DNA of 64,000 nt, taken from NCBI RefSeq assembly GCF_018866305.1, contig NZ_CP076456.1, forward strand, positions 3,658,001 through 3,722,000. The letters are read 5' to 3'. Each line of letters starts with the position of its first letter. The stretch's first letter is position 1. This stretch comes from Arthrobacter sunyaminii (lineage in GTDB: Bacteria > Actinomycetota > Actinomycetes > Actinomycetales > Micrococcaceae). The notes beneath the pieces are model-generated. The model had not been told where the DNA came from. It saw only the letters and a list, made by a program, of their open reading frames with translations, and made no database searches. The position numbers and the translations under genes were made by a program. Of the stretch, positions 1 to 64,000 are shown one piece after another.

Positions 1-1
1 C

Positions 2-181
2 ACCTTTGCGGCCATCCAAACGGACGTGCTCGACGGCGATTCCCACCCGCGCATCGACAAGCTGCGGCCGCTCTCCCGGCTCGGTTTGAACGAGTGGGGT
101 ACCGTCGGCGAGGTCCGGGAGATTACCCGGATCCGGCCCGAAGAATGGCCGGGTCATTACCGGGGCGACCAACTCCAGTAG
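2..181 (+). CDS. Flavin reductase family protein, C-terminal fragment
   Basis: Only the last 59 residues lie in the window; the start is off the left edge. The visible part reads GDSHPRIDKLRPLSRLG and then VGEVREITRIRPEEW before the stop at 179-181. This resembles the C-terminus of FMN-binding flavin reductase-like proteins, where a D-x-x-K-L-x-P-L-x-R-L-G segment precedes a final strand with GEV. Such proteins reduce flavin with NAD(P)H or bind FMN as a split barrel. No catalytic residues are visible in this fragment, so the function is by resemblance only. Confidence 0.55.
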   Translation, partial: TFAAIQTDVLDGDSHPRIDKLRPLSRLGLNEWGTVGEVREITRIRPEEWPGHYRGDQLQ

Positions 182-212
182 GGCGCCCGCGATACAGCGC
201 GCCGGCGATCCG

Positions 213-818
213 CTAGGACGTTTTCCGGCGCTGGAGCCAAGGCTGCAGCAGACCGGTGACCCAGGGCAGCACCCAGTACGCCATGATCGGCGTGAGGATG
301 GCGGTGGTCAGGAACACGCGCAGCGGCATCAGCAGCGAATCCCACCACTCGGGCAGCAGCAGGCCCACCAGCGCTGTAAACGCAAGGTTCACGGGGAAGA
401 AGCCCAACCAGATGGCTACAGCCTGCTTCCAGCGCGGCGGCTTGACCGGTGTCTCGAGATCGGTGGAGACCGACGGCGCATCAAACCAGCCCTCAATGCC
501 GGTGCGGCGCAGAACGTGGCGGTCCTCAACCATGTCGCGGCCCCGCTCCAGCCAGGCAAGGCGGGGTTCGGAGTGCTCCCAGGCGTCCAGCGCCTCCTCA
601 TCGGAGAAGCGGTAGAGCATGTGCCATTCATCAGACTCGGCGGAGGCGCGGACCCAGCCGGAGCCCAGGAAACCGGGCCAGCTGTTGGCGAGGTTAACGC
701 CTTCCTGGACCCAGTGGGTGGCCTCAGGCACACGGAGGGGATCGACCCGCCGGGTGATGGAGACCGTTACCGCCCCCGGCCCGCGGAGCGGGAGGGCGTC
801 AGCGTGCGTTGAAGTCAT
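213..818 (-). CDS. Antibiotic biosynthesis monooxygenase (ABM)-domain protein with C-terminal membrane segments
   Basis: 201 residues. Residues about 15-110 look like an ABM dimeric alpha-beta barrel: a strand with TVSITRRVDP, a helix with W-x-x-E-G-V-N, then W-H-M-L-Y-R-F and a closing helix rich in acidic residues. Residues about 130-195 hold two hydrophobic segments (VAIWLGFFPVNLAFTALVGL and a second near FLTTAILTPIMAYWVLPWV), so the domain is anchored in the membrane. This architecture is common in Actinobacteria and proteobacteria; its substrate is unknown. The ATG at 816-818 follows a weak GGAA sequence. The gene is separated by 70 bp from the next minus-strand gene. Confidence 0.7.
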   Translation of the reverse strand: MTSTHADALPLRGPGAVTVSITRRVDPLRVPEATHWVQEGVNLANSWPGFLGSGWVRASAESDEWHMLYRFSDEEALDAWEHSEPRLAWLERGRDMVEDRHVLRRTGIEGWFDAPSVSTDLETPVKPPRWKQAVAIWLGFFPVNLAFTALVGLLLPEWWDSLLMPLRVFLTTAILTPIMAYWVLPWVTGLLQPWLQRRKTS

Positions 819-888
819 GCTTTCCAGTATCCGGGGAGGAGGACGCCGACGGCGAATCGGGTGCGGGATCCCACAGGCGCCTCACGCG

Positions 889-1245
889 TCAGTAGGGCGT
901 GTGCTGGTGCAGGGCTAGTTTCCATTCACCGTCTTCCTTGGCATACACGCTGCTGAGCAGTGCCGTGTACGGGGTTCCTTCGCGGTCTGCGCGCACCTTG
1001 TAGGTGAGAACACCGACGTCGTTCCCCAGGTAGTCTTCCCGGGGTTCGATGATCTCGAAGGCAGACCACGGCGGACCTCCCATCGATTCGAGGATCCGGT
1101 CCCGGTTGGTGAGCCGCAGCCCGCCGGTCAACACCAATACCGGTTCCCGCGCCAGAACAGTCGAATAGAACGCGGTCGCTTTCGCAGGCCCAATGGACAG
1201 GGCATGCCATCCCTCGGTTTCCAGTGCCACAAGTTCATTTTCCAT
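889..1245 (-). CDS. SnoaL/DUF4440-like (NTF2 fold) small protein
   Basis: 118 residues. The layout (helix with W-H-A-L, F-Y, then V-L-T-G-G-L-R-L-T, R-I-L-E-S-M, strands with YLGNDVGVLTYKV and LLSSVYAKEDGEWKL, ending H-Q-H-T-P) is that of the NTF2-like DUF4440/SnoaL family, including the typical final strand G-x-W-K-L-x-x-H-Q. Members are small enzymes or binding domains; no specific role can be assigned. It is transcribed divergently from the flavin monooxygenase gene, which itself carries an NTF2-like N-terminal domain. Confidence 0.65.
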   Translation of the reverse strand: MENELVALETEGWHALSIGPAKATAFYSTVLAREPVLVLTGGLRLTNRDRILESMGGPPWSAFEIIEPREDYLGNDVGVLTYKVRADREGTPYTALLSSVYAKEDGEWKLALHQHTPY

Positions 1246-1386
1246 GGCTCAGGAGCTTAGACCTGCCGCCCGATAGGCAACAGGAGTCCCTGGCCATCCC
1301 CTATCGCTCTGAGCGCCGGGAGTGTTTACTGGAGCCCCGCGACCCACGAACAGGTCCGCGCCCCCAGGAGCCACAAAGGAGTGGAT

Positions 1387-3195
1387 ATGGATATGGCCAA
1401 CAGTTCCCCGTCACAGCTGGACGAATCAGTTCAGGACTGGCTGAACAACCTCAATACCGCCCTCACAACCCGGAATACCGAAGCGGCGGCCGACTTGTTT
1501 GAGGACGACGGATTGTGGCGGGATTTCGTCTCCTTCACCTGGAACCTCAAGACACTCGAAGGCAAGCAGCAGATCATGGATATGCTCGATTCCGTCCTCG
1601 ATGACGTGCAGCCCTCCGGCTGGACGCTGGCGGAACCGGCCGCGGGCGACGCCGACGCAGCCGAAGCGTGGATCACGTTCGAAACCGCCGCGTCGCGCGG
1701 CTGGGGCCATCTGCGGCTGCGAAACGGAAAAGCCCGGACCCTGCTCACCACTATGCAGGAACTCAAAGGGCATGAAGAGCAAAAGGGTGCCACCCGGCGC
1801 AAGGGAGTGGAGCACACCGTTGAGCGCGGCCGGAAATCCTGGCTCGAGGAAAAGGAACTGCATCAGGCGCGCCTGGGCTATGAGGAGCAGCCCTACTGCG
1901 TCGTCGTCGGCGGTGGCCAAGGCGGGATTGGACTCGCCGCACGGCTGCGCCGGCTAAACGTTCCCACCATCGTGATCGAACGGAACGAACGGGCCGGCGA
2001 CTCCTGGCGCAAGCGCTACAAGTCCCTCGCCCTGCATGACCCGGTCTGGTATGACCATCTCCCCTACCTTCAGTTCCCCGACGATTGGCCGGTCTTCGCT
2101 CCCAAAGACAAGATTGGCGACTGGCTGGAGCATTACACGTCCCTCATGGAACTGGATTACTGGTCCGGCACGGAGTGTCTCGGCGCGCAGTACGACGACG
2201 ATGCCGGAGCCTGGGAGCTGACAGTCCGGCGCGGGGGCCAGGACATTACACTGCATCCGCAGCAGCTGGTGTTTGCGCTGGGAGTCTCCGGATATCCCAA
2301 TATTCCGGAGTTCGAAGGAGCCAACGCATTCCTCGGCGAGCAGTACCATTCCTCGCAGTACCCCGGCGGCGGTGACCAGACCGGCAAGAAAGCACTCATC
2401 ATCGGCTCGAACAACTCGGCCCATGACATTGCCGCCGACCTCTGGGAGCACGGCGCCGACGTCACGATGCTGCAGCGTTCCTCCACCCATATAGTCCGCA
2501 GCGAATCCTTGATGGAGTTCGCCCTCGGCGACCTGTACTCGGAGCGCGCTCTGGCAGCCGGCACCACCACTGAAAAAGCGGACATGCTCTTTGCCTCCCT
2601 CCCCTACCGGATCCTGCCGGAGGCGCAAATCCCGATCTACGAGAAGATCGCCGAGCACGACGCCGAATTCTATGACCAGCTGCGCGCAGCTGGGTTTGAC
2701 CTCGACTTCGGCGAAGACGGGTCCGGATTGTTCCTGAAATACCTGCGGCGCGGTTCCGGCTACTACATCGACGTCGGTGCCTCCCAGCTGATCATCGACG
2801 GGCGAGTGAAGCTGAAGCAGGGCCAGGTTGCCAAGTTCACGGGCAACGGAGCGGTGCTCGACGACGGCACCGAACTGGACGCGGACGTCGTCGTCTACGC
2901 CACCGGATATGGATCCATGAACAACTGGCTGGCAGAGCTGATCTCCCCGCAGGTAGCCGATCAGGTGGGCAAATGCTGGGGCTTCGGCTCCGGGACCACC
3001 AAGGATCCCGGACCCTGGGAAGGGGAGCTGCGCAATATGTGGAAACCCACCAATGTGGATAATCTCTGGATCCACGGCGGGAACCTGCATCAGAGCCGGC
3101 ACTACTCACTGTTCCTGGCACTGCAGCTCAAGGCCCGAATGGAGGAACTGCCCACCCCGGTCTACGGACTGCAGCCGTCCCATCATTCCCGGTAG
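1387..3195 (+). CDS. Flavin-containing NAD(P)H-dependent monooxygenase with N-terminal NTF2-like domain
   Basis: 602 residues. Residues about 10-130 form an NTF2/SnoaL-like domain (LNTALTTRNTEAAADLF, then strands ending in RLRNGKARTLLTT). A Rossmann FAD site follows near residues 173-195 (VVVGGGQGGIGLAARL, then VIERNERAGDSW), a second dinucleotide site near 335 (LIIGSNNSAHDIAADL) and the ATG motif VVYATGYGSMNNW near 500. This matches the class B/YUCCA-like flavoprotein monooxygenases. The fused NTF2-like domain occurs in a bacterial subgroup. AAAGGAG at 1376-1382 overlaps a GTG at 1381, so ATG 1387 or ATG 1393 is the more likely start. No substrate is indicated by neighbours. Confidence 0.85.
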   Translation: MDMANSSPSQLDESVQDWLNNLNTALTTRNTEAAADLFEDDGLWRDFVSFTWNLKTLEGKQQIMDMLDSVLDDVQPSGWTLAEPAAGDADAAEAWITFETAASRGWGHLRLRNGKARTLLTTMQELKGHEEQKGATRRKGVEHTVERGRKSWLEEKELHQARLGYEEQPYCVVVGGGQGGIGLAARLRRLNVPTIVIERNERAGDSWRKRYKSLALHDPVWYDHLPYLQFPDDWPVFAPKDKIGDWLEHYTSLMELDYWSGTECLGAQYDDDAGAWELTVRRGGQDITLHPQQLVFALGVSGYPNIPEFEGANAFLGEQYHSSQYPGGGDQTGKKALIIGSNNSAHDIAADLWEHGADVTMLQRSSTHIVRSESLMEFALGDLYSERALAAGTTTEKADMLFASLPYRILPEAQIPIYEKIAEHDAEFYDQLRAAGFDLDFGEDGSGLFLKYLRRGSGYYIDVGASQLIIDGRVKLKQGQVAKFTGNGAVLDDGTELDADVVVYATGYGSMNNWLAELISPQVADQVGKCWGFGSGTTKDPGPWEGELRNMWKPTNVDNLWIHGGNLHQSRHYSLFLALQLKARMEELPTPVYGLQPSHHSR

Positions 3196-3290
3196 CCCGG
3201 TCCGCAGCCGCATACCCGCCGCAGCCGGCTGTACGTGACGCAAGCCGCACCCCCTGTAAATGCGGGCAGCGCTTTCGGTAAGCTGTCGCC

Positions 3291-4100
3291 ATGCTGAAGA
3301 GAGTGGCAAAGAAAGTCGCGGTGGCAGCACTCATTTTTACGGCCTTTGTTGCGGGCCTTGCTGCGGTACTGGGTTACGGTGCACTCCAGCTCGTCCAGGC
3401 TGCGGTGTTCGGTGACGACGGCGATCCCTCCGTCTGGTCCTTCTTTGCCGCCTTCATGGCGCCGTCGCTTTTTATCGGAGCCCTGGTGCTGCTGACGATG
3501 GGGGTGCGTTCCTCGCGGCGCCGCGCCCGGGCGGCGCAAAGCAGGCGCAGCAATGCCGCTGCGCAGGCCGAGTCCTGGCGCCGGTTGTACGTACGGAGGG
3601 ACGAACTGCTGGTGCGGTGGTCCCGTTACGAGACCGACGTCGCCCTGATGATCGACTATCCCATCATGACGGACTACACGGACCCGGTGGTCCGGGACGT
3701 CATTGTCGCCATGCAGGGCATCCGTGCCGCCGAAGCCCAGGCACTGGACCTGGACCGCGGTCCGGCCGAAGCATCCAAACTCTTTCATGCGGTCAACAGG
3801 TTTGAGGTTGCCTTCCTGACAGCTGAAAAGTACGCCCGGCGCTGCGGGCAGTCCAAGCTCAATCCCGCCGAACGCACCAAGCTCGCCGGCGCCCGGCAGG
3901 CACTGAACATCATCCTTGACGGCGCGGCGACGCCGTCCGAGGTGGAGGTTGCCTACCGAAGCCTGCGGGGTTCGCTGCGCGGGATCATCGACCTGCCGGA
4001 CCGTGCCGTGGCCGACCTCCAGGCCCACACCCGGCAAAGCCTCGGCGTGCGGCCCCACGGTTCGTCACCGGCACCCGCTCCGGCACACCGGGCAGCCTAA
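3291..4100 (+). CDS. Hypothetical two-TM membrane protein
   Basis: 269 residues, not assigned to a family. Two hydrophobic segments lie near residues 10-40 (VAALIFTAFVAGLAAVLGYG) and 55-75 (FMAPSLFIGALVLLTMGV). They are followed by a basic RSSRRRARAAQSRRS stretch and a helical cytoplasmic domain of about 180 residues rich in Ala and Arg, ending in a Pro/Ala tail. The topology suggests a membrane-anchored cytoplasmic domain. It stands alone between the flavin monooxygenase and a convergent small acidic protein gene. The ATG at 3291 follows a promoter-like stretch, but no strong ribosome binding site is visible. Confidence 0.65.
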   Translation: MLKRVAKKVAVAALIFTAFVAGLAAVLGYGALQLVQAAVFGDDGDPSVWSFFAAFMAPSLFIGALVLLTMGVRSSRRRARAAQSRRSNAAAQAESWRRLYVRRDELLVRWSRYETDVALMIDYPIMTDYTDPVVRDVIVAMQGIRAAEAQALDLDRGPAEASKLFHAVNRFEVAFLTAEKYARRCGQSKLNPAERTKLAGARQALNIILDGAATPSEVEVAYRSLRGSLRGIIDLPDRAVADLQAHTRQSLGVRPHGSSPAPAPAHRAA

Positions 4101-4118
4101 CCGCAGCAGCCCAACCGG

Positions 4119-4349
4119 TTACTGAGCATTCCCGCGGGGATACTCGTCCTCGTCGGTATCACCGCTTTCCGTACTCTGCTCCAAGCGGTCCGCTTCCGAA
4201 CCGTCAGCACGCAGCGGGTCACCGTGTGCCTGCACCGGGTCCTGGGATCCGGCATCCTCCTGCCCGTCGGGGATGGCAGGGGTTTGCTGTTCCTGGGCAT
4301 CGGCTTCGTTTTCGGTAGGTACAGCGGGGCGGTCATCTGCTTCGGACAT
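4119..4349 (-). CDS. Hypothetical acidic, low-complexity protein
   Basis: 76 residues, rich in Asp, Glu, Gln and Pro with no hydrophobic segment, so probably disordered and cytoplasmic. The start is chosen at ATG 4347-4349, which lies 7 nt after a clear AAAGGAG; an earlier in-frame ATG two codons upstream sits only 1 nt after that site. No family is recognised. It lies 50 bp downstream of the NMT1-like gene on the same strand and could be cotranscribed with it. Confidence 0.5.
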   Translation of the reverse strand: MSEADDRPAVPTENEADAQEQQTPAIPDGQEDAGSQDPVQAHGDPLRADGSEADRLEQSTESGDTDEDEYPRGNAQ

Positions 4350-4399
4350 CAGCATTCTCCTTTGCCGGAAACGTTTTCCTTTTGCGAGAAACGGGGCTT

Positions 4400-5332
4400 T
4401 CAAGCTCCGCTGTTGACGAAGAACGCGGACAGGTCCCCGTAGGGATTCACCGCCGGATCGGCATCGAATCCGTTGTATTGCTTCCGCAGTCCAATAACGG
4501 CACGGGCGGTCTCATCGGTGATATCCGTGTCGCGGGCGAGACCCCAGGGGCCAAGTTCGGCGTCGAGCACCCGGCGGGCATCCGGCGCGTGCAGGTCACG
4601 GGCATTGGCGATCAGGTCAGCGGCCTCGTCCCTGTTGTTTGGCTCCAGAGCCCAGGCCAGTGCAGCCTCATAAGCCTCCCGGAAACGGAGGGCCGTATCC
4701 CGGTTCTCGTCATACCAATCCCCGTTCCAGGCGGCCACGCTCCCGACGTAGGGCAGGCCAAGCGCTGACTCGTCGGCCAGATTATTCATCCCCTGTTGGC
4801 CTGCCAGTACTTCCAGTCCGTCGCTCAGCAAAGTGGCGGCGGCGTAGCCGTCTGTCATCTTTCGGTAGCGTTCGGCAACGCTGCCGGAGCTGACCACCGT
4901 ATAGTCGGCGTCGCGGCGCAGCCCGGCTTTTTCGAGGATGGAGTAGAGAACGTACGCGTAGCCGCTGTTCGGTGCGTCCACCGCCACCTCGCCTCCCCGC
5001 ACCGCCTCCAGGGACGTGATTTCCGGTGGACTGATGACGCTGAGGCCCATCCCCAGATCCAGGGCGAAATCAGCCAGGACGTTCAGTGTGCGTCCCAGGT
5101 CATTGGAAGCGTTGCACCGGTAGTTGACCACGTTGTCCCAGGAGGTTTGCAGGACGTCGTAATTTCCGGCGTCGAAGTCCCTGAACTGCTGTTCAGCGGA
5201 CTCCACCTGTTCCAAGGTCACATGCACGTCATTGTCCGCAAAGTATCCCTTCTTCTCCCCCGCCGCCAACGCTGCCGAGATTGAAAAAACGCCCATTCTC
5301 AGGGGATTTGTGCTGCTGCCTGGCTGTGCCAT
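4400..5332 (-). CDS. NMT1/SsuA-like periplasmic-binding-fold protein lacking a signal peptide
   Basis: 310 residues. The sequence follows the ABC nitrate/sulfonate binding or NMT1 fold: MGVFSISAALAAGEKKGYFA near the start, V-T-L-E-Q, then the DAGNYDVLQTSWDNVVNY region, the EVAVDAPNSGYAYVLYSIL lobe linker, and V-V-S-S-G-S-x-x-x-R-Y. The start at ATG 5330-5332 has AAGGA six bases upstream. The N-terminus (MAQPGSSTNPLRMG) has no hydrophobic signal or lipobox, and no ABC permease or ATPase is nearby. It is therefore an orphan and may be cytoplasmic, as in THI5/NMT1-type enzymes or sensors. Substrate unknown. Confidence 0.7.
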   Translation of the reverse strand: MAQPGSSTNPLRMGVFSISAALAAGEKKGYFADNDVHVTLEQVESAEQQFRDFDAGNYDVLQTSWDNVVNYRCNASNDLGRTLNVLADFALDLGMGLSVISPPEITSLEAVRGGEVAVDAPNSGYAYVLYSILEKAGLRRDADYTVVSSGSVAERYRKMTDGYAAATLLSDGLEVLAGQQGMNNLADESALGLPYVGSVAAWNGDWYDENRDTALRFREAYEAALAWALEPNNRDEAADLIANARDLHAPDARRVLDAELGPWGLARDTDITDETARAVIGLRKQYNGFDADPAVNPYGDLSAFFVNSGA

Positions 5333-5456
5333 TGAAGGTCCTTGATCTCTTGAAGGAAGCCCCCTGTCCATGTTCCAGCGTAGGGAGGCGCACCGTGCTG
5401 GAAAAGAACCCACGGTAATAAGGGCCATCTACAACCTGATGCGGCACACTGAACGC

Positions 5457-5831
5457 ATGGGGGTACACGGCCAGATCAGAGCCTCGGAGCTGGAGCTTCT
5501 GGCGTCCTCCACCCGGCGCAATGGGGCACGTTTGCGCCGCCTGCTGCATCCTGAGTTCCTGGAGATCGGACGCTCGGGGCGGCGGTGGACACGTGAAGAG
5601 ATGATTGCGTCCCTTGGCGACGAGGAGCAGCGGCCTGCCCCGGAGACGGATGAATGGGAATTCTCGGATCTGGCTCCGCACCTTGTCCTGGTTACCTACC
5701 GGATCCAAACCGGAACCACGGAGGATCCCAGGCACCGGCAAAGCCGGCATACCTCCGTATGGGACACCTCGTCCGGGCAGCCGCGTCTCCGCTTCCATCA
5801 GGGAACTCCCGTCCTGGGCAGCAGCGAATGA
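5457..5831 (+). CDS. DUF4440 / NTF2-like protein
   Basis: About 124 residues. It has the DUF4440 pattern: a first helix ELELLASSTRRN, then LLHPEFLEIGRSGRRWTREEMIASL, strands with LVLVTYRIQ, and a final RHTSVWDTSSGQPRLRFHQGTPV. The L-H-P-E-F-x-E-I-G-x-S-G segment is the family hallmark. The start is uncertain: ATG 5457 matches the usual N-terminus of the family, but ATG 5439 is in frame and neither has a good ribosome binding site. It is divergent from the NMT1-like gene and convergent with ssrA. Confidence 0.65.
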   Translation: MGVHGQIRASELELLASSTRRNGARLRRLLHPEFLEIGRSGRRWTREEMIASLGDEEQRPAPETDEWEFSDLAPHLVLVTYRIQTGTTEDPRHRQSRHTSVWDTSSGQPRLRFHQGTPVLGSSE

Positions 5832-5838
5832 AAACGCG

Positions 5839-5866
5839 AAAGGCCTGCCCCTGGGGACAGGCCTTT
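5839..5866 (-). terminator. Intrinsic terminator after ssrA
   Basis: A 9-bp perfect stem, AAAGGCCTG at 5839-5847 pairing with CAGGCCTTT at 5858-5866, encloses a 10-base loop. On the minus strand it lies just downstream of the tmRNA 3' end at 5880; on the plus strand it follows the DUF4440 stop at 5831 and could serve both. Confidence 0.75.
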
Positions 5867-5879
5867 CAATGCCGCTGCG

Positions 5880-6246
5880 TGGAGATGGGGGGAATCGAAC
5901 CCCCGTCCGATGTTGTATTGCCAGGGCTTCTCCGGGCGCAGTATGCGTCGGATTTTCTCGGCCCCAGCCATCCTGCAAACAAGTGGCTGATCCGGGCCCA
6001 GCCGTCCAAAAGTCCCGAACACCCAGACGGCGGGAGTGTTCAGCAGTGGCCCTCTAAACGACGCCAGGATCCGGAGCGAGAGCGGCTCCGGGCTGACGGA
6101 CTACTCCGGCTGCTTAGGCAGCGAGAGCGAAGTCAGTGCGCATAGGTTTGGCACTTATTTTTTTGCAGAGAGCGTTTACGAGATAACTCTGCGTTCTCGG
6201 CCCGCTTCCCCTGACTCAACAGACATCGTCGAAACCGATCATCCCC
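5880..6246 (-). ncRNA. ssrA: Transfer-messenger RNA (tmRNA)
   Basis: On the minus strand the 5' end reads GGGGATGATCGGTTTCGACG (from 6246) and the 3' end closes with the T-arm GGGGGTTCGATTCCCCCC and acceptor CATCTCCA at 5880. The terminal GGGGATG and CATCTCC pair as the tRNA-like acceptor stem. CCA is not encoded (CGC follows). The tag frame runs from about 6152 to the TAA at 6114-6116 and reads AKPMRTDFALAA, with the ALAA end recognised by proteases. tmRNA with SmpB rescues stalled ribosomes. The tag start codon (GCC) is inferred from its position after ATAAGT. Confidence 0.95.
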
Positions 6247-6357
6247 GTATTCAGTTACCAAGCCCTCCCGGGCCGCCGCCTGCTACCGGCGTCCACCATT
6301 TATAACGACACGGTACCGCGGATGATTCCCGGGCAGGAACCCTCCGTGGCGCTGCAA

Positions 6358-6852
6358 TCAATGGCTGGTGGTTCCCTGCCGCGATTCCAGGTCAGGCGCA
6401 ATCCAGGCGTCCGACACCATTCCGGTGACCCACGCGTAGACGACCTTGTGCAGGACGTCGACGGCTCTTTCCTTCGCCGGCCAGGTTGCCGGCGGAGCAC
6501 CGATACCGGTGGCGTTTTCCAAGGTTTGGTCCGTTGCCAGCCGCACCACGGTGAACCCGGTGTTGGCTTCGGGCCCGCGGATACCGGTCACGGACCAGAC
6601 ACCGCGCAGCGCACCAAGCACGGCACCGGTCCCCCAGTGCATGGCGTGGTTCCAGACCGGCGGCTGCGCATCCGGAGCGGGGTGCCTGCCCAGCAGGCTC
6701 AGGAGCGTCCGGGCCGGAACGTAGGAGTTGGGGCGGCTGGTCACTGCTTGTTCGAGCTTCTCGCCTGCGGTCATCGCGGCGACCCCTGCCAGACCTGCGA
6801 CGGCACCCTGTCCGGCGGCTTTCAAGAGCATGCGTCCACGGGATTCTGCCAT
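6358..6852 (-). CDS. Hypothetical membrane-associated protein
   Basis: 164 residues, family not recognised with certainty. It starts MAESRGRMLLKAAGQGAVAG with a Gly/Ala-rich segment (about residues 10-28) that may insert in the membrane, then T-A-G-E-K-L-E-Q. A second Gly/Ala-rich stretch (HWGTGAVLGALRGVWSVTG) and a hydrophobic C-terminal segment (VLHKVVYAWVTGMVSD) follow. The pattern resembles DUF1440-like small membrane proteins. It lies 47 bp downstream of another small membrane protein on the same strand, so the two are probably cotranscribed. Confidence 0.6.
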   Translation of the reverse strand: MAESRGRMLLKAAGQGAVAGLAGVAAMTAGEKLEQAVTSRPNSYVPARTLLSLLGRHPAPDAQPPVWNHAMHWGTGAVLGALRGVWSVTGIRGPEANTGFTVVRLATDQTLENATGIGAPPATWPAKERAVDVLHKVVYAWVTGMVSDAWIAPDLESRQGTTSH

Positions 6853-6899
6853 GTCTGCCTCCTGGTTAGGTGAGTCGAATCAGGACGGCTCAGGCCGCA

Positions 6900-7199
6900 C
6901 TAGCGGCGGCGTCCGAAAATCAGCGAAGCAGCCGCTGTGGCAGCGGTGACCGTATAGACGGAGGGCCAGGCGCCGAGTTTCTTGGCCAGCGGGTGGGACA
7001 GCCCGAACGCTGCCACATAACCGGCGGTAAGGGCAGCGGCGGTGCCGGTTCCGGCGTCGCGCTTCCACATCATGAAGGCCGCCGTACCCGCCGCAGCCAG
7101 AACCGCACCGCCGAGCTGGCGGTTGCCGGTATCCCGGGCGGTCTTGTAGCCGCCGATCAGGCCGGCGCTGGAAACGAGGGAGGTCAGAAGTGCGCTCAC
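6900..7199 (-). CDS. Hypothetical small membrane protein (3-4 TM)
   Basis: 99 residues dominated by Ala/Gly-rich hydrophobic segments (LTSLVSSAGLIGGY; LGGAVLAAAGTAAFMMW; GTAAALTAGYVAAFGLS; VYTVTAATAAASLIFG), ending in three arginines. No family is recognised. It is the first gene of a two-gene minus-strand unit with the 6852 gene and is divergent from the SMP-30 lactonase gene. Confidence 0.6.
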   Translation of the reverse strand: MSALLTSLVSSAGLIGGYKTARDTGNRQLGGAVLAAAGTAAFMMWKRDAGTGTAAALTAGYVAAFGLSHPLAKKLGAWPSVYTVTAATAAASLIFGRRR

Positions 7200-7272
7200 A
7201 GTGGTTTTTCTCCTCTTGGCTGCTGATTACTGCTCCCAGCCTATCCCTCCGCGGCAGCGGCCGGAGTGTGTC

Positions 7273-7278
7273 TAGACT
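7273..7278 (+). promoter_or_regulatory. Putative -10 element for the SMP-30 gene
   Basis: TAGACT, an actinobacterial TAnnnT -10 hexamer, lies 36 bp before the ATG at 7315, leaving a short leader that contains the AAAGGA ribosome binding site. No convincing -35 element is seen. Confidence 0.35.
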
Positions 7279-7314
7279 GTGAGCAAACTTCCCCCAACAC
7301 CAAAAGGACCGCGC

Positions 7315-8256
7315 ATGCCGACAACGCCGCAGACTCTGCTCGCCCAGGACGCCGCAGTGGAGAAGGTGGCCACCGGAGCACAATGGGCCGAGGGGCCCGT
7401 GTGGATTCCTGCCCGTTCCGCCGTGCGATTCAGTGACATCCCGGGCAACCGGATCCTGGAGTACCGCGAGGCCACCGGCGCTCTGGAGGTTTATGCCGCG
7501 GATGCCGAATTTACCAACGGCCGTGCCCTCGACCACGAGGGCGCCGTGATCCAGTGCTCGCACGGAAGGCGTGCCATTGAGCGCGACACCGGCACCGCGC
7601 CCGACGCCGTTCCCTCCGTTTCCACGCTCGTGGACTCCTGGAACGGCCGGCGGCTGAACTCACCCAACGACGTCGTTGTGAAGTCCGACGGCACCATCTG
7701 GTTTTCCGACCCCTCCTACGGCATCCAGAAGGAGGAAGAGGGGCATCCGGGACAGGAAGAGTACGGCGACCGCTGGGTGTTCCGCTTCGATCCGGCCAGC
7801 GGTGAGCTGACACCGGCGGTCATCGACGTTGAGGTCCCCAACGGGCTGGCCTTCTCACCGGATGAATCCATCCTCTATGTCTCCGACACCTCGCTGGGCA
7901 CCCCCGCCATGGACGGCGGGCCGCGGCTGCACGGTCACGCGATCCACGCGTACGACGTCGTCTCCGGCCGGTTTGCGCGAAACGGCCGAATTTTTGTGGA
8001 GGTTGCGCCGGGAGTTCCCGACGGTTTCCGCGTGGACGTACACGGGAATCTCTGGTCCTCCTCGAAGGAGGGCGTGCAGGTCTTTTCGCCCGAGGGTGAA
8101 CGCATCCTGCAGATAGCTGTTCCGGAGACCGTCAGCAATGTCTGCTTTGGCGGCGACGACGGCCGCACCCTGTACATGACCGCGTCATCGAGCCTGTACC
8201 GGATCCGGACCACCGTCACCGATGCCTCTGCGGCGCTGCGGACCTCCGAGGCTTAA
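7315..8256 (+). CDS. SMP-30/gluconolactonase/LRE-family protein
   Basis: 313 residues forming a six-bladed beta-propeller. Family signatures are present: EGPVW (E26, expected metal ligand), LNSPNDVVVKSDGTIWFSDP near 113-132, PNGLAFSPDESILYVSDT near 175-192 (N176, metal ligand) and DGFRVDVHGNLW near 236-247 (D236, metal ligand). The family hydrolyses sugar lactones or related esters with a divalent metal. AAGGACCGCGCATG supports the start at 7315. No sugar-catabolic genes adjoin it, so the lactone is unknown. Confidence 0.85.
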   Translation: MPTTPQTLLAQDAAVEKVATGAQWAEGPVWIPARSAVRFSDIPGNRILEYREATGALEVYAADAEFTNGRALDHEGAVIQCSHGRRAIERDTGTAPDAVPSVSTLVDSWNGRRLNSPNDVVVKSDGTIWFSDPSYGIQKEEEGHPGQEEYGDRWVFRFDPASGELTPAVIDVEVPNGLAFSPDESILYVSDTSLGTPAMDGGPRLHGHAIHAYDVVSGRFARNGRIFVEVAPGVPDGFRVDVHGNLWSSSKEGVQVFSPEGERILQIAVPETVSNVCFGGDDGRTLYMTASSSLYRIRTTVTDASAALRTSEA

Positions 8257-8272
8257 CGCCGGAAGGTCCGCA
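8237..8272 (+). terminator. Strong hairpin at the convergent end of the SMP-30 and ABM genes
   Basis: TGCGGACCTCCG (8237-8248) pairs with CGGAAGGTCCGCA (8260-8272) with one bulged base and an 11-base loop. It overlaps the last codons of the SMP-30 gene and precedes the stop of the convergent ABM gene. There is no U-run, so it may act as a bidirectional barrier rather than a classical terminator. Confidence 0.45.
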
Positions 8273-8281
8273 GGGATGTGC

Positions 8282-8629
8282 CTAGTTTGCCGTTCCTTCG
8301 CTTCCTCCGGCGGGGCGGTAGCTCCACAGCTCGGCGCTGATTCCCACCGGCCGGGCCCGGCGGGAATCAGACGAGGTGCCGCCGTCGGCCGTTTCCTGCC
8401 CGTGTCCATGGGCAAAATCCTTCGATGACACCCAGTCCTGGAAAGACTTCTCATCCCGCCAGCGGGTAACCACCAGCCAGGTGGTGCGCTCATCGGTGGG
8501 CTGCAGGAGTTCAAACCCTTCAAACCCCTCCTGCCCGTCCACGGCGCCGGCGCGTGCGGCGAACCGCCGGGCCAGCTCGTCTCCGGAGTCGGCGGGAACA
8601 GTTACGGCGTTGATTTTGACGATGCTCAT
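8282..8629 (-). CDS. Antibiotic biosynthesis monooxygenase / HmoA-like protein
   Basis: 115 residues. It has the compact ABM fold: MSIVKINAVTVPADSGDELARRF, then V-D-G-Q-E-G-F-E-G-F-E-L-L-Q-P, W-L-V-V-T-R-W-R-D-E-K-S-F-Q-D-W and a helix with S-K-D-F. Mycobacterial and staphylococcal relatives degrade haem (MhuD/IsdG type), but many members have other or unknown roles. The Ser/Arg-rich C-terminus is variable. It stands alone, convergent with the SMP-30 gene. Confidence 0.8.
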   Translation of the reverse strand: MSIVKINAVTVPADSGDELARRFAARAGAVDGQEGFEGFELLQPTDERTTWLVVTRWRDEKSFQDWVSSKDFAHGHGQETADGGTSSDSRRARPVGISAELWSYRPAGGSEGTAN

Positions 8630-8748
8630 GGCCCATTATCCCCACATCCGGCGGGTGAACATCCTCCGGTGCGGGAGTATCCGGGAGGACTGTCCGGGTT
8701 GGCGGTGCCGCGTTTGCTACCCTAGGTAGCCAAGACCGGATCCCGGTC

Positions 8749-8790
8749 TCCGGACGACGGTTCAGTACCCGGACAGCGACAAGACTGGCC
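8749..8790 (+). promoter_or_regulatory. Guanidine-III riboswitch (ykkC-III class)
   Basis: The leader contains the conserved blocks of the ykkC-III RNA: CCGGACGA (8750-8757), GTACCCGG (8765-8772) and GACAAGAC (8778-8785). TCCGG (8749-8753) can pair with CCGGA (8769-8773). GGTTCAGT (8759-8766) pairs with ACTGGCC (8784-8790) with one bulge, giving the expected interleaved pseudoknot. The AAAGGA ribosome binding site begins at 8791, directly at the end of the 3' stem, so ligand binding would plausibly control access to it. The class binds free guanidine and typically controls SMR guanidinium exporters, as here. Confidence 0.85.
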
Positions 8791-8803
8791 AAAGGATTTA
8801 GTC

Positions 8804-9118
8804 ATGGCATGGGTCATCCTTGTTCTCTCCGGCATGCTGGAGGCCGTCTGGGCCACCGCACTGGGCAAATCGCAAAACTTCCGCCGGGTCTGGCCCACGG
8901 TGATCTTCGCCGCCGGCCTCCTGCTCAGCATGGCCGGACTCGCGGCGGCCATGCAGTCCATCCCCGTGGGCACCGCGTATGCGGTCTGGGTGGGAATCGG
9001 CGCAGTGCTGACGGCTGCCTACGCGATGGCCTTTGGCGGCGAGAAAGCCACCGCGCTGAAGGTCCTGCTGCTGCTGGGCGTCGTCGGCTGTGTTATCGGC
9101 CTGAAGATGGTGGGCTGA
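8804..9118 (+). CDS. sugE: SMR-family guanidinium exporter subunit (SugE/Gdx type), first of pair
   Basis: 104 residues, four TM helices. The essential Glu of TM1 is present (SGMLEAVWATALG, E13) and the TM3 motif TAYAVWVGIGA is that of the SugE/Gdx subclass. These proteins exchange guanidinium ions for protons across the cytoplasmic membrane. The guanidine-III riboswitch immediately upstream supports this substrate. The stop is followed after 2 nt by the start of a second SMR gene, so the two are translationally linked. Confidence 0.9.
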   Translation: MAWVILVLSGMLEAVWATALGKSQNFRRVWPTVIFAAGLLLSMAGLAAAMQSIPVGTAYAVWVGIGAVLTAAYAMAFGGEKATALKVLLLLGVVGCVIGLKMVG

Positions 9119-9120
9119 AC

Positions 9121-9486
9121 ATGCCGTGGATTGTCCTGCTCCTGAGCGCCGTCCTTGAAGCCGTGTGGGCCACCGCCCTGGATGCTTCAGCCGGGTTCAC
9201 CCTCCTGGTCCCCTCCCTCATCTTCCTTGCCGCATGCGTGGCCTCCATGGTGGGACTGGCTTACGCCATGAACTCCATTCCCGTCTCCACGGCATATGCC
9301 GTATGGACCGGGCTGGGCGCCGTCCTGACGGTCGCATATGCCATGGTGTTCGGCAACGAACAGCCCGGACTGCTGAAGATCCTTTTCCTGGCCGGAATCA
9401 TTGGCTGTGTGGTCGGCCTGAAGTTTGTGGAGTCTGCTCCCCGGGACTTGAGCCCAGACACTGGTCCCAGGGACCCGGCGGGTTGA
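9121..9486 (+). CDS. SMR-family transporter subunit, second of pair
   Basis: 121 residues, four TM helices. It repeats the features of its upstream partner (SAVLEAVWATALDAS with E13; TAYAVWTGLGAVLTVAYAMVFG) but has a longer polar C-terminal tail of about 15 residues. The ATG at 9121 is 2 nt after the first gene's stop. Paired SMR genes often form heterodimers with opposite membrane topology, which is the likely arrangement here; a homodimer of each is also possible. Expression should follow the upstream guanidine riboswitch. Confidence 0.88.
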   Translation: MPWIVLLLSAVLEAVWATALDASAGFTLLVPSLIFLAACVASMVGLAYAMNSIPVSTAYAVWTGLGAVLTVAYAMVFGNEQPGLLKILFLAGIIGCVVGLKFVESAPRDLSPDTGPRDPAG

Positions 9487-9552
9487 TACTGCTCTGAGCG
9501 CCGGGAATGCTCCGGCGTACCGCGGTACCGGCAGCGATGATCGGAGCCTTCC

Positions 9553-11016
9553 ATGTCCACAGCGGAAAGTGCGTCTTCCTCCCTTTTCCGGCGCAAGCCA
9601 ATCGACGAGGTCGAAGACGAAAAGAGCGGCAGCAAACTCTTCAAAAGCCTGGGGCTGTGGCAGCTCACGGCTATCGGCGTCGGCGGCATCATTGGCATCG
9701 GCATCTTCACCCTTGCGGGTTTGGTTGCCAACGGCGGGCCTGACGCGCCCGGCGTCGGTCCGGGCGTGCTGATCTCGTTCCTTGTCGCGGGGCTGGCAAG
9801 TGCTGCAGCAGCACTGTCCTACGCGGAATTTGCCGGAATGGTCCCGCGAGCCGGTTCCGCCTACACCTATGGTTATGTGGCTCTGGGCGAGATCATCGGC
9901 TGGTTTATCGGCTGGGACCTGCTCCTGGAATACACGGCCATTGTGGCCGTGGTTGCCATTGGCATCTCGGGCTATTTCACCGAGTTCATGAGCGGAATCG
10001 GCATTGACGTTCCGGCCTGGATGCAGGGCACCGGCGACACCGTTGAGGGCGGGGTCGTGAACGTGCCGGCCCTGGTGGTCTGCCTGTTCATTACCTGGAT
10101 CCTCAGCCGGGGCACCAAGACCTTCGGGCGCTTCGAGCTGGTGGCGGTCGGCCTAAAAGTGCTGTTGATTCTCTTTATTGTGGGGCTGGGGTTCTTCTTC
10201 GTGAATACGGCCAACTACACACCGTTCCTGCCCAACGGGTTCGGCGCTGTCTTCACCGGTGCGGCTACGGTGTTCTTCGCGGTGTTTGGATATGACGCGA
10301 TGAGCACGGCCGCTGAAGAAGCTACCGACGGCAAAAAACACATGCCAAAGGCCATCCTGCTGTCGCTGGCCGTGGCCATGGTCCTGTACGTCCTGGCAAC
10401 GCTGGTCCTGACCGGCATGCAGAATTACACCGAGATCAGCCCGACCGCCGGATTTGCCTCCGCCTTCCAGGCCGTGGGGCTTCCGGTCATTGCCACCGTT
10501 ATCTCCGCCTTCGCCGTGCTGTCCATCCTCACCGTGATGCTCACCTTCCTGCTCGGCGTCACCCGGGTTTGGTTCTCCATGAGCCGCGACGGACTGCTTC
10601 CGGGCTGGTTCTCGGGAACGGACCGGCACGGTACACCGCAGCGGGTCACTTGGATTGCCGGAATTGCCTCGGCACTGCTGGCCGGAGTGTTTCCGATCCG
10701 TGCCGTGGCGGATCTGACGAATATCGGCATTCTGGCGGCATTTGTGGTGGTTTCGGTGGCTGTGATTGTGCTCCGCCGGCGGCAGCCGGACGCTCCGCGG
10801 GAGTTCCGGCTGCCGCTGATGCCTTGGATTCCGGCCTTCGGCGTGTTGTCCTCAGGCTTCCTGATGCTGCAGCTGCACTGGGAGACCTGGCTGCGTTTTG
10901 CCATCTGGCTCGTGATCGGCATTGTCATCTACTGGTTCTACGGCCGCCGCCACTCGCTTTTGAATCCGAACAGTCCGCGTCTGGCCAAGCCGCCGCCGGC
11001 GCCGGAAACCGCCTGA
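9553..11016 (+). CDS. APC-family amino acid permease
   Basis: 487 residues with about 12 TM segments. The N-terminal cytoplasmic part has the cationic amino acid transporter pattern (FRRKPIDEVEDE, then LGLWQLTAIGVGGIIGIGIF), and TM1 carries the G-x-G-I-F substrate-backbone motif. Further on are YAEFAGMVPRAGSAYTYGYV and the FFAVFGYDAMSTAAEEATDGKKHMPKAI region, both typical of the YfnA/CAT group of the APC superfamily. It likely imports a cationic or neutral amino acid with protons. No adjacent metabolic gene narrows the substrate. Confidence 0.9.
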   Translation: MSTAESASSSLFRRKPIDEVEDEKSGSKLFKSLGLWQLTAIGVGGIIGIGIFTLAGLVANGGPDAPGVGPGVLISFLVAGLASAAAALSYAEFAGMVPRAGSAYTYGYVALGEIIGWFIGWDLLLEYTAIVAVVAIGISGYFTEFMSGIGIDVPAWMQGTGDTVEGGVVNVPALVVCLFITWILSRGTKTFGRFELVAVGLKVLLILFIVGLGFFFVNTANYTPFLPNGFGAVFTGAATVFFAVFGYDAMSTAAEEATDGKKHMPKAILLSLAVAMVLYVLATLVLTGMQNYTEISPTAGFASAFQAVGLPVIATVISAFAVLSILTVMLTFLLGVTRVWFSMSRDGLLPGWFSGTDRHGTPQRVTWIAGIASALLAGVFPIRAVADLTNIGILAAFVVVSVAVIVLRRRQPDAPREFRLPLMPWIPAFGVLSSGFLMLQLHWETWLRFAIWLVIGIVIYWFYGRRHSLLNPNSPRLAKPPPAPETA

Positions 11017-11060
11017 GGCGCAGAGTCGACGGCATATTTTCAGCTCTCCGCAACGGCACT

Positions 11061-12257
11061 TCACCTCTCCACGACGGCTGAGCTACGTGCGGTCATCGAG
11101 CGAAGGACCAGGCCCAGAACCACGCACAGAAGGTAGCCGGCCGCCACAAACAACCAGCCCGCGAGGAATCCTCCCGAATACTGCAGCAGCAGTCCCATGG
11201 CCAGCGGACCCGAGGCGAATCCAATATACATTCCCAGAGAGACCACACCGGATGCTGCCCCTACCCGGCCCGGCTCCACCTCCCGCATTGCTCCTGCCAT
11301 TACCACCACATTCACCCCGAGCACCGTGGCCCCGTGGAGGGCCACTCCGGTCCACAGAAGTACGGGCATCCCTGTTTGCCCGGCGGCCAGCAGAAGCGCC
11401 GTCCCTCCGATGGCTCCCAGCGCCAGGATGAGCAGCAGCGACGCCACCGCGGTTCCGCCGGCAATCCGCCGGCCCCACAGCACCCTGGCCGCTACGCCAA
11501 CCACTCCGGCAACCGCGGCAGCCGCTCCTGCCATCAGCAGTGAAAAGTCCAGCTCGCGCTGCGCAAACATCGGCAGGTAAACGTTGGTGGCCTGCATCCC
11601 GGCGCCCGAAAACAGGGCAAACCCGGCCAGCAGCCAGACCGTGGGCGGGAACGGGTCGCGCGGGCCGGAAGCGGCACCCGTCCTTGGCAGCGCCGGCGGT
11701 GCCGCAGGCAATTTGTTCCACGAATACATCAGGAGCACCGCCATGACGACGGCGGCTCCGGCGGCGGCTCCGCGCCAGCCGACCAGCAGCGCCGCAGCGG
11801 GGAAGAAGAGGCTGGAAAACAGCTGGCTAGCCTGCACACCGGACTGCTTGATCCCCAACCAGCCGGGACGCCGGACGGGGTCCACCTGGTGCGCAATCAC
11901 CCTGTTGGTCGTGGGATTGGAAATCGCCTGTGCCGGTCCCGCCAAACCTACGGCAATCAAAAGCCACAAATAACTTCCGGACACAGCCATCAGCGTGAGT
12001 GCGAGAGCCGTGCCTCCGAAAATAAGGATGAGCTGGGCACGTCCGGAAATCCTGTCGCTAAGCCTGCCCAGGGACACGGAAGACAACGCCGCGCTGAGGA
12101 AACAAACCGTGGCCAGCAGCCCAAACTGCGCTTCGCTGATGCCCAGGTCGCCGATGATGAGCGTGCTCGTGGCGCTGATGCCGTAATTCATGACGGGCCC
12201 GGCACCCATTGCACACACCAGCACAAACAAAAGTCCGGGACCCGCTTTGTTGTTCAC
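11061..12257 (-). CDS. MFS transporter
   Basis: 398 residues, 12 TM segments. The loop 2-3 motif reads LGRLSDRISGRAQLIL and the first TM holds VCAMGAGPVMNYGIS. A GTG at 12255-12257 preceded by AGAAGG is chosen as start; an upstream ATG at 12308 would add an implausible polar leader. The pattern fits the nitrate/cyanate (CynX-like) or drug-type MFS groups, and the substrate is unknown. Divergent from the 12380 gene. Confidence 0.8.
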   Translation of the reverse strand: MNNKAGPGLLFVLVCAMGAGPVMNYGISATSTLIIGDLGISEAQFGLLATVCFLSAALSSVSLGRLSDRISGRAQLILIFGGTALALTLMAVSGSYLWLLIAVGLAGPAQAISNPTTNRVIAHQVDPVRRPGWLGIKQSGVQASQLFSSLFFPAAALLVGWRGAAAGAAVVMAVLLMYSWNKLPAAPPALPRTGAASGPRDPFPPTVWLLAGFALFSGAGMQATNVYLPMFAQRELDFSLLMAGAAAAVAGVVGVAARVLWGRRIAGGTAVASLLLILALGAIGGTALLLAAGQTGMPVLLWTGVALHGATVLGVNVVVMAGAMREVEPGRVGAASGVVSLGMYIGFASGPLAMGLLLQYSGGFLAGWLFVAAGYLLCVVLGLVLRSMTARSSAVVER

Positions 12258-12379
12258 TTTCTGCCCTTCTCGCAACGACACAGTACATTCTGGCTCACCG
12301 GTGAACAACGCACTGACAAATAGCGGCTATCATCTGCTTAGGGCCGGTATAACCAGGCCTATTAGCTGGGGGAGTAGAA

Positions 12380-12781
12380 ATGGGCGGGGAGTCTCAAACA
12401 GTGCCTTCTGTGCGGAAAAAATCCGCCATGCTTTTTCGTCGCGGGCGAACCATGCTCGTGCTGGTGGCCGTCTTTTGGCTGTGGCTGCTGCTGGGTAGCG
12501 CGAACTTCATAGCCGGCCTCTTTGATACCCCCTTTTACGCGATGCTGGCCCTGTACGGGCTGGGCGTGGTAACCCTTATTTCCCTGGGTGTGGCTGGAAT
12601 GGCCATTTTCTACATGGTTGTCAACAAGCCTGCGCGTACAGAACTCCCCGCTGGCAGCTCCGCCCGTCCTGGTTTCTCGGAGCTTGCGCCCGTTATCCGC
12701 CTCGTTCCGCGCCGGGTTGCCGACCACAGCGCAGCCCTCACCAACAAAGCCGCTGCCAAGTGGCGGGATCTGGCTTCCTGA
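12380..12781 (+). CDS. Hypothetical two-TM membrane protein
   Basis: 133 residues, not recognised. A basic N-terminus (RKKSAMLFRRGR) is followed by two hydrophobic segments (TMLVLVAVFWLWLLLGSANF and MLALYGLGVVTLISLGVAGM) and a polar C-terminal tail of about 50 residues. GGGGGAG five bases before ATG 12380 supports the start. It is divergently transcribed from the MFS gene. Confidence 0.65.
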   Translation: MGGESQTVPSVRKKSAMLFRRGRTMLVLVAVFWLWLLLGSANFIAGLFDTPFYAMLALYGLGVVTLISLGVAGMAIFYMVVNKPARTELPAGSSARPGFSELAPVIRLVPRRVADHSAALTNKAAAKWRDLAS

Positions 12782-12893
12782 CTTCCGGCTTTTAGAACTC
12801 CCGGCGTTCCGGTCCGGTCCCCGCCCCGGCCACCTGACGGAACCGGATCGAGCGGCACATCAAAATGTCAGTGCCGCACGACAGGCTTGTGCC

Positions 12894-13190
12894 ATGACAG
12901 TCACCCACGCCCCCTACCGCCGCGAGCCGTACGTCCGTTTCCAGACGACGTCGTCGATCATAGACGGCAAGGCTTGCGCCTGGACCCGCGTCTCGGTGCT
13001 CCTGCACTGGATTGACGACCTCGGGCGCGCCCACAATCGCTGGGTGCCGGCTGAAAACGTCTGCCGCGTCGCCCGGGATGATTCATCGTGGCAGGACCCC
13101 TATGACGACTGGGCCTTCTACTATCCCGGCGCTGCCGCAGGTTCTTCTCCGGAGCGTTCTTCCCGGGAACTTCTGCCGACGGCCGCCTGA
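12894..13190 (+). CDS. Hypothetical small soluble protein
   Basis: 98 residues, not recognised. It has alternating charged and aromatic residues (YVRFQTTSSIIDGKACAWTRV, LLHWIDDLGRAHNRWVPAENV) consistent with a small beta-rich domain and no signal or TM segment. No good ribosome binding site precedes ATG 12894, and the region upstream (12782-12893) contains no other gene. Confidence 0.5.
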   Translation: MTVTHAPYRREPYVRFQTTSSIIDGKACAWTRVSVLLHWIDDLGRAHNRWVPAENVCRVARDDSSWQDPYDDWAFYYPGAAAGSSPERSSRELLPTAA

Positions 13191-13300
13191 AGTCCTTCCG
13201 GGCCCCTTCCCTTGACATGGGCCGGAGCCCACCCGCTTATGGAGGTACGGGCGGTTCGGCCCACGGGAGCAACCATTGGAGCCGGTGAGTGGAGCAGAGC

Positions 13301-13669
13301 ATGGAATTCAAGGGCATCATTGAAGCCGCCGGCGAGCTTGTGGACCTGGCCGGGGTAGCCGTCATCATTGTTGGTGCCGTCATCGCTACGGTGTCCGTGG
13401 TGCGCACCCTTCTGCGCCGTACGGGCCGGCCGGTCTATGAGGCGTACCGGCAGCAACTGGGCCGGTCCATTCTGCTGGGCCTGGAGCTGCTGGTTGCAGC
13501 GGACATCATCCGGACCGTGGCTGTAACTCCCACGTTTGAATCGCTCGGGGTGTTGGCTCTCATCGTCCTGATACGGACCTTCCTTAGCTACACCCTGCAA
13601 CTGGAAGTCACCGGACGGCTGCCCTGGCAGCAGGTTCGCCCGGCCGAAGCGGCACCTCCGCCGGGGTAG
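13301..13669 (+). CDS. DUF1622 family membrane protein
   Basis: 122 residues. It matches DUF1622: an N-terminal EAAGELVDLAGVAVIIVGAV segment, the central EAYRQQLGRSILLGLELLVAADIIRTV block, then SLGVLALIVLIRTFLSYTLQLEVTGRLPW. Three TM helices are predicted. The family is widespread and of unknown function. ATG 13301, with GGAG six bases upstream, is preferred to GTG 13289. A TTGACA hexamer at 13212 may belong to its promoter. Confidence 0.85.
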   Translation: MEFKGIIEAAGELVDLAGVAVIIVGAVIATVSVVRTLLRRTGRPVYEAYRQQLGRSILLGLELLVAADIIRTVAVTPTFESLGVLALIVLIRTFLSYTLQLEVTGRLPWQQVRPAEAAPPPG

Positions 13670-13729
13670 CCGGCAGATCGGGGACGGGTATCCGGCACTT
13701 GCGGAACGGTCATCCGCGAGGCCTGTCTG

Positions 13730-14215
13730 TCAGGCGCGGCGGTCGTCCCGCACCGAGACCACGAGCAGAGCCGCGGTCAGCCCCAGCGTCAGTATGCCCA
13801 CCGGGTTGGCCAGTGCGGCGGAGAAGCCTGCCGCTTCCGCTCCGACCAGCGCGGACATTACTGAACCGTCGCGCCCTGGTTCTCCGCCGACGTCGGGCAC
13901 CAGGAAACCAAAGGCCCCGCCTGCCAGCCACAGCCCCAGCAGAAGAAAAGACGTGCGCAATGGTGCCCCGAAACGCGGCCGCCGGGCGGCAGCCACCGTG
14001 ATGCGCGCTGCCGACAACAACATCAGGATGGCCATCAGCGGCCCAACAGTTGCCGCAAAGATCACTACCAGGTTCCCCTGGATGCCAAACAGCATCCGTC
14101 CTGCTGTGATCCACAAAGGAACTAGCAGAGCCATCGGGAGGCTTAACGCCGCCGCAACAGCAGAAAAAACGGCTGCGGGACGGACCTTGGACCGTGCCGG
14201 GGATGTGGTGCTCAT
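13730..14215 (-). CDS. Hypothetical four-TM membrane protein
   Basis: 161 residues, not recognised. Four hydrophobic segments (FSAVAAALSLPMALLVPLWI; VVIFAATVGPLMAILMLL; FLLLGLWLAGGAFGFLVP; PVGILTLGLTAALLVVSV) are separated by short Arg-rich cytoplasmic loops. It is convergent with the DUF1622 gene and shows no operon partner. Confidence 0.65.
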   Translation of the reverse strand: MSTTSPARSKVRPAAVFSAVAAALSLPMALLVPLWITAGRMLFGIQGNLVVIFAATVGPLMAILMLLSAARITVAAARRPRFGAPLRTSFLLLGLWLAGGAFGFLVPDVGGEPGRDGSVMSALVGAEAAGFSAALANPVGILTLGLTAALLVVSVRDDRRA

Positions 14216-14437
14216 GGTTTAAGGCTAGGCGAGGTTCACGGCTAAACATGTTTCCGGCCAGGCGCACGGGCAGCTCCCGGCCGTACTACTTGGGGACGGT
14301 ACGGATCGCCCGCATGTCATCACAGGGGATGAGGTTATTTGTCCTGCCGGAACCCTATTCTGGAATGGCGTCCACCCCCAAATAAACGGCGCGACCCCGT
14401 TCATTGTTTGTTCTGACTCCGTTCATGATGAAAGAGC

Positions 14438-14731
14438 ATGGTTTTCGTTATGCCTATCGAATACCTGATGTGGGCTCCTCTGGTGGTGCTGTCATTGGTT
14501 CTGTACCTCACTTTGGCTGCCGCAGCGCTCTACAGTCTGGCCGGTTCCCCGTGGGTTTCCAGCTCGGCACGTCGCGGGTGGATGCTTGCTGTTGTGCTGC
14601 TTCCGGTGGTGGGGTCGGTGCTGTGGTTGGCTGCTTCCCACAGGCGGACTGCGGCCTTTCCCACCGACGGCGGCGATAAGCCCTCAACGTTGGAGGGGCC
14701 GGAAATTCTCTTGGAAGTCCGCGATCCCTAG
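14438..14731 (+). CDS. Small membrane protein with PLD nuclease N-terminal-like (PLDc_N) domain
   Basis: 97 residues. Two hydrophobic helices (WAPLVVLSLVLYLTLAAAAL and GWMLAVVLLPVVGSVLWLAA) are joined by a short loop. The second ends P-V-V-G-S-V-L-W-L, the usual PLDc_N signature ahead of a polar tail. Such proteins occur as stand-alone inner-membrane proteins of unknown role. ATG 14438 or ATG 14450 (MPIEYL) could be the start. The 222-bp gap before it shows no other gene. Confidence 0.65.
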   Translation: MVFVMPIEYLMWAPLVVLSLVLYLTLAAAALYSLAGSPWVSSSARRGWMLAVVLLPVVGSVLWLAASHRRTAAFPTDGGDKPSTLEGPEILLEVRDP

Positions 14732-14821
14732 GACTGCTCAAGCGCCGTGAAGACACGGCGGGTCATGAGATCGGATCATGAGAATGGCCGACAGCAGGGC
14801 GGCGGATCGTCCGAACTATCG

Positions 14822-14985
14822 TCAAAAGGGTGGCGGATCGTCGCCGTAGTCTTCCGGAGGTTCGCCTTCAGGGATCCAGCCCGACATCCGGCTTACAGCA
14901 GGTTTCGTGGCTTCCACACTGGGTCCCGCACTTAGTCCTGTGCTGGGTCCCGTGCTAAGTCGTGTGCTCAGCCCTGCGGCCAGGG
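14822..14985 (-). pseudogene. Detached C-terminal tail of the DUF222/HNH gene (frameshifted)
   Basis: In a different minus-strand frame from the HNH gene, an open stretch continues past the HNH stop at 14986-14988 and ends at 14822. It reads RTDPHLTLAAGLST, then a five-unit tetrapeptide repeat, then SGWIPEGEPPEDYGDDPPPF. An acidic, Pro-rich end closing in PPF is usual for DUF222/HNH proteins of this group, while the HNH frame ends abruptly at GPIRT. A one-base indel between about 14989 and 15030 would join the two. It has no start codon or ribosome binding site of its own. Confidence 0.45.
14915..14974 (-). repeat. Five 12-bp tandem repeats
   Basis: Five degenerate units of the form YGTGCTNRGTCC run from 14915 to 14974 (units at 14915, 14927, 14939, 14951, 14963). 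On the minus strand they encode four-residue repeats (GLST, RLST, GPST, GLSA, GPSV) in the detached tail of the HNH gene. Confidence 0.7.
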
Positions 14986-16428
14986 TCAGGTGCGGATCGG
15001 TCCGGAGGTCCGGCCTCCCGGCGAGGTCCACTCAATAATTCCCGGGATGCGCTGGTGGGCCTTCCAAAAACCCCGGGACTTGAACATGTGATGCCGCCTG
15101 CAGAGATGCTCCAGGTTGTCGTGATCGGTGGTCCCGCCGTGGGACCACGGTTTGGTGTGATCTATCTCGGCGATCGCGGCGTTGGTCCGGCATCCCGGGA
15201 ACCGGCAGGTTCCGTCCCTGGCCCGGAGCCAGCGCTGCAGCCCGGCAGGAACTTTCCGCCGCCGCCCGACCCGCAGGATCTCCTCAGTGTCCGGGGTTCG
15301 TTCCACCGGAGTCCAGTGCGCTGCCTGCCGGGCCAGCCGACGGGCAGTTTCGGGGCTGATCGGCCCGTATCCGTGCAGTTCGGCAGGCTGTTCATCAGCA
15401 CCGAACAGCGTCTCGGCGGTGATCAGGACCAGAATCTCGGTGCGGGCACGTGCCCGGGCCTTGTTGCGTCCAGAGTCTGGGGCACGGCCACCTGGGCCGC
15501 CGCCGTCCATCACCTCGCTGGCAGGCCCACTTCGTTCGAGGTTATGGCTGTGCGTTGCATCCTCGTCACCGTCGAGCAGGTCAGCCAGTATGTCCGCCCG
15601 CAACTGATCCACTCCCCGCGGATTCCCCGCACCCTGCTCACCCCGCGCCGTCGTCGTCAGCTGCGTATAAACCAGCTGCGCCCTCGCTGCCGGCAACAAC
15701 GCCGACAACCACGACATCCCGTCCTCCTCCGGCACCAAACACACCCGCCGCCGTTCAAAAGCACTCTTATGCCGGACCGGGATGGTGTCCGGATACCGAT
15801 TCTCCCGCAACCTTCTGGCCTTCACCCGGAACTGGGACGATGTCTGCCCCGCAGCAGCACTCTCCAGCAGGGAAGCCTCGAAGGCGGCCAGTTCGGGTTC
15901 TGGGACGTTTTGGGATTGGTCCAGCACCGTCTGCACATGCCCGTAACCCAGGGCCCCGTCCTCCAGCCGGGCCAGGGTTGCGGTGTGGGTGGTGCATAAC
16001 CGTCCCGCCTCACTCATCAGCATCTTCGCGGTGTTCGTGGGAAGGTGCAGGATGGCTGCGGCTTCCTCCGCGGCCAGGCTGAAGGTCAGGGCCGGATCTT
16101 CCCGGCCAACATCTTCGAGGAGCTCGTCACGGAAGAGGGTTTCCATCCGGTGCAGCACTTTGGCTTGCTGTGCCTGCGCCCACCGCACCAACGCATCCAA
16201 CCGGGACAACACCACACTGGTTTCGTCCTGGGTCAGGGACTCCGCACCCTGCAGGACCAACGAACCGGTAAGCCCGTCCCGGTAAGCCGGATCCAGGTGA
16301 GTGGTTCTGGGATCCCTCGGGGCACTGTCCGGCTCAGCGTTGTAAATCGACAGGCTCGGGCCGGCAGCCTGGCCGGCACCGGATGCTTCACCGGTGCCAC
16401 CTCGTCGAAAAGATCCGTTCTGATCCAT
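14986..16428 (-). CDS. DUF222 domain HNH endonuclease (13E12-like)
   Basis: 480 residues. Residues about 60-330 match DUF222 (RLDALVRWAQAQQAKVLHRM, then FSLAAEEAAAILHLP and RRVCLVPEEDGMSWLSALLPA). The HNH domain is near residues 400-460: RDGTCRFPGCRTNAAIAEID, H-T-K-P-W-S-H-G-G-T-T, then N-L-E-H-L-C-R-R-H-H. Its zinc-binding Cys residues and the DH/H residues are intact. The family is multicopy in Arthrobacter and mycobacteria, with a presumed nuclease role that has rarely been tested. The C-terminus appears cut by a frameshift. The 292 bp between this gene and NRAMP hold only regulatory-looking repeats. Confidence 0.88.
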   Translation of the reverse strand: MDQNGSFRRGGTGEASGAGQAAGPSLSIYNAEPDSAPRDPRTTHLDPAYRDGLTGSLVLQGAESLTQDETSVVLSRLDALVRWAQAQQAKVLHRMETLFRDELLEDVGREDPALTFSLAAEEAAAILHLPTNTAKMLMSEAGRLCTTHTATLARLEDGALGYGHVQTVLDQSQNVPEPELAAFEASLLESAAAGQTSSQFRVKARRLRENRYPDTIPVRHKSAFERRRVCLVPEEDGMSWLSALLPAARAQLVYTQLTTTARGEQGAGNPRGVDQLRADILADLLDGDEDATHSHNLERSGPASEVMDGGGPGGRAPDSGRNKARARARTEILVLITAETLFGADEQPAELHGYGPISPETARRLARQAAHWTPVERTPDTEEILRVGRRRKVPAGLQRWLRARDGTCRFPGCRTNAAIAEIDHTKPWSHGGTTDHDNLEHLCRRHHMFKSRGFWKAHQRIPGIIEWTSPGGRTSGPIRT

Positions 16429-16656
16429 GACTTCAGGCTTTCACCTGCCACCGACATTTCCGTCCCGAAAACAGCCCCAAAAACCCCAAAACAGACCACT
16501 TTGGGACGGTCCCAAATACTCGACTTTTTTCTATAACTACTTGCCAGAGGAGGGGCTGCCTACGCCGCGCCGGCACACACCGTCAAAGCGATCTATATCT
16601 GCTCCGTACATCCGCCGTCCGAACCCACCGTGGACGAGCCACCTCCCACCCCACTC

Positions 16657-16705
16657 CAAAAGTTCGCCACCCCCGCTACGCCATCTTCGGGCTACCGAAC
16701 TTTTG
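16657..16705. promoter_or_regulatory. 10-bp inverted repeat upstream of NRAMP
   Basis: CAAAAGTTCG (16657-16666) and CGAACTTTTG (16696-16705) are exact inverted copies separated by 29 bp and end 15 bp before the NRAMP start. They may be two operator half-sites for a looping or cooperative regulator, or a stem in the leader. Confidence 0.45.
16686..16699. promoter_or_regulatory. Putative DtxR/MntR-type operator before NRAMP
   Basis: TTCGGGCTACCGAA is a perfect 5-4-5 palindrome (TTCGG, GCTA, CCGAA). DtxR/MntR-family boxes have the same TTnGG-N4-CCnAA layout, and Mn transporters of this type are classic MntR targets. It lies 21 bp before the start codon, where binding would block transcription. 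The assignment is inference from architecture and target. Confidence 0.45.
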
Positions 16706-16720
16706 TGTTACGTTGCTGTC

Positions 16721-18025
16721 ATGAGCCGCAAGACTGCCCTCCTGAGGCCTGCCAAGCCGGCAACAGGCGCGCCTTCCTCTGTGCCCGCTTCCCCCACCGC
16801 AAAGCCCGCTGTCCCCAAACGCCTGATCTGGATGCTGGGACCCGCACTGGTTGCGGGAGTCGCCTATCTGGATCCGGGAAACGTGGCCAGCAACATGACG
16901 GCGGGCGCCCGGTTCGGCTACCTGCTGGTGTGGGTTGTGGTTGCCGCGAACATCATGGCCTGGCTCATCCAGTACCTCTCCGCAAAACTTGGACTGGTCA
17001 CCGGCAAGTCCCTGCCCGAACTGCTCGGAGAACGACTGGGCCGCAAAACGGGACGCCGCCTCTACTGGCTCCAGGCGGAGCTCGTAGCCATGGCCACAGA
17101 TGTGGCCGAGGTGATCGGCGGCGCCGTGGCCTTGTGGCTGCTGTTCGACCTGCCGCTGCTCCTCGGCGGCGTCATTACCGGGGTCATTTCCATGGCCGTC
17201 CTGGGCCTTCAGGGCAGCGGACGCCACCGCACGTTTGAATACGTGATCGTGTCCATGATGGCGATTATCGCCGTCGGCTTCACGGCCGGAATCGTGATTT
17301 CCCCGCCAGACGGGGGCGCCGTGGCTGACGGCCTCATCCCCCGCTTCGAGGGAAGCGAATCCGTGCTGCTCGCAGCATCCATTCTTGGCGCCACGGTCAT
17401 GCCGCACGCCATTTACGCGCATTCGGCACTGACCCGGGACCGGTTCCCGGACCGCACTGCTTTCCTAACGACCCCGAGGCTGATCCGAGCCACCCGCTGG
17501 GATGTCACCATTGCGCTGGCTGTCGCCGGAACCGTGAACCTGGCGATCCTGCTCCTGGCAGCGAGCTCCCTCCAGGGCGTCGCCGGAACCGACACCTTGG
17601 AAGGTGCGCACGCTGCGATCGCTGCGTCCCTTGGCGGCGCCGTCGCCACCCTTTTTGCCGTTGGCCTGCTGGCATCGGGCCTGGCATCCACCTCCGTAGG
17701 CGCCTACGCCGGCGCCGAAATCATGCAGGGGCTGCTGAAGGTCCGCATGCCGATGCTGCTGCGCCGCCTGATCACGCTGATTCCCGCGCTGCTGATCCTG
17801 GCAGCCGGCGTCGACCCCACTTGGGCGCTCATCCTCAGCCAGGTCATCCTGTCCTTCGGCATTCCGTTTGCCCTGATTCCGCTGGTGTGGCTGACCTCCC
17901 GCCGGGATCTAATGGGTGTGCACACCAACCGCTGGTGGACCACCGCGCTGGGAGTGGTGGTGGCCATCCTGCTGGTGGGGCTGAACATTACGCTGCTCGT
18001 GCTGACCTTCACCGGCGCGGCTTAG
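16721..18025 (+). CDS. mntH: NRAMP-family divalent metal (Mn2+/Fe2+) transporter
   Basis: 434 residues, 11 TM segments. The metal site motifs are intact: DPGN in TM1 (D51, P52, G53, N54) and MPH in TM6 (M227, P228, H229; followed by AIYAHSAL). These are diagnostic of proton-coupled Mn2+/Fe2+ importers. The start at ATG 16721 gives a 30-residue polar N-terminus; an upstream in-frame extension over the promoter repeats is rejected. An MntR-like palindrome lies just upstream. Confidence 0.92.
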   Translation: MSRKTALLRPAKPATGAPSSVPASPTAKPAVPKRLIWMLGPALVAGVAYLDPGNVASNMTAGARFGYLLVWVVVAANIMAWLIQYLSAKLGLVTGKSLPELLGERLGRKTGRRLYWLQAELVAMATDVAEVIGGAVALWLLFDLPLLLGGVITGVISMAVLGLQGSGRHRTFEYVIVSMMAIIAVGFTAGIVISPPDGGAVADGLIPRFEGSESVLLAASILGATVMPHAIYAHSALTRDRFPDRTAFLTTPRLIRATRWDVTIALAVAGTVNLAILLLAASSLQGVAGTDTLEGAHAAIAASLGGAVATLFAVGLLASGLASTSVGAYAGAEIMQGLLKVRMPMLLRRLITLIPALLILAAGVDPTWALILSQVILSFGIPFALIPLVWLTSRRDLMGVHTNRWWTTALGVVVAILLVGLNITLLVLTFTGAA

Positions 18026-18092
18026 CGCCGGAAAGGTCCAACACCACAGCACGACGACGACGACGGAAACCTCCGTGTCACCGGTCCCCTGC

Positions 18093-19070
18093 TCAGTCGT
18101 TTAGCGTCCCCTCCACCAGTGCGGTGGCAATGCTGTCAGCATCCTGCACCGCGGCCAGATAGCGTTCGGCGTCCAGAGCTGCGGCACACCCGGTGCCGGC
18201 GGCGGTGATGGCCTGACGGTAGCGGTGGTCCACGGCATCGCCGCACGCAAAAACACCGTCGGCGGAGGTAGCCGTGGTGGGTGCCGCCACCGTTATGTAA
18301 CCCTCCGCGTCAAGGTCCACCTGCCCATGCAGCAGTTCGGTGCGCGGCACATGCCCGATGGCGACAAACACCCCGGTAGCCGCCAACTCGCGCCGTTCTC
18401 CCGTGACCGTGTCGGTAAGGGTCACCCCCGTCACCTTGTCCTGGCCGTGCACCGCGGTCACTTCGCTGTTCCACTCAAATCGGATCTTTTCGTGGCTCTT
18501 GGCCCGCATGGCCATGATGCGTGAGGCCCGCAGCTCGCCGCGCCGCACAATCACAGTGACGGTCCGTCCGAACCGGCTCAGGAACAGAGCCTCCTCCATG
18601 GCGGAATCGCCGCCGCCCACCACCAGCACGTCCTGGTTCCGGAAAAAGAAACCGTCGCAGGTGGCACACCATGAGATGCCGCGGCCGTTGAGCCGTTTCT
18701 CCTCCGGCAGACCCAGTTCCTTGTACGCGGATCCCGTGGCCAGGATGACGCTGCGTGCCTTGTATTTGTCGCCGCCGCCGGTCTCCACCCGCTTAATGTG
18801 CCCGCCCAGATCGACCGACACGACGTCGTCGTACTGCACCACGGCACCGAACTTTTCCGCCTGCCGGCGCAGGCTGTCCATCAGGTCCGGGCCCTGAATA
18901 CCGTCCGGAAAGCCGGGAAAGTTTTCCACCTCGGTGGTGTTCATCAGGGCTCCGCCCGCGGTCACCGATCCGGCAAGGACACGCGGTTTCAGCCCAGCCC
19001 GGGCCGCATAAATGGCCGCTGTATAGCCGGACGGACCGGAGCCGATGATGATGACCTGATCGGTATTCAT
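18093..19070 (-). CDS. trxB: Thioredoxin reductase (NADPH)
   Basis: 325 residues. The FAD-binding GSGPSGY is at 10-16, the redox-active site is W-C-A-T-C-D-G (C135, C138), the NADPH-binding GGGDSAMEEA is near 153-162, and the C-terminal FAD motif GVFACGDAVDHRYRQAITAAGTG lies near 275-300. All low-molecular-weight TrxR signatures are present. ATG 19068-19070 follows AAGGACTACCTC. No thioredoxin gene is adjacent. Two GNAT genes are divergent from it. Confidence 0.93.
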   Translation of the reverse strand: MNTDQVIIIGSGPSGYTAAIYAARAGLKPRVLAGSVTAGGALMNTTEVENFPGFPDGIQGPDLMDSLRRQAEKFGAVVQYDDVVSVDLGGHIKRVETGGGDKYKARSVILATGSAYKELGLPEEKRLNGRGISWCATCDGFFFRNQDVLVVGGGDSAMEEALFLSRFGRTVTVIVRRGELRASRIMAMRAKSHEKIRFEWNSEVTAVHGQDKVTGVTLTDTVTGERRELAATGVFVAIGHVPRTELLHGQVDLDAEGYITVAAPTTATSADGVFACGDAVDHRYRQAITAAGTGCAAALDAERYLAAVQDADSIATALVEGTLND

Positions 19071-19184
19071 GAGGTAGTCCTTGGCGTGCGGTCTGGTGGG
19101 GAACAGCAAGGGCACTGATCCCAGTGTGACCGCCCCGGCTCCGGCCGGGAAGAAGTTCCGTGCCGGCGCCGCCATAATGGAGCG

Positions 19185-19769
19185 ATGCCCTCTCCTTCAC
19201 CGACTCCCGCCCGGCAGCATCCCGCTTCCCGGCGGCCTGCCGTACACCTGGCGCAGTTGCCCGTGGCTGCCATTGACGCGCTGGCAGCAGGAGACTTGGA
19301 CACCGCCAACCGGCACTCCCCCGTTCCCCTCACCCGGCATTTTTCCTCCGACCGGCAGTCGCTGTGGAAAATGCGCAGCGCCCAGCTTGCGGCGGCGCCC
19401 GACGACGCCGGCTGGATCACCGGGGCCATCATCGACACGGAGTCGGGGCAGGCTGTGGGCTGCGCAGGTTTTCACGGACCGCCGGATTCGGACGGAATGG
19501 TGGAACTGGGCTATTCCGTGGATCCGTTGTTCCGCCGCCGCGGCTACGCCCGCGCCGCACTGGAACTGCTGCTGGCCCGGGCCGCCCGCGAGCCGGATGT
19601 CCGCACGGTGCGCGCCACTATCGGCCCGGATAACGAAGCATCCCGCAACCTGGTGCTGCAGTACGGGTTCGAGGAAAACGGTTCCCAGTGGGATGAGGAA
19701 GACGGGCTGGAGATCATTTTCGAAGTGGCAGCGGGAAACCAGTCCGGACACCCCAGTAGGCTGATCTGA
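19185..19769 (+). CDS. GNAT family N-acetyltransferase
   Basis: 194 residues of the RimJ/RimL-like group. It has the acetyl-CoA motif A region VELGYSVDPLFRRRGYARAA (about 107-126), with R-R-R-G-Y as the pyrophosphate loop, then T-V-R-A-T-I-G-P-D-N-E-A-S-R-N-L-V-L-Q-Y-G-F, the classic N-x-x-S segment before the final strands. The substrate is unknown. Its TGA overlaps by one base the ATG of a second GNAT gene, so they are translationally coupled. Confidence 0.82.
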   Translation: MPSPSPTPARQHPASRRPAVHLAQLPVAAIDALAAGDLDTANRHSPVPLTRHFSSDRQSLWKMRSAQLAAAPDDAGWITGAIIDTESGQAVGCAGFHGPPDSDGMVELGYSVDPLFRRRGYARAALELLLARAAREPDVRTVRATIGPDNEASRNLVLQYGFEENGSQWDEEDGLEIIFEVAAGNQSGHPSRLI

Positions 19770-20362
19770 TGCTTCCCGAGAACCTCTTTGCCAACCAGGC
19801 CACCTTAACCACCGCCCGGCTCCGGCTGGAACCGCTCGGGCCGGAACATTTTGAAGGAGCCTGGGCCAGCCTGCAGGATCCGGAAGCACGGCGCCTGACC
19901 GGAACCCACGCAGAATTCACCCCCGAACAGATTCAGGCATGGCTGGCCGGGCTCGCCGGACAGCATGACCGCGGGGACTGGGCCGTCATCCGGCGCTCCG
20001 ACGAACAGCACCCGGAGGAACGGTACCTGGGCGAAGTGGTGCTGAACGATCTCGATGCCGACAACGGGTCGGTCGGATTCCGGATTGCCCTGGCACCGGC
20101 GGACGTGCGGGGACAGGGGTACGGGACCGAGGCGACGGCCGCCGTCGTCGGGCACGCGTTTGATGACCTGGGCCTGCACCGGGTGGCGCTGGAGGTCTTT
20201 GCGTTCAATCCCCGGGCCCAGCGCGCCTATGAGAAGGCCGGGTTCACCGTGGAGGGCCGCCAGCGCGAGGCTCTGCTCTGGGACGGTGAGCGGGTGGATG
20301 CGATCAGCATGGGTATCCTCGCACGTGATCCGCGTCCTGCCCTGCCGGTCCCAACAGCCTAA
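19769..20362 (+). CDS. GNAT family N-acetyltransferase (RimJ/RimL-like)
   Basis: 197 residues. It begins with the typical TARLRLEPLGPEHFEGAWASL and has the acyl-CoA loop FRIALAPADVRGQGYGTEAT (R-G-Q-G-Y-G-T-E), then LHRVALEVFAFNPRAQRAYE and KAGFTVEGRQREALLWDGE. This is the protein or small-molecule acetylating RimJ-like group. It overlaps the previous GNAT gene by one base. It converges with the ABC-2 permease gene, the stops lying about 1 bp apart. Confidence 0.88.
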   Translation: MLPENLFANQATLTTARLRLEPLGPEHFEGAWASLQDPEARRLTGTHAEFTPEQIQAWLAGLAGQHDRGDWAVIRRSDEQHPEERYLGEVVLNDLDADNGSVGFRIALAPADVRGQGYGTEATAAVVGHAFDDLGLHRVALEVFAFNPRAQRAYEKAGFTVEGRQREALLWDGERVDAISMGILARDPRPALPVPTA

Positions 20363-20363
20363 A

Positions 20364-21242
20364 TCAACCGATGCGGCGCCGGATCTGAACGGCAGCCAGC
20401 AGGGTGAACACCACCGTCATGGCGGCGAGGACGAATACCACGTAGGCGTTTGTGACCGTCCAGTCCCCCACCGACGCAGTGATCCCAAAGAGTTCCTGCA
20501 GCTCAATCACTGCCTCCGGCTGGTCCACTGCCAGGACCTGAAGGGAGTCGGCCGTCATCTCCTGGCGGAGGGGCACCGCAGCCTGCATGAACGGCAGAGC
20601 GTTAACCACGGTGCGCACACCCTCAGGCAGGGCACCCACCGGAATGTAGGCGCCGGCCAGGAAACCAAGAATCGTGCCCACAATGGTGGACAGGGCTGAG
20701 TACGCGCCGGAAGTGCGGACGAAAGAGACCGCAAAGGCGCTCAGTGCCGCAAACGCCACGCAGCTCAGCGCCAGGAAGCCGTAGACTGTGGCGATCTGAC
20801 CGGCGTCGAAGCTGATCCCGTCCACCAGGTACAGGTAGGCCAGGCTGATGATCAGCACCACCGTTGTCATGATCAGCGCCACGACGCCGGCGGAGAGCAA
20901 ATAGCCAAGAATCAACTGTTCGCGGCGGATGGGGGACACGAGAAAATCCCGGAAACGGCCCGACGACGAGTCCTCCACAAACACGTTCATGGCGCCCAGG
21001 CCGGTGGTGATGGAGGTAATGCCGACAATCCCGGCGAACATCCAGGTGTCCACGAAGCCCTTGACCTCGTCCCTCGTGGCGGCAGGGAAAGAACTCTGCA
21101 GGCTGTCGATCTGGGTGCTGCCCAGAAACAAGGTGTACAGCAGGAACAGGATCAGTGCCGAAAGCAGCGAGAAGAACACGCCCATCCGGTCCCGGAAGAA
21201 AAGCCGCAGGTTGCGCTGCATCAGGTTTCCGACGATGTTCAT
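20364..21242 (-). CDS. ABC-2 type permease, partner of DrrA-like ATPase
   Basis: 292 residues, six TM segments. The N-terminus NLMQRNLRLFFRDRMGVFFS is the usual amphipathic start of ABC-2 exporters. A large outside loop after TM1 is followed by the GAMNVFVEDSSSGRFRDFLVSP coupling region and LAGAYIPVGALPEGVRTVVNALPFM near the C-terminal third, typical of ABC-2 permeases. Its start overlaps the ATPase stop by 4 bp, so the pair forms one exporter. The substrate is unknown. Confidence 0.88.
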   Translation of the reverse strand: MNIVGNLMQRNLRLFFRDRMGVFFSLLSALILFLLYTLFLGSTQIDSLQSSFPAATRDEVKGFVDTWMFAGIVGITSITTGLGAMNVFVEDSSSGRFRDFLVSPIRREQLILGYLLSAGVVALIMTTVVLIISLAYLYLVDGISFDAGQIATVYGFLALSCVAFAALSAFAVSFVRTSGAYSALSTIVGTILGFLAGAYIPVGALPEGVRTVVNALPFMQAAVPLRQEMTADSLQVLAVDQPEAVIELQELFGITASVGDWTVTNAYVVFVLAAMTVVFTLLAAVQIRRRIG

Positions 21243-22174
21243 GCGCCCTCCCCCTCGTGTCCGGTCAGCGCCAGAAAAACGTCATCCATGGTTCCGTGCC
21301 GGAATTCGAAGTCCGCCACGGAGTCCCCGTGTTCCGCCAAGATGCGACGGGCCGTGTCGGCGGTGTCGACGACGAGCCGCACCACCCCGCCGTCGTCCTC
21401 GTCGCGGATGCCGGCGCCTGCGGCGGTTGCCAGCGCCAGCAGCGCCGGACGGTTGTCCGTGGTGATGCTCAGGACGGAGTTGCTGTGCCGGGCGCGCAGC
21501 TGGGCGGGCGTGCCGTCGGCGATGATCCGGCCGCGTTCAATAATGCACACGCGGTCCGCTTCCTCGGTTTCCTCCATGTAGTGCGTGGTGAGGAAGACGG
21601 TGAGCCCGTGCCGGTCCCGCAGCTCGCGGATGGTGGACCAGACCATGGCGCGGCTGGCCGGGTCCAGCCCGGCGGTGGGTTCGTCCAGGAAGAGGATCGA
21701 CGGCGAATGCAGCAGTGCGCGGGCAATGTCCACGCGGCGCCGCTGTCCGCCGGAATAGGTGCCGTAGCGGCGGTCGACAAAGTCGTCGATCCCGATCATG
21801 GCGCTCAGCTCCTGGATCCGGGCATCGTTGGCCGCGGTGTCGGCCGAATAGAATTTGGCCCTCGTCCGCAGGTTTTCCCGGCCGGTGAGCAGAGGATCCA
21901 GCAACGAGTCCTGGAAAACGACGCCGATGTCCTTACGGACTTCGCCGGCCTCGCTGCGTACGTCGTGCCCGCTGACGGTGGCTTCACCGGCATTGAAGGG
22001 AATGACGGTGGTGAGGCAGGAAATAGTGGTGGATTTACCGGCGCCGTTGACTCCGAGAAAGGCGAAGACGGTGCCGGGCTGAACCTCAAAGGAGAGGTCG
22101 TCAACAGCTGTGGTGGCACCGTATTTCTTGGTCAGCCCACGCACGGATATAGCGGTGTCTCCGCTGATTGCCAC
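21239..22174 (-). CDS. ABC exporter ATPase (DrrA-like)
   Basis: 311 residues. The Walker A is GVNGAGKST (about 38-46), the Q-loop is in VFQDSLLDPLLTGRENL, the signature is YSGGQRRRVDIARAL, the Walker B is ILFLDEPTAGLDP and the H-loop is TTHYMEE. The C-terminal 90 residues form the extra domain found in daunorubicin resistance-type ATPases. It is the first gene of a two-gene minus-strand unit with the 21242 permease. Confidence 0.93.
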   Translation of the reverse strand: MAISGDTAISVRGLTKKYGATTAVDDLSFEVQPGTVFAFLGVNGAGKSTTISCLTTVIPFNAGEATVSGHDVRSEAGEVRKDIGVVFQDSLLDPLLTGRENLRTRAKFYSADTAANDARIQELSAMIGIDDFVDRRYGTYSGGQRRRVDIARALLHSPSILFLDEPTAGLDPASRAMVWSTIRELRDRHGLTVFLTTHYMEETEEADRVCIIERGRIIADGTPAQLRARHSNSVLSITTDNRPALLALATAAGAGIRDEDDGGVVRLVVDTADTARRILAEHGDSVADFEFRHGTMDDVFLALTGHEGEGA

Positions 22175-22219
22175 AATTCCCCCGGATTCTCCGGCAGCAG
22201 CAGCCGGTTTGGGGAAAGT

Positions 22220-22774
22220 CTAGCGGTAGGTTTGGTGCAGATCGTCCCATTCGAAGAGCGTGGTTTCGTTGTTTTCCCAGTCCTGCCGCAGGATGGCGTA
22301 GGCAACCGAAGCCACCCGCGTACCATCCGCCGTGGGCCAGCCGAGGCGGTAATGGGCCTCCTTGAGAAAGCCTGCCCGGACGAAAGTCTTGCGCATGGCA
22401 ACGTTGTCCTCCCGTGTCTGGCCTTCAAACCGCACCGGATCGGGAAACTCTTCAAACACCAGTGAGCACAGGGCCTTCAGGACCTGCGGCCCCAGTCCCC
22501 GGCCGCGGAAGTCCTCCGCCAGCCGCAGGTCGAACATGGGGGTGTCCTCCTCCAGGTCATCAAGCACCACCATTCCGACAGTTTTGGCATCAGCGACGAT
22601 CCAGTAGCCCACCGATTCCTGCGACCAGAACCTGCCGCTGTCCACCGCTTCCCGTGCCGACTCCGCCGTATGTTGTGCCGTCATATGGAAAGGAAAACTG
22701 TTTGACGTCAGGAATTGCACAATTGCTTCCGCCTCAGACTCCGATTCGGCCATCAGGCGAAAGTTAATAACCAT
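22220..22774 (-). CDS. GNAT family N-acetyltransferase
   Basis: 184 residues. The acetyl-CoA site is FDLRLAEDFRGRGLGPQVLK (R-G-R-G-L-G), followed by EGQTREDNVAMRKTFVRAGF, an N-x-A-M-R segment typical of RimI/RimJ-type enzymes. The N-terminal part includes VGYWIVADAKTVGMVVLDDL. It lies 45 bp upstream of the ABC ATPase start on the same strand and could be cotranscribed with it. Substrate unknown. Confidence 0.82.
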   Translation of the reverse strand: MVINFRLMAESESEAEAIVQFLTSNSFPFHMTAQHTAESAREAVDSGRFWSQESVGYWIVADAKTVGMVVLDDLEEDTPMFDLRLAEDFRGRGLGPQVLKALCSLVFEEFPDPVRFEGQTREDNVAMRKTFVRAGFLKEAHYRLGWPTADGTRVASVAYAILRQDWENNETTLFEWDDLHQTYR

Positions 22775-22863
22775 GGTGGGAGCCTATCCGACACCAGTAG
22801 GGTGTTGGTCATTAGGTGTCCACCAGCATTCCCACCCATTCCAAACCAGACTTGGGGATATTC

Positions 22864-23547
22864 ATGAGACGAGTTGTTTCGACCGGGGAAATCACCGTTG
22901 AGTCGGCTGCACGGAATCTGCAGGACTATTTCACCGAACTCATGCCGCGGACCGGCAGGGTCCGCAGCAGTTCGCGGTTTGATTCATGGGCCGGCGGCGG
23001 CGATGCCCCGGATGTGGTGAACCGGTTCACCGCCGACGACGTCGTGGCCGCTTCCTTCCGCTCCGTGAAGATCCCGGCGCGGACGGCCGTTGCCCTGCTG
23101 GAAACCCGGGCCGGGGACATCTCCGACCTGCTGGCGTCCATCCCGGCGGACGTCGATTTGCCCGACGCGGACGCGGTGCAGGATTTGGGCGCCGGCAGCC
23201 CGGCGCGCCAGCTGTGGAACCTCCTGCGCGGCAGGCACGACGACGACGGCGGCTGGGGCGTGGGCCCGAGCACCGCCAGCAAACTCCTTGCCCGCAAGCG
23301 GCCCCGGCTGATTCCGGTGTACGACTCCATCATCCGCCGGGTCACGGCGGTGCCCGGGCCCAAGGACCAGTGGGAGTACTGGCACGCCTCCTTTGCGGAC
23401 GGGGTTCTTGCCGAACGGCTGACGGAGATCCGTGCCAAGTCGGGGATCACTGAGCCCATTTCCGACCTTCGGGTGCTGGACATCGTGCTGTCCATGCACG
23501 GCAAGCGGCAGGGGTTCCTGCCGCAGGAGGAGGATCTGGAGTCTTGA
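22864..23547 (+). CDS. DUF6308 family protein
   Basis: 227 residues, matching the actinobacterial DUF6308 group of unknown function. Recognisable blocks are RVRSSSRFDSWAGGGDAPDV, ITADDVVAASF-like FTADDVVAASF, LWNLLRGRHDDDGGWGVGPS, TASKLLARKRPRLIPVYDSI and the C-terminal LRVLDIVLSMHG. The G-V-G-P-x-x-A-S-K-L-L-A-R-K-R-P helix-hairpin-like element recalls DNA-glycosylase-type HhH proteins, but catalytic residues cannot be assigned. ATG 22864 (GGGGA upstream) is preferred over GTG 22816. It overlaps the next gene by 4 bp. Confidence 0.75.
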   Translation: MRRVVSTGEITVESAARNLQDYFTELMPRTGRVRSSSRFDSWAGGGDAPDVVNRFTADDVVAASFRSVKIPARTAVALLETRAGDISDLLASIPADVDLPDADAVQDLGAGSPARQLWNLLRGRHDDDGGWGVGPSTASKLLARKRPRLIPVYDSIIRRVTAVPGPKDQWEYWHASFADGVLAERLTEIRAKSGITEPISDLRVLDIVLSMHGKRQGFLPQEEDLES

Positions 23548-23912
23548 GCGCCCTCCCGTCTCCACCGTCCGGCGCTGGCGGAACCACCGTCCGCCCGGGT
23601 CCGGCCAGCCCGTGGCTGGGCACGCCGTCGGGCATCATTGCCCTCACGGCACTGGTTCTGTCCATTGTCCTTATTCCGCTGTTCTTTCCGCTGGCCGGAC
23701 TCGCCCTGGTGCTCGCGGTCGTGGCTTTGGTTCGGCGGCGGCCGCAGCCGCGCAGCGCCTGGGTCGTTGCCATCACCAGCGGCGTGCTGCTCGTCGTCGT
23801 GCTGGCCATCGGCATTCTGGCGTCGGTTTTCCTCTTTACAACGGAATCCGGCGGCACCGGCGATCCACAGCCGGCTACAACCTCGGTGTCCGTTCCAGCA
23901 GGGGAACCCTGA
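23544..23912 (+). CDS. Small membrane protein (DUF4190-like)
   Basis: 122 residues. A Pro/Gly-rich N-terminus is followed by two TM helices (GIIALTALVLSIVLIPLFFP and VVAITSGVLLVVVLAIGILA) with a short R-R-R-P-Q-P-R loop and a Thr/Ser-rich outside tail. This is the DUF4190-like layout. The TTG start at 23544 overlaps the DUF6308 stop (TTGA); a GGAGGA lies 12 bases before. Role unknown. Confidence 0.55.
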   Translation: MSALPSPPSGAGGTTVRPGPASPWLGTPSGIIALTALVLSIVLIPLFFPLAGLALVLAVVALVRRRPQPRSAWVVAITSGVLLVVVLAIGILASVFLFTTESGGTGDPQPATTSVSVPAGEP

Positions 23913-24091
23913 CCGAAGGAAAGGGCGGCCGATCCGTCGCCGCGCACCGGAATTTCTCTCCCTTTAATGCCGTCTGCAGATGAGATGAAAACGTTACTGG
24001 CCGCGAGCATATTTCCGGGCCGGTTGTGAGGCATTCTTTGAGGTACGTGAGCCCGCAGGTTCACCGCCCGCACTCCTAAAAGAGGATATCC

Positions 24092-25108
24092 GTGCACCGT
24101 TCTCCGCGCGCTGCTGCGCTTCTTGCCGCTTTGTGTTTCTCCATCGTCCTCGGCGGGTGTGGTTCGTCCGGTGAAGCTGAAGAAACTCCTGCCGCCAAAG
24201 ATTCCCCTTTGGCTGAATTCATGTCCTCCGCCTATGAGAGCGGGATGAGCGTGGAGGAGCAGGAGAAGGAATACGCCGAACGGGAGCGCAAGCGGGAAGA
24301 CCTCGTGGCCCAGTGCATGACGGAGGAGGGTTTCGAGTACACGCCGAATGTCCAGGACGTGTCCTTTTCCATGGGAACGGACACGGAATGGAATCCTGAT
24401 TCCCGGGAATGGGTGTCCCAATACGGCTACGGAATGATCAATTTCCCCGGCCGGGATGACGAGCCCGTGGCCAGCGAACAGGAATACGTCGATCCGAACG
24501 CGGATTATGTCTCGAGTTTGTCGGAATCTGAGCAAACCGCCTTTTATGAGGCGCTCCACGGCCCCACTCCCGACGAAGAGGACATGCCCGCCGAGGGGGA
24601 AATGACGGAATGGGACTGGACCACCGCGGGCTGTTACGGATGGTCGGAGAACGAAATAAACGACGACGACGTCAACACCTCCGAGAAGCACCAGCCGCTG
24701 ATTGATTCCATGAATACCCTCTACGAGGACATGATGAGTTCCCCGGAACTCACCGAGGCCGATGCCGAGTGGTCCTCCTGCATGGCCGACGGCGGACACC
24801 CCGGGTTCACGGCTCAGATGGATGCGCAGAACAGCATCAATGAAAAGATGAACTCCGCCTACAACGGGATGAGTGCCAGCACCAGCGCCACCGCCGAGGC
24901 TGTTGACCCCGGCGCAATGGTCGAACCGGACATGGACGAGCTGGCCGAGGAAGAAATTACCCTCGCCCTCGCTGACCTGGACTGCCGGGAGAAGACAAAC
25001 TACAAGGACACCATGGAGAGCGTGCAGTTCGAGCTCGAGCAGCAGTTCATTGATGACCACAAGGCCGAGCTGGAAGCTTTCCGCGCGGACATCGAGCAGG
25101 GCAACTGA
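24092..25108 (+). CDS. Acidic secreted lipoprotein of a MacAB-like export operon
   Basis: 338 residues. The signal peptide MHRSPRAAALLAALCFSIVL ends in a lipobox with lipidated Cys at 23 (L-G-G-C). The mature protein is strongly acidic (many Asp/Glu, few Lys/Arg). It carries further Cys residues in the contexts AQCMTEEGFEYTP, TAGCYGW, SSCMADGGHPGF and LDCREK, suggesting two disulphides. No family function is known. AGAGGA five bases before GTG 24092 supports the start. It is the first gene of a four-gene operon in which the next genes abut or overlap. It may be an accessory or substrate-capturing component of the exporter. Confidence 0.8.
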   Translation: MHRSPRAAALLAALCFSIVLGGCGSSGEAEETPAAKDSPLAEFMSSAYESGMSVEEQEKEYAERERKREDLVAQCMTEEGFEYTPNVQDVSFSMGTDTEWNPDSREWVSQYGYGMINFPGRDDEPVASEQEYVDPNADYVSSLSESEQTAFYEALHGPTPDEEDMPAEGEMTEWDWTTAGCYGWSENEINDDDVNTSEKHQPLIDSMNTLYEDMMSSPELTEADAEWSSCMADGGHPGFTAQMDAQNSINEKMNSAYNGMSASTSATAEAVDPGAMVEPDMDELAEEEITLALADLDCREKTNYKDTMESVQFELEQQFIDDHKAELEAFRADIEQGN

Positions 25109-26719
25109 GTGGCGGGGCTTGGACGCAATGGTGCCGACCGGCCGGCGGACCAGGCATCGGGCCTGGGCCTGCTCCTGGAAGAGGCTCCGGACCGGGCCCA
25201 GGAGCAGGACGTTCCCGCACGGTCATCAGCATGGGCAGGCATCGTCACCGTTTTCCAACGTAACCGGACTCTCTGGATTGTGGCTGCTGCCGCCGTTCTG
25301 AGCCTGGTTGCCGGCCTGCTGCTGGGGCGGTTTCTGGTCTCGCCGGCTGACGCAGCAGGTGCGGCCGAGCCTCCGGTGCCGGGGCTGGTGACCGTTCCCG
25401 TGCAGTACGGCCAGCTCAGCAATGACGTAACCATCCGCGGAGAGGTGGCCTACGCAGACCCGGTGGAAGTGCGCATCGACACCACATCAATAGCCGGCCC
25501 CGCCGTGGTCACGGGCCAGGTGCCGGAGGTTGGAGCGGAGCTGAAGCCCCTATCGATAGCCCTGGAGGTTGCCGGCCGGCCCGTCATGGTCCTGCCCGGC
25601 GAACTGCCTGCCTACCGGACCCTTTCCCTCGGCGCATCGGGCCCCGACGTGGCCCAGTTCAAGACAGCGGTTCGGACGGTGGGAATCGACGCCGGCGATC
25701 CGTCCGACCCGGTGTTCGGCGCAGACGCAGCCAACGCCGTCGCCACCCTTTATGCCGCGGCCGGGTATTCGCTTCCGGAGTCGGAGGAGGGAAGCGCCGA
25801 ATCCGTCCGCGCAGCGCAGGAATCTGTACGGATGGCGGAGCAGGGTTTGTCCTCAGCCCAAAACGAGCTGGCCATGACGCCGGTGGGTGCAACACCCGTG
25901 GAGATCCGGGAGGCCGACAATGCCGTAGCCGCCGCACAGCGAGAGCTGGCCGCCGCGCAGCAGGCCACACCCCGGGATGCGCTGCAGATCGGCAACCTGG
26001 TGGATGCCCTTGAACTGGCTGAACTGCGCCGACAGCAAATCGGCGCCGACCGAACCGACGCTCCACAGCGGGCAGCAGTTGACGCCGCTGCGGTGCAGCT
26101 CGCGCAGGCGCAGGAGGACCTGGTCCTCGCCGAGCAGGCTGCGCTGCCGTCACTGCCTGCCTCAGAGGTGCTGTACCTGGCCGATCTGCCCCGCCGCGTC
26201 GACACCGTCACTACCGCGCGGGGTTCCATCCTGGAGGGATCCTCCATGACAGTTTCCGGCGCAACGCTGGGACTGTCCGGTTCCGCAGCGGACGCTGATG
26301 CCCGCCTCCTCAAGGCCGGAGACAAAGCGTCCTTTGACCTGCCGGACGGCACCGCGCACGCGGCCACCATCACGTCCGTTGCAGCCGGAGAAGGCGACTC
26401 CGCGCGATGGACCGTTCAGCTGCAGCCGGACCCCCTGACGCCGGAGCAGATCCAGGAACTCCAGGGAACCAACGTTCGCGTGTCGATCGCCGTCGGCGCC
26501 ACCGACGGCGATGTTTTGTCCGTTCCCTACGCGGCCCTCACCGCCGGTCCCGGGGGCGAAACACGCGTGGAAGTGGTGGAAGGAGATCCCCGTGAGGGCG
26601 AACGGACGGCCACCCGGCTGGTGGTTGTCCGCAGCGGTTTGGCAACTCCCGGTGCGGTGGAAGTCATCCCGGTGGAAGGGGAACTGGCCGAAGGGGACCT
26701 TGTTGTGGTGGGCAAGTGA
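25109..26719 (+). CDS. Membrane fusion (HlyD/MacA-like) protein with peptidoglycan-binding domain
   Basis: 536 residues. A cytoplasmic N-terminus of about 50 residues and one TM helix (about 55-77) precede an extracytoplasmic region. This has a beta-barrel strand set, a PG_binding_1-like domain near 165-215 (LSLGASGPDVAQFKTAVRTV), a coiled coil near 225-330 rich in Ala, Gln and Glu, and a C-terminal barrel-hybrid part. GTG 25109 directly follows the lipoprotein stop, and the end overlaps the ATPase start by 4 bp. It links the ABC exporter to the cell wall. Confidence 0.85.
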   Translation: MAGLGRNGADRPADQASGLGLLLEEAPDRAQEQDVPARSSAWAGIVTVFQRNRTLWIVAAAAVLSLVAGLLLGRFLVSPADAAGAAEPPVPGLVTVPVQYGQLSNDVTIRGEVAYADPVEVRIDTTSIAGPAVVTGQVPEVGAELKPLSIALEVAGRPVMVLPGELPAYRTLSLGASGPDVAQFKTAVRTVGIDAGDPSDPVFGADAANAVATLYAAAGYSLPESEEGSAESVRAAQESVRMAEQGLSSAQNELAMTPVGATPVEIREADNAVAAAQRELAAAQQATPRDALQIGNLVDALELAELRRQQIGADRTDAPQRAAVDAAAVQLAQAQEDLVLAEQAALPSLPASEVLYLADLPRRVDTVTTARGSILEGSSMTVSGATLGLSGSAADADARLLKAGDKASFDLPDGTAHAATITSVAAGEGDSARWTVQLQPDPLTPEQIQELQGTNVRVSIAVGATDGDVLSVPYAALTAGPGGETRVEVVEGDPREGERTATRLVVVRSGLATPGAVEVIPVEGELAEGDLVVVGK

Positions 26720-27393
26720 GTGTCCCCCTCCTCGAACTGCGTGATGTCACAAGGTCTTTCCCGGGTCCGCCCGAAGTGCAGGCACTGAAGGGCATCAACC
26801 TCACTGTGCGCCAGGGCGACTACGTGTCGATTGTGGGCCCCAGCGGATCGGGCAAATCCACCATGCTCAACATCCTCGGCCTGCTGGACCGGCCCAGTGT
26901 GGGCGAGTACCGCTTTGACGGCCATCTGACTGGAGTTCTGGACGAGGACACGCGCGCTGCCGTCCGTGCCCAGCGCATCGGGTTTGTTTTCCAGGCCTTT
27001 CACCTCATGCCGCGGCGGTCGGTCCTGGAGAACGTGATGATGCCCATGCTCTACAGCGGAACCCCGCGCATCGAGCGTGCTGACCGCGCCCGAGAGGCGC
27101 TCCGGCGCGTTGGCCTCGGCCACCGCATCGATTTCCTGCCCGGCACCCTCTCCGGAGGCGAGCGCCAGCGCGTGGCCGTGGCACGCGCCGTCGTCACCCG
27201 CCCCAGCGTGCTTCTGGCCGATGAGCCCACCGGCAACCTCGACGGCGGCACCACGCAGGATGTCATGACGCTGTTCGAAGAACTGGTGACCGACGGGCTG
27301 GCCCTGGTCATCATCACGCACGACCAGGGCGTGGCCCGGCGTGCACCCCAGTGCGTCCGGATTGCCGACGGAAGGGTGGTCACGCCCGTATGA
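26716..27393 (+). CDS. MacB/LolD-type ABC ATPase
   Basis: 225 residues. Walker A GPSGSGKST (about 39-47), the Q-loop in IGFVFQAFHLMPRRSVLENV, signature LSGGERQRVAVARAVV, Walker B VLLADEPTGNLDGGT and the H-loop IITHDQGVARRA are all intact. The GNLD variant is typical of the MacB/LolD/FtsE group that drives FtsX-like permeases without moving substrate through the membrane. The GTG start overlaps the membrane fusion gene (GTGA) and its stop overlaps the permease start (ATGA). Confidence 0.93.
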   Translation: MSVPLLELRDVTRSFPGPPEVQALKGINLTVRQGDYVSIVGPSGSGKSTMLNILGLLDRPSVGEYRFDGHLTGVLDEDTRAAVRAQRIGFVFQAFHLMPRRSVLENVMMPMLYSGTPRIERADRAREALRRVGLGHRIDFLPGTLSGGERQRVAVARAVVTRPSVLLADEPTGNLDGGTTQDVMTLFEELVTDGLALVIITHDQGVARRAPQCVRIADGRVVTPV

Positions 27394-28682
27394 AGCTCGC
27401 CCGCGTCACACGAAACCGTCCCCCTGCCGACCCGCCGGCGGCAGGACTCCTGTCCCCCGTTCCTTCCGCAGACCGCTTCAGTTTTATCGACCTGCTGATC
27501 GAAGCCACCTCCGACCTCGGGACACGGCCCGGCCGGCTCCTGATGACGCTGGCCGGAACCATCCTCGGCATCGGAGCCCTGGTCGCCACCCTGGGCTTCG
27601 CCCAGACCACCGCCGGACAACTTGCCAAACAGTTCGACGCCTTCGCCGCCACCCAGGTCATCGCGTCTCCCGCCACGGCCCAGAACTCCGACGGCAACAG
27701 CGTTGCCACCGCTTCCCTCCCCTGGGACGCAGTGGAACGCATGGAACGCCTCGCAGGGATCGAACAAGCAGCATTAATCACCGAAGTGAAACTCCGCGAA
27801 GGCACCGTCACCGCCGTTCCCGTCAATGATCCCTCCGCACCCCTCACCTCACCGCCGCGGGTTTTTGCCGCCTCCCCCGGACTCATCGACACGCTGAAGG
27901 GCACAGTCCTGCACGGCAGGCTCTTCGACGCCGGACACGACCAGCGGCATGACCGCGTGGCTGTGTTGGGCAACCGGCTCGCAGACCGTCTTGGCATCAC
28001 CCGGGTGGATTCCCAACCGTCCATCTTCATCGACGGCCTGCCGTACGCCGTCGTCGGTGTTTTCGGCGACGTCCAGCAGCGCTCCGAACTGCTGGAGAGT
28101 GTTGTCATCTCCACCGGCGCGGCTCGTTCAGACTTTGGCCTTGGTGCGCCGGGAGAGGTGCAGGCGCGCATTGTTGTTGGCGCCGGCCCCCAGGTGGCGG
28201 ACCAGGCTGCCCTCTCCCTCTCCCCCGATGAGCCCGAGCGCATCGACGTCGCAGCCCCGCAGGGACGCTCCCAGCTCGCGGGCAATGTCCAAGCAGACGT
28301 CAACCTCATTTTTGTGGTCCTGTCCGTGGTGGTGCTTCTGGCCGGCGGCGTTGGAATTGCGAACGTGACGATGCTTTCCGTCATGGAACGCACCGGAGAG
28401 ATCGGTCTGCGCCGTGCCATCGGTGCCACCCGGCGCCAAATTGCCGCACAGTTCGTCGCGGAGTCAGTCATTATCGGACTCCTGGGCGGGATCCTCGGCG
28501 CGGCCGCGGGAGTTTTCACCGTCATCGGAATCTCCCTGTCCCAGCAGTGGACGCCCGTCCTCAACCCGCTTCTCGCCTGCGGCGGGGCGCTCCTGGGAGC
28601 ACTCGTCGGGCTGGTCGCCGGCGGATTTCCGGCCCGCAAGGCCACGCGCATTGAACCCGTCGTGGCCCTGCGGGGAGCCTAG
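27390..28682 (+). CDS. FtsX-like (MacB-type) ABC permease
   Basis: 430 residues. One TM helix near 55-80 (LLMTLAGTILGIGALVATLG) is followed by a large outside MacB_PCD domain (about 80-290). Three C-terminal TM helices then carry the FtsX signature LLAGGVGIANVTMLSVMERT, G-E-I-G-L-R-R-A-I-G-A-T-R-R-Q-I. It starts at an ATGA overlap with the ATPase gene. With the fusion protein and lipoprotein it forms a tripartite-like efflux or mechanotransmission system. The stop overlaps that of the convergent gldA by 2 bp. Confidence 0.92.
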   Translation: MKLARVTRNRPPADPPAAGLLSPVPSADRFSFIDLLIEATSDLGTRPGRLLMTLAGTILGIGALVATLGFAQTTAGQLAKQFDAFAATQVIASPATAQNSDGNSVATASLPWDAVERMERLAGIEQAALITEVKLREGTVTAVPVNDPSAPLTSPPRVFAASPGLIDTLKGTVLHGRLFDAGHDQRHDRVAVLGNRLADRLGITRVDSQPSIFIDGLPYAVVGVFGDVQQRSELLESVVISTGAARSDFGLGAPGEVQARIVVGAGPQVADQAALSLSPDEPERIDVAAPQGRSQLAGNVQADVNLIFVVLSVVVLLAGGVGIANVTMLSVMERTGEIGLRRAIGATRRQIAAQFVAESVIIGLLGGILGAAAGVFTVIGISLSQQWTPVLNPLLACGGALLGALVGLVAGGFPARKATRIEPVVALRGA

Positions 28683-29824
28683 TGCGCTTTGTACGGCACC
28701 GGTTCCGGCAGCCCCGCTTCACGGCGTACCCGGCGCGAGAACCGTTCGATGGATTTCAGTGCGGCTTTGACGTCGGCTGGACCAACATCGAACGGCATGG
28801 ACTTCATGGTCTCAGCGGGAACAGTGGCAGCCTCCGCCACCAGATCCAGTTCACGGGCGTCGTCCACGGACAAACCCACCTCGGTAAGGGTGCTCGGCAG
28901 GCCGACGCGCGTTGTGAACTCCACAAAGTCCCGGATCTCAGCGGTGGGAGCGCCCTCCAGGACCAACTGCGTCAGTGAGCCGATGTTCACCTTCTGTCCG
29001 TGGGCGAGGCCATGCGTCTGGGGTGCAGCGGTCAGGCCGTTGTGGATGGCATGGGCTGCAGCCAGTCCGCCGGACTCGAACCCCAGGCCGGACAGCAGGG
29101 TATTGGCCTCGATAACCTTTTCCAGCGCCGGCGTGACGAGGTTGTCCCGGGCGGCATCCAGGGCGGGAAGCGCGAACTCCCACAGCACGTCCCAGCTCAG
29201 CCGCGCCAGCGCGGTGCCGGTCTCAGTGGGCAGGCCGCCGGCCATGGTCAGCGAAAAAGACGCAGCCGTGGCGCGTGCTTCCAGCCAGGTGGCCAGCGCG
29301 TCGCCCACCCCGTAGGCAAGGAACGACGCCGGAGCGTTGGCCACAATCTGCGAGTCCACCAGCACCAGATCCGGGTTCCGGGTGAAGAACCGGTACTCCT
29401 CGAAGGCTCCGTCTGCGGTGTAAACGACGGCGAGCGCCGACGTCGGCGCATCAGTGGAAGCGACGGTGGGCACCGATGCCCAGCGGATGCCGGCTGCGTC
29501 GCCGGCGGCCTTGCACGCGTCGATGGTGCTGCCGCCGCCCACTCCCACCACCACGTCAGCGCCCGCGGCGCGGATGGCACCGGTCAGCCGGTCAATTTCA
29601 ACGGCCGTGGGTGTTCCATTGAAGACTTCCCGGGTGAGTGGCAGTTGGGCAACCTGCAGGGACGTGCCGATGTCATGGCCGACAAAGCCCCAGACGACGT
29701 CGTCGGCCACCAGCAGCGGTGTCTTGCCGACCTGGCTGAGGAACTCGCCGAGCCGGTGGATGGCGCCGGCGCCCTGCACGTAGCGGCCGGGACTGATGAC
29801 GGTACGGATTGGTGCCTGCTTCAT
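28679..29824 (-). CDS. gldA: Glycerol dehydrogenase, iron-containing ADH family
   Basis: 381 residues. The NAD-binding GVGGGSTID is at 94-102 and the metal ligands match the GldA set: D175 (YGVGDALATW), H258 (AAAHAIHNG) and H275 (THGLAHGQKV). The fold oxidises glycerol to dihydroxyacetone or reduces related carbonyls such as methylglyoxal. No glycerol or dihydroxyacetone kinase gene adjoins it, so the in vivo substrate could differ. ATG 29822-29824 follows AGGAGCTCACG on the minus strand. Confidence 0.88.
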   Translation of the reverse strand: MKQAPIRTVISPGRYVQGAGAIHRLGEFLSQVGKTPLLVADDVVWGFVGHDIGTSLQVAQLPLTREVFNGTPTAVEIDRLTGAIRAAGADVVVGVGGGSTIDACKAAGDAAGIRWASVPTVASTDAPTSALAVVYTADGAFEEYRFFTRNPDLVLVDSQIVANAPASFLAYGVGDALATWLEARATAASFSLTMAGGLPTETGTALARLSWDVLWEFALPALDAARDNLVTPALEKVIEANTLLSGLGFESGGLAAAHAIHNGLTAAPQTHGLAHGQKVNIGSLTQLVLEGAPTAEIRDFVEFTTRVGLPSTLTEVGLSVDDARELDLVAEAATVPAETMKSMPFDVGPADVKAALKSIERFSRRVRREAGLPEPVPYKAH

Positions 29825-29929
29825 CGTGAGCTCCTGAGGCGGTTCCGACGGCGGCCGACTGGCTGCCGCTGCCAGCCTAGGGGGCGGCCGAAACGGCAGC
29901 TAGGGGCAGCCTGCATCCGGGTGCCCTGA

Positions 29930-31567
29930 TCACCCGATCCCGACGTCGCGCCGCCGGAAACCCGTAAAACCCGCCGCGACGAGGACTGCTGCACCCGCCG
30001 TCAGAACCGCCAGCGGGGCAGCCTCCGGATCGGCGCTGGGCACCAGCGCCACATGGGCGAGGGGTGACAGGTCCATGGCCCAATCGGGCAGAGCCAGCAG
30101 CTGTCCCAGAAAGAGCACAATGGCGCTCCACACCACCGGCGCCCACGCCAGTGCAGCGAGCCGGGGAAACAGACCGTAGAGGGCCGCCGCGACGCCGGCG
30201 GACAGGGCGATGGCGGGTAAATACGTCAGCGCAGCAAGGGTCAGCTCGCCCGCCCATCCGCCGTCGCCGGTTCCCGCGGCCACTCCCAAACCTGCGCCGA
30301 GCCCCACGACGGCGGTCATCAGGACGGTCTGCCCGGCCACCACAGCGAGCCATCCCGCAAGCAGCCCGGTCCGGGAACTGCCGGTGGCGAGCAGCTGCTC
30401 GACACGGCCCGCGTCCTCCTCTGCGCGCAGCCGCAGGACGGCCGAGACGCTGAAGATGAGCGGGGCAACGATGACGAAGGAGACGATGGCGGACGCAAAA
30501 CTGGTGGTCACATCCGCCAGGTCCACGGTGATGAAATCCGCCAGCTGCGGAAGATCGGAGAATGATTCCTCCAGGGAATTGGCCAGCGCCCCAAAAGCGG
30601 CCGCGAACAGGAAAGCGGAGACGGTCCAGGTGGCAAAGGAGCCGCGCAGCAGCCGGCCGGCCAGACCCGCCGGGGAAAGTAGGGCGGGCCTGGCGGTTGC
30701 CGGACCGGGCCGGGGCGTCCGCAGCCCGGCGCCAAGGTCCCGCCGCCGGGCCAGCTCCACGGCGAGCACCAGCAGTATTGCCGTGGCCGCAGCCGAGAGG
30801 AGCAGCGGCCACCAGCGCAGGTCCACCCAGAGGCGGGTCTGCTGCGGCCAGGCAAGCGGCGAGAACCAGGACAGCCAGGATCCCTGGTTATTGATGACGT
30901 CGCCGATTCCCCGGATCAGGAAGGCGGCAGCCAGAACCGCCATTGCCGTGCCGGTGGCTCCCCGCGCGTGCTCATTGAGCTGGGCGGCAACCGCGGCAAC
31001 CGCACCGAAAACCATGCCGGTGAGTGCGGTCCCGGCGCCCAGGGCAAGCGAACTGGCAGGGTCCAGGGACGCTGTGCCCGCGAGCGCCGCCACAACGGCC
31101 GCCCCGACCGCGGCATTGGCGACGGCGACCGTGATGATTGCGGCGGCGGCCGGTGCAAAAGGGCCCACCGGCAGGGCACGGAGCATTTCCATCCGGCCGG
31201 ATTCCTCCTCCGCCCTGGTATGCCGCACCACGAGGAGGATGCTCATGATGGCGGCGGCCAGATAGAGGTACAAGGAGAGTTCGTTGGCGACCATCGCGCC
31301 GAACGTGTAATTCTCCAGTCCAAAGGCCGGTCCGGTCATCATGACCGTGGCCGGGTTGTCCATGAGCGATGCCCGGGCCTGCAGTGATTCCGGGGTGGTG
31401 TAGGTCGTCTCGAAAGTTGCCATGGACCCGGCAACGCCTGCGCCGACGGCCAGGGTCCAGACCGGAATAATGATCCGATCCAGCCTCAGGTGCAGCCGCA
31501 GCAATCCGCCGGTGGCAGCCCACGGGTTGCGGAAGGACTGCCGGCGGGCAGTGGGTGGTGCGCTCAT
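29930..31567 (-). CDS. Large ABC-2 exporter permease (about 12 TM)
   Basis: 545 residues, two repeated sets of about six TM helices, as in the actinobacterial polyketide antibiotic or tetronasin exporter permeases. Conserved pieces include LVVRHTRAEEESGRMEMLRA near 115-135 and its second-half counterpart LRLRAEEDAGRVEQLLATGS near 375-395, which are the paired coupling regions. The start overlaps the ATPase stop by 4 bp. Substrate unknown. Confidence 0.9.
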   Translation of the reverse strand: MSAPPTARRQSFRNPWAATGGLLRLHLRLDRIIIPVWTLAVGAGVAGSMATFETTYTTPESLQARASLMDNPATVMMTGPAFGLENYTFGAMVANELSLYLYLAAAIMSILLVVRHTRAEEESGRMEMLRALPVGPFAPAAAAIITVAVANAAVGAAVVAALAGTASLDPASSLALGAGTALTGMVFGAVAAVAAQLNEHARGATGTAMAVLAAAFLIRGIGDVINNQGSWLSWFSPLAWPQQTRLWVDLRWWPLLLSAAATAILLVLAVELARRRDLGAGLRTPRPGPATARPALLSPAGLAGRLLRGSFATWTVSAFLFAAAFGALANSLEESFSDLPQLADFITVDLADVTTSFASAIVSFVIVAPLIFSVSAVLRLRAEEDAGRVEQLLATGSSRTGLLAGWLAVVAGQTVLMTAVVGLGAGLGVAAGTGDGGWAGELTLAALTYLPAIALSAGVAAALYGLFPRLAALAWAPVVWSAIVLFLGQLLALPDWAMDLSPLAHVALVPSADPEAAPLAVLTAGAAVLVAAGFTGFRRRDVGIG

Positions 31568-32499
31568 TGCTCTGCTCCCGCCTCGTCACCGTAGTGGCGC
31601 AGGAACAGCTCCTCCAGTGACGGCGGGGCAATGGTCAGGTTTTGCACGCCGGCTTCGGCCAGCAGTGCCAGGATGCTGTTCACCTGCGCATTGTAGACGT
31701 CGAACCGCAGATATCCGTGCTCCGCACTGAGGTTGTGCACCCCCGGTGCAGCGGCCAGCGCGGCCGGATCCGCCGTCGTCGTCGCCGTGACCGTGGACCG
31801 GGTGAGGTGGCGCAGCTGGGCCAGGGTGCCGGTTTCCACGTCGCGGCCGGAGCGGATGATGGTGACGGTGTCGCACAGCTTTTCCACCTCGGCGAGGATG
31901 TGGCTGGACAGCAGCACGGTACGTCCCTCGCTGCGCAGGTTCCGGATCTCCTCGGTGAACGCGGCCTCCATGAGCGGATCGAGGCCCGAGGTGGGTTCAT
32001 CGAGCAGGAACAGCTCAGCATCTGAGGCGAGCGCGGCGACCAGCGCCACCTTTTGCCGGTTGCCTTTGGAATAGGTGCGCGCCTTCTTGGTGGGGTCCAG
32101 CTCGAAGCGTTCCAGCAGTTCAGCGCGTCGTGCCGCCTGCCGCTTCGCGTTCCGGTCCTTCCCCGCGGTCCGCTTGCCGGCATGTAGCCGGGTGAAGATG
32201 TCAATGGCTTCCCCGCCCGTCAGGTTCGGCCAGAGGGTGGTGTCCCCGGGAACGTAAGCGATCCGGCGGTGGACGGCGACGGCGTCCGCCCAGGGATCCA
32301 TGCCCAGCACCGCGGCGGTTCCGGCGTCAGCGCGCAGCACGCCCAGCAGCACCCGGATGGCGGTGGATTTCCCGGCTCCGTTGGGCCCCAGAAATCCGGC
32401 GACCTGTCCCTCCTCCACCGTGAGCGAGAACCCGTCCAGAGCACGGGCAGAGCCGAAGGCCTTGACGAGGCTGGTCGTTTCGACGGCGGGCTGATTCAT
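31564..32499 (-). CDS. ABC exporter ATPase
   Basis: 311 residues. Walker A is GPNGAGKST (about 38-46), the signature is YSKGNRQKVALVAALA (a Ser-Lys-Gly variant of SGGQ), Walker B is LFLLDEPTSGLDP and the H-loop is SSHILAEVE. The C-terminal DUF4162-like part has VHNLSAEHGYLRFDV. ATG 32497-32499 follows GGAG; an upstream extension is rejected. Together with the 545-residue permease it forms a multidrug or secondary-metabolite exporter. Confidence 0.9.
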   Translation of the reverse strand: MNQPAVETTSLVKAFGSARALDGFSLTVEEGQVAGFLGPNGAGKSTAIRVLLGVLRADAGTAAVLGMDPWADAVAVHRRIAYVPGDTTLWPNLTGGEAIDIFTRLHAGKRTAGKDRNAKRQAARRAELLERFELDPTKKARTYSKGNRQKVALVAALASDAELFLLDEPTSGLDPLMEAAFTEEIRNLRSEGRTVLLSSHILAEVEKLCDTVTIIRSGRDVETGTLAQLRHLTRSTVTATTTADPAALAAAPGVHNLSAEHGYLRFDVYNAQVNSILALLAEAGVQNLTIAPPSLEELFLRHYGDEAGAEQ

Positions 32500-32640
32500 G
32501 GGAGCTCCGGTGGCATCAGACGTGGCCGGGGCCCGTCTTGCGCCCGGTCTGCCCTGGCTGGCAGCAATGTCCACCCAGTCTGCGGCAACTTGCGCCGTTC
32601 GCCAAGGTGTTTTCCATGCTCAGTGCTAACCTGTTGGTAT

Positions 32641-32656
32641 TCGAAGGTGTGTTCTA
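32641..32656 (+). promoter_or_regulatory. Putative LexA (SOS) box before umuDC
   Basis: TCGAAGGTGTGTTCTA matches the actinobacterial/Gram-positive SOS box TCGAAC-N4-GTTCGA at 10 of the 12 defined positions (mismatches at positions 6 and 15). It lies 12 bp before the GTG start of the UmuD-like gene and overlaps the presumed promoter, where LexA would repress. Confidence 0.6.
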
Positions 32657-32668
32657 GGGAGGTGTGCG

Positions 32669-33100
32669 GTGCCCGTGTTTTCCTCCGACTCTGCGCCGCG
32701 TTCCGGCGGCGCGAAGGAACAGCCGGCCACCCGCGGTTCAACGCTTCCGGCCGGGTTCGCATCACCCGCCCAGGACTATTACGACGCCGGCATTGACCTG
32801 AACCGGCACCTGATCCGCGATGCCACGTCCACCTTCATCATGCGGGTTTCCGGCAACGCCATGGACGAAGCCGGCATCAGCGACGGAGACGAGCTGATCG
32901 TGGACCGGTCGCTGACGCCCAAAGACGGGTCGGTGGTTGTTGCCGTTCTGAACGGAGAGCTGATCATCCGGCGGCTGCTGTTGACCGGCCAGGGGATCTT
33001 CCTGCGCGCGGACAGCCCGGACGCAGAAGACATCCGGGTGCCGGATCCCGCGGAACTGTCCGTCTGGGGTGTCGTGACCCGGTGTCTGCACCATGTCTAG
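32669..33100 (+). CDS. umuD: UmuD/LexA-like S24 family protein with both catalytic residues replaced
   Basis: 143 residues, aligning with UmuD over its length: [13 protein letters not shown] around the Ala28-Gly29 cleavage site, [20 protein letters not shown], and [16 protein letters not shown]. In UmuD the catalytic Ser lies in S-G-D-S-M and the Lys in G-E-F-T-V-K. Here those positions are Ala64 (GCC at 32858-32860) and Arg101 (CGG at 32969-32971). The cleavage site is kept but self-cleavage should be lost. GGGAGG precedes the GTG start, and umuC follows 8 bp after the stop. An SOS box lies upstream. Confidence 0.88.
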
Positions 33101-33108
33101 GCCGTCTC

Positions 33109-34395
33109 ATGGCTGAGCAGCACCGCATCGCACTCGTGGACGTAAACAGCTTCTACGTCTCCTGCGAGCGCCTTTTTGACCCGAAGCTGGCCGGCATTCC
33201 CGTGGTGGTGCTCTCCAACAACGACGGCTGCGTGGTGGCCCGCTCCGATGAGGCCAAGGCCCTGGGCATCAAGACGGGTGAGCCGTGGTTCAAGCTGGCC
33301 GAGGCCGCTCCGAAGCTGGGCCTGGTGCAGCGCTCGAGCAACTATGAGCTGTACGGGGACCTGAGCTCGCGCGTGATGCAGCTGCTGGCACGCTTCTCCT
33401 CCGAGCAGGAGATTTACTCCATCGACGAGTGTTTCCTGCACCTGCACGGCACCGATGACGAACTGCGGACCCGGGGCACTGACATCCGGGCTGCCGTGGC
33501 GAAGAACATCGGCCTGCCGGTCTGCGTGGGGATCGGCCCCACCAAAACCCTGGCCAAATTCGCGAACCGGATCGCCAAGCAGAATCCCCACATGGGCGGG
33601 GTCTGCAACCTCGACACCCTGGATCCCGCCGTCGTCGACACCATCATGTCCCGCGTGCCGGTCACCGGCCTGTGGGGCGTGGGCGCGCGCAACGGTGTCC
33701 GGCTGAATGCGCTGGGCATCCACACTGTCGCGGATCTGCGCGCCGCCGATCCCGCCGCGATCCGTGCGAAGTTCTCCGTGGTGCTGCAGCGCACGGTGCT
33801 GGAACTGAACGGCACCGCCTGCATTCCCATGGAAACCGAGTCCGCAGACAAACAGCAGGTCCTCTTTTCACGCAGCTTCGCGACGCCGGTGACTACACAG
33901 GAATCGATGCGCCAGGTCATGAGCCTGTACGCCCAGAAAGCGGCCATTCGACTGGCCAAGGAGGGACAGCTGGCCAGCGTCATGACGGTTTTTGCGTCCA
34001 CGTCGCGCTTCAGCGGCACTGAAGCATCCTCACCTTCGGCTACGGTCCGGCTTCAGCGGCCCACCGCGGATCCCCTGGTGCTCACCCGGGCCGCGATTGA
34101 CGCCATGGATCCCCAGGTGGTGGAGGGTGCCCGGTATGCCAAGGCCGGAATCATGCTCACGGGCCTCTCCCCCGCCGGCGCCGAGCCGGTGTTCGACCTG
34201 TTCGATGCCGGACCGGAGCAGAAGGACATCGGGCCGCTGCTGGCGCAGGTCACCGACAAGTACGGTGCTGCCAGCATTGGCCTGGGACTGGCCGGGATGT
34301 CCACAGCCAAGCCGGACTGGACCATGGCGCGGAACTTCGCTTCCCCGCGCTACACCACCGAGTGGTCTGATCTTCCGGTGGTGAAGGCGGTTTAG
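33109..34395 (+). CDS. umuC: Y-family DNA polymerase V catalytic subunit UmuC
   Basis: 428 residues. Catalytic acidic residues are intact: [17 protein letters not shown] (D11) and [13 protein letters not shown] (the D-E pair near 100). Other landmarks are [36 protein letters not shown] and the DUF4113-like C-terminus ending [20 protein letters not shown]. It performs error-prone translesion synthesis after SOS induction. ATG 33109 lies 8 bp after the umuD stop without a strong ribosome binding site, so it may depend on translation of umuD. Convergent with padR. Confidence 0.94.
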
Positions 34396-34781
34396 CGGCC
34401 AGGTTTCCTGCCGGCTCCAGGGCCCGGAAATTCAACCAGGCTGGCGGTGATTCCGGCAAGGAACTGCGACCCCAAGCCTGTCAGGGAGATCTCCTTGCGC
34501 TTTGCCCCGGTGCGCGGGACATCGACCTCCGCACTGTGCAGGAGACCGGTGTCCTGCAGCCTTTTCAGGGTGCGGTAGAGACTGCGCTCGGTGATCTGCC
34601 AGCCGGTGCCTGCTGCAACCTCTTCTGCAACCCTGGCCACCGTCACCGGTTGATGCTCGGCCACTGCCCGCAAAACCACCGGCGTCAGCATGGATTTCTT
34701 GTAGGTCTCCACCCAGGATTCGACCCGGGCTTGAACCCATTCCTGTTCCTCAACGGGTCGGGCCACGCTCAGTCTTCCCAT
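34392..34781 (-). CDS. PadR family transcriptional regulator
   Basis: 129 residues. A winged-helix domain covers about residues 30-110: [20 protein letters not shown], then [21 protein letters not shown], the recognition helix and wing of PadR proteins, and a final [13 protein letters not shown]. It lacks the long C-terminal dimerisation helix of larger PadR proteins. It overlaps by 13 bp the upstream membrane-protein gene that shares its operon and probably controls that operon. Confidence 0.82.
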
Positions 34782-35221
34782 CCGCGGCCCAGCACGACGC
34801 CGGCGAGGTGGACGAGGAGCCCGGCTCCCCAGGCGGCACTCATCACGAGCGTGGCGCCGAACCAGGGGGTGGATAGCAGCTCATGGGCAGCGGCGCCGTC
34901 GGCTCCGCCGGTCGAACCCAGCGAAAGCGCACGGATGACGGCGTGCAGGTTGAAGGATGCCGTTACGGTGACAAAAGCGAGGGTGTGCGCAATGGCCAGG
35001 CCAAAGCGGATCTTGGTGAGTTTGCGGTAGTTGCGCCAAAACCAGACGGCAATTCCGGCTGCAACCAGGGCGGTGAGGATCCCGGCGAGAAGGGTAATGT
35101 CTCCTCCGGTGAAGGCGATCGCGGCTTGAATCGCCGCCGTGGCGGCGACCAGAACCAGCAGATACGGCAGGAGCACGGTGCGTGCATTGACGGTTGGCTG
35201 AGGCAGGGTGTTTGTAGTCAT
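34769..35221 (-). CDS. Hypothetical four-TM membrane protein linked to PadR
   Basis: 150 residues, not recognised. Four hydrophobic segments (VLLPYLLVLVAATAAIQAAI; ITLLAGILTALVAAGIAVWF; GLAIAHTLAFVTVTASFN; WFGATLVMSAAWGAGLLVHL) are separated by short loops. ATG 35219-35221 has no Shine-Dalgarno sequence, but a TACAGT hexamer ends 7 nt before it, which fits a leaderless transcript. It is cotranscribed with the overlapping padR gene. Confidence 0.65.
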   Translation of the reverse strand: MTTNTLPQPTVNARTVLLPYLLVLVAATAAIQAAIAFTGGDITLLAGILTALVAAGIAVWFWRNYRKLTKIRFGLAIAHTLAFVTVTASFNLHAVIRALSLGSTGGADGAAAHELLSTPWFGATLVMSAAWGAGLLVHLAGVVLGRGWED

Positions 35222-35306
35222 GGGCGGCACTGTACCAATGGCACACTACCGATGGAAGAGTGGTTGTCACGGTGCTGCACCGGCTAACCCATGCGAGGCT
35301 GGGGGT

Positions 35307-35729
35307 ATGGACTTGATGGTGTCGCCCGCGCTCACAATTCCCGCGTCGGAACTGACCTGGCGTTTCTCCCGCTCATCCGGTCCCGGCGGGCAGCACGTCA
35401 ACACCTCCGACAGCCGGGCAGCACTGTCCTGGAATGTGGCTGCCTCGACGTCCCTGACCGACACCCAGCGGCAGATCCTGCTTCGGCGCCTCAAAAGGCA
35501 CCTAATTGCCGGAACCGTCACCGTCACCGCTTCGGAACAGCGCTCCCAGCTGCGCAACCGCGAGATCGCCCTCACCAAGCTTGCCGAGATGGTGGCGGAC
35601 GGCCTCGCCCCGGAGGCAGCAGCCCGGCGGAAAACCAAACCCACCCGGGGCTCGAACTACCGGCGCCTCGACGCCAAGAAGCAGCGCTCCGCCACCAAGC
35701 GTCAGCGACAGCGCCCGCCGTCCGATTAG
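35307..35729 (+). CDS. arfB: Alternative ribosome-rescue factor / peptidyl-tRNA hydrolase (ArfB, GGQ domain)
   Basis: 140 residues. The class I release-factor domain is clear: FSRSSGPGGQHVNTSDSRAA with the catalytic GGQ at about 26-28, then L-R-R-L-K-R-H and R-S-Q-L-R-N-R-E. The tail is basic (KKQRSATKRQRQRP) and is expected to enter the mRNA channel of stalled ribosomes. ArfB hydrolyses peptidyl-tRNA on non-stop ribosomes as a backup to tmRNA, which is also in this window. ATG 35307 follows GAGG. It is convergent with the epimerase gene. Confidence 0.92.
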   Translation: MDLMVSPALTIPASELTWRFSRSSGPGGQHVNTSDSRAALSWNVAASTSLTDTQRQILLRRLKRHLIAGTVTVTASEQRSQLRNREIALTKLAEMVADGLAPEAAARRKTKPTRGSNYRRLDAKKQRSATKRQRQRPPSD

Positions 35730-36628
35730 CCGGCTGCGCCGTCGTCCTTCTGAAGGGCCTTCCCGTCGGCGTCCAGGTAGTCACGCCAGGAACGCTTGGG
35801 CTGCCAGCCGAGCATGCGCTGGGCCTTGGCGCTGGAGATGCCGGAAGCGTCGGGCCGGTCAAGATCGCGCAGTTCGATCCGGTCGCCGTAGTACTTCGTC
35901 AGCACCTCCGCGAAGTCATGGCCGCCCGCGTTGTCCGGTGAGGCGATGTAGAAGACTTCGTGTCCGGGCAGGTCGGACTCGGCGGCGAGGACAATGGCGT
36001 CAGCCAGGTCATACACATCGATGTAGCTCCACAGCCCGGGGCTGAGCACCGAAGCGTCGCGGATCTGCGGGCCCAGATTGTTTTCATAGTTGCCCTCGAA
36101 CTGCACCCAGCTGGGCCGGATGGAGATGCATTGAATGTCGGACCGGGCAACAGCGGCGTCCATGAGCTGCTCACTAAAGTGCTTGGCGAGCGCGTAAGGG
36201 TCCTGCGGGTGGATCGGGTGTTCTTCATCCACGGGAGCGTACTCCGGAAGGAAATCGCGTTCCGGGAAAAAGAAGCCGGGCACCGTTTCGCTGGAGATGA
36301 AGACAAAGCGCTGAACGCCGAAGCTGACGGCGGCCTCAAGGACGTTGAAGGTGGACATTAGATTGTTCTGGAAGACAACCTGGGGAGCATGGCCCGTGGG
36401 CTCGGGGATGGCGGCGATGTGCACGACGGCGTCGACTCCGTGCACGACGGCGTACGCTTGCCCGGCATCCGTGAGGTCGGCCATGACGTAGCGGGGCGTG
36501 CCTTCCGGCTTCCGTTCGTAGCTTGGCCGGCTGAGGTCGGTGGTGATGACTTCGTGTCCGGCGTCGATCATTGCCTGCGTGGCGGCGCGTCCGACTTTTC
36601 CGTGGGCTCCGGTGATGAGGACTTTCAT
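35726..36628 (-). CDS. NAD(P)-dependent epimerase/dehydratase (extended SDR)
   Basis: 300 residues. The Rossmann motif is VLITGAHGKVGRAA (G-x-x-G-x-x-G, about 4-17). Residues near 105-150 show VFISSETVPGFFFP and PQDPYALAKHFSE with the catalytic Y-x-x-x-K. It belongs to the sugar-nucleotide epimerase superfamily, in a group resembling uronate dehydrogenases; the substrate is not certain. AAGGAG five bases before ATG 36626-36628 fixes the start. It is divergent from the 36857 gene. Confidence 0.85.
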   Translation of the reverse strand: MKVLITGAHGKVGRAATQAMIDAGHEVITTDLSRPSYERKPEGTPRYVMADLTDAGQAYAVVHGVDAVVHIAAIPEPTGHAPQVVFQNNLMSTFNVLEAAVSFGVQRFVFISSETVPGFFFPERDFLPEYAPVDEEHPIHPQDPYALAKHFSEQLMDAAVARSDIQCISIRPSWVQFEGNYENNLGPQIRDASVLSPGLWSYIDVYDLADAIVLAAESDLPGHEVFYIASPDNAGGHDFAEVLTKYYGDRIELRDLDRPDASGISSAKAQRMLGWQPKRSWRDYLDADGKALQKDDGAAG

Positions 36629-36744
36629 GGTTGCTCCTTGGATGTGACGCACGTCGGATCTGTGCTGTCGGATTCATTGCACGTCGCCCGAGTATAGGGC
36701 AAGGAATCGTGCGGGACTCAGCCACATGGCTGTGGGACACACCT

Positions 36745-36750
36745 TATAAA
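36745..36750 (+). promoter_or_regulatory. Putative -10 element for the 36857 gene
   Basis: TATAAA at 36745-36750 lies in an AT-rich patch of the otherwise GC-rich 228-bp intergenic region, 107 bp before GTG 36857. AGCCACATGGCT at 36719-36730 is a perfect short palindrome just upstream and could be an operator. Confidence 0.3.
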
Positions 36751-36856
36751 ATTGGGGATATGCCCCGAACCGATGCAATGCAGGTTCGGCCCCGGGAGTC
36801 TGGTCGAAAAGAGCCCTCCCAAGCGTCCTCCCTCATCAACTACTGAAAGGAAGACC

Positions 36857-37210
36857 GTGAGCATCCCGATCCTCGAGTTCGCCTCCCACACCAAAGGCAG
36901 GAACGCGCAGGTTCGCATTTTCCACGACCGCATTGAGTGGGAATTGAAGCGGAGCCTGTCCGCCGGCAAACTCACCGCCGGGTTGTTGACCGGGGGCGTA
37001 TCCCTCCTTGGCACCGGAGTGAAGCACGGAAACGCCTTCACGGAGATGATCCCGCTCAAGAGGGTTTCATCTGTGACCACAAGACGTGACGGAATGATGT
37101 ACACCATCGTTTCCGTGATCACGACCGGAAACAGCATCGATTTCCGCGTTTCCCACTCCGAGGCAAAGCACGTAACGGACACGCTGAACCGCCTCATTAT
37201 GCAGGCGTGA
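36857..37210 (+). CDS. Hypothetical PH-like domain protein
   Basis: 117 residues, not firmly recognised. It begins ILEFASHTKGRNAQVRIFHD, with strands then a Gly-rich segment (LTAGLLTGGVSLLGTGVKHG), then MIPLKRVSSVTTRRDGMMYT and a C-terminal helix HVTDTLNRLIMQA. This order of strands and final helix is like bacterial PH domains that bind lipids or proteins. GTG 36857 with AAAGGA upstream is chosen over earlier in-frame starts. It is followed by a terminator. Confidence 0.65.
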   Translation: MSIPILEFASHTKGRNAQVRIFHDRIEWELKRSLSAGKLTAGLLTGGVSLLGTGVKHGNAFTEMIPLKRVSSVTTRRDGMMYTIVSVITTGNSIDFRVSHSEAKHVTDTLNRLIMQA

Positions 37211-37257
37211 CCGTTCGGCGTCGTGTCGAAGTAACTGATTGACCTCTTTACCGACAC

Positions 37258-37304
37258 GAAAGGGGCCCGCCTTCCTTTGGAACAAGGAAAGCAGGCCCCT
37301 TTTG
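37258..37304. terminator. Bidirectional intrinsic terminator
   Basis: A long interrupted stem begins AAAGGGGCC near 37258 and ends GGCCCCTTTT near 37304, with TTCCTT pairing with AAGGAA around a short loop. It serves the tRNA-Ala gene on the minus strand and the PH-like gene on the plus strand. Confidence 0.75.
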
Positions 37305-37310
37305 AAAGGG

Positions 37311-37383
37311 TGGAGCTTAGGGGAATCGAACCCCTGACCTTTTCATTGCGAACGAAACGCTCTACCAACTGAGCTAAAGCCCC
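37311..37383 (-). tRNA. tRNA-Ala (anticodon CGC)
   Basis: Reading the minus strand, acceptor GGGGCTT (from 37383) pairs with AAGCTCC (to 37312). The D arm is GCTCAGTTGGTAGAGC, the anticodon loop TTCGCAA has anticodon CGC for GCG codons, and the T arm is AGGGGTTCGATTCCCCT. CCA is not encoded (CCC follows the discriminator A at 37311). The fold is complete. Confidence 0.95.
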
Positions 37384-37613
37384 AGTCCGGCCAAAGCCGG
37401 ACAGCCCCGAGGGGCATAACCCCGATTCTAGACCCGGGCACAGGTTCATAGGCAAATCGCCGCAGTGTTCTGGCCCCCCGCAGTGCCTCTGGCCGCTCAC
37501 GCTCTGGTTCGGCCTTCCGGCCCAGGGCTATCCTGACAGCCCGGGCCGCAGCATCCCCGGCCGCACTCCCGGCGAAACCGCACCGATCAGCGAACGCAAC
37601 AAGGAGCAGTGCC

Positions 37614-38033
37614 ATGAGCCTCATCGAATCCATCCTCAGTGAACGTCCCGACGGCGCCGGAACGGACCTCGAGGCCGTCTCCACCTGCGTCATTGCCTGC
37701 TTTGACTGCGTACAGGTCTGCACCGCCTGCGCCGACGCCTGCCTCAGTGAGGACATGCTCGGCGACATGGTGGAATGCATCCGCAAGGACCTCAACTGCG
37801 CCGACATCTGCGCTGCCACCGGCACCGTCGTAGCCCGGGTTGGAACACGGTACGCCGGCTATCCGGACAGCACGGAAGCACTGCTGCGGGCGTGCGCGGC
37901 GGCCTGCCGCCAGTGCGCGGAAGAATGCGCCCAGCATGCCGCCGAACACGGACACTGCCGCATCTGTGCGGAAACATGCCGCCGCTGCGCCGCCATGTGT
38001 GAGGAACTCCTGGTGGTTATGTCCCGCAGCTGA
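37614..38033 (+). CDS. Cys-rich four-helix bundle copper-binding protein (DUF326/Csp-like)
   Basis: 139 residues with more than a dozen Cys, mostly in C-x-x-x-C or C-x-x-C helical spacing (VSTCVIACFDCVQVCTACADAC; CIRKDLNCADICAA; CAAACRQCAEECAQH; CRICAETCRRCAAMCEEL). This is the pattern of cytosolic Csp-type copper storage proteins, in which inward-facing Cys bind Cu(I). There is no signal peptide, so it should be cytosolic. It may detoxify or store copper. No copper exporter is immediately adjacent; the nearest P-type ATPase is at 39883. Confidence 0.85.
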   Translation: MSLIESILSERPDGAGTDLEAVSTCVIACFDCVQVCTACADACLSEDMLGDMVECIRKDLNCADICAATGTVVARVGTRYAGYPDSTEALLRACAAACRQCAEECAQHAAEHGHCRICAETCRRCAAMCEELLVVMSRS

Positions 38034-38071
38034 TCAGCGCGCAATAAGCCAACGACGACGGCGGCCGACGG

Positions 38072-38587
38072 CTACAAACCCTCCGCCACCGCCATCCCGC
38101 GAAGGTAAGCAGCCTGGCCCACGTGTTCCAACCCGTCACCGAGGATGCTGATCAGTCGCACTCCGAGGGTTACGGGCGGATCCCAGGCGGTGTCCACCAC
38201 TTGGTCCAGGTCCTGTCCGGAAAGTCCGGAAACAAAGGCGGCCGTGCGTGAATGCACCGCCTCGTAGTAACCCAGCAGCACATCGGCTGACTGAACCTGT
38301 ACGGCCGCAACCTGCTCTGAGTTGTGGCCGTATCCGGTGTCTTCGACCGCAAGTGGAAGCCCCACCCGCCCGTACCATCCCTCCGCGGTCCACGCCTGTT
38401 CATGCCCGGCCAACGGAGCAATCTGGGCATCCTCGCCGCGGGCCAGATGCCAGATCAGCCACGCGATGGAGTTGCCCTGCGGATAGGGCCGGTGGTTCAG
38501 TGCGCCCGCGTCCAAACCGTGGGTGGCGCTTCGGACCGCCTGGGGAAGCCGGCCAAAGGCGTCAATGAGGAGATCGCTCTGTTCCAT
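38072..38587 (-). CDS. DinB/DUF664 family protein (possible mycothiol-dependent enzyme)
   Basis: 171 residues. It has the DinB-like helical bundle: LIDAFGRLPQAVRSATHGLD, then NSIAWLIWHLARGEDAQIAP with the metal-binding His, and ILGDGLEHVGQAAYLRGM with the C-terminal His of the family. Actinobacterial members include mycothiol S-transferases, with others unassigned. ATG 38585-38587 is preferred over an upstream start in a non-conserved stretch. Confidence 0.78.
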   Translation of the reverse strand: MEQSDLLIDAFGRLPQAVRSATHGLDAGALNHRPYPQGNSIAWLIWHLARGEDAQIAPLAGHEQAWTAEGWYGRVGLPLAVEDTGYGHNSEQVAAVQVQSADVLLGYYEAVHSRTAAFVSGLSGQDLDQVVDTAWDPPVTLGVRLISILGDGLEHVGQAAYLRGMAVAEGL

Positions 38588-38793
38588 GTCGGTACTCCAG
38601 TCGTAGAGAGGGAAAAATTGCCGCGCCGATAAACCGCAGGAGAAGTGCAGGGGCGGCGCCCGGCACACAGGATCGCCGCCATCATTTCACGGGTGCACGC
38701 GCCGGGATAGAGCAGCGGCATTGACGGATGCGGCTGAGAAAAAAGCCACTCCCAGCCGGGTGCAATCGGCCCCGGCAGGCTTAACCTTGCCGC

Positions 38794-39018
38794 ATGAGTT
38801 GGACCGACGAGCGTCCTCCGTGGCTTCCGCCTCTCCCCTCGCCCAACCGCGGACGCATCCGCATAGTGGTGGGCATGACCATGGTCATTGCCTGCATGCT
38901 GGGCATCCTGGTGGTCGCCTTCCTGGGCGAAACCCTGAGCATGTACACCTGGTGGCCGCTGGCCGGCGGGCTCGCCTTCCTCATGTCCGGCCTGCTGAGC
39001 CGCCGCCGAATGCCCTAG
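38794..39018 (+). CDS. Hypothetical small two-TM membrane protein
   Basis: 74 residues. A Pro/Arg-rich N-terminus (PPWLPPLPSPNRGRIR) is followed by two TM helices (MVIACMLGILVVAFLG and WPLAGGLAFLMSGLLS) and an Arg-rich end. No family is recognised. It precedes the IclR gene by 39 bp on the same strand. Confidence 0.55.
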   Translation: MSWTDERPPWLPPLPSPNRGRIRIVVGMTMVIACMLGILVVAFLGETLSMYTWWPLAGGLAFLMSGLLSRRRMP

Positions 39019-39057
39019 CTTCGGCCGGCCCCGGGCGTGTCATCCTAAGATGGCTCC

Positions 39058-39813
39058 ATGACTGAACCCTCCGGCCCCGACAGCGCATCCGCATCTGCCC
39101 CTTCCCCGGGGCCCGGCGGAGCCGGATCCTTATCCCAGACCCTCTCGCGCGGCCTGCACGCCCTGGAACTGCTGGCGGAGGCCGAGGCACCCATGACCAT
39201 CGCTGAACTGTCGCAGAGCCTCGGCGTCCACCGTTCCATCGCCTACCGAATCCTGCGCACCTTGGAAGCGCATTCGCTGGTGATGCGCGACGACGCCGGC
39301 CGGGTGGCGACGGCGCCCGGCCTCGCAGCGCTGGCCCGCGGTGTATCGCGGGACCTCCAGACGGCGGCACTGCCCGAGCTGACGGTCCTGGCCGAAGAAC
39401 TCTCCATGACCGCTTTCGTGGCCGTGTGGGACCAGCACGACTGCGTCACGCTGGTGACAGTGGAACCGCGCCACAGCCGCACGGCACTGGTCCAGCGCCC
39501 GGGAACCAGGCACTCCTTCGCTTCCGGAGCGCCGGGCATTGCCATCCAGTCCGCCGTGGGCGAGGAACAATGGGCCAAGCTGGCCCCCGGGCAGCCCTAC
39601 CGGCCGGAATCCACTCTGGCGCGAGCCCGGGGTTATGCGGTCAGCCACGACGAAGTCATCGGCGGAGTCTCCGCCGTCGCGTCTCCCATCACCGTTTCCG
39701 GGCAGCTGCCGGCGGCCGTGTCGGTGGTGTACTTCGGCTCCGGCAGGGATGAAGAAACACTGGGCCGGCGGCTGGCAGAAACGGCGCGTTCGATCACCGC
39801 ACGGATGAACTAA
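39058..39813 (+). CDS. IclR family transcriptional regulator
   Basis: 251 residues. The N-terminal winged helix spans about 25-85 (LSRGLHALELLAEAEAPMTI, AELSQSLGVHRSIAYRILRTL). The C-terminal IclR effector domain follows (MTAFVAVWDQHDCVTLVTVE, SFASGAPGIAIQSAV, ARARGYAVSHDEVIGGVSAV). IclR proteins sense small acids or sugars. Its target is unclear because no catabolic operon adjoins it; the P-type ATPase gene starts 70 bp downstream. Confidence 0.88.
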   Translation: MTEPSGPDSASASAPSPGPGGAGSLSQTLSRGLHALELLAEAEAPMTIAELSQSLGVHRSIAYRILRTLEAHSLVMRDDAGRVATAPGLAALARGVSRDLQTAALPELTVLAEELSMTAFVAVWDQHDCVTLVTVEPRHSRTALVQRPGTRHSFASGAPGIAIQSAVGEEQWAKLAPGQPYRPESTLARARGYAVSHDEVIGGVSAVASPITVSGQLPAAVSVVYFGSGRDEETLGRRLAETARSITARMN

Positions 39814-39826
39814 TCCGGCCTCGGAG

Positions 39827-39837
39827 TTAGGCAAGCC
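39827..39837 (+). promoter_or_regulatory. DtxR/MntR-like half-palindrome before the P-type ATPase
   Basis: TTAGGCAAGCC shows the TTAGG-N4-CC left side of a 5-4-5 DtxR/MntR-type site; the right arm is degenerate (CCATC). It lies 46 bp before the ATPase start. Compare the perfect 5-4-5 palindrome in front of the NRAMP gene. Weak evidence. Confidence 0.25.
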
Positions 39838-39882
39838 ATCTCTTGCTGGCGGGGCCCTTGCGGCAGGCCTATAACGGGAGAC

Positions 39883-41808
39883 ATGAGAGTTCTTCGTGCA
39901 ATCCGGAGGTACCCGGTGGTGGCGGCAACCATCGTCGTCGGCGTGGTGGTTTTTGCGCTGCTGGGCACCGATCTCAATACTCCCGCCGCATGGATCGCCT
40001 CAATTTTCGCCCTGCTGGTCGCCGCTGTAACCAGCGCCCGCATGATCCGTGACATCCTCCGCGGTCGCTGGGGGCTGGATATCCTGGCCGTGGTGGCCAT
40101 CCTGTCCACCGTGGCGGTGGGCGAGTACATTGCCTCCCTGATCATTGTGCTGATGCTCTCCGGCGGCGAGGCGTTGGAAGACTACGCCGCCGGGCGGGCA
40201 CGCGGGGAGCTGGATGCCCTTCTCGCCCGGGCACCGCAGGCGGCACACCGGCTGCCGCCGAATTCCCAAACGCCTCAGGACATCCCGGCGGGTGCGGTGG
40301 TCCCGGGCGATGTGCTGCTGATTAAACCGGCTGAACTGGTCCCGGTGGACGGCGTCCTGCTCAGCCCGGAAGGCAGTTTTGATGAATCCTCGCTGACCGG
40401 CGAACCCCTGCCGGTGACCATCACCGAAGGACAAACAGTGATGAGCGGCTCGGTCAACGGATCGCAGGCTGCGCTGATCCGGGCCACCGCGGCCACGGAG
40501 GACAGCCAGTACCAGCGAATCGTCGCCCTGGTGCGCGAGGCCGCCGAGTCCAAGGCCCCGGTGGTCCGGCTTGCCGACCGCTTTGCCGTCCCGTTCACTG
40601 TCTTCTCCCTCCTCCTTGCCGGCATTGCCTGGTGGGTAAGCGGGGAGCCGGTCCGGTTCGCCGAGGTGTTGGTGCTGGCCACTCCGTGTCCCCTGCTGAT
40701 CGCCGCACCGGTGGCCTTCATGGGCGGTATGAGCCGGGCCGCCAAGGACGGCATCATCGTCAAGGGCGGGGCAACCCTGCAGCAGCTGGCCGGAGCCCGC
40801 AGCATTGCTTTCGACAAGACCGGCACGCTGACCTATGGGAAGCCCGAGCTGACAACTATTCAGCCCGCTTCCTCCTTCGCAGCCGACGACGTGCTGCGGC
40901 TGGCTGCCTCGGCCGAGCAATACTCGTCCCATGTGCTGGCCGCCGCCGTGCAAAGTGCCGCCCAGGAGCGCGGACTGCAGCTGAGCCCGGCCACCACCGC
41001 TTCAGAGGTTGCGACCAACGGCGTGCGTGCCGTTGTGGATGGCCACACGGTCCTGGTGGGCAAGCGCCGCTTCGTTGCCGCCGAGGCTCCCGACACCGGA
41101 GACGGCGGTGAAACGAAGGCCGGCGCCGGGCAGCTCAGGGTTTACGTGGCGGTGGACGGACGCTTCGCCGGCACCCTCCTCCTCAGTGACACGCCGCGGC
41201 GGAACGCAAAGACCACCCTGGAGCAGCTTGCCCGGCTCGGCCTGGAACCGCCCGTCATGCTCACCGGGGACGGCCGCGCCTCTGCTGAAAGCGCCGCGGC
41301 GGCTTTGGGGATCCAGCAGGTCCATGCGGAGCTCCTGCCCGAAGACAAGGTCCGGCTGGTGGCAGCGATGCCCTCGCGCCCGGTCATTATGGTGGGCGAC
41401 GGCGTCAATGACGCACCTGTGCTCGCTGCGGCCGACGTCGGCATTGCCATGGGCGCACGCGGTTCCACTGCCGCCGGGGAATCGGCTGACGCAGTGATCG
41501 TGGCGGATGACATTTCCAAGGTGGCCGACGCCGTCGTCATTGGCCGGCGGACGATGCGAATTGCCCTGGGCAGTATCTGGCTGGGCATCTCGCTCAGCGT
41601 CGGGCTGATGCTGGCCGCTGCCTTCGGATTCATCCCCGCGGTGGCCGGAGCCCTGATCCAGGAGCTCGTGGACCTGGCTGCCATCCTCAACGCGCTGCGC
41701 GCCGTGGGCGGCGGATCCGCCACAGCCCGGCCGCTGGGCCGGATCGACGGCGCCGCGGAAGCCTCCCGGCGTGGTGCCGGAAACGGTTCGGAACTGAATT
41801 CCGCGTAA
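39883..41808 (+). CDS. P1B-type heavy-metal ATPase with TPC motif
   Basis: 641 residues. All P-type landmarks are intact: SLTGEPLPV (actuator TGE), ATPCPLLIAAP in TM6 (T267, P268, C269), the phosphorylated D311 in DKTGTLTYG, and GDGVNDAPVL near 505. There is no N-terminal Cys-rich or HMA metal-binding domain; the protein opens with TM helices. The TPC-x6-P motif differs from the CPC of Cu/Zn pumps and the SPC of Co pumps and is associated with the poorly characterised P1B-5 group, linked to Ni/Fe. Export of a divalent metal is likely; the ion is uncertain. Confidence 0.9.
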   Translation: MRVLRAIRRYPVVAATIVVGVVVFALLGTDLNTPAAWIASIFALLVAAVTSARMIRDILRGRWGLDILAVVAILSTVAVGEYIASLIIVLMLSGGEALEDYAAGRARGELDALLARAPQAAHRLPPNSQTPQDIPAGAVVPGDVLLIKPAELVPVDGVLLSPEGSFDESSLTGEPLPVTITEGQTVMSGSVNGSQAALIRATAATEDSQYQRIVALVREAAESKAPVVRLADRFAVPFTVFSLLLAGIAWWVSGEPVRFAEVLVLATPCPLLIAAPVAFMGGMSRAAKDGIIVKGGATLQQLAGARSIAFDKTGTLTYGKPELTTIQPASSFAADDVLRLAASAEQYSSHVLAAAVQSAAQERGLQLSPATTASEVATNGVRAVVDGHTVLVGKRRFVAAEAPDTGDGGETKAGAGQLRVYVAVDGRFAGTLLLSDTPRRNAKTTLEQLARLGLEPPVMLTGDGRASAESAAAALGIQQVHAELLPEDKVRLVAAMPSRPVIMVGDGVNDAPVLAAADVGIAMGARGSTAAGESADAVIVADDISKVADAVVIGRRTMRIALGSIWLGISLSVGLMLAAAFGFIPAVAGALIQELVDLAAILNALRAVGGGSATARPLGRIDGAAEASRRGAGNGSELNSA

Positions 41809-41884
41809 CAGCAGGGATAATGAACTTTTGTCCGCGCCGCACCTGCCCGCGGGCGGCAGCAGCCAACAACACGGAGGGACGTCC

Positions 41885-42880
41885 ATGACACTGATCGACA
41901 ACGGGGTGTATGTGGACGGAAAGCGCCAGCACACACCGGACAGTCTGGATGAAACGTTCGAGCTGACCCGCACTTCCGGCGGCATGGCCTGGATCGGTTT
42001 GTACCGCCCCGACGACATTGAGCTGTTGGCCGTCGCCGAGGAATTCGGATTGAACCTGCTGACCGTGGAGGACGCGCTTGCGGGCCACCAGCGGGCCAAG
42101 CTCGAGCACTATGACACCACGCTGTTTACGGTCCTGCGGCCGGCCCGGTACCTGGACGACGTCGAACGCGTCGAGTTCGGCGAGCTGCACCTGTTTGTGG
42201 GCCCCAACTTTGTAGTGACGGTGCGGCACGCCGAATCCCCTGACCTGGGCCGTGTCAGGAAGCGGCTGGAACAGGAACCGGACCTGCTGGCCCTCGGTCC
42301 GCATGCCGTGCTCTACGCAGTCCTGGACCAGGTGGTGGATGAATACGCACCGGTGGCGGCCGGGCTGGAGAACGACATCGATGAGATCGAGGACCAGCTC
42401 TTCGGCGGCGATGTTGAAGTATCCCGGCGCATCTATGAGCTCTCCCGCGAAGTCATCCAGTTCCAGCGTGCCATTGCACCGCTCGAAGGCATGGTGGGAA
42501 CCCTGCGGAGCAACACCGGAGAGTTCGGAATTCCGGATCAGCTGCAGGACAACCTGGGCGACGTCCTGGACCACGTCCTGCGTCTGATCGACCGGGTCAA
42601 CGCCTACCGTGCCCTGCTGGAGAATGCCCTGAACCTCTCCTCCACCCTGGCGTCGAACCGTCTGGCGGAAACCTCGATTGCGCAGAACGAGCAGGTCAAA
42701 CGCATCTCCTCCTGGGCTGCCATCCTGTTTGCTCCCACCCTGATTGGGGCCATCTACGGCATGAACTTCGATAACATGCCCGAACTGTCCTGGGAGTGGG
42801 GGTACCCCTTGGCCCTGGGCGCCATGGTTGTCATGGCGGCAGCTCTGTATCTGACCTTTAAGAGGAACAAATGGCTGTGA
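41885..42880 (+). CDS. corA: CorA-family magnesium/cobalt channel
   Basis: 331 residues. A large cytoplasmic N-terminal domain (about 1-265) has the acidic funnel helix (YAPVAAGLENDIDEIEDQLF) and two C-terminal TM helices. The GMN signature of the pore (IYGMNFDNMPE) lies near residue 295. This is the 2-TM CorA type that imports Mg2+ and sometimes Co2+ or Ni2+. GGAGGG six bases before ATG 41885 fixes the start. It overlaps the next gene by 10 bp. Confidence 0.93.
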   Translation: MTLIDNGVYVDGKRQHTPDSLDETFELTRTSGGMAWIGLYRPDDIELLAVAEEFGLNLLTVEDALAGHQRAKLEHYDTTLFTVLRPARYLDDVERVEFGELHLFVGPNFVVTVRHAESPDLGRVRKRLEQEPDLLALGPHAVLYAVLDQVVDEYAPVAAGLENDIDEIEDQLFGGDVEVSRRIYELSREVIQFQRAIAPLEGMVGTLRSNTGEFGIPDQLQDNLGDVLDHVLRLIDRVNAYRALLENALNLSSTLASNRLAETSIAQNEQVKRISSWAAILFAPTLIGAIYGMNFDNMPELSWEWGYPLALGAMVVMAAALYLTFKRNKWL

Positions 42881-43269
42881 GCATGCGACGCCGCCCTGCA
42901 GCGCCGCTTCGGTCCGCAGCCATGCTGGGGGCTGTGCTGGTGGCAGCCAGACTGTCGTCCTGCGCGGACTCTGCCGGAACACCTTCCTCCTCCGTTGAAG
43001 GCAGCTGGGGCAACACCGAGGATTCGGGCATGCCGTCCCTGGTGTTCGAATCCGGCGGCCGGGTGAACGGCACCGACGGCTGCAACGCCCTGATGGGCCG
43101 CTGGGACCAAAAAGGTTCCGCGGTGGAACTGAAAGACATGACCTCCACCTTGGTGGGCTGCATCGGCGTCGACACCTGGCTGTCCGATGCGGCCACCGCC
43201 GAGGTTGACGGCGAAAGTCTCGCACTGTTCAACAACGACGGCGACCCCATCGGCACGCTTCAGCGCTAA
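42871..43269 (+). CDS. META-domain lipoprotein
   Basis: 132 residues. A signal peptide with basic start and hydrophobic core (AAMLGAVLVAARLSSC) ends in a lipobox-like L-S-S-C, so Cys31 would be lipidated. The mature part is a short META domain (EGSWGNTEDSGMPSLVFESG, GCNALMGRWDQKGSAVEL, MTSTLVGC), related to HslJ. The start overlaps corA by 10 bp. META/HslJ proteins are surface or stress-linked; no exact role is known. Confidence 0.75.
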   Translation: MAVSMRRRPAAPLRSAAMLGAVLVAARLSSCADSAGTPSSSVEGSWGNTEDSGMPSLVFESGGRVNGTDGCNALMGRWDQKGSAVELKDMTSTLVGCIGVDTWLSDAATAEVDGESLALFNNDGDPIGTLQR

Positions 43270-43273
43270 CTAG

Positions 43274-44383
43274 TCATTCCCCGTCGAAATGGATGATCTG
43301 GCGCAGGGCCCGGCCTTCGGCGAGATCGTCCATGGCAGCGTTGATGCCCTCCAGCGGAATCCGGGCCGACACCAGCTTCTCCACCGGCAGCCGTCCCTGG
43401 CGCCAGAGGTCGGCAAAGATGGGCACATCACGGGAAGGAACGGCTGATCCCAGATAACTGCCGATAATGGTCCGGGCCTCAGCCACCAGGGTGAGCGGTG
43501 AAATCTGCGCCAGGGCCGTCGGAGCCGGCAGTCCCACGGTAATGGTGGTGCCGCCGGGCTCGGTCAGCGCCACAGCGGTCTCAAAGGCCCGGGCATTGCC
43601 GGCAGCTTCCACCACGGTGGACGCCGTGATGCCAAGCTCAGCAGCGGCCGCCGGCGTGTAGGCCTCCGCAGCGCCCAGAGCCTGGGCCTGCCCCAGCTTT
43701 TCCTCATTCGCGTCGATCCCAATGACCTCGGCGCCGAGGGCGCGTGCCGTGAGCAGGGCAGCCATTCCCACACCGCCCAGGCCCACCACCATCAGGGTGT
43801 CCCCCGGCTTTGGCTTGGCCAGGTTGAGCACGGCCCCGCCTCCGGTGAGGACGGCGCAGCCCAGCAAGGCGGCGACCTCCGGCGGCACATCGGCGCCCAC
43901 CTTCACCACCGACCGCTTGTCCACGACGGCGTGGGTGGCGAAGCCGGAAACGCCCAGATGATGCAGCACGTCTTCGCCGCCGCGGTGCAGCCGGACCTGT
44001 CCCGACAGCAGGGTTCCCTTGGTGTTGGAGGCGGTTCCCTCAGTGCAGGGAAGCAGCCCGTTGGACCGGCACCCGCGGCATTCCCCGCACCGGGGAAGGA
44101 ACGTCATGACAACGCGGTCACCGGGGACGAGCTCCGTCACGGAGTCTCCGACACTTTCCACAATGCCGGCGGCCTCATGGCCCAGAAGCATGGGCACCGG
44201 GCGCACCCTGTCGCCGTTGACCACGGACAAATCCGAATGGCAGATCCCGGCGCATTCGATCCGGACCCGGATCTCATCGCCGGCGGGCTCATCCAGTTCC
44301 AGGTCACAGATGGTCAGTGGCCTGGAATCCGCGTAGTTGGGTGTTCTGCCGATCTCCTCGAGCACCGCTCCCCGGATTTTCAC
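43274..44383 (-). CDS. Zinc-dependent alcohol dehydrogenase (MDR family)
   Basis: 369 residues. The catalytic zinc ligands are in ECAGICHSDLSVVNG (C-x-S) and the GHEAAGIVESVGDSV motif. The structural zinc Cys are in PRCGECRGCRSNGLLPC, and the coenzyme site is VVGLGGVGMAAL near 195-206. It matches class III-like/aryl-alcohol dehydrogenases. Its start overlaps the stop of the upstream MFS gene by 4 bp, so the pair may import and oxidise the same alcohol or aldehyde substrate. Confidence 0.9.
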   Translation of the reverse strand: MKIRGAVLEEIGRTPNYADSRPLTICDLELDEPAGDEIRVRIECAGICHSDLSVVNGDRVRPVPMLLGHEAAGIVESVGDSVTELVPGDRVVMTFLPRCGECRGCRSNGLLPCTEGTASNTKGTLLSGQVRLHRGGEDVLHHLGVSGFATHAVVDKRSVVKVGADVPPEVAALLGCAVLTGGGAVLNLAKPKPGDTLMVVGLGGVGMAALLTARALGAEVIGIDANEEKLGQAQALGAAEAYTPAAAAELGITASTVVEAAGNARAFETAVALTEPGGTTITVGLPAPTALAQISPLTLVAEARTIIGSYLGSAVPSRDVPIFADLWRQGRLPVEKLVSARIPLEGINAAMDDLAEGRALRQIIHFDGE

Positions 44384-45732
44384 CGCTTGCTCTTGTGCAC
44401 TTCATCGACGTGCAGGTCAGCACCCCGGGTTTCCTTCACCATGCTCACCGCAGCGAAGGAGATGACGCAAAGCACCATGATGTAGATGCCGATGGACGGC
44501 GACCATCCGGTTTCATTGAGCAGCATCTGCGCGATGGTGGGAGCAAAAGCGCCGCCAAGGATTGCACCCAGCGCATAGCCGATGGACACCCCGGAGTACC
44601 GGACCCGGGCGGGGAACATCTCGGCGTACAGCGCCGACTGCGGGCCGTAGGACAAACCCAATCCGATGGTCAGCACAAAGATGGCGACGGCGAACAGGAC
44701 GATGTTGGCGGTGTCGATGAGCAGGAACATGGGTACGGCCCAGAGGAACACCCAGGCGTAGCCGATCTGGAAGGTCCGGATCCTGCCGATCCGGTCCGAG
44801 AGAATCCCGCCGTACATGGTGAAGATCAGCCAGCCGAAGGATCCCAAGGTGGTGGCCAGCAGCACTGAGGGGCGGTGCATCCCCAGCCCGCCGTCGTCGG
44901 CCTTGCCGGTGGCATAGGAAGCGAAAAACGCGATGACCAGGTATCCGGCGGCGTTGTTGGCAATGAAGATCAGGGCGCTGAGGACAACTTCGCGGGTGTT
45001 GTGCTTGAACAGCTGGGCCAGCGGCGCGGAGGATTCCTTCTTGCGCTCCTGGATTTCCAGGAAGATCGGGCTCTCATCCACGGACCGGCGGATGAAGTAC
45101 CCCACCCCGATCAGCACCACGGAGAACAGGAACGGGATGCGCCACCCCCAGGACAGGAACTGCTCTTCGGTGAGGCTGGTGCTGAGCACGTACATGACGA
45201 ACGTCGCCAGGATCATGCCGATCGGAACGCCGATCTGCGGGTAGGCGCCGAAGAGTCCGCGCTTATTCACGGGTGCGTGCTCCACGGACAACAGGGCCGC
45301 ACCGCCCCACTCGCCGCCCGCCGAGAAGCCCTGCAGGATGCGCAGCAGCACGAGCAGGATGGGAGCCGCAACGCCGATCTGGGCGTAGGTGGGAACGAGC
45401 CCGATGAGTGCCGTCGAAGCACCCATCATCAGCAGGGTGAAGACGAGCATCTTCTTGCGGCCGAGCTTGTCACCGAGGTGCCCGGCGACAACGGCGCCCA
45501 GCGGCCGGAACAGGAAGCTGATGCCGATGGTTGCGAAGGACACCACCTGTCCCATCGGTCCTTCGCTGACCGGGCCGAAATAGAGCGTTGCCAGGACCAG
45601 GCCGGCTGCCTGGGCGTAGATAAAGAAGTCGTACCATTCGATGGTGGTGCCCACGAGGGTTCCCGCGAGGACCTTGCGTTCCTCCCGTGACATCTTGCCG
45701 GCGGCGGGGGCTCCCGCGATGCTGCTGCTCAT
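44380..45732 (-). CDS. MFS transporter of the metabolite:H+ symporter (MHS) family
   Basis: 450 residues, 12 TM segments. The N-terminal GTTIEWYDFFIYAQAAGLVL and the loop VVAGHLGDKLGRKKMLVFTL are hallmarks of the ProP/ShiA/KgtP-like MHS group. The central RRSVDESPIFLEIQERKKES loop is also typical. Such carriers import organic acids or compatible solutes with protons. ATG 45732 with GGAG six bases before is preferred over ATG 45744. It is translationally coupled to the alcohol dehydrogenase gene. Confidence 0.9.
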   Translation of the reverse strand: MSSSIAGAPAAGKMSREERKVLAGTLVGTTIEWYDFFIYAQAAGLVLATLYFGPVSEGPMGQVVSFATIGISFLFRPLGAVVAGHLGDKLGRKKMLVFTLLMMGASTALIGLVPTYAQIGVAAPILLVLLRILQGFSAGGEWGGAALLSVEHAPVNKRGLFGAYPQIGVPIGMILATFVMYVLSTSLTEEQFLSWGWRIPFLFSVVLIGVGYFIRRSVDESPIFLEIQERKKESSAPLAQLFKHNTREVVLSALIFIANNAAGYLVIAFFASYATGKADDGGLGMHRPSVLLATTLGSFGWLIFTMYGGILSDRIGRIRTFQIGYAWVFLWAVPMFLLIDTANIVLFAVAIFVLTIGLGLSYGPQSALYAEMFPARVRYSGVSIGYALGAILGGAFAPTIAQMLLNETGWSPSIGIYIMVLCVISFAAVSMVKETRGADLHVDEVHKSKR

Positions 45733-45771
45733 GAAAAACTCCATTGTTCATCCGGAGGGCTGGAATAACTG

Positions 45772-45785
45772 AAAGAACGTTCGGT
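45772..45785. promoter_or_regulatory. Putative operator before the MHS transporter
   Basis: AAAGAACGTTCGGT contains the perfect core palindrome GAACGTTC and lies 40 bp upstream of the MFS start, within its promoter region. It could be a TetR-type site. Only the core is symmetrical. Confidence 0.25.
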
Positions 45786-45893
45786 ATGTACCTTGCGGAT
45801 AAGATACCGGAATTGTGACATAAAACACAGGCATGTCCGGAGTGTGACTCGGCGCCGCAGATGCAGCAGCGCCGAAGCTTCAGCGCTATCGCG

Positions 45894-46856
45894 TCAAATG
45901 ATCTTTCGGAGCCGGCGCTGGGAGTGCCCGGCAATGAGGAGCCGTTTCCCCGCGTAGGGAACTCCGCCTGTCAGCCGCCAGCCCACCGCCAGCCAGATGC
46001 TGACCGCACGCTCCGCCACCCACAGCGGAGCCCACAGAGCAGCGTCCGCCTTGAACACCCGCACTCCGCCCGCCCGGCGCCGGCCAACCTCGGCTGTCAT
46101 GACGCTGATTGCCGCAACCATCGCCAGCCGTGCCGGTTCCTTCCGGAGCATCAGCAGCAGCGGCAGCAGCGCAGCCTCGGCAGCAAGGCGCCCCGGCTGG
46201 GCGAAGTCGTCATAGGCCTGGCGCACCCGCTGGCCCCAGAAGTGACGGGTTGAACAGCAGATCCGGGCGACAAACAGGTCATCCGCCCGAATTTCGCGGC
46301 CGCCCGCGGCCCGGATGGTGCGGAGCAGTTCCAGATTTTCGAAGAGGACGTCACCGCTGTAGCCGCCGGCCGCGTGCAGCGTTGACTTGCGGATGGCCAG
46401 CGTCCCGGGATAGTCAGAGCCGAGCGCCCTGTTGATCAGTGTTCGGGCGGTATCCCAGCGGGCATGCCACGGTTTTGCGTCCGCGAAATAATTCTGGGGG
46501 CGGACGGCGTCGGCGTTTTCGAGCAGCGCGACCACACGCTCGAGAGATTCGCGGGTGTACCGCACATCGTCGTCGGCAATCACCAGGTATTCAAACGCGC
46601 TGAGCTGTACCCCCGTCAGCACGCCCTCGACCTTTCCGTTCGCCAAACCCAGCGGATGAGGGCGGCAATGCCGTACAGCGGCGGGGAAAACCTTTGCATG
46701 CAGGGAGAACTGGGGGGCAGGAGAACCGTCAACCACCAGGACGGAGATCCACTGGCTCAGCTCTTTCAGATACCGGCAAAGCGAGGCAAGGTCCCCGCCG
46801 TCGTTCCATTTGAGCGGCAGGATGTATCCAGCTTCAGCCAGCACCGGACGAACCAC
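45894..46856 (-). CDS. Glycosyltransferase family 2-like protein
   Basis: 320 residues. The N-terminal half is a GT-A fold: ILPLKWNDGGDLASLCRYLK, ISVLVVDGSP, and the metal-binding D-D-D in YLVIADDDVRYTRESLERVV near 90-110. An Asn/Arg-rich stretch with W-H-A-R-W-D follows, and a Trp-rich C-terminal part may associate with the membrane (AERAVSIWLAVGWRL). No other glycan-synthesis genes adjoin it, so the acceptor is unknown. Confidence 0.78.
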   Translation of the reverse strand: MVRPVLAEAGYILPLKWNDGGDLASLCRYLKELSQWISVLVVDGSPAPQFSLHAKVFPAAVRHCRPHPLGLANGKVEGVLTGVQLSAFEYLVIADDDVRYTRESLERVVALLENADAVRPQNYFADAKPWHARWDTARTLINRALGSDYPGTLAIRKSTLHAAGGYSGDVLFENLELLRTIRAAGGREIRADDLFVARICCSTRHFWGQRVRQAYDDFAQPGRLAAEAALLPLLLMLRKEPARLAMVAAISVMTAEVGRRRAGGVRVFKADAALWAPLWVAERAVSIWLAVGWRLTGGVPYAGKRLLIAGHSQRRLRKII

Positions 46857-46966
46857 AACGCCGCACCTCCCCTGATGAGCCCGCCGCCGGAGCGCTTACA
46901 GCCATGTGGATGCCGGGGCCGCCGCCGGACCTGTGGACGGCGGCAGCCCCGGCACCAGCTCTTCAG

Positions 46967-47848
46967 TTACTCCTTGTGCAGCTTGTCCTGAACGCTGCCC
47001 GCCACCTTTTCGACTACGTTCGGCAAATCAGTGGTGCCGTAGTAACGCGCGTCCACCCTGGTGGGAGGGGGCATGGGGGCCGACGTCGTCGGCCCGTCAT
47101 GGTAGGTGAACTCACCGTGTCCGTCCGGAGTGGGGCCGGAAGCCCATGAACCTTCCGAAGCAGTCTTTCCGTCCGAGAAGTTCAAATACTGGTACGAGAC
47201 GGAGCGTTCTTCCTTCTTGATCGGGAAGTTGGACGGCACCGGAAGGGATTCAGCGCCTTCGGCCTGGAGCTCCCTGGCCGCCGCCAGCCACTGGTTCTGG
47301 TGCATGGTGTCGCGGGCCAGCAGAAAGGACAGAAGGTCCCGGACACCATGGTCATCGGTCATATGGTAGAGCCTGGCAACAGCGAGCCTGCCCTGCATTT
47401 CGGCGTTGGCATTCGCCGTGAAGTCGGCCAACAGGTTACCGCTGGCGGTGATGTAGCTGCCCTGCCAGGGATTGCCGTTGGAATCCACCGGACGCGCGCC
47501 GGCACCGGCCACGATGGCATGCTGCACGTCCATCCCTCCGACCACCGCCGCCACTGTTGGATCATTCTGGACGGCGTCTTCCGTGATTCCCAGCGGCGCC
47601 TTCTCCAGCAGCTGGGCAATCATGACAGCCAGCATCTCCACGTGGCCCATTTCCTCTGCCCCGATTCCGAAGAGCAGGTCGCGGTATTTGCCGGGAATGT
47701 GGGTGTTCCAGGCTTGGAATTCATATTGCAGGGCAACCGTAATTTCACCGTACTGGCCGCCAAGCACCTCCTGAAGCTTGCGGGCATAGACGGCGTCGGG
47801 CTTGTCGGGCGTGGACTTGAATTGGAGTTCCTGCTTGTGGAAAAACAT
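46967..47848 (-). CDS. Manganese catalase
   Basis: 293 residues. The dimanganese ligands line up at E35 (QYGEITVALQYEFQAW), E66 and H69 (GAEEMGHVEM), E150 (NANAEMQGRL) and H183 (RDTMHQNQW), close to the numbering of known Mn-catalases. It disproportionates hydrogen peroxide in the cytoplasm. GGAGG five bases before ATG 47846-47848 fixes the start. A motif shared with two other stress-type genes lies 112 bp upstream, overlapping the stop of the preceding lhgO gene. Confidence 0.93.
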   Translation of the reverse strand: MFFHKQELQFKSTPDKPDAVYARKLQEVLGGQYGEITVALQYEFQAWNTHIPGKYRDLLFGIGAEEMGHVEMLAVMIAQLLEKAPLGITEDAVQNDPTVAAVVGGMDVQHAIVAGAGARPVDSNGNPWQGSYITASGNLLADFTANANAEMQGRLAVARLYHMTDDHGVRDLLSFLLARDTMHQNQWLAAARELQAEGAESLPVPSNFPIKKEERSVSYQYLNFSDGKTASEGSWASGPTPDGHGEFTYHDGPTTSAPMPPPTRVDARYYGTTDLPNVVEKVAGSVQDKLHKE

Positions 47849-47960
47849 AGATACCTCCGTGAGGGGTTGGAGCACCCGCTTCGGCACCGCTTTGGCAGCA
47901 GGCGAGCCGGTGCGCGTACCCTCAACGTAGCCGCGGCAACCCCCGCAGGGAAGAGTAATC

Positions 47961-47975
47961 AGCATACTTACTATT
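47961..47975 (-). promoter_or_regulatory. Shared stress motif, copy 1 (Mn-catalase)
   Basis: On the minus strand this reads AATAGTAAGTATGCT, then GAT, fitting TAGTAAGNATRCTKA. It lies 112 bp upstream of the Mn-catalase start, in the same orientation as the copies before the 58081 gene and the 60085 SDR gene. It overlaps the stop codon of the upstream LhgO-like gene. Confidence 0.55.
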
Positions 47976-49167
47976 GAATTCCGGTGAGTTCATTGGCGAT
48001 CAGGCGGCCAATTTCCAGCGCTGCCGTGGCCGCCGGAGACGGTGCATTGAGCACGTGAATCTGCCGGGGCGCCCGCTCATACAAAAAGTCATCCACCAGG
48101 GTTCCGTCCCGCCGCATGGCCTGTGCCCGCACCCCGGCATGTGCCGGCACGAGGCAGTCATCCGGAAGAGCCGGCACCAGTTCGCGCAGTCCGGCCAGGA
48201 AGCGTTTCCGTGACAGTGACCGGGTGGTTTCAGAAAGCCCCACCCGCCAGAACTTTGCTCCCAGTTTCCAGAGCCCCGGCCAAGCGGCGCTGTCCAGCAC
48301 ATCCCGCGGGTTGACCGTCAACCAGGTGTATCCCTCCCGGGCCAGGGCAAAAACGGCATTCGGACCGGCGTGTACGGATCCTGTGGTCATTTTGGTCAGA
48401 TGAACGCCCAGAAAAGGAAAGGCTGGATCCGGCACCGGGTAGATGAGCCCGTTCACCAGATGCTGTGCCTGCGGAGTTAGCTCGAAGTACTCGCCGCGGA
48501 ACGGGATGATCCGCACGTCGGGCCGGATTCCGGCCAGGCGTGCAACGCGGTCGCTGTGCAGCCCCGCGCAGTTCACGAACTGATGGCCCCGGAAGGTTCC
48601 GGCATCCGTCTCGACGGTGACCCCGCAGGCGTCGGAATGCACAGCCGACACCTCGGCATTGAGGTGTATTTCTCCCCCGGCCTCCCGGATCAGGCGGACC
48701 AGCGCTGCGCAGACGCCCCGGTAATCCACAATCCCGGTGGACTCCACCCGCAGGGCCGCGAGGGATTGGACGTTCGGCTCATAGCCGCGCGCTTCTTCCG
48801 GCCCAATGAGACGGCAGGGAACACCGTTCTCCATTCCGCGGCGAAGCAGCTCCTTCAGGGCCGGCAGCTGGCTTTCCCGGGTTGCCACTACGAGCTTTCC
48901 CGTGATCCGCACATCCACGCCGTGGGTTTCGGCGAAGCCGCGCATGGAGCTGGCCCCGGCGGCGCCCAGGGCTGCCTTCAGGCTTCCCGGCGTGTAGTAC
49001 AGCCCGGAGTGGATGACACCGGAGTTGTTGCCGGTCTGATGCGCCGCCACGGAACTTTCCTTGTCCAGGACCGTCACCCGGTTGCCCCGCCGGGCAAGTT
49101 CAAGTGCCGTGGCCAGTCCGACGATCCCGGCGCCGGCTATTACTGCATGGTTTGGGCCCTGTGCCAC
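47971..49167 (-). CDS. lhgO: FAD-dependent L-2-hydroxyglutarate oxidase-like enzyme (LhgO)
   Basis: 398 residues of the DAO family. The FAD site is VIAGAGIVGLATALELARRG (about 9-28), followed by VTVLDKESSVAAHQTGNNSG. The GVIHSGLYYTPGSLKA segment that follows is characteristic of LhgO. The C-terminal HAGVRAQ and HVLNAPSPAATAALEIGRLI are also conserved. It oxidises L-2-hydroxyglutarate or a similar L-2-hydroxy acid. The GTG start directly follows the FAH-gene stop. It is the last gene of the TRAP/DapA operon. Confidence 0.9.
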   Translation of the reverse strand: MAQGPNHAVIAGAGIVGLATALELARRGNRVTVLDKESSVAAHQTGNNSGVIHSGLYYTPGSLKAALGAAGASSMRGFAETHGVDVRITGKLVVATRESQLPALKELLRRGMENGVPCRLIGPEEARGYEPNVQSLAALRVESTGIVDYRGVCAALVRLIREAGGEIHLNAEVSAVHSDACGVTVETDAGTFRGHQFVNCAGLHSDRVARLAGIRPDVRIIPFRGEYFELTPQAQHLVNGLIYPVPDPAFPFLGVHLTKMTTGSVHAGPNAVFALAREGYTWLTVNPRDVLDSAAWPGLWKLGAKFWRVGLSETTRSLSRKRFLAGLRELVPALPDDCLVPAHAGVRAQAMRRDGTLVDDFLYERAPRQIHVLNAPSPAATAALEIGRLIANELTGIQ

Positions 49168-50055
49168 TTAGGAGCCGCCGAAGCCGGTGACGGGGTTGAT
49201 GAGCCCCGGAATCCCGCTGATCCGGCATTGCGCAGTATCCCCGGCCCGGATGTGGACGGCGCCCGGTGTGCCGGTGGAAATGATGTCCCCTGGAAACAGG
49301 GGCATGACCTTGCTGTGGAAACTGATGAGGAAGGCCGGGTCATAGCGCATATGGGACACCGTGTTGGTGCGCCGCTGCTCTCCGTTCACCACGGTGGAAA
49401 CCACCAGGTCCCCCAGCGTCCCCTCCCCCACGGCCTCGGCCAGCGGAACAATTTGGGGACCAAAGGAGAAGAATCCCGGAAAGTTCTTGGCGCGGGTGAG
49501 GAACCGCGGATTGCGTTCCAGAATGTCTTCAGCCGTCTGGTCCAGCACCGGCACGAGGCCGGCCGCGTAGGACAGGGCGTCTTCGGGTTCCACATTGCGG
49601 CAGTAGCGTCCGATCACCACACCCACTTCCGCCTCCGTGGTGGTGCGTATGCTCTGTTCCGGCACAGGAATGGCTTCTCCGGGACCAATGACGGTGTGGT
49701 CGCCCTTAATAAAGGACGCCGGTTCGTCGGGAACAACTTCCGCCAGGTCAGAAGCATGTTCCAGATAGTTCAAACCGATGCCCCAGATGAGCCGCGGATG
49801 ACGGTAGGGCGCGCCGTAGGTGACGGACCCGGGATTGGTGAAGACGGCGTCGTCCGCTTTCTCCGCCGCGTCCTCCAGGTCCCCCAGCAGTCCGTTGGTC
49901 AGCACAGCCAGGAGATCACCGGTGAATCCCGGCAGCAGGTCGCGGACCAATGCCGTGCCGCGCCGTGGATGGACGACGGCGGGCGCTTCCACCGGGTGGT
50001 CCGGGCTGGAGCTGCCCTCATGGATGGAACACAGGCGCAGGATACGGGGAGTCAC
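49168..50055 (-). CDS. Fumarylacetoacetate hydrolase (FAH) family protein
   Basis: 295 residues. The FAH core has GIGLNYLEHASDLAEVVPDE, FIKGDHTVIGPGEAIPVPEQ, and the metal-binding E-x-E-x-G-V-V-I-G segment (TTTEAEVGVVIGRY). The late GDIISTGTPGAVHIRAGDT stretch is also conserved. Members hydrolyse or decarboxylate beta-diketo acids such as acylpyruvates and 2,4-diketo-3-deoxy sugar acids. The stop abuts the LhgO start. In this operon it may cleave a 2,4-diketo acid to pyruvate and a hydroxy acid. Confidence 0.9.
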   Translation of the reverse strand: MTPRILRLCSIHEGSSSPDHPVEAPAVVHPRRGTALVRDLLPGFTGDLLAVLTNGLLGDLEDAAEKADDAVFTNPGSVTYGAPYRHPRLIWGIGLNYLEHASDLAEVVPDEPASFIKGDHTVIGPGEAIPVPEQSIRTTTEAEVGVVIGRYCRNVEPEDALSYAAGLVPVLDQTAEDILERNPRFLTRAKNFPGFFSFGPQIVPLAEAVGEGTLGDLVVSTVVNGEQRRTNTVSHMRYDPAFLISFHSKVMPLFPGDIISTGTPGAVHIRAGDTAQCRISGIPGLINPVTGFGGS

Positions 50056-50102
50056 GGAAACGGTCCTTTCAACAGTGGGCGAAGGCGTCCGGCGGGAACT
50101 CT

Positions 50103-50876
50103 CTAGTAGGAACGGACCAGTCCGCCGTCACACCGGATCTGCTCCCCGGTGACGTAGGACGCGGTGGTTCCGGCGAGGAAAGTGACGACGGCGGCAAACT
50201 CCTCGGGGCGCCCGTACCGTCCGGCGGGAATCGAGGCTTCGGAAGCTGCGCGGACCTCTTCGGGGGTTTGCCCGGCCCGCGCCGCGGCGGCGGAATCCAG
50301 GGAGGCAACGCGGTCTGTATCTATCCGGCCGGGAAGCACCATGTTGACTGTCACCCCTTCAGCGGCAACTTCAGCCGCCAGGGTTTTCAGGTAACCGGCA
50401 AGGCCGGCCCGGGCCATGTTGGACAGGGCGAGGTTGGGCAGCGGCTGCTGAACTCCGGAGGAGCCCACCGCGATAATCCGCCCCCAGCCGCGGCGGCGCA
50501 TGCCGGGCAGGACCAGGGAGGTGAGCCGCAGCTGCTGGAGGAGCAGCTGGTTCACGGCCGCGGCTGCCTGCTCGGCCGTCAGATCCGCGGCCACACCGGG
50601 CGGCGGACCGCCGCTGTTCAGCACCAGCACGTCAACCGGCCCAAACGCCTCCTCCGCCAGCCGGACCAGCTCCTCCGGGGCACCGCCGTCGTTCAGATCC
50701 ACCGTCACGCCGACGGCGGATGCCAGGCGGGCAGCCTCCGCCTCCACAACGTCCCTCCTGCGGGCGGCGAGCACCACGTTGGCACCCTCCTCGCTGAGTG
50801 CGCGGGCAACGGCCAGGCCGATGCCGGAACTGGATCCCGGAATGAGCACATTCTTGCCTTTCAACCCAATGTCCAT
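50103..50876 (-). CDS. Short-chain dehydrogenase/reductase (SDR)
   Basis: 257 residues. The cofactor site is VLIPGSSSGIGLAVARAL (about 10-27), the NAG-like segment is VLVLNSGGPPPG, and the active site region has AVGSSGVQQPLPNLALSNMA. The usual catalytic Tyr of Y-x-x-x-K is not in this segment (ALSNMARAGLAGY), which is typical of the 3-oxoacyl-reductase-like subgroup with N-S-G-G-P. The C-terminus GEQIRCDGGLVRSY is normal. It overlaps the DapA-like gene by one base and belongs to the catabolic operon. Confidence 0.82.
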   Translation of the reverse strand: MDIGLKGKNVLIPGSSSGIGLAVARALSEEGANVVLAARRRDVVEAEAARLASAVGVTVDLNDGGAPEELVRLAEEAFGPVDVLVLNSGGPPPGVAADLTAEQAAAAVNQLLLQQLRLTSLVLPGMRRRGWGRIIAVGSSGVQQPLPNLALSNMARAGLAGYLKTLAAEVAAEGVTVNMVLPGRIDTDRVASLDSAAAARAGQTPEEVRAASEASIPAGRYGRPEEFAAVVTFLAGTTASYVTGEQIRCDGGLVRSY

Positions 50877-51781
50877 CAGGCGACCTCCATTCGAACTGCT
50901 GCGAGTTGGGCTTCAATGAGATCGGACAGTTCCGGCGGAAGGGACGGTGCCGGCGGACGGACGGACGCTTCGGCAATAATGCCCCGCCGCCGCAGCACCT
51001 CCTTGCGCAGGGCCAGGCCAACACCGGGCTGGGCTTCGAAATTGGCTAGCGGCAGCCAGGGCGCGAAGGCTGCCCGCGCCTCGTGGAATCCCCCCTTGCG
51101 AAAGCCGTCCAGCGCGGCGAGAAGCCCTTCCGGGTGCGAGAATCCGGTCATTGCTCCGGCGGCTCCCGCTGCCAGTTCATCAAGCAGTCCCACTCCGCCC
51201 AGGCCTCCGAAGACCGGAATCCGGGTTCCGCGGGTGAGCCTTGCGATGGCAAGGGCCGTGGGAGGAGCCTCTGACTTCACTGCCGTAATGAACGGGCAGC
51301 GTTCGACGACGGCGAGGATCTGCTCGGCACTGATATGCACCGAAGACGCCACTGGATAATCCTGCAGCACAATTCCGGCACCGGTAGCCTCGTGGATAGC
51401 GCTCAGATGGGCGGCGAGGACCTCGGGGACCGGGCTGTTGATCTGCACCATCAAAGCGGCAAGGCTGCTGCCGGCGGCCCGGGAGGCGGCAACAGCCTGT
51501 TCAAGCGCCGGAGCAGTGCTGCGTGCGGAGATTCCCACCACCAGGGGGCATGTCCCGGCGTCCCGGGCAACGGAGCGCACGGCTAGTTCCTGCTCCTCGG
51601 AACTCAGTGCGGCACCCTCGCCAAAGACACCCAGCACCACCATTCCGGCAGCGTTCAGACCCGTGTACAGCTGGACTTCCCGGCGCAGGGATTCAGTGTC
51701 CACAGCCAGCGCGGGACCGTAAAAAGGCGTGGCCAGTACGCCCCAGAGTCCGGGAGCCAGCGGGGATACGGACGTGGTCAT
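50876..51781 (-). CDS. DapA/NAL-family lyase or dehydratase
   Basis: 301 residues of the class I aldolase (beta/alpha)8 fold. The Schiff-base Lys is in FITAVKSEAPPTA and the conserved Tyr in GIVLQDYPVASS. The usual TTGE of true DapA is replaced by GVFGEG, so it is not lysine-pathway DHDPS but one of the N-acetylneuraminate/keto-deoxy sugar acid group. AAAGGA six bases before ATG 51779-51781 fixes the start. It sits between a TRAP transporter and SDR/FAH enzymes, suggesting sugar acid breakdown. Confidence 0.87.
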   Translation of the reverse strand: MTTSVSPLAPGLWGVLATPFYGPALAVDTESLRREVQLYTGLNAAGMVVLGVFGEGAALSSEEQELAVRSVARDAGTCPLVVGISARSTAPALEQAVAASRAAGSSLAALMVQINSPVPEVLAAHLSAIHEATGAGIVLQDYPVASSVHISAEQILAVVERCPFITAVKSEAPPTALAIARLTRGTRIPVFGGLGGVGLLDELAAGAAGAMTGFSHPEGLLAALDGFRKGGFHEARAAFAPWLPLANFEAQPGVGLALRKEVLRRRGIIAEASVRPPAPSLPPELSDLIEAQLAAVRMEVA

Positions 51782-51818
51782 GAGGCGTCCTTTCGCGTTT
51801 TCACGGCAGATCCGGCAC

Positions 51819-54014
51819 TCACGGCGTTTCAGTGGCGGCCGGCGGGACGGGTGAGGGTGCCCGGTGGCTGCCTCGGCGGACGACGGCGGCGGGCGGAGCG
51901 GAACTTCTGTCCGGCAGTTGATCGGGGGTGTCCCCTGCGCGCCTGCGCAGGCCGACCAAATGCACCAGGACGCCCGCAGCAATAATGCCCAGACCAATAC
52001 CGATATACATCGGTTCCATAATCAGCATCGGCAATGAACCAATGCCCAGCAGAACCCGTTCGGGCCAGCGGGCCAGCCCAACGAGCCATCCTCCGGTCGC
52101 CACGGCCAGAGCAGCAACGGCCACCAGGGAGACGGCCAGCGCGAGGATAACGGTGGCCGGCCCTCCCTGCATCAGCAGGCCGATACCCGGTCCGGACATC
52201 ACGAAGATGAAGGGCACCAGGAATGCGGAGAGTGTGTACCGCCAGGTCAGCCACATGGTTTGGATGGGCTTGCCGCCGGTGATCGCTGAGGCCGCGAACG
52301 GCGACAGTGCGGTGGGAGGTGAGACCTCGCTCAGGACGGAGTAGTAGAAAATGAACATCGCCGCGGCAAAAGCGGGAACGCCAACGTCCTGCAGCGCCGG
52401 ACCGATGATGACCCAGGAAATGATGAAGCTGGCGGTCACCGGAACAGCCAGGCCAAGCAGGGTCACTGAAATCGCCGAGAAAACCGCCGTCAGCAGCAGG
52501 CTTCCGCCGGCGAAGTCCACAATGATGTTGGCCAGCTTCAGGCCCAGGCCGGTCAGCGTCATCACGCCCACGATCAGTCCGGCGGCGGCCATGACCGGAA
52601 TGACGGACAGTGCGCCGGTTGCGCCTGCGGACAGGGCATCCCAGATGCGCCGCGGCGTCATCCAGGACTGCCGGTCCAGGAAGCTCAGGACAAAGGCGAG
52701 TCCGGTGGCATACACCACCGCCCGGAACGGCGTCATGCCCATCATCATGAACACGACAATCGCCACCAGCGAGCTGAAGTGGTAACCGAAGCGCAGCAGG
52801 AGCCTGCCGACGGGCTTGACCTCGAAATCGACGGCCTTGGTCTTGAACCGGCGGGCATCCATTTCGATGGCCAGGATGATGCCGAAGTAATAGAGCAGCG
52901 TCGGGATCGTGGCCCAGATCAGGACCTGCAGGTAGGACACGCCCAGCAATGCGGCAATGATGAAGGCAGCTGCTCCAAGGGTGGGCGGAGACATGATGGC
53001 ACCAATACCGGCCGCTGCCAGGATGGCGCCGCCGTGTTCCTTCGGGTAACCCGCCTTGCGCAGCAGGGGCCATGAAATTCCGCCGAGTGTCACCGTGGTG
53101 GCAACTCCGGATCCGGAGACCGTGCCCAGCAGGAACCCAGCCAGGGTCACCGTCCGACCGGGACCGGATTTTGACTGGCCGAAGGCGGAGAAGGACAGGT
53201 CAATGAAGAATTTCGTGGCACCGGAGGACGCCAGCACGGCGCCGTAGATGGTGAAGAGGATGATGTACGACGCCGCCACGTCGGTGGGCACGCCAAACAG
53301 CCCCTGGGTGCCCATCACGTTGTGGCCCACCAGCCGGATCCAGCTGAAGTCCGAGGTGTTGAACGGTGCAGGCACCAGCGTTCCGAAGGACGCGTAGACG
53401 AAGAAGACCAGCACCACAAGGGGAACAAGGATGCCCACGGTCCGGCGGGAGGCTTCCAGCGTGACCAGGATGGCGATGATTCCCATGACCAGGTCCAGGT
53501 AGGTGGGCGTGATGGCCCGGCGGAAGAATCCGTCCCAGTTGAAGGCGATGTAGACGAACGGCACCAGCGCTATAACCGCGAGCAGCCAGTCTGCAACCTG
53601 CGGGTTGTCGGCCTTTCCTTTCGCCTTGGCCTTTTCCGAGCGCCCCCATCCCCGGTAGACGAGAAAGGTCATCGCCAGTCCCAGGCCCAGGAACATGGGC
53701 AGGTAGAACTGGGTGGGCATGGGCCTGAAAACCCAGTACAGGGCAAACAGGGACAAGCCGGCGCCGAACGCCTTGATCACCGAGGCGGGGAGTCCGCTGA
53801 GCTGGCGGGCCGGTTTCTCGGCCTCGAATTCGGCGATCAGGGCGTCTTCGTCAATGATGCTCTCGCGCTCGAGCGGGCTGACGACCTCGTCGCCCGCTTT
53901 GCCCAGCTGTTCCGATCTGAGCAGCGGATCTGATGCAGTGGGCGATTCGGAGCTTCCGGCGGCACCCTGGGCCGAAGCTTTGACGGCGCCGCTGCCGCGG
54001 GGTCGCTTGATCAT
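51819..54014 (-). CDS. Fused TRAP transporter permease (DctQM-type, TAXI-TRAP)
   Basis: 731 residues with about 18 hydrophobic segments after a polar N-terminus of about 85 residues. The small- and large-subunit parts are fused, as in TAXI-associated TRAP systems. The large-subunit part contains GTVSGSGVATTVTLGGISWP near 270-300 and GAILAAAGIGAIMSPPTLGA shortly after, both typical of DctM-type proteins. AAGGAG precedes ATG 54012-54014. The start overlaps DUF1850 by 4 bp. It imports an organic or sugar acid with Na+ or H+. Confidence 0.92.
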   Translation of the reverse strand: MIKRPRGSGAVKASAQGAAGSSESPTASDPLLRSEQLGKAGDEVVSPLERESIIDEDALIAEFEAEKPARQLSGLPASVIKAFGAGLSLFALYWVFRPMPTQFYLPMFLGLGLAMTFLVYRGWGRSEKAKAKGKADNPQVADWLLAVIALVPFVYIAFNWDGFFRRAITPTYLDLVMGIIAILVTLEASRRTVGILVPLVVLVFFVYASFGTLVPAPFNTSDFSWIRLVGHNVMGTQGLFGVPTDVAASYIILFTIYGAVLASSGATKFFIDLSFSAFGQSKSGPGRTVTLAGFLLGTVSGSGVATTVTLGGISWPLLRKAGYPKEHGGAILAAAGIGAIMSPPTLGAAAFIIAALLGVSYLQVLIWATIPTLLYYFGIILAIEMDARRFKTKAVDFEVKPVGRLLLRFGYHFSSLVAIVVFMMMGMTPFRAVVYATGLAFVLSFLDRQSWMTPRRIWDALSAGATGALSVIPVMAAAGLIVGVMTLTGLGLKLANIIVDFAGGSLLLTAVFSAISVTLLGLAVPVTASFIISWVIIGPALQDVGVPAFAAAMFIFYYSVLSEVSPPTALSPFAASAITGGKPIQTMWLTWRYTLSAFLVPFIFVMSGPGIGLLMQGGPATVILALAVSLVAVAALAVATGGWLVGLARWPERVLLGIGSLPMLIMEPMYIGIGLGIIAAGVLVHLVGLRRRAGDTPDQLPDRSSAPPAAVVRRGSHRAPSPVPPAATETP

Positions 54015-54526
54015 TGATTCTCCTTGAGTTCCAGCGTCACGAAGGGATCGCCGTCGTCCACCAGCGTCCACAGTTCCAGCGGCGGCGCCCCGTCCGCATG
54101 GACGGTGCGCTGTCCCAGGTCGGTGGCCGCCAGGGACAACCGCGTGAAGGCGGCGGGCCGGGCCGGATCCGGGTCAGCAACCCACTGTCTTCTGTCCGGC
54201 GGTTCCGCCGCCACGGGGGCACCGGGCACCGCATAGTATTCCTCCAGCACCGCCATCTGGTCCGCTGCGAGCTGCACCAGCAGATAGCTGGCGTCGGGCC
54301 TGACCTCGTAGCGTTCTTCGGCCACGGTGCCGTAAATCGAGTTCCGGTAGCTGACGGCGAAGGAATCCCCGTGAAGGGGAACTTCCGCCAGCCGGCCGCT
54401 GTCATTGCTGACGCTCAGCGTCCATTCGACGGATTGCTGCTGGGGCCCGGCGGCCCCGGCAACGCCGGCCAGTCCGGCAGCCGCCGCAACTCCCAGCATC
54501 ACGACGACGGTGGCCAGCCGGCGCAT
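54011..54526 (-). CDS. DUF1850 domain protein of TAXI-TRAP system
   Basis: 171 residues. An N-terminal signal peptide (RRLATVVVMLGVAAAAGLAG) exports it. The DUF1850 core has LHGDSFAVSYRNSIYGTVAE, E-R-Y-E-V-R-P-D-A-S-Y and A-A-T-D-L-G-Q-R-T. DUF1850 proteins are found almost only between TAXI binding proteins and fused TRAP permeases, as here, and probably act as an accessory outside the membrane. It begins 5 bp after the TAXI stop and overlaps the permease gene by 4 bp. Confidence 0.85.
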   Translation of the reverse strand: MRRLATVVVMLGVAAAAGLAGVAGAAGPQQQSVEWTLSVSNDSGRLAEVPLHGDSFAVSYRNSIYGTVAEERYEVRPDASYLLVQLAADQMAVLEEYYAVPGAPVAAEPPDRRQWVADPDPARPAAFTRLSLAATDLGQRTVHADGAPPLELWTLVDDGDPFVTLELKENQ

Positions 54527-54531
54527 GAGGG

Positions 54532-55530
54532 CTAGCTTCCCGCCTGGTCGAAGTAGGTCGCCGCTCCCGGACAGGTGTCTACGTAGGAAACGTCACCGGC
54601 TGTGGCGGCGTCCATTTCTTTGGCCGAGGGATGCACTTTTTCGAGTTGCTCAACGTTGTCGAAGAGCGCAGCGGCAATGTCCTGCTGCAGCTGCTCGTCC
54701 ATCTTGGGGCTGGCAATCAACAGGTTGGGCGAGGCGATGGCCTGGACGGCTTCGGTCTGGCCCTCATAGGTGTTGGCCGGGATTTCTTCGGCCAGGTAGT
54801 ACTCGCCGTAGGTTCCCGCCATGGATTCTGCATACTGCCCGATGGGAAGCAGGACCATATCGCCGTCGCTGGCCAGGTCGATCAGCGCACCGGTGGGCAG
54901 TCCGCCGGACCAGAATCCGGCGTCGATGGTTCCGTCCCGCAGGGCTGCCACCGTTTCCGCAACGCCCAGCTGGCGCCGTTCCACGCTGTCCGGGTCAACG
55001 CCGGCAGCCTCGAGGATCCGCAGTGCACCAACTTCAGTGGCTGATCCCGGAGCTCCCACTGAAACAACCTTGCCGACAAGCTGCTCCGCGCTGGTAATAC
55101 CCGTGCCGTCAACGGTGACGGCCTGCAGATAGTTGTTGTAGATGTTGCCCAGTGAACAAATCTCCTGCGGCTTGCCTTCGAACTCTCCAACGCCTTCCAC
55201 GGCGTCGGAAACCACGTCACCCACCGAAAAAGCGATCTGGGCTGACCCGTTGGCTATCAGCAGCACGTTGTCCACGGAAGCATTGGTTTCCTGGACTGTG
55301 GCGTCATAGCCCTCGATGTTCTCGCGGATAGCGGTGGCAAAGCCGCCGCCCAGCGGGTAGTACACACCACCGGTGCCGCCGGTCGCAATGGACAGTGTGC
55401 CGCCGCCGCCGTCCGCGCCGGCCCCGGAATCGCCGGACGTATCGGGGCTGCCGCAGGCGGAGAGGAGCAGTGCCGGAGCGATGAGCGCTGCCGTGCCGAG
55501 ACGCAGCCAGCTCCGTTGGTTCAAAGGCAT
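54532..55530 (-). CDS. TAXI-family TRAP solute-binding lipoprotein
   Basis: 332 residues. The signal peptide (LRLGTAALIAPALLLSACGS) ends in the lipobox L-S-A-C with lipidated Cys26. The mature part is TAXI-like: LSIATGGTGGVYYPLGGGFA, V-Q-E-T-N-A-S-V-D-N-V-L-L-I-A-N-G-S-A-Q-I, and L-V-G-K-V-V-S-V-G-A-P-G-S. It captures the substrate (often an organic acid or glutamate-like compound) for the fused permease downstream. First gene of the seven-gene operon. Confidence 0.93.
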   Translation of the reverse strand: MPLNQRSWLRLGTAALIAPALLLSACGSPDTSGDSGAGADGGGGTLSIATGGTGGVYYPLGGGFATAIRENIEGYDATVQETNASVDNVLLIANGSAQIAFSVGDVVSDAVEGVGEFEGKPQEICSLGNIYNNYLQAVTVDGTGITSAEQLVGKVVSVGAPGSATEVGALRILEAAGVDPDSVERRQLGVAETVAALRDGTIDAGFWSGGLPTGALIDLASDGDMVLLPIGQYAESMAGTYGEYYLAEEIPANTYEGQTEAVQAIASPNLLIASPKMDEQLQQDIAAALFDNVEQLEKVHPSAKEMDAATAGDVSYVDTCPGAATYFDQAGS

Positions 55531-55683
55531 GGATTCTCCCTGGTTAAGCGCCCCGCGGGCGCGAGTAGATGAGAAGCGTTAAGGATCCTGAAACTGCCGG
55601 TGGAACAGGCGCGTGGCCTGCAGCGTTGCAGACCGGCACCTCTGGGGGAGAACCTATCCAAGTCCCCTTGGAAATGTAAGGTG

Positions 55684-55701
55684 CGTCACATAATCGTGAC
55701 G
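55684..55701. promoter_or_regulatory. Perfect operator-like palindrome between TRAP operon and S10 peptidase
   Basis: CGTCACATAATCGTGACG is a 6-6-6 inverted repeat in the divergent region between the TAXI gene (starts 55530) and the peptidase gene (starts 55749). Its arms are perfect. It may bind a dimeric regulator such as a GntR or CRP/FNR-type protein; no regulator gene is adjacent. Confidence 0.4.
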
Positions 55702-55736
55702 TGCACCCTGATCCGGCCCGCAGGTGAGGAACTGGT

Positions 55737-55742
55737 TAGACT
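55737..55742 (+). promoter_or_regulatory. Putative leaderless -10 element of the S10 peptidase gene
   Basis: TAGACT ends 6 bases before ATG 55749, the spacing expected if transcription starts at the A of the start codon. No Shine-Dalgarno sequence is present upstream of the ATG, which supports a leaderless mRNA. Confidence 0.4.
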
Positions 55743-55748
55743 GCTCCA

Positions 55749-57281
55749 ATGCCCCATGACGAGCAGCACCAGGACGCCGGCAATCAGCATCAGAGCCGTG
55801 AGAACATCAGAAACGGCGGAGAGCCGGAGGCGAGGAACCCGAGGGTTACCGATGACTTCACGGTCCGCCGCCATACTCTTCCAACAGGCCTGAAATACAC
55901 CACCACAGCCGGACGCCTGGTGCTGCGGCGGGAAGAAACCAAGGACGGAAAAGCGGACGGCTTCCTGCCCAAGGCGGAGATTTTCCTCGTCGCCTACACC
56001 GCCGATGTGGGCGAACCGACGGCGGAAGCGCACGCAGCTGCTCCGCCGGCCAACAGCCGTCCGGTGGTGTTCGCCTTCAACGGCGGCCCCGGCTCGTCCT
56101 CGGTGTGGTTGCACATGGGCCTGCTGGGACCCCGGATGGTTGACTCCGGGGACGTTGGGGCACTGACGCCTCCCCCGTTTGGCCTGGTGGACAACCCGGA
56201 AACCATCCTGCAGCACGCGGACCTGGTGATGATCGATCCGGTCAACACGGGGTTTTCCCGGGTGGTGGACGGCAACGAGGCCGCAGAGTTTCACGGCTTT
56301 GAAGAGGACCGGGACCTGGTGGCGGAAGTCATCCGGCTCTGGACCACCCGCAACAACCGCTGGCTCAGCCCCAAGTATCTGGTGGGCGAGTCCTACGGGA
56401 CCCTGCGTGCCGTCGCCGTCGCCGGACGGTTGTTCGATGCCTACGGCCTGGCCGTCAACGGGCTCGGACTGATTTCCACGGTCCTGAACATGGCCACGCT
56501 GGATTTTGCTCCGGGCCGCGACACTCCGTACGCACTTCATTTGCCCACTTACGCGGCCATTGCGCACTTCCACGGGCGGCACGGAGACCGGCCGCTGGCT
56601 GATGTGGTGGCCGAGGCGGAGGAATTCGCCGGACGGGAGTTCGGCTACGCACTGACCCAGGGTTCCCGGCTGAGCACGGAAGAGTTCGACGACGTCGTCC
56701 GCCGACTGGCGGAAATCACCACCTTGGAGGAGGGGTTTATCCGGCGCACCAACCTGCGGTGGGATTACGCCCAGTTCTCCGCGGAGCTGCTGCGCAACGA
56801 GAACCTCGTGGTGGGGCGGATAGACGGCCGGTTCACGGCACCTCCCGCAAACCAGCAGGATTCCATCAACTGGGATGACCCCAGCCTGCAGGCCATCAAC
56901 GGACCGTACTCGGCCGCCGTCAACCACTACGTCCGGGCCGAGCTGGGCTACGAAAATGACCTCCCGTATGAAATCCTCACCGGCCGGGTCCAGCCCTGGA
57001 GCTACAAGAGCTTCGAAGGGGTTCCCGTGGATGTCACCGGGACGCTCGAACGGCTGCTGGCGCACAACCCTCACCTGCGGGTGCATGTGGACTACGGCTA
57101 CCACGACGGCGCCACGCCCCACTTCGCTGCCGAGTACGTTTGGGCGCACATGCGGCTGACTGATGCGGCTCGGGCACGATTCACGCACCACTATCACGAG
57201 GCAGGCCACATGATGTATCTGAAGCCGGAGTGCCGGCTGGACCAGCTCACCGCGCTGGCGGAGTTTGTCAGCGCCGGCTAG
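55749..57281 (+). CDS. S10 family serine carboxypeptidase-like protein
   Basis: 510 residues, no signal peptide. The oxyanion stretch is VVFAFNGGPGSSSVWLHMGL (about 110-130), and the nucleophile Ser is in YLVGESYGTLRAVA (Ser about 215). The Asp is in the VHVDYGYHDGATPHF region (about 448-454) and the His in YHEAGHMMYL (about 487), completing the triad. It is expected to remove C-terminal residues or act as an esterase. The absence of a signal suggests a cytoplasmic role. It may be leaderless. Confidence 0.88.
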   Translation: MPHDEQHQDAGNQHQSRENIRNGGEPEARNPRVTDDFTVRRHTLPTGLKYTTTAGRLVLRREETKDGKADGFLPKAEIFLVAYTADVGEPTAEAHAAAPPANSRPVVFAFNGGPGSSSVWLHMGLLGPRMVDSGDVGALTPPPFGLVDNPETILQHADLVMIDPVNTGFSRVVDGNEAAEFHGFEEDRDLVAEVIRLWTTRNNRWLSPKYLVGESYGTLRAVAVAGRLFDAYGLAVNGLGLISTVLNMATLDFAPGRDTPYALHLPTYAAIAHFHGRHGDRPLADVVAEAEEFAGREFGYALTQGSRLSTEEFDDVVRRLAEITTLEEGFIRRTNLRWDYAQFSAELLRNENLVVGRIDGRFTAPPANQQDSINWDDPSLQAINGPYSAAVNHYVRAELGYENDLPYEILTGRVQPWSYKSFEGVPVDVTGTLERLLAHNPHLRVHVDYGYHDGATPHFAAEYVWAHMRLTDAARARFTHHYHEAGHMMYLKPECRLDQLTALAEFVSAG

Positions 57282-57321
57282 CCGTATGCGGAGGGCTGGT
57301 CAGGGGCTGCTCAGCGGTTGG

Positions 57322-57822
57322 TCAGCGGCTGGCGAAATGCCACCAGATCCCGCCCGCAAACACGGATCCGGCGGCGAAGGCAAGGCCCAGTTCCACCAGG
57401 ATGCCCAGCCCCATCGCCTTCAGTGCGGCATAGCTGGCTGACCATGCCTCGGGCAGGCTGCGGCGGCGAAAGAACTCACTGAGCAGCAGACCCGCCACAA
57501 ACCCCACGATGAGCCCCACTACGGGAATCAGGAACATCCCCACAACACCCACCACCACTCCCGCCAGAACGGAAGTATTGGGGACCTGGCGCTGCTTCAA
57601 TCTCCTGCCGGTCAGCACCGCGCTGGCGAGCAAACCTGCCAGCGCCAGCACCGCGCCCACTCCGAAGGTCCACCAGGCAGCTGCGCTTTGCATGCCTAAC
57701 GCCCAGCCAAGCAATGCGGCGATGATCAGAATGCTGCCAGGCAGAACCGGAATGATGATTCCGGTGAGACCCACGGCGACGGCAAGGGCGGCAATGACGG
57801 TAATGACTATGTCGGGGTCCAT
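57322..57822 (-). CDS. DUF456 family membrane protein
   Basis: 166 residues, about five TM segments. DUF456 signatures are present: AVGLTGIIIPVLPGSILIIA near the N-terminus and VVGVVGMFLIPVVGLIVGFV in the middle. The C-terminal SYAALKAMGLGILVELGLAF is also typical. Function unknown. Its last codons lie in a short GGTCAGCGG-type repeat (57292-57330). Confidence 0.85.
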   Translation of the reverse strand: MDPDIVITVIAALAVAVGLTGIIIPVLPGSILIIAALLGWALGMQSAAAWWTFGVGAVLALAGLLASAVLTGRRLKQRQVPNTSVLAGVVVGVVGMFLIPVVGLIVGFVAGLLLSEFFRRRSLPEAWSASYAALKAMGLGILVELGLAFAAGSVFAGGIWWHFASR

Positions 57823-58017
57823 TCCTCCAGTGTTTCATTTGGGCGGCAACCCCGAATGCCGACCTGCCGCTGCGGAGTTTTCCCTCCGGTTTGGGATTCT
57901 GCTCCGGTTTGGGAAAATCCGTCCGGTCCGCCGCGGCAGGGATTTCCCAAACCGGTCAATTTGTCCCAAAGCGGAGTTCCAGGCGGGCAGTCGGGGATCA
58001 AGGGCAAGTGGAGAAAA

Positions 58018-58032
58018 TAGTAAGGATACTTA
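58018..58032 (+). promoter_or_regulatory. Shared stress motif, copy 2 (58081 gene)
   Basis: TAGTAAGGATACTTA fits TAGTAAGNATRCTKA and lies 48 bp before the ATG of the 58081 gene, on the same strand as the gene. The rest of the 258-bp intergenic region (57823-58080) shows no coding potential. Confidence 0.55.
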
Positions 58033-58080
58033 TAAGCTGGCTCTGACAGCCCGATCACTCGATGGCAACAGGAGACACAG

Positions 58081-59082
58081 ATGAGCACGGAACCAGGCAA
58101 CAACGGCCGGGCCGGAGCCAACAACTCCGGCGACTTCGGAAATTCCACAGGCCCGGACGGCGGACGCCTGCGCGACAGGTCGGACCGATTGGCTCCCGCC
58201 GACGAAACCCAGGTCCTGCCCACGGACAACGGATCCGAGGCACAGAATTCCCCGGCGACCGGGGCAACCGCAGCAACCGCAGCCGGGACCCCTGCAACAG
58301 GAACCTCGACGGGGGCTTCCGGCAACAAGACCAACGACGGCGGGCGCACCCAGGCGATGCCGGTGAGCCACACCAAGGATCCCAACGCAGACTATGACGA
58401 CGGCACCGAATACCGTCCCGGGGACGGCGGACGCCACACCGGCGACGACTCCGGAAGCACGGCCGTTCGCAGCACCGAAAACGGCGGTGCCCTGCCCGGC
58501 AAGGCCAACCGCGAGGCCCTTCTCGCGATGGAAAAGGAACGTTTTGGCGGCATGAAGTTCGGAGCGGCTTTCTTCGGCTGGCTGACCGCCACCGGAATGG
58601 TGGTGCTCCTGTCCGCCCTGGCAGCGGCCATTGGCGCCGCCGTCGACTTCAACACCGACAATGACCTGGGCCAGTCCCTGGACCAGGCGATGGCCAACCA
58701 GAGTGCCGGCATCATTGGCACGGTCATTTTGCTGGTGGTGCTGCTGCTGGCCTACTTCGCCGGCGGGTACGTGGCGGGACGGATGGCACGCTTCAACGGC
58801 CTCAAGCAGGGTCTGGCCGTTTGGCTCTGGGCCCTCATCGCCGGACTGGTTGTTGTGGTGCTCGGATTGATCTTCGGTGACGATATCCGCAGCATCACCC
58901 AGCTGAACACTGTGGCACCCCTTCCCGATGACCTCGACGGGGCCACAGCGGCAACCTGGCTCGCCGTCGCCGCAACGCTGGCCGCGACCCTCATCGGTGC
59001 GCTGCTCGGCGGCCTTGCCGGTATGCGCTATCACCGCCGGATTGACCGCGCCGACTACAGCGACACGGACGTCCGCGCCTGA
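58081..59082 (+). CDS. Hypothetical protein: long disordered N-terminus plus four-TM domain
   Basis: 333 residues, not recognised. Residues 1-155 are low complexity (Gly, Asn, Asp, Thr, with TGATAATAAGTPATGTSTGA) and likely disordered. A conserved-looking K-E-R-F-G-G-M-K-F-G-A-A-F-F-G-W-L segment then leads into four TM helices (TGMVVLLSALAAAIGAAVDF; GTVILLVVLLLAYFAGGYVA; GLAVWLWALIAGLVVVVLGL; LAVAATLAATLIGALLGGLA). AGGAG before ATG 58081 is good. It carries the shared stress motif upstream and a strong terminator downstream, so it is monocistronic. Confidence 0.7.
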   Translation: MSTEPGNNGRAGANNSGDFGNSTGPDGGRLRDRSDRLAPADETQVLPTDNGSEAQNSPATGATAATAAGTPATGTSTGASGNKTNDGGRTQAMPVSHTKDPNADYDDGTEYRPGDGGRHTGDDSGSTAVRSTENGGALPGKANREALLAMEKERFGGMKFGAAFFGWLTATGMVVLLSALAAAIGAAVDFNTDNDLGQSLDQAMANQSAGIIGTVILLVVLLLAYFAGGYVAGRMARFNGLKQGLAVWLWALIAGLVVVVLGLIFGDDIRSITQLNTVAPLPDDLDGATAATWLAVAATLAATLIGALLGGLAGMRYHRRIDRADYSDTDVRA

Positions 59083-59107
59083 TCTGTTCTGACTTTCCGG
59101 AGCAGAC

Positions 59108-59153
59108 AAAAGGAACCGGCCCGCACCTTTCGAGGTGCGGGCCGGTTCCTTTT
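59108..59153. terminator. Strong bidirectional terminator
   Basis: A perfect 21-bp stem from AAAAGGAACC (59108) to GGTTCCTTTT (59153) is closed by a UUCG tetraloop at 59129-59132. It ends the 58081 gene on the plus strand and the convergent SDR gene on the minus strand. Confidence 0.9.
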
Positions 59154-59176
59154 GAGCTAAGCGGGACGCCTGATCC

Positions 59177-60085
59177 TTACGGGGTGGGCATGCCGCCGTT
59201 GACGTTCAGGGTTTCACCGATGACGTAGCTGGATTCCGGGGACGCCAGGAAGACGTAGGCCGGGGCAAGCTCGGTGGGCTGTCCGGCGCGGCCCAGTGCG
59301 GTGTCCTTGCCGAATTCCGGCAGTGCTTCCTTGGGCTGGCCGTCGGAAACCTGCAGCGGCGTCCAGAACGGACCCGGCGCAACGGCGTTCACGCGGATGC
59401 CCTTGGGGGCCAGCTGCATCGACAGTCCCTTGGTGAAGTTGTTGATGGCCGCCTTGGTGCTGGCGTAGTCCAGCAGGAACGGCGACGGGCTGTACGCCTG
59501 GATGGAGGTGGTGTTGATGATGCTCGATCCGGCCGGCAGATGCGGCAGCGCAGCCTTGGTAATGCGGAAGAACGCGTAGATGTTGGTCTTGAACGTGTCA
59601 TCCAGCTGCTCGTCGGAGAGGTCTTCAAGATTCTCCACGGCAACCTGCTTGCCCGCGTTGTTCACGAGGATATCCAGGCCGCCGAGGGCTTCCACGGCGT
59701 CCGCAACCAGCTGCTTGCAGTACTCCGCGTCCCGCACGTCGCCGGGAAGGGCCACAGCCTTGCGGCCAGCCTCCTCCACTAGGCGCACGATTTCCCGGGC
59801 GTCTTCCTCTTCCTCGGGCAGGTAGGCGAGTGCGACGTCGGCGCCTTCACGTGCGTACGCAATGGCAACTGCCGCGCCAATACCTGAGTCGGCGCCGGTG
59901 ATCAGGGCCTTGCGGCCTTCCAGCCGGCCGGTGCCGCGGTAGGATTCCTCGCCGCGGTCCGTTTTGGGTTCCAGAGTCGCATCCAGGCCAGGCTCGGGCT
60001 GATCCTGCTTCGGCGGCGTGATGGTCGGGAAGCGGTCCACGGGGTTCTGGAAGGTGTACTGGTCGCTAGTGTTGCCGTTGGTCAT
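59177..60085 (-). CDS. SDR oxidoreductase, general-stress (YhdF/YhxC) type
   Basis: 302 residues. A polar N-terminal extension (about 50 residues, QNPVDRFPTITPPKQDQPEP) is typical of the Gsp39-like group. The cofactor site is ALITGADSGIGAAVAIAYAR and the NAG motif is ILVNNAGKQVAVE. The catalytic S-x-Y-K set lies in NTTSIQAYSPSPFLLDYASTKAA. The gene has a shared stress motif 79 bp upstream and a strong terminator downstream. ATG 60083-60085 is preferred; an in-frame ATG 11 codons upstream is possible. Confidence 0.9.
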   Translation of the reverse strand: MTNGNTSDQYTFQNPVDRFPTITPPKQDQPEPGLDATLEPKTDRGEESYRGTGRLEGRKALITGADSGIGAAVAIAYAREGADVALAYLPEEEEDAREIVRLVEEAGRKAVALPGDVRDAEYCKQLVADAVEALGGLDILVNNAGKQVAVENLEDLSDEQLDDTFKTNIYAFFRITKAALPHLPAGSSIINTTSIQAYSPSPFLLDYASTKAAINNFTKGLSMQLAPKGIRVNAVAPGPFWTPLQVSDGQPKEALPEFGKDTALGRAGQPTELAPAYVFLASPESSYVIGETLNVNGGMPTP

Positions 60086-60164
60086 AGAGTTTCCCACTTT
60101 CGGTAGGTCATTCTGCATGCGGTACGCCAATCTGGGGCGGACTTTCACCGCCCCGACAAGAAGC

Positions 60165-60180
60165 GTAAGTATGCTTACTA
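60165..60180 (-). promoter_or_regulatory. Shared stress motif, copy 3 (SDR gene)
   Basis: On the minus strand this reads TAGTAAGCATACTTAC, fitting TAGTAAGNATRCTKA; its core GTAAGCATACTTAC is a near-perfect palindrome. It lies 79 bp upstream of the SDR start and in the same orientation as the gene. Confidence 0.6.
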
Positions 60181-60248
60181 CCCTATGCCCATGAGGCGGC
60201 AGCCCTCAAGTTGGGTCTCGCTGCGCGCGGGGGAAGGGGTCCGGCGGG

Positions 60249-60338
60249 TCAGAAGAGCATGCCGAGGAACCCCACGCTGAGGCTGCCCACCAGTGCGATG
60301 ATGAGGAGCCAGACGATGAGCGTTCGGTACTTGTTCAT
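60249..60338 (-). CDS. Small hydrophobic membrane protein (29 residues)
   Basis: An ATG at 60336-60338 opens a 29-codon frame: a short basic start (MNKYRT), one TM helix (LIVWLLIIALVGSLSVGFL) and a brief end (GMLF). An in-frame ATG at 60345-60347 could extend it by three residues. It lies 21 bp after the stop of the MFS gene on the same strand, with no clear Shine-Dalgarno sequence, so it may be translated by coupling. No homologue can be named. Confidence 0.5.
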   Translation of the reverse strand: MNKYRTLIVWLLIIALVGSLSVGFLGMLF

Positions 60339-60359
60339 GGTTCGCATAGTTCGTCGAGT

Positions 60360-61565
60360 CTACCGACCGGAGGCCGAACGTGTGCGGGTGGCAATCAGTG
60401 CAGCCACGGCCACCAGAGCGGACAGCGTCATGATGACCGCCAGCGGCACCGCGGATTCCTCGCCGGCAAGTCCCGTCAGCGGGGAGACCAGTGCCCCGGC
60501 AAAGAACTGGCCGCCGCCCAGGACTGCCGATCCGCTGCCCGCGGCGAGGCCCACCTCGGCGAGGGCCAGTGACGTGGTGTTGCCCATGATGAAGCCCACC
60601 GAGGTGGCTGCGAAGAAGATGGGTACCGCCAGGAGCAGTGGTGGTGCGGCCGAAACTGACAGCACCAGAACAGCGACGGACATGGTGAGCAGCACGGACA
60701 CCGCCGCCGTGACCGTCTTCCTCGGCGGTATCCGGCGGGCCAGCCGGGCGGAGACAAATCCGGCACCGACCAGGCCCATGGCGTTCACTCCGAAGGCCAG
60801 TCCATAGGCGGACGCCGTCAGTCCCATCAGGTTTTGGTACACAAAGGGCGAGGCCGAGATGTAGGCCATCAGCACACCGAAGGTGCTGGCAAAGAGCACG
60901 GCATAGCCGAGGAATTTGCGGTTCGCGACCACGCCTGACAGCCCGGCCAGCATCGGCCCGCTGCTGCGGTGGTGCAGGGGCTGGGATTCCGCCAGCACAC
61001 CCGCCACACACACGAACATCACCAGTGCCAGCCCGGCAAGCACCCAGAGGACGCCGCGCCAGCCAAGGTGCTCTGCCAACAGCCCGCCCACCGTCGGCGC
61101 AACCACCGGCGCCACGCCGCCGATGGTCATGAGCAGGCTGAAGGTGCGTGCCGACGTCGCGCCCGTAGTCAGGTCCGCGACCATGGCGCGCGCAATAACC
61201 ACTCCTGCCGAAGCGCACAGCCCCTGGAGCAGCCGGCCGGCCACGAGTACGGCCAGATTGGGTGCGAGGGCGCACACCGCCGACGCGACAACAAAGCCTG
61301 CGGATCCAAGGAACAGCGGGCGGAAGCGGCCGTACCGGTCCGAGAGCGGGCCGAACACCAGCTGGCCGGCCCCCATGCCGAGAAGGAACGCGGTGAGGGT
61401 CAGCTGCACTGCGGTGGCGGACGCCTCGAGCTCATCGGTCATGGCCGGAAAGGAGGGCAGGTAGAGATCGGTGGCAAACGGCCCGGTGGCGGAGAGCAGG
61501 GCCAGAACCAGCAACAACCCGGTTGTCATGGCGGTAACCGGCTTGCGGCGAAACGGACTAAACAT
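60360..61565 (-). CDS. MFS drug transporter, Bcr/CflA type
   Basis: 401 residues, 12 TM segments. The N-terminal LALLSATGPFATDLYLPSFP is diagnostic of Bcr/CflA proteins, followed by GAGQLVFGPLSDRYGRFRPL (motif A) and motif C-like GGVAPVVAPTVGGLL near 135-150. Members export bicyclomycin, chloramphenicol or sulphonamides, or cysteine. It precedes the 29-residue microprotein gene. Confidence 0.92.
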   Translation of the reverse strand: MFSPFRRKPVTAMTTGLLLVLALLSATGPFATDLYLPSFPAMTDELEASATAVQLTLTAFLLGMGAGQLVFGPLSDRYGRFRPLFLGSAGFVVASAVCALAPNLAVLVAGRLLQGLCASAGVVIARAMVADLTTGATSARTFSLLMTIGGVAPVVAPTVGGLLAEHLGWRGVLWVLAGLALVMFVCVAGVLAESQPLHHRSSGPMLAGLSGVVANRKFLGYAVLFASTFGVLMAYISASPFVYQNLMGLTASAYGLAFGVNAMGLVGAGFVSARLARRIPPRKTVTAAVSVLLTMSVAVLVLSVSAAPPLLLAVPIFFAATSVGFIMGNTTSLALAEVGLAAGSGSAVLGGGQFFAGALVSPLTGLAGEESAVPLAVIMTLSALVAVAALIATRTRSASGR

Positions 61566-61673
61566 AGGCCTGATGGTACGTGGCCCCTCCCCCGCGGCTC
61601 CATTCAGGTGGAGGATGGCAGCACGGCACCATCCAGCACGCCCAAAGCCAACGTTGAGAAGGACGGATGCACC

Positions 61674-62120
61674 ATGAGCAACGGTGAAGAGGACCGCAAA
61701 CGCATTGTTGTGGGGGTGGACGGCTCCCGGCTCTCCATTGAAGCGCTCTGGAAGGCCCGGCGCCTGGCCGCAGTGCTGGGGTGCTCCCTGGAGGTGGTGA
61801 CCGTCTGGGAGTACAGCATTTCCCTGGCCCCGCCGGTTCCCACGGAAGTCTGGTCTCCGCAGACCCAGGCCGAGCTGACGCTCAAGGAGGCAGTGGAGGA
61901 AGCCTTCGGGGAGGACGTCCCGGCGGATCTCAAGCAGACCGCCCTGGTGGGACTGCCGGTGGAGCTCCTCATCGAAGCCAGCCGCGGGGCGGAAATGCTG
62001 GTGGTGGGCAACCGCGGACGCGGCGGCTTTGCGGGACTGCTGCTCGGATCCGTCAGCTCAACGCTGGCGGCGCATGCGCATTGTCCGGTGCTGATCGTTC
62101 ACCGCGGCGAATCGGCGTAA
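61674..62120 (+). CDS. Universal stress protein (UspA family)
   Basis: 148 residues, one Usp domain. It opens IVVGVDGSRLSIEALWKARR (ATP-binding G-V-D-G-S) and has the nucleotide motif G-2x-G-9x-G-S/T in VVGNRGRGGFAGLLLGSVSS near 115-135, ending HCPVLIVHRG. The ATP-binding subtype is therefore likely. It lies between two MFS exporter genes on its own strand; no shared stress motif is present upstream. Confidence 0.92.
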   Translation: MSNGEEDRKRIVVGVDGSRLSIEALWKARRLAAVLGCSLEVVTVWEYSISLAPPVPTEVWSPQTQAELTLKEAVEEAFGEDVPADLKQTALVGLPVELLIEASRGAEMLVVGNRGRGGFAGLLLGSVSSTLAAHAHCPVLIVHRGESA

Positions 62121-62144
62121 ACGATACGGATCCTGCCGCAGCAC

Positions 62145-63668
62145 TTAGTGCCCGGCCGGAGCCTTGCGCAACAGCACGCCGGCACCGGCGGCAGCCACCA
62201 GCATGATCACCACGCCGATCAGGGACGTGACACTGACACCCGAATCAAAAGCGGCCTGCGCCGAGTGCAGCAGAGCCGAACCTTGTTCCGGCGGCAGCGC
62301 CTGCGCGGCATCGACGGCGCCGCCGAGGGTTTGGCCGGCCGATTCGGCTTGTTCGGCGCTCAGTCCCGCCGGGACCTGCACGCCGTTGCGGTACGCAGCC
62401 GTGAGGATGCTGCCCAGCACCGCGGTGCCCAGGACGGAGCCGATCTCATAGGCTGTCTCGGAAATGGCCGAGGCGGACCCGGCGCGGGACGGCGGAACAC
62501 TGGCGAGGATCAGGTCATTGGAAATGGTTTCCGCAGCGCCCACTCCGACGCCCAGGAACAGGAAGGCCACCACCAGCTGGAGTACTGTCACGGACTCGCC
62601 GGCGAAAAACACCAGAGCGTAGCCGGCGGCATTGAACAGCAGCCCGCCGGCCACCACGTAGGCGGGGCGCAGATGCTTGACCAGCGGCACCACGGCCAGT
62701 CCGGTGATGACCGTCAGCACCAGTCCGGGCAGCATGGTCAGGCCCGCTTCGATGGGTGACTGCCCCACCACCAGCTGCAGGTGCTGGGAGAGGAAAAAGA
62801 TGAAGCCCACCATGGCGAAGAGGCTCAGCAGGTTGGCGCTGATGGACCCGGTGAACACCGGATTGCGGAACAGGCGGACGTCCAGCATCGGCTTCTCGCG
62901 GCTCAGCTGGCGGCGCACAAACAACGTGCCCAGCACCAGGCCGAGGAGGATGAACGGCAGTCCGTGAGCGGCGCCGTCGGACGCGAAGGACTTGATGCCG
63001 TAGGTGATGGACAGCATGGCACCCATGACCAGCACGACGCCGGGCACGTCCACGGCTCCCGGGCTCGGGTCCTTGGATTCAGGCAGCAGGATGGGTCCGA
63101 AGACCAGCAGCGGAAGCAGCACCGGAATGGACAGCAGGAACACCGAGCCCCACCAGTAGTTCTCCAGCAGCACTCCGCCCACGATCGGTCCCAGGGCGGC
63201 CCCTCCGGAGAACCCCGCAGCCCAGATGGCCACCGCAACGCGTCGCTGGGACGGCACCGTGAAGATGTTCCGGATCAGGGACAGCGTGGCAGGCATCAGC
63301 ATGGCACCGAAAACACCCATGAGGGCGCGGGCCAGGATCAGCATGGAGGCCGAGGGTGCAAACGCCGCGACCAGTGACATGACGCCGAAACCTACGCTGC
63401 CGATCATCAGCACCCGGCGGCGGCCGATCCGGTCCCCCAGGCTGCCCATCGGGACCAGCAGTCCCGCCAGCACCAGCGCGTAGATGTCCACAATCCAGAG
63501 CAACTGTGTGCCGCTGGGCGCCAGGGCCCGGGACAGTGACGGGATGGCGAAGCTGAGGACGTTGTTGTCGATGGAGATCAGCAGCACTGGCAGCATCAGG
63601 ACTGCAAGTCCCCACCATTCGCGCTTTCCTGCACGCGTAATAGCGGGCCTTTCCTGAACGGCCGTCAC
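62145..63668 (-). CDS. MFS multidrug transporter, EmrB/QacA (DHA2) type
   Basis: 507 residues, 14 TM segments. Motif A is PMGSLGDRIGRRRVLMIGSV near 70-90, motif C-like GFSGGAALGPIVGGVLLENY near 150-170, and TM1 has DNNVLSFAIPSL. AAGGAGG five bases before GTG 63666-63668 gives an excellent start. It is divergent from a TetR gene with an operator palindrome between them, the standard layout of a drug-inducible efflux gene. Confidence 0.93.
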   Translation of the reverse strand: MTAVQERPAITRAGKREWWGLAVLMLPVLLISIDNNVLSFAIPSLSRALAPSGTQLLWIVDIYALVLAGLLVPMGSLGDRIGRRRVLMIGSVGFGVMSLVAAFAPSASMLILARALMGVFGAMLMPATLSLIRNIFTVPSQRRVAVAIWAAGFSGGAALGPIVGGVLLENYWWGSVFLLSIPVLLPLLVFGPILLPESKDPSPGAVDVPGVVLVMGAMLSITYGIKSFASDGAAHGLPFILLGLVLGTLFVRRQLSREKPMLDVRLFRNPVFTGSISANLLSLFAMVGFIFFLSQHLQLVVGQSPIEAGLTMLPGLVLTVITGLAVVPLVKHLRPAYVVAGGLLFNAAGYALVFFAGESVTVLQLVVAFLFLGVGVGAAETISNDLILASVPPSRAGSASAISETAYEIGSVLGTAVLGSILTAAYRNGVQVPAGLSAEQAESAGQTLGGAVDAAQALPPEQGSALLHSAQAAFDSGVSVTSLIGVVIMLVAAAGAGVLLRKAPAGH

Positions 63669-63725
63669 GGCGTCCTCCTTCTAAAAGTCGTGGGGGGATT
63701 TGGGCAGAGATAGGCCCGGCAAGCT

Positions 63726-63749
63726 ACTGTACCGTCTAGACTGTACAGT
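63726..63749. promoter_or_regulatory. TetR operator between efflux gene and regulator
   Basis: Arms ACTGTAC (63726-63732) and GTACAGT (63743-63749) frame the central TCTAGA in a 24-bp palindrome with 11 of 12 position pairs matching. It lies midway between the divergent MFS and TetR genes and overlaps both presumed promoters, as expected for autoregulation plus repression. Confidence 0.65.
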
Positions 63750-63795
63750 TCTCAAATTGCGACTGCTTTCCGGTGTGATGGCGTAGCGTAAAAGC

Positions 63796-64000
63796 ATGTC
63801 CAACACTCGTCCTGCCCGGGACCGCATCCTTGATGCCTACGAGGAGCTGCTCATCAATGAAGGCCCACGCGGCGCCACCCTCGATGCCGTGGTTGCACGC
63901 GCCGAAGTCTCGAAGGGCGGGCTGCTCTATCACTTCAAGAACAAGGAAGCGATGGCCGCGGCCCTCATCGCCCGCCTCGAGGAACTCGCCGCGGCCGACC
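63796..64000 (+). CDS. TetR family regulator, N-terminal part (window end)
   Basis: 68 residues are visible, with the C-terminus beyond the window. The helix-turn-helix is standard TetR: RDRILDAYEELLINEGPRGA, T-L-D-A-V-V-A-R-A-E-V-S-K-G-G-L-L-Y-H-F-K-N-K-E. It most likely represses the divergent EmrB/QacA-type exporter through the palindrome at 63726-63749. The ligand-binding domain is not visible. Confidence 0.92.
   Translation, partial: MSNTRPARDRILDAYEELLINEGPRGATLDAVVARAEVSKGGLLYHFKNKEAMAAALIARLEELAAAD

Follow-up and report, generated by a model that had tools for sequence, protein, structure and literature searches.

A UmuD homologue without the Ser–Lys dyad in the umuDC operon of Arthrobacter sunyaminii: a probable natural mimic of UmuD′

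In the textbook view, error-prone Pol V stays off unless damage persists, and the step that ensures this is the self-cleavage of UmuD. The umuDC operon of Arthrobacter sunyaminii raises the question of what a UmuD may do for its polymerase when the residues that perform the cut are missing. The window analysed here is a stretch of 64,000 nucleotides of contig NZ_CP076456.1 (positions 3,658,001 to 3,722,000 of the forward strand). The initial annotation described a UmuD homologue in which both catalytic residues are replaced and the cleavage site is retained; three options were offered for it, namely that it works uncleaved, that another S24 protease cuts it in trans, or that it permanently inhibits or chaperones UmuC. 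The features of the locus and its neighbours are collected in Table 1.

Table 1. Position of the umuDC features and neighbouring genes within the window
Feature	Position	Strand	Basis
umuD (143 aa, GTG start; S24 fold minus catalytic dyad)	32669..33100	+	ORF, profile matches, structure model
SOS-type (LexA) box TCGAAGGTGTGTTCTA, 12 bases before the umuD start codon	32641..32656	+	pattern match
Likely ribosome-binding site GGGAGGTG	32657..32664	+	direct reading
N-terminal arm (28 aa), hydrophilic, low confidence in the structure model	32669..32752	+	composition, pN/pS, pLDDT
Ala28–Gly29 codons, former cleavage position	32750..32755	+	bases, alignment
GCC = Ala64, at the position of nucleophile Ser60	32858..32860	+	bases, alignment
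CGG = Arg101, at the position of general base Lys97	32969..32971	+	bases, alignment
umuC (428 aa; Y-family polymerase; IMS, IMS_C and DUF4113 domains)	33109..34395	+	ORF, domain search
UmuC catalytic Asp11 (E. coli Asp6)	33139..33141	+	alignment, bases
UmuC catalytic Asp106–Glu107 (E. coli Asp101–Glu102)	33424..33429	+	alignment, bases
ABC transporter pair just upstream of umuD (ATPase with DrrA-type C-terminus)	29930..32574	-	
tmRNA gene	5879..6246	-	
tRNA-Ala(cgc) gene	37308..37384	-	

As judged by sequence, fold and operon, the umuD product is a member of the UmuD family and is not a UmuD autoprotease. It matches Pfam Peptidase_S24 with an E-value of 5e-22 and scores 136.8 bits with the NCBIfam UmuD model NF007621 (cut-off 110), while its scores with the HumD model NF051876 (73.6 bits, cut-off 120) and with the LexA model (55.4 bits, cut-off 110.95) place it in neither of these families. 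A domain search of the product returned the S24 domain alone and no DNA-binding domain. The block means of the AlphaFold model are 84–95 for core residues 51 to 140, and the best Foldseek match of the model is E. coli UmuD′ (1ay9, E 3e-8), so the core is predicted to have the UmuD′ fold. The residues G29-F-A-S-P form the conserved start of the UmuD′ part. Alignment to the solved structures of UmuD (8gmt) and UmuD′ (1umu) gives the replacements Ser60 to Ala64 and Lys97 to Arg101, the 8gmt reference itself having Ala at the lysine position; the codons confirm the initial reading that both members of the autoprotease dyad have been replaced. As Ser and Lys are both absent, RecA-stimulated self-cleavage to UmuD′ is not expected, and the view that the protein should be uncleavable is supported at this level. 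A sequencing error was ruled out at both codons, the same pair of residues being common to seven other genomes of the genus. Direct synthesis of UmuD′ from an internal start was rejected for this gene as well, as no ATG, GTG or TTG lies in frame between codon 3 and Met58. The genome consists of one contig of 3,914,265 bases and encodes a single UmuD; its S24 proteins are two, UmuD and LexA, and the latter retains Ser, Lys and the A–G site.

The operon is compact, with 8 bases between the umuD stop and the umuC start. The positions of UmuC Asp11, Asp106 and Glu107, which are the catalytic acids of the polymerase, are all occupied as required, and the initial description of umuC as intact is borne out. 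When the window was scanned, with one mismatch allowed, for a pattern modelled on the box of this genus, the SOS-type box was the sole hit (0.02 hits expected by chance). The pattern also occurs upstream of lexA in this genome, and the loci of the genus that share the Ala64/Arg101 state all carry such a box (8 of 8). By sequence, a LexA-controlled promoter of umuD is thus indicated, in agreement with the earlier reading of this site. Across the genome the pattern is not enriched (4 matches; reversed control, 3), and support is therefore drawn solely from the individual sites at lexA and umuD; the remaining two matches adjoin no gene linkable to repair. The membrane partner in the ABC transporter pair just upstream of umuD scores below the Pfam cut-offs.

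Relatives were classified by the residues at positions 64 and 101, with Arg101 proteins designated R-type and Lys101 proteins K-type. Three main states were found, S/K, S/R and A/R. The 120 nearest proteins listed comprise 79 S/K, 23 S/R and 18 A/R. A set of 203 proteins contains 123 S/K, 55 A/R, 23 S/R, one C/R and one A/A, and 96 loci (L001, L003–L037 and 60 fetched from a longer list) contain 55 S/R, 22 S/K, 18 A/R and one G/R; these samples were ranked by similarity to the queries and partly hand-chosen, and their fractions should not be taken as frequencies. From a named collection, the 80 best of 336 loci, partly from the same genomes as the first survey, gave 63 S/K, 11 S/R and 6 A/R. 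Loss of Ser with Lys kept occurs in none of the 203 proteins, 96 loci and 80 loci (the last set overlapping), and the co-variation of Ser-to-Ala with Lys-to-Arg raised in the initial annotation is present in this sense. A 258-residue UmuD-like protein, P0159, has Ala at both catalytic positions and is found among the K-type rows on a long branch.

The A/R state is shared by the 8 closest genomes of the genus, the window's included, some of which are named Arthrobacter records, and the next genomes in the genus have Ser and Arg; close relatives with Ser and Lys, as would accompany erroneous bases in the window, were not what was seen. The gene is present in 29 of 29 genomes of the genus. Matches at E up to 1e-15 were found in 171 of 295 genomes of the family and in 4 of 394 genomes of the class, 3 of those 4 being from the same family. 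Named carriers of the A/R state are Arthrobacter gandavensis JCM 13316, A. ruber and Arthrobacter sp. ATA002; A. koreensis, A. citreus and A. luteolus have the S/R state. Genome G022 has a chromosomal S/R umuDC (L028) and an S/K umuDC (L031) on a 400-kb contig, a natural pair with regard to trans cleavage.

In a tree of 90 UmuC proteins, the K/R character needs 3 changes and the S/A character 5. A careful UmuC tree of 66 rows, from which 24 of the 90 (near-copies or long branches) were left out, needs 2 and 5 changes, respectively, and 5 for the A/R label (bootstrap 5%–95% range 5–5). Given that S24 proteins as a rule have Ser and Lys, these changes are taken to be losses. A single A/R clade was rejected (p-AU 9e-5), as were a single R clade (p-AU 0.014) and a union of the A/R loci of g32 and of the window's genus (p-AU 0.009), although the groups were formed after the first tree had been seen, which makes the p-AU values somewhat generous. 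The UmuD tree has 109 columns and is poorly resolved, its starred branches forcing only 2 A/R changes, and it is possible that recombination between umuD and umuC mimics separate origins. Overall, the relatives suggest that the dyad was lost several times while the remainder of the protein was kept.

The part of the protein preceding Gly29 differs between the types. All 30 K-type loci have Ala at P1, as do 121 of 123 S/K proteins; the others have Cys and Val. The 18 A/R loci have Ala (8), Ser (6), His (3) and Met (1), all 8 with Ala belonging to the window's clade; the 55 S/R loci have Ser (18), Ala (12), Thr (12), Arg (9), Met (3) and a gap (1), and the single G/R locus has Ile. Averaged over the 12 residues that precede G29, hydropathy is +1.11 in K-type, −0.38 in A/R and −0.57 in S/R loci, and +1.94, −0.08 and −0.56 in S/K, A/R and S/R proteins. 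Among the rows of the careful tree, arm hydropathy is below +0.3 in 47 of 50 R-type versus 0 of 16 K-type rows; these rows hold 2 independent pairs, a number with which an independent-pairs test of the R state against arm or P1 cannot reach significance. On the other side of the former cut, all 299 sequences have G29, and 298 of them have S32 and P33. The cleavage site is retained, as had been stated, in the sense that the letters A–G are present in the window's UmuD and its own clade; across the R-type, neither P1 nor the arm is conserved in the way a substrate would be, and the window's arm is hydrophilic. Since P1 is Ala in all 8 loci of the window's clade, the argument there rests on the arm and the dyad. 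In AlphaFold monomers, the arm has a pLDDT below 50 in the window's UmuD and an S/K relative alike, which makes docking indistinguishable between the two. Many R-type arms start with V/M, F and S/G (by eye; R-type rows of L001–L030, g8, g18, g23 and g25), and such a start in otherwise unlike arms could be a short recognition motif. The nearly armless R-type L090 was not used as a ready-made UmuD′, its start being insecure; no SOS-type box was found upstream of it (best 8 of 12).

Selection on the operon was assessed by comparing the genus's 8 A/R genomes. UmuD has a pN/pS of 0.073 in its core and 0.43 in its arm, and UmuC has 0.111. The arm value is 0.69 in the K-type (6 loci) and 0.43–0.84 in R groups; the K-type arm is also fast, so a fast arm is not specific to the R-type and composition alone differs. 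At 13 positions with Ser or a charged residue that is conserved at 95% or more across 30 K-type UmuDs, R-type UmuD keeps the residue in 10 cases (71–74 of 74 rows each), the three exceptions being the two catalytic positions and Asp95. In the 74 rows, Lys has become Arg in all and Ser is lost in 19. Among residues outside this test (Thr, Asn, Tyr), Thr99 and Asn116, which do not vary across 31 K-type rows, remain in 18 and 7 of the 74 rows, respectively, and Tyr119 remains in 25. The three invariant lysines of UmuC are Lys in 70 of 70 R-type rows. LexA was found in 32 of 32 genomes sought, with 30 loci returned; Ser, Lys and A-A-G are present in 29 of the 30 (23 read by pattern and 6 by eye, the UmuD state of genome G199 lying outside the reading), the remaining one not being extracted. 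With the UmuC lysines and the LexA dyads intact, the change of the dyad is specific to UmuD, and general Lys-to-Arg drift in a GC-rich genome is ruled out by these controls.

The polymerase partner has been preserved. D6 is kept in 69 of 69 R-type UmuC rows that reach this position (one row has no N-terminus), and D101 and E102 in 70 of 70, 4 of the 74 R-type loci having no full UmuC to pair and being excluded. Among 43 genomes searched, mostly R-type, 42 have a UmuC match at E up to 1e-50; G227 has no UmuC, and G137 and G215 have a partial UmuC only. In ten genomes (nine of g25 and one of g23; L107–L115 and L117) umuC is found at a distance from umuD, always (10 of 10) downstream by 3–24 kb and on the same strand; both genes are retained, and R-type umuD as an orphan without umuC was rejected for them. 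UmuC residues 423–424 (window 34375–34380) are Pro–Val in the R-type (Pro in 70 of 70 and Val in 67 of 70 rows) and vary in 19 K-type rows; the C-terminus of UmuC is described as the UmuD′-binding site.

The best explanation for the locus, with a probability of about 0.6, is that this is a natural uncleavable UmuD, which serves UmuC at full length as a permanent mimic of UmuD′; working uncleaved is also the one of the three options offered at the outset that is left as best, inhibition and trans cleavage fitting worse. Its basis in sequence comprises the missing dyad, an arm that is non-hydrophobic compared with S/K relatives, the conservation of the UmuD′ part and of UmuC, the dyad of LexA and the SOS-type box. 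In the proposed course of events, Lys would have changed to Arg first, disabling cleavage, and Ser, the P1 residue and the arm would then have been free to change. The arm would remain undocked (‘arms up’), and the (UmuD)2–UmuC complex would be competent once made. G29-F-x-S-P would be kept for the needs of UmuC and not for cutting; that this motif outlives cleavage probably has a different cause, contact with UmuC being the likeliest. Pol V would be gated by LexA at transcription and by RecA, without the delay that self-cleavage imposes in E. coli.

Variants of E. coli UmuD offer precedents. According to the available text of one report, cleavage requires the arm to meet Ser60/Lys97, and the non-cleavable UmuD 3A, with full-length arms off the globular domain, is considered a UmuD′ mimic (PMC5342242). 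In the same text, uncleaved UmuD 18 gives low but detectable mutagenesis, and its UV resistance is affirmed in the abstract, denied in a section heading and worded as ‘promoted survival’ in the discussion (PMC5342242). Full-length UmuD S60A with a normal arm is described, in the accessible portion of another report, as much reduced in UV mutagenesis and increased in UV sensitivity (PMC3901139), so that dyad loss alone does not activate and the argument rests on the changed arm. With one or both dyad residues missing and the arm changed, the UmuD 3A precedent fits the R-type better than S60A does.

The strong decrease in UV mutagenesis with S60A, along with the checkpoint function of UmuD and UmuC described in the same portion of that report (PMC3901139), would be expected if the uncleavable UmuD were a permanent inhibitor or checkpoint, keeping UmuC inactive and slowing replication after damage as in the early E. 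coli SOS response. However, decay would be expected of a polymerase that is held inactive for good, whereas UmuC shows purifying selection and has D101 and E102 in every R-type row; the inhibitor that had been proposed fits poorly with such intact catalytic residues and is unlikely. Just as improbable is removal of the arm in trans, whereby LexA or an unrelated protease would yield UmuD′ after damage. The constancy of P1 in the window's clade, where 7 of 8 loci also have STLPAG, agrees with it, and in some genomes an S/K copy stands beside an R copy, e.g. L031 with L028; but the window's own genome has one UmuD and offers LexA as the only other S24 enzyme, and the variable P1 and lost hydrophobicity of R-type arms fit it poorly.

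A distinctly smaller chance is given to a new regulatory tail, in which the V/M-F-S/G start and a linker would be bound by a degradation factor, the clamp or RecA, replacing cleavage as the switch. The start is common among R-type arms, and the E. coli arm bears protease recognition signals in the available text (PMC5342242); against this, g4 and g21 lack the motif and g32 is unclear in this respect (by eye), and the arm pN/pS in R groups amounts to weak constraint. A relic, i.e. a non-functional or decaying operon with drifted catalytic residues, is very improbable, the few broken loci (L056, with Gly64, beside an interrupted umuC; G137, whose partial umuC carries a stop) standing against strong purifying selection on the UmuD core and UmuC, a gene found throughout the genus and a box in all of its A/R loci.

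No SOS-type box was found in the 295–500 bases upstream of the g32 A/R loci L033, L034, L045, L046 and L047 or of the g4 A/R loci L081, L086 and L095; the best scores upstream of these eight are 7–9 of 12, against about 7 for shuffles of a shorter stretch. LexA control of umuD may have been lost there too, as far as the upstream bases indicate. A broader statement is given even odds: at least two lineages of Micrococcaceae would have dropped the proteolytic switch of Pol V, each by the same Lys-to-Arg change, with UmuD acting constitutively as UmuD′, its tail idle or put to a new use, and the box-less g32 and g4 may have shed both known gates.

Pol V operons that live without self-cleavage would mean that the checkpoint is dispensable, and the dyad-less set is natural material for asking what purpose the arm and the delay serve. 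Several dyad-less relatives carry the database label ‘autoproteolytic subunit’, which would be wrong for them. In the open-access literature searched, with subscription journals mostly outside it, no description of dyad-less UmuDs was found, nor a report answering the question of a Lys-to-Arg replacement in LexA or UmuD.

Comparison with known systems places the window's UmuD near several of them. It has an S24 core related to that of the HumD family, the UmuD′-like proteins of phages. HumD is not known to have an arm, whereas the window's UmuD has one and scores below the HumD cut-off. The UmuDs of actinobacterial plasmids (L099–L106; 8 picked from at least 30 listed) share its operon with umuC and 52–68% identity in the matched part, but all 8 read have Ser, Lys and P1 Ala. 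The small subunits YqjX/YolD of Gram-positive Y-family polymerases, called UmuD analogues in the available text of PMC12926913, where the N-terminal arm is modelled in the polymerase cleft, belong to a different family. With E. coli UmuD/UmuD′ the protein shares the S24 fold, the UmuD′ core, the G-F-x-S-P start, the umuC operon and the SOS-type box; unlike E. coli UmuD, it has no Ser–Lys dyad, its arm is hydrophilic and P1 is unconserved among its R-type relatives. It resembles E. coli UmuD 3A in being full-length, and the non-cleavage and unbound arm seen in 3A would apply here as well. UmuD 3A is, however, a laboratory variant changed in the arm only (T14A L17A F18A), whereas the loss described here is natural, repeated and includes the dyad.
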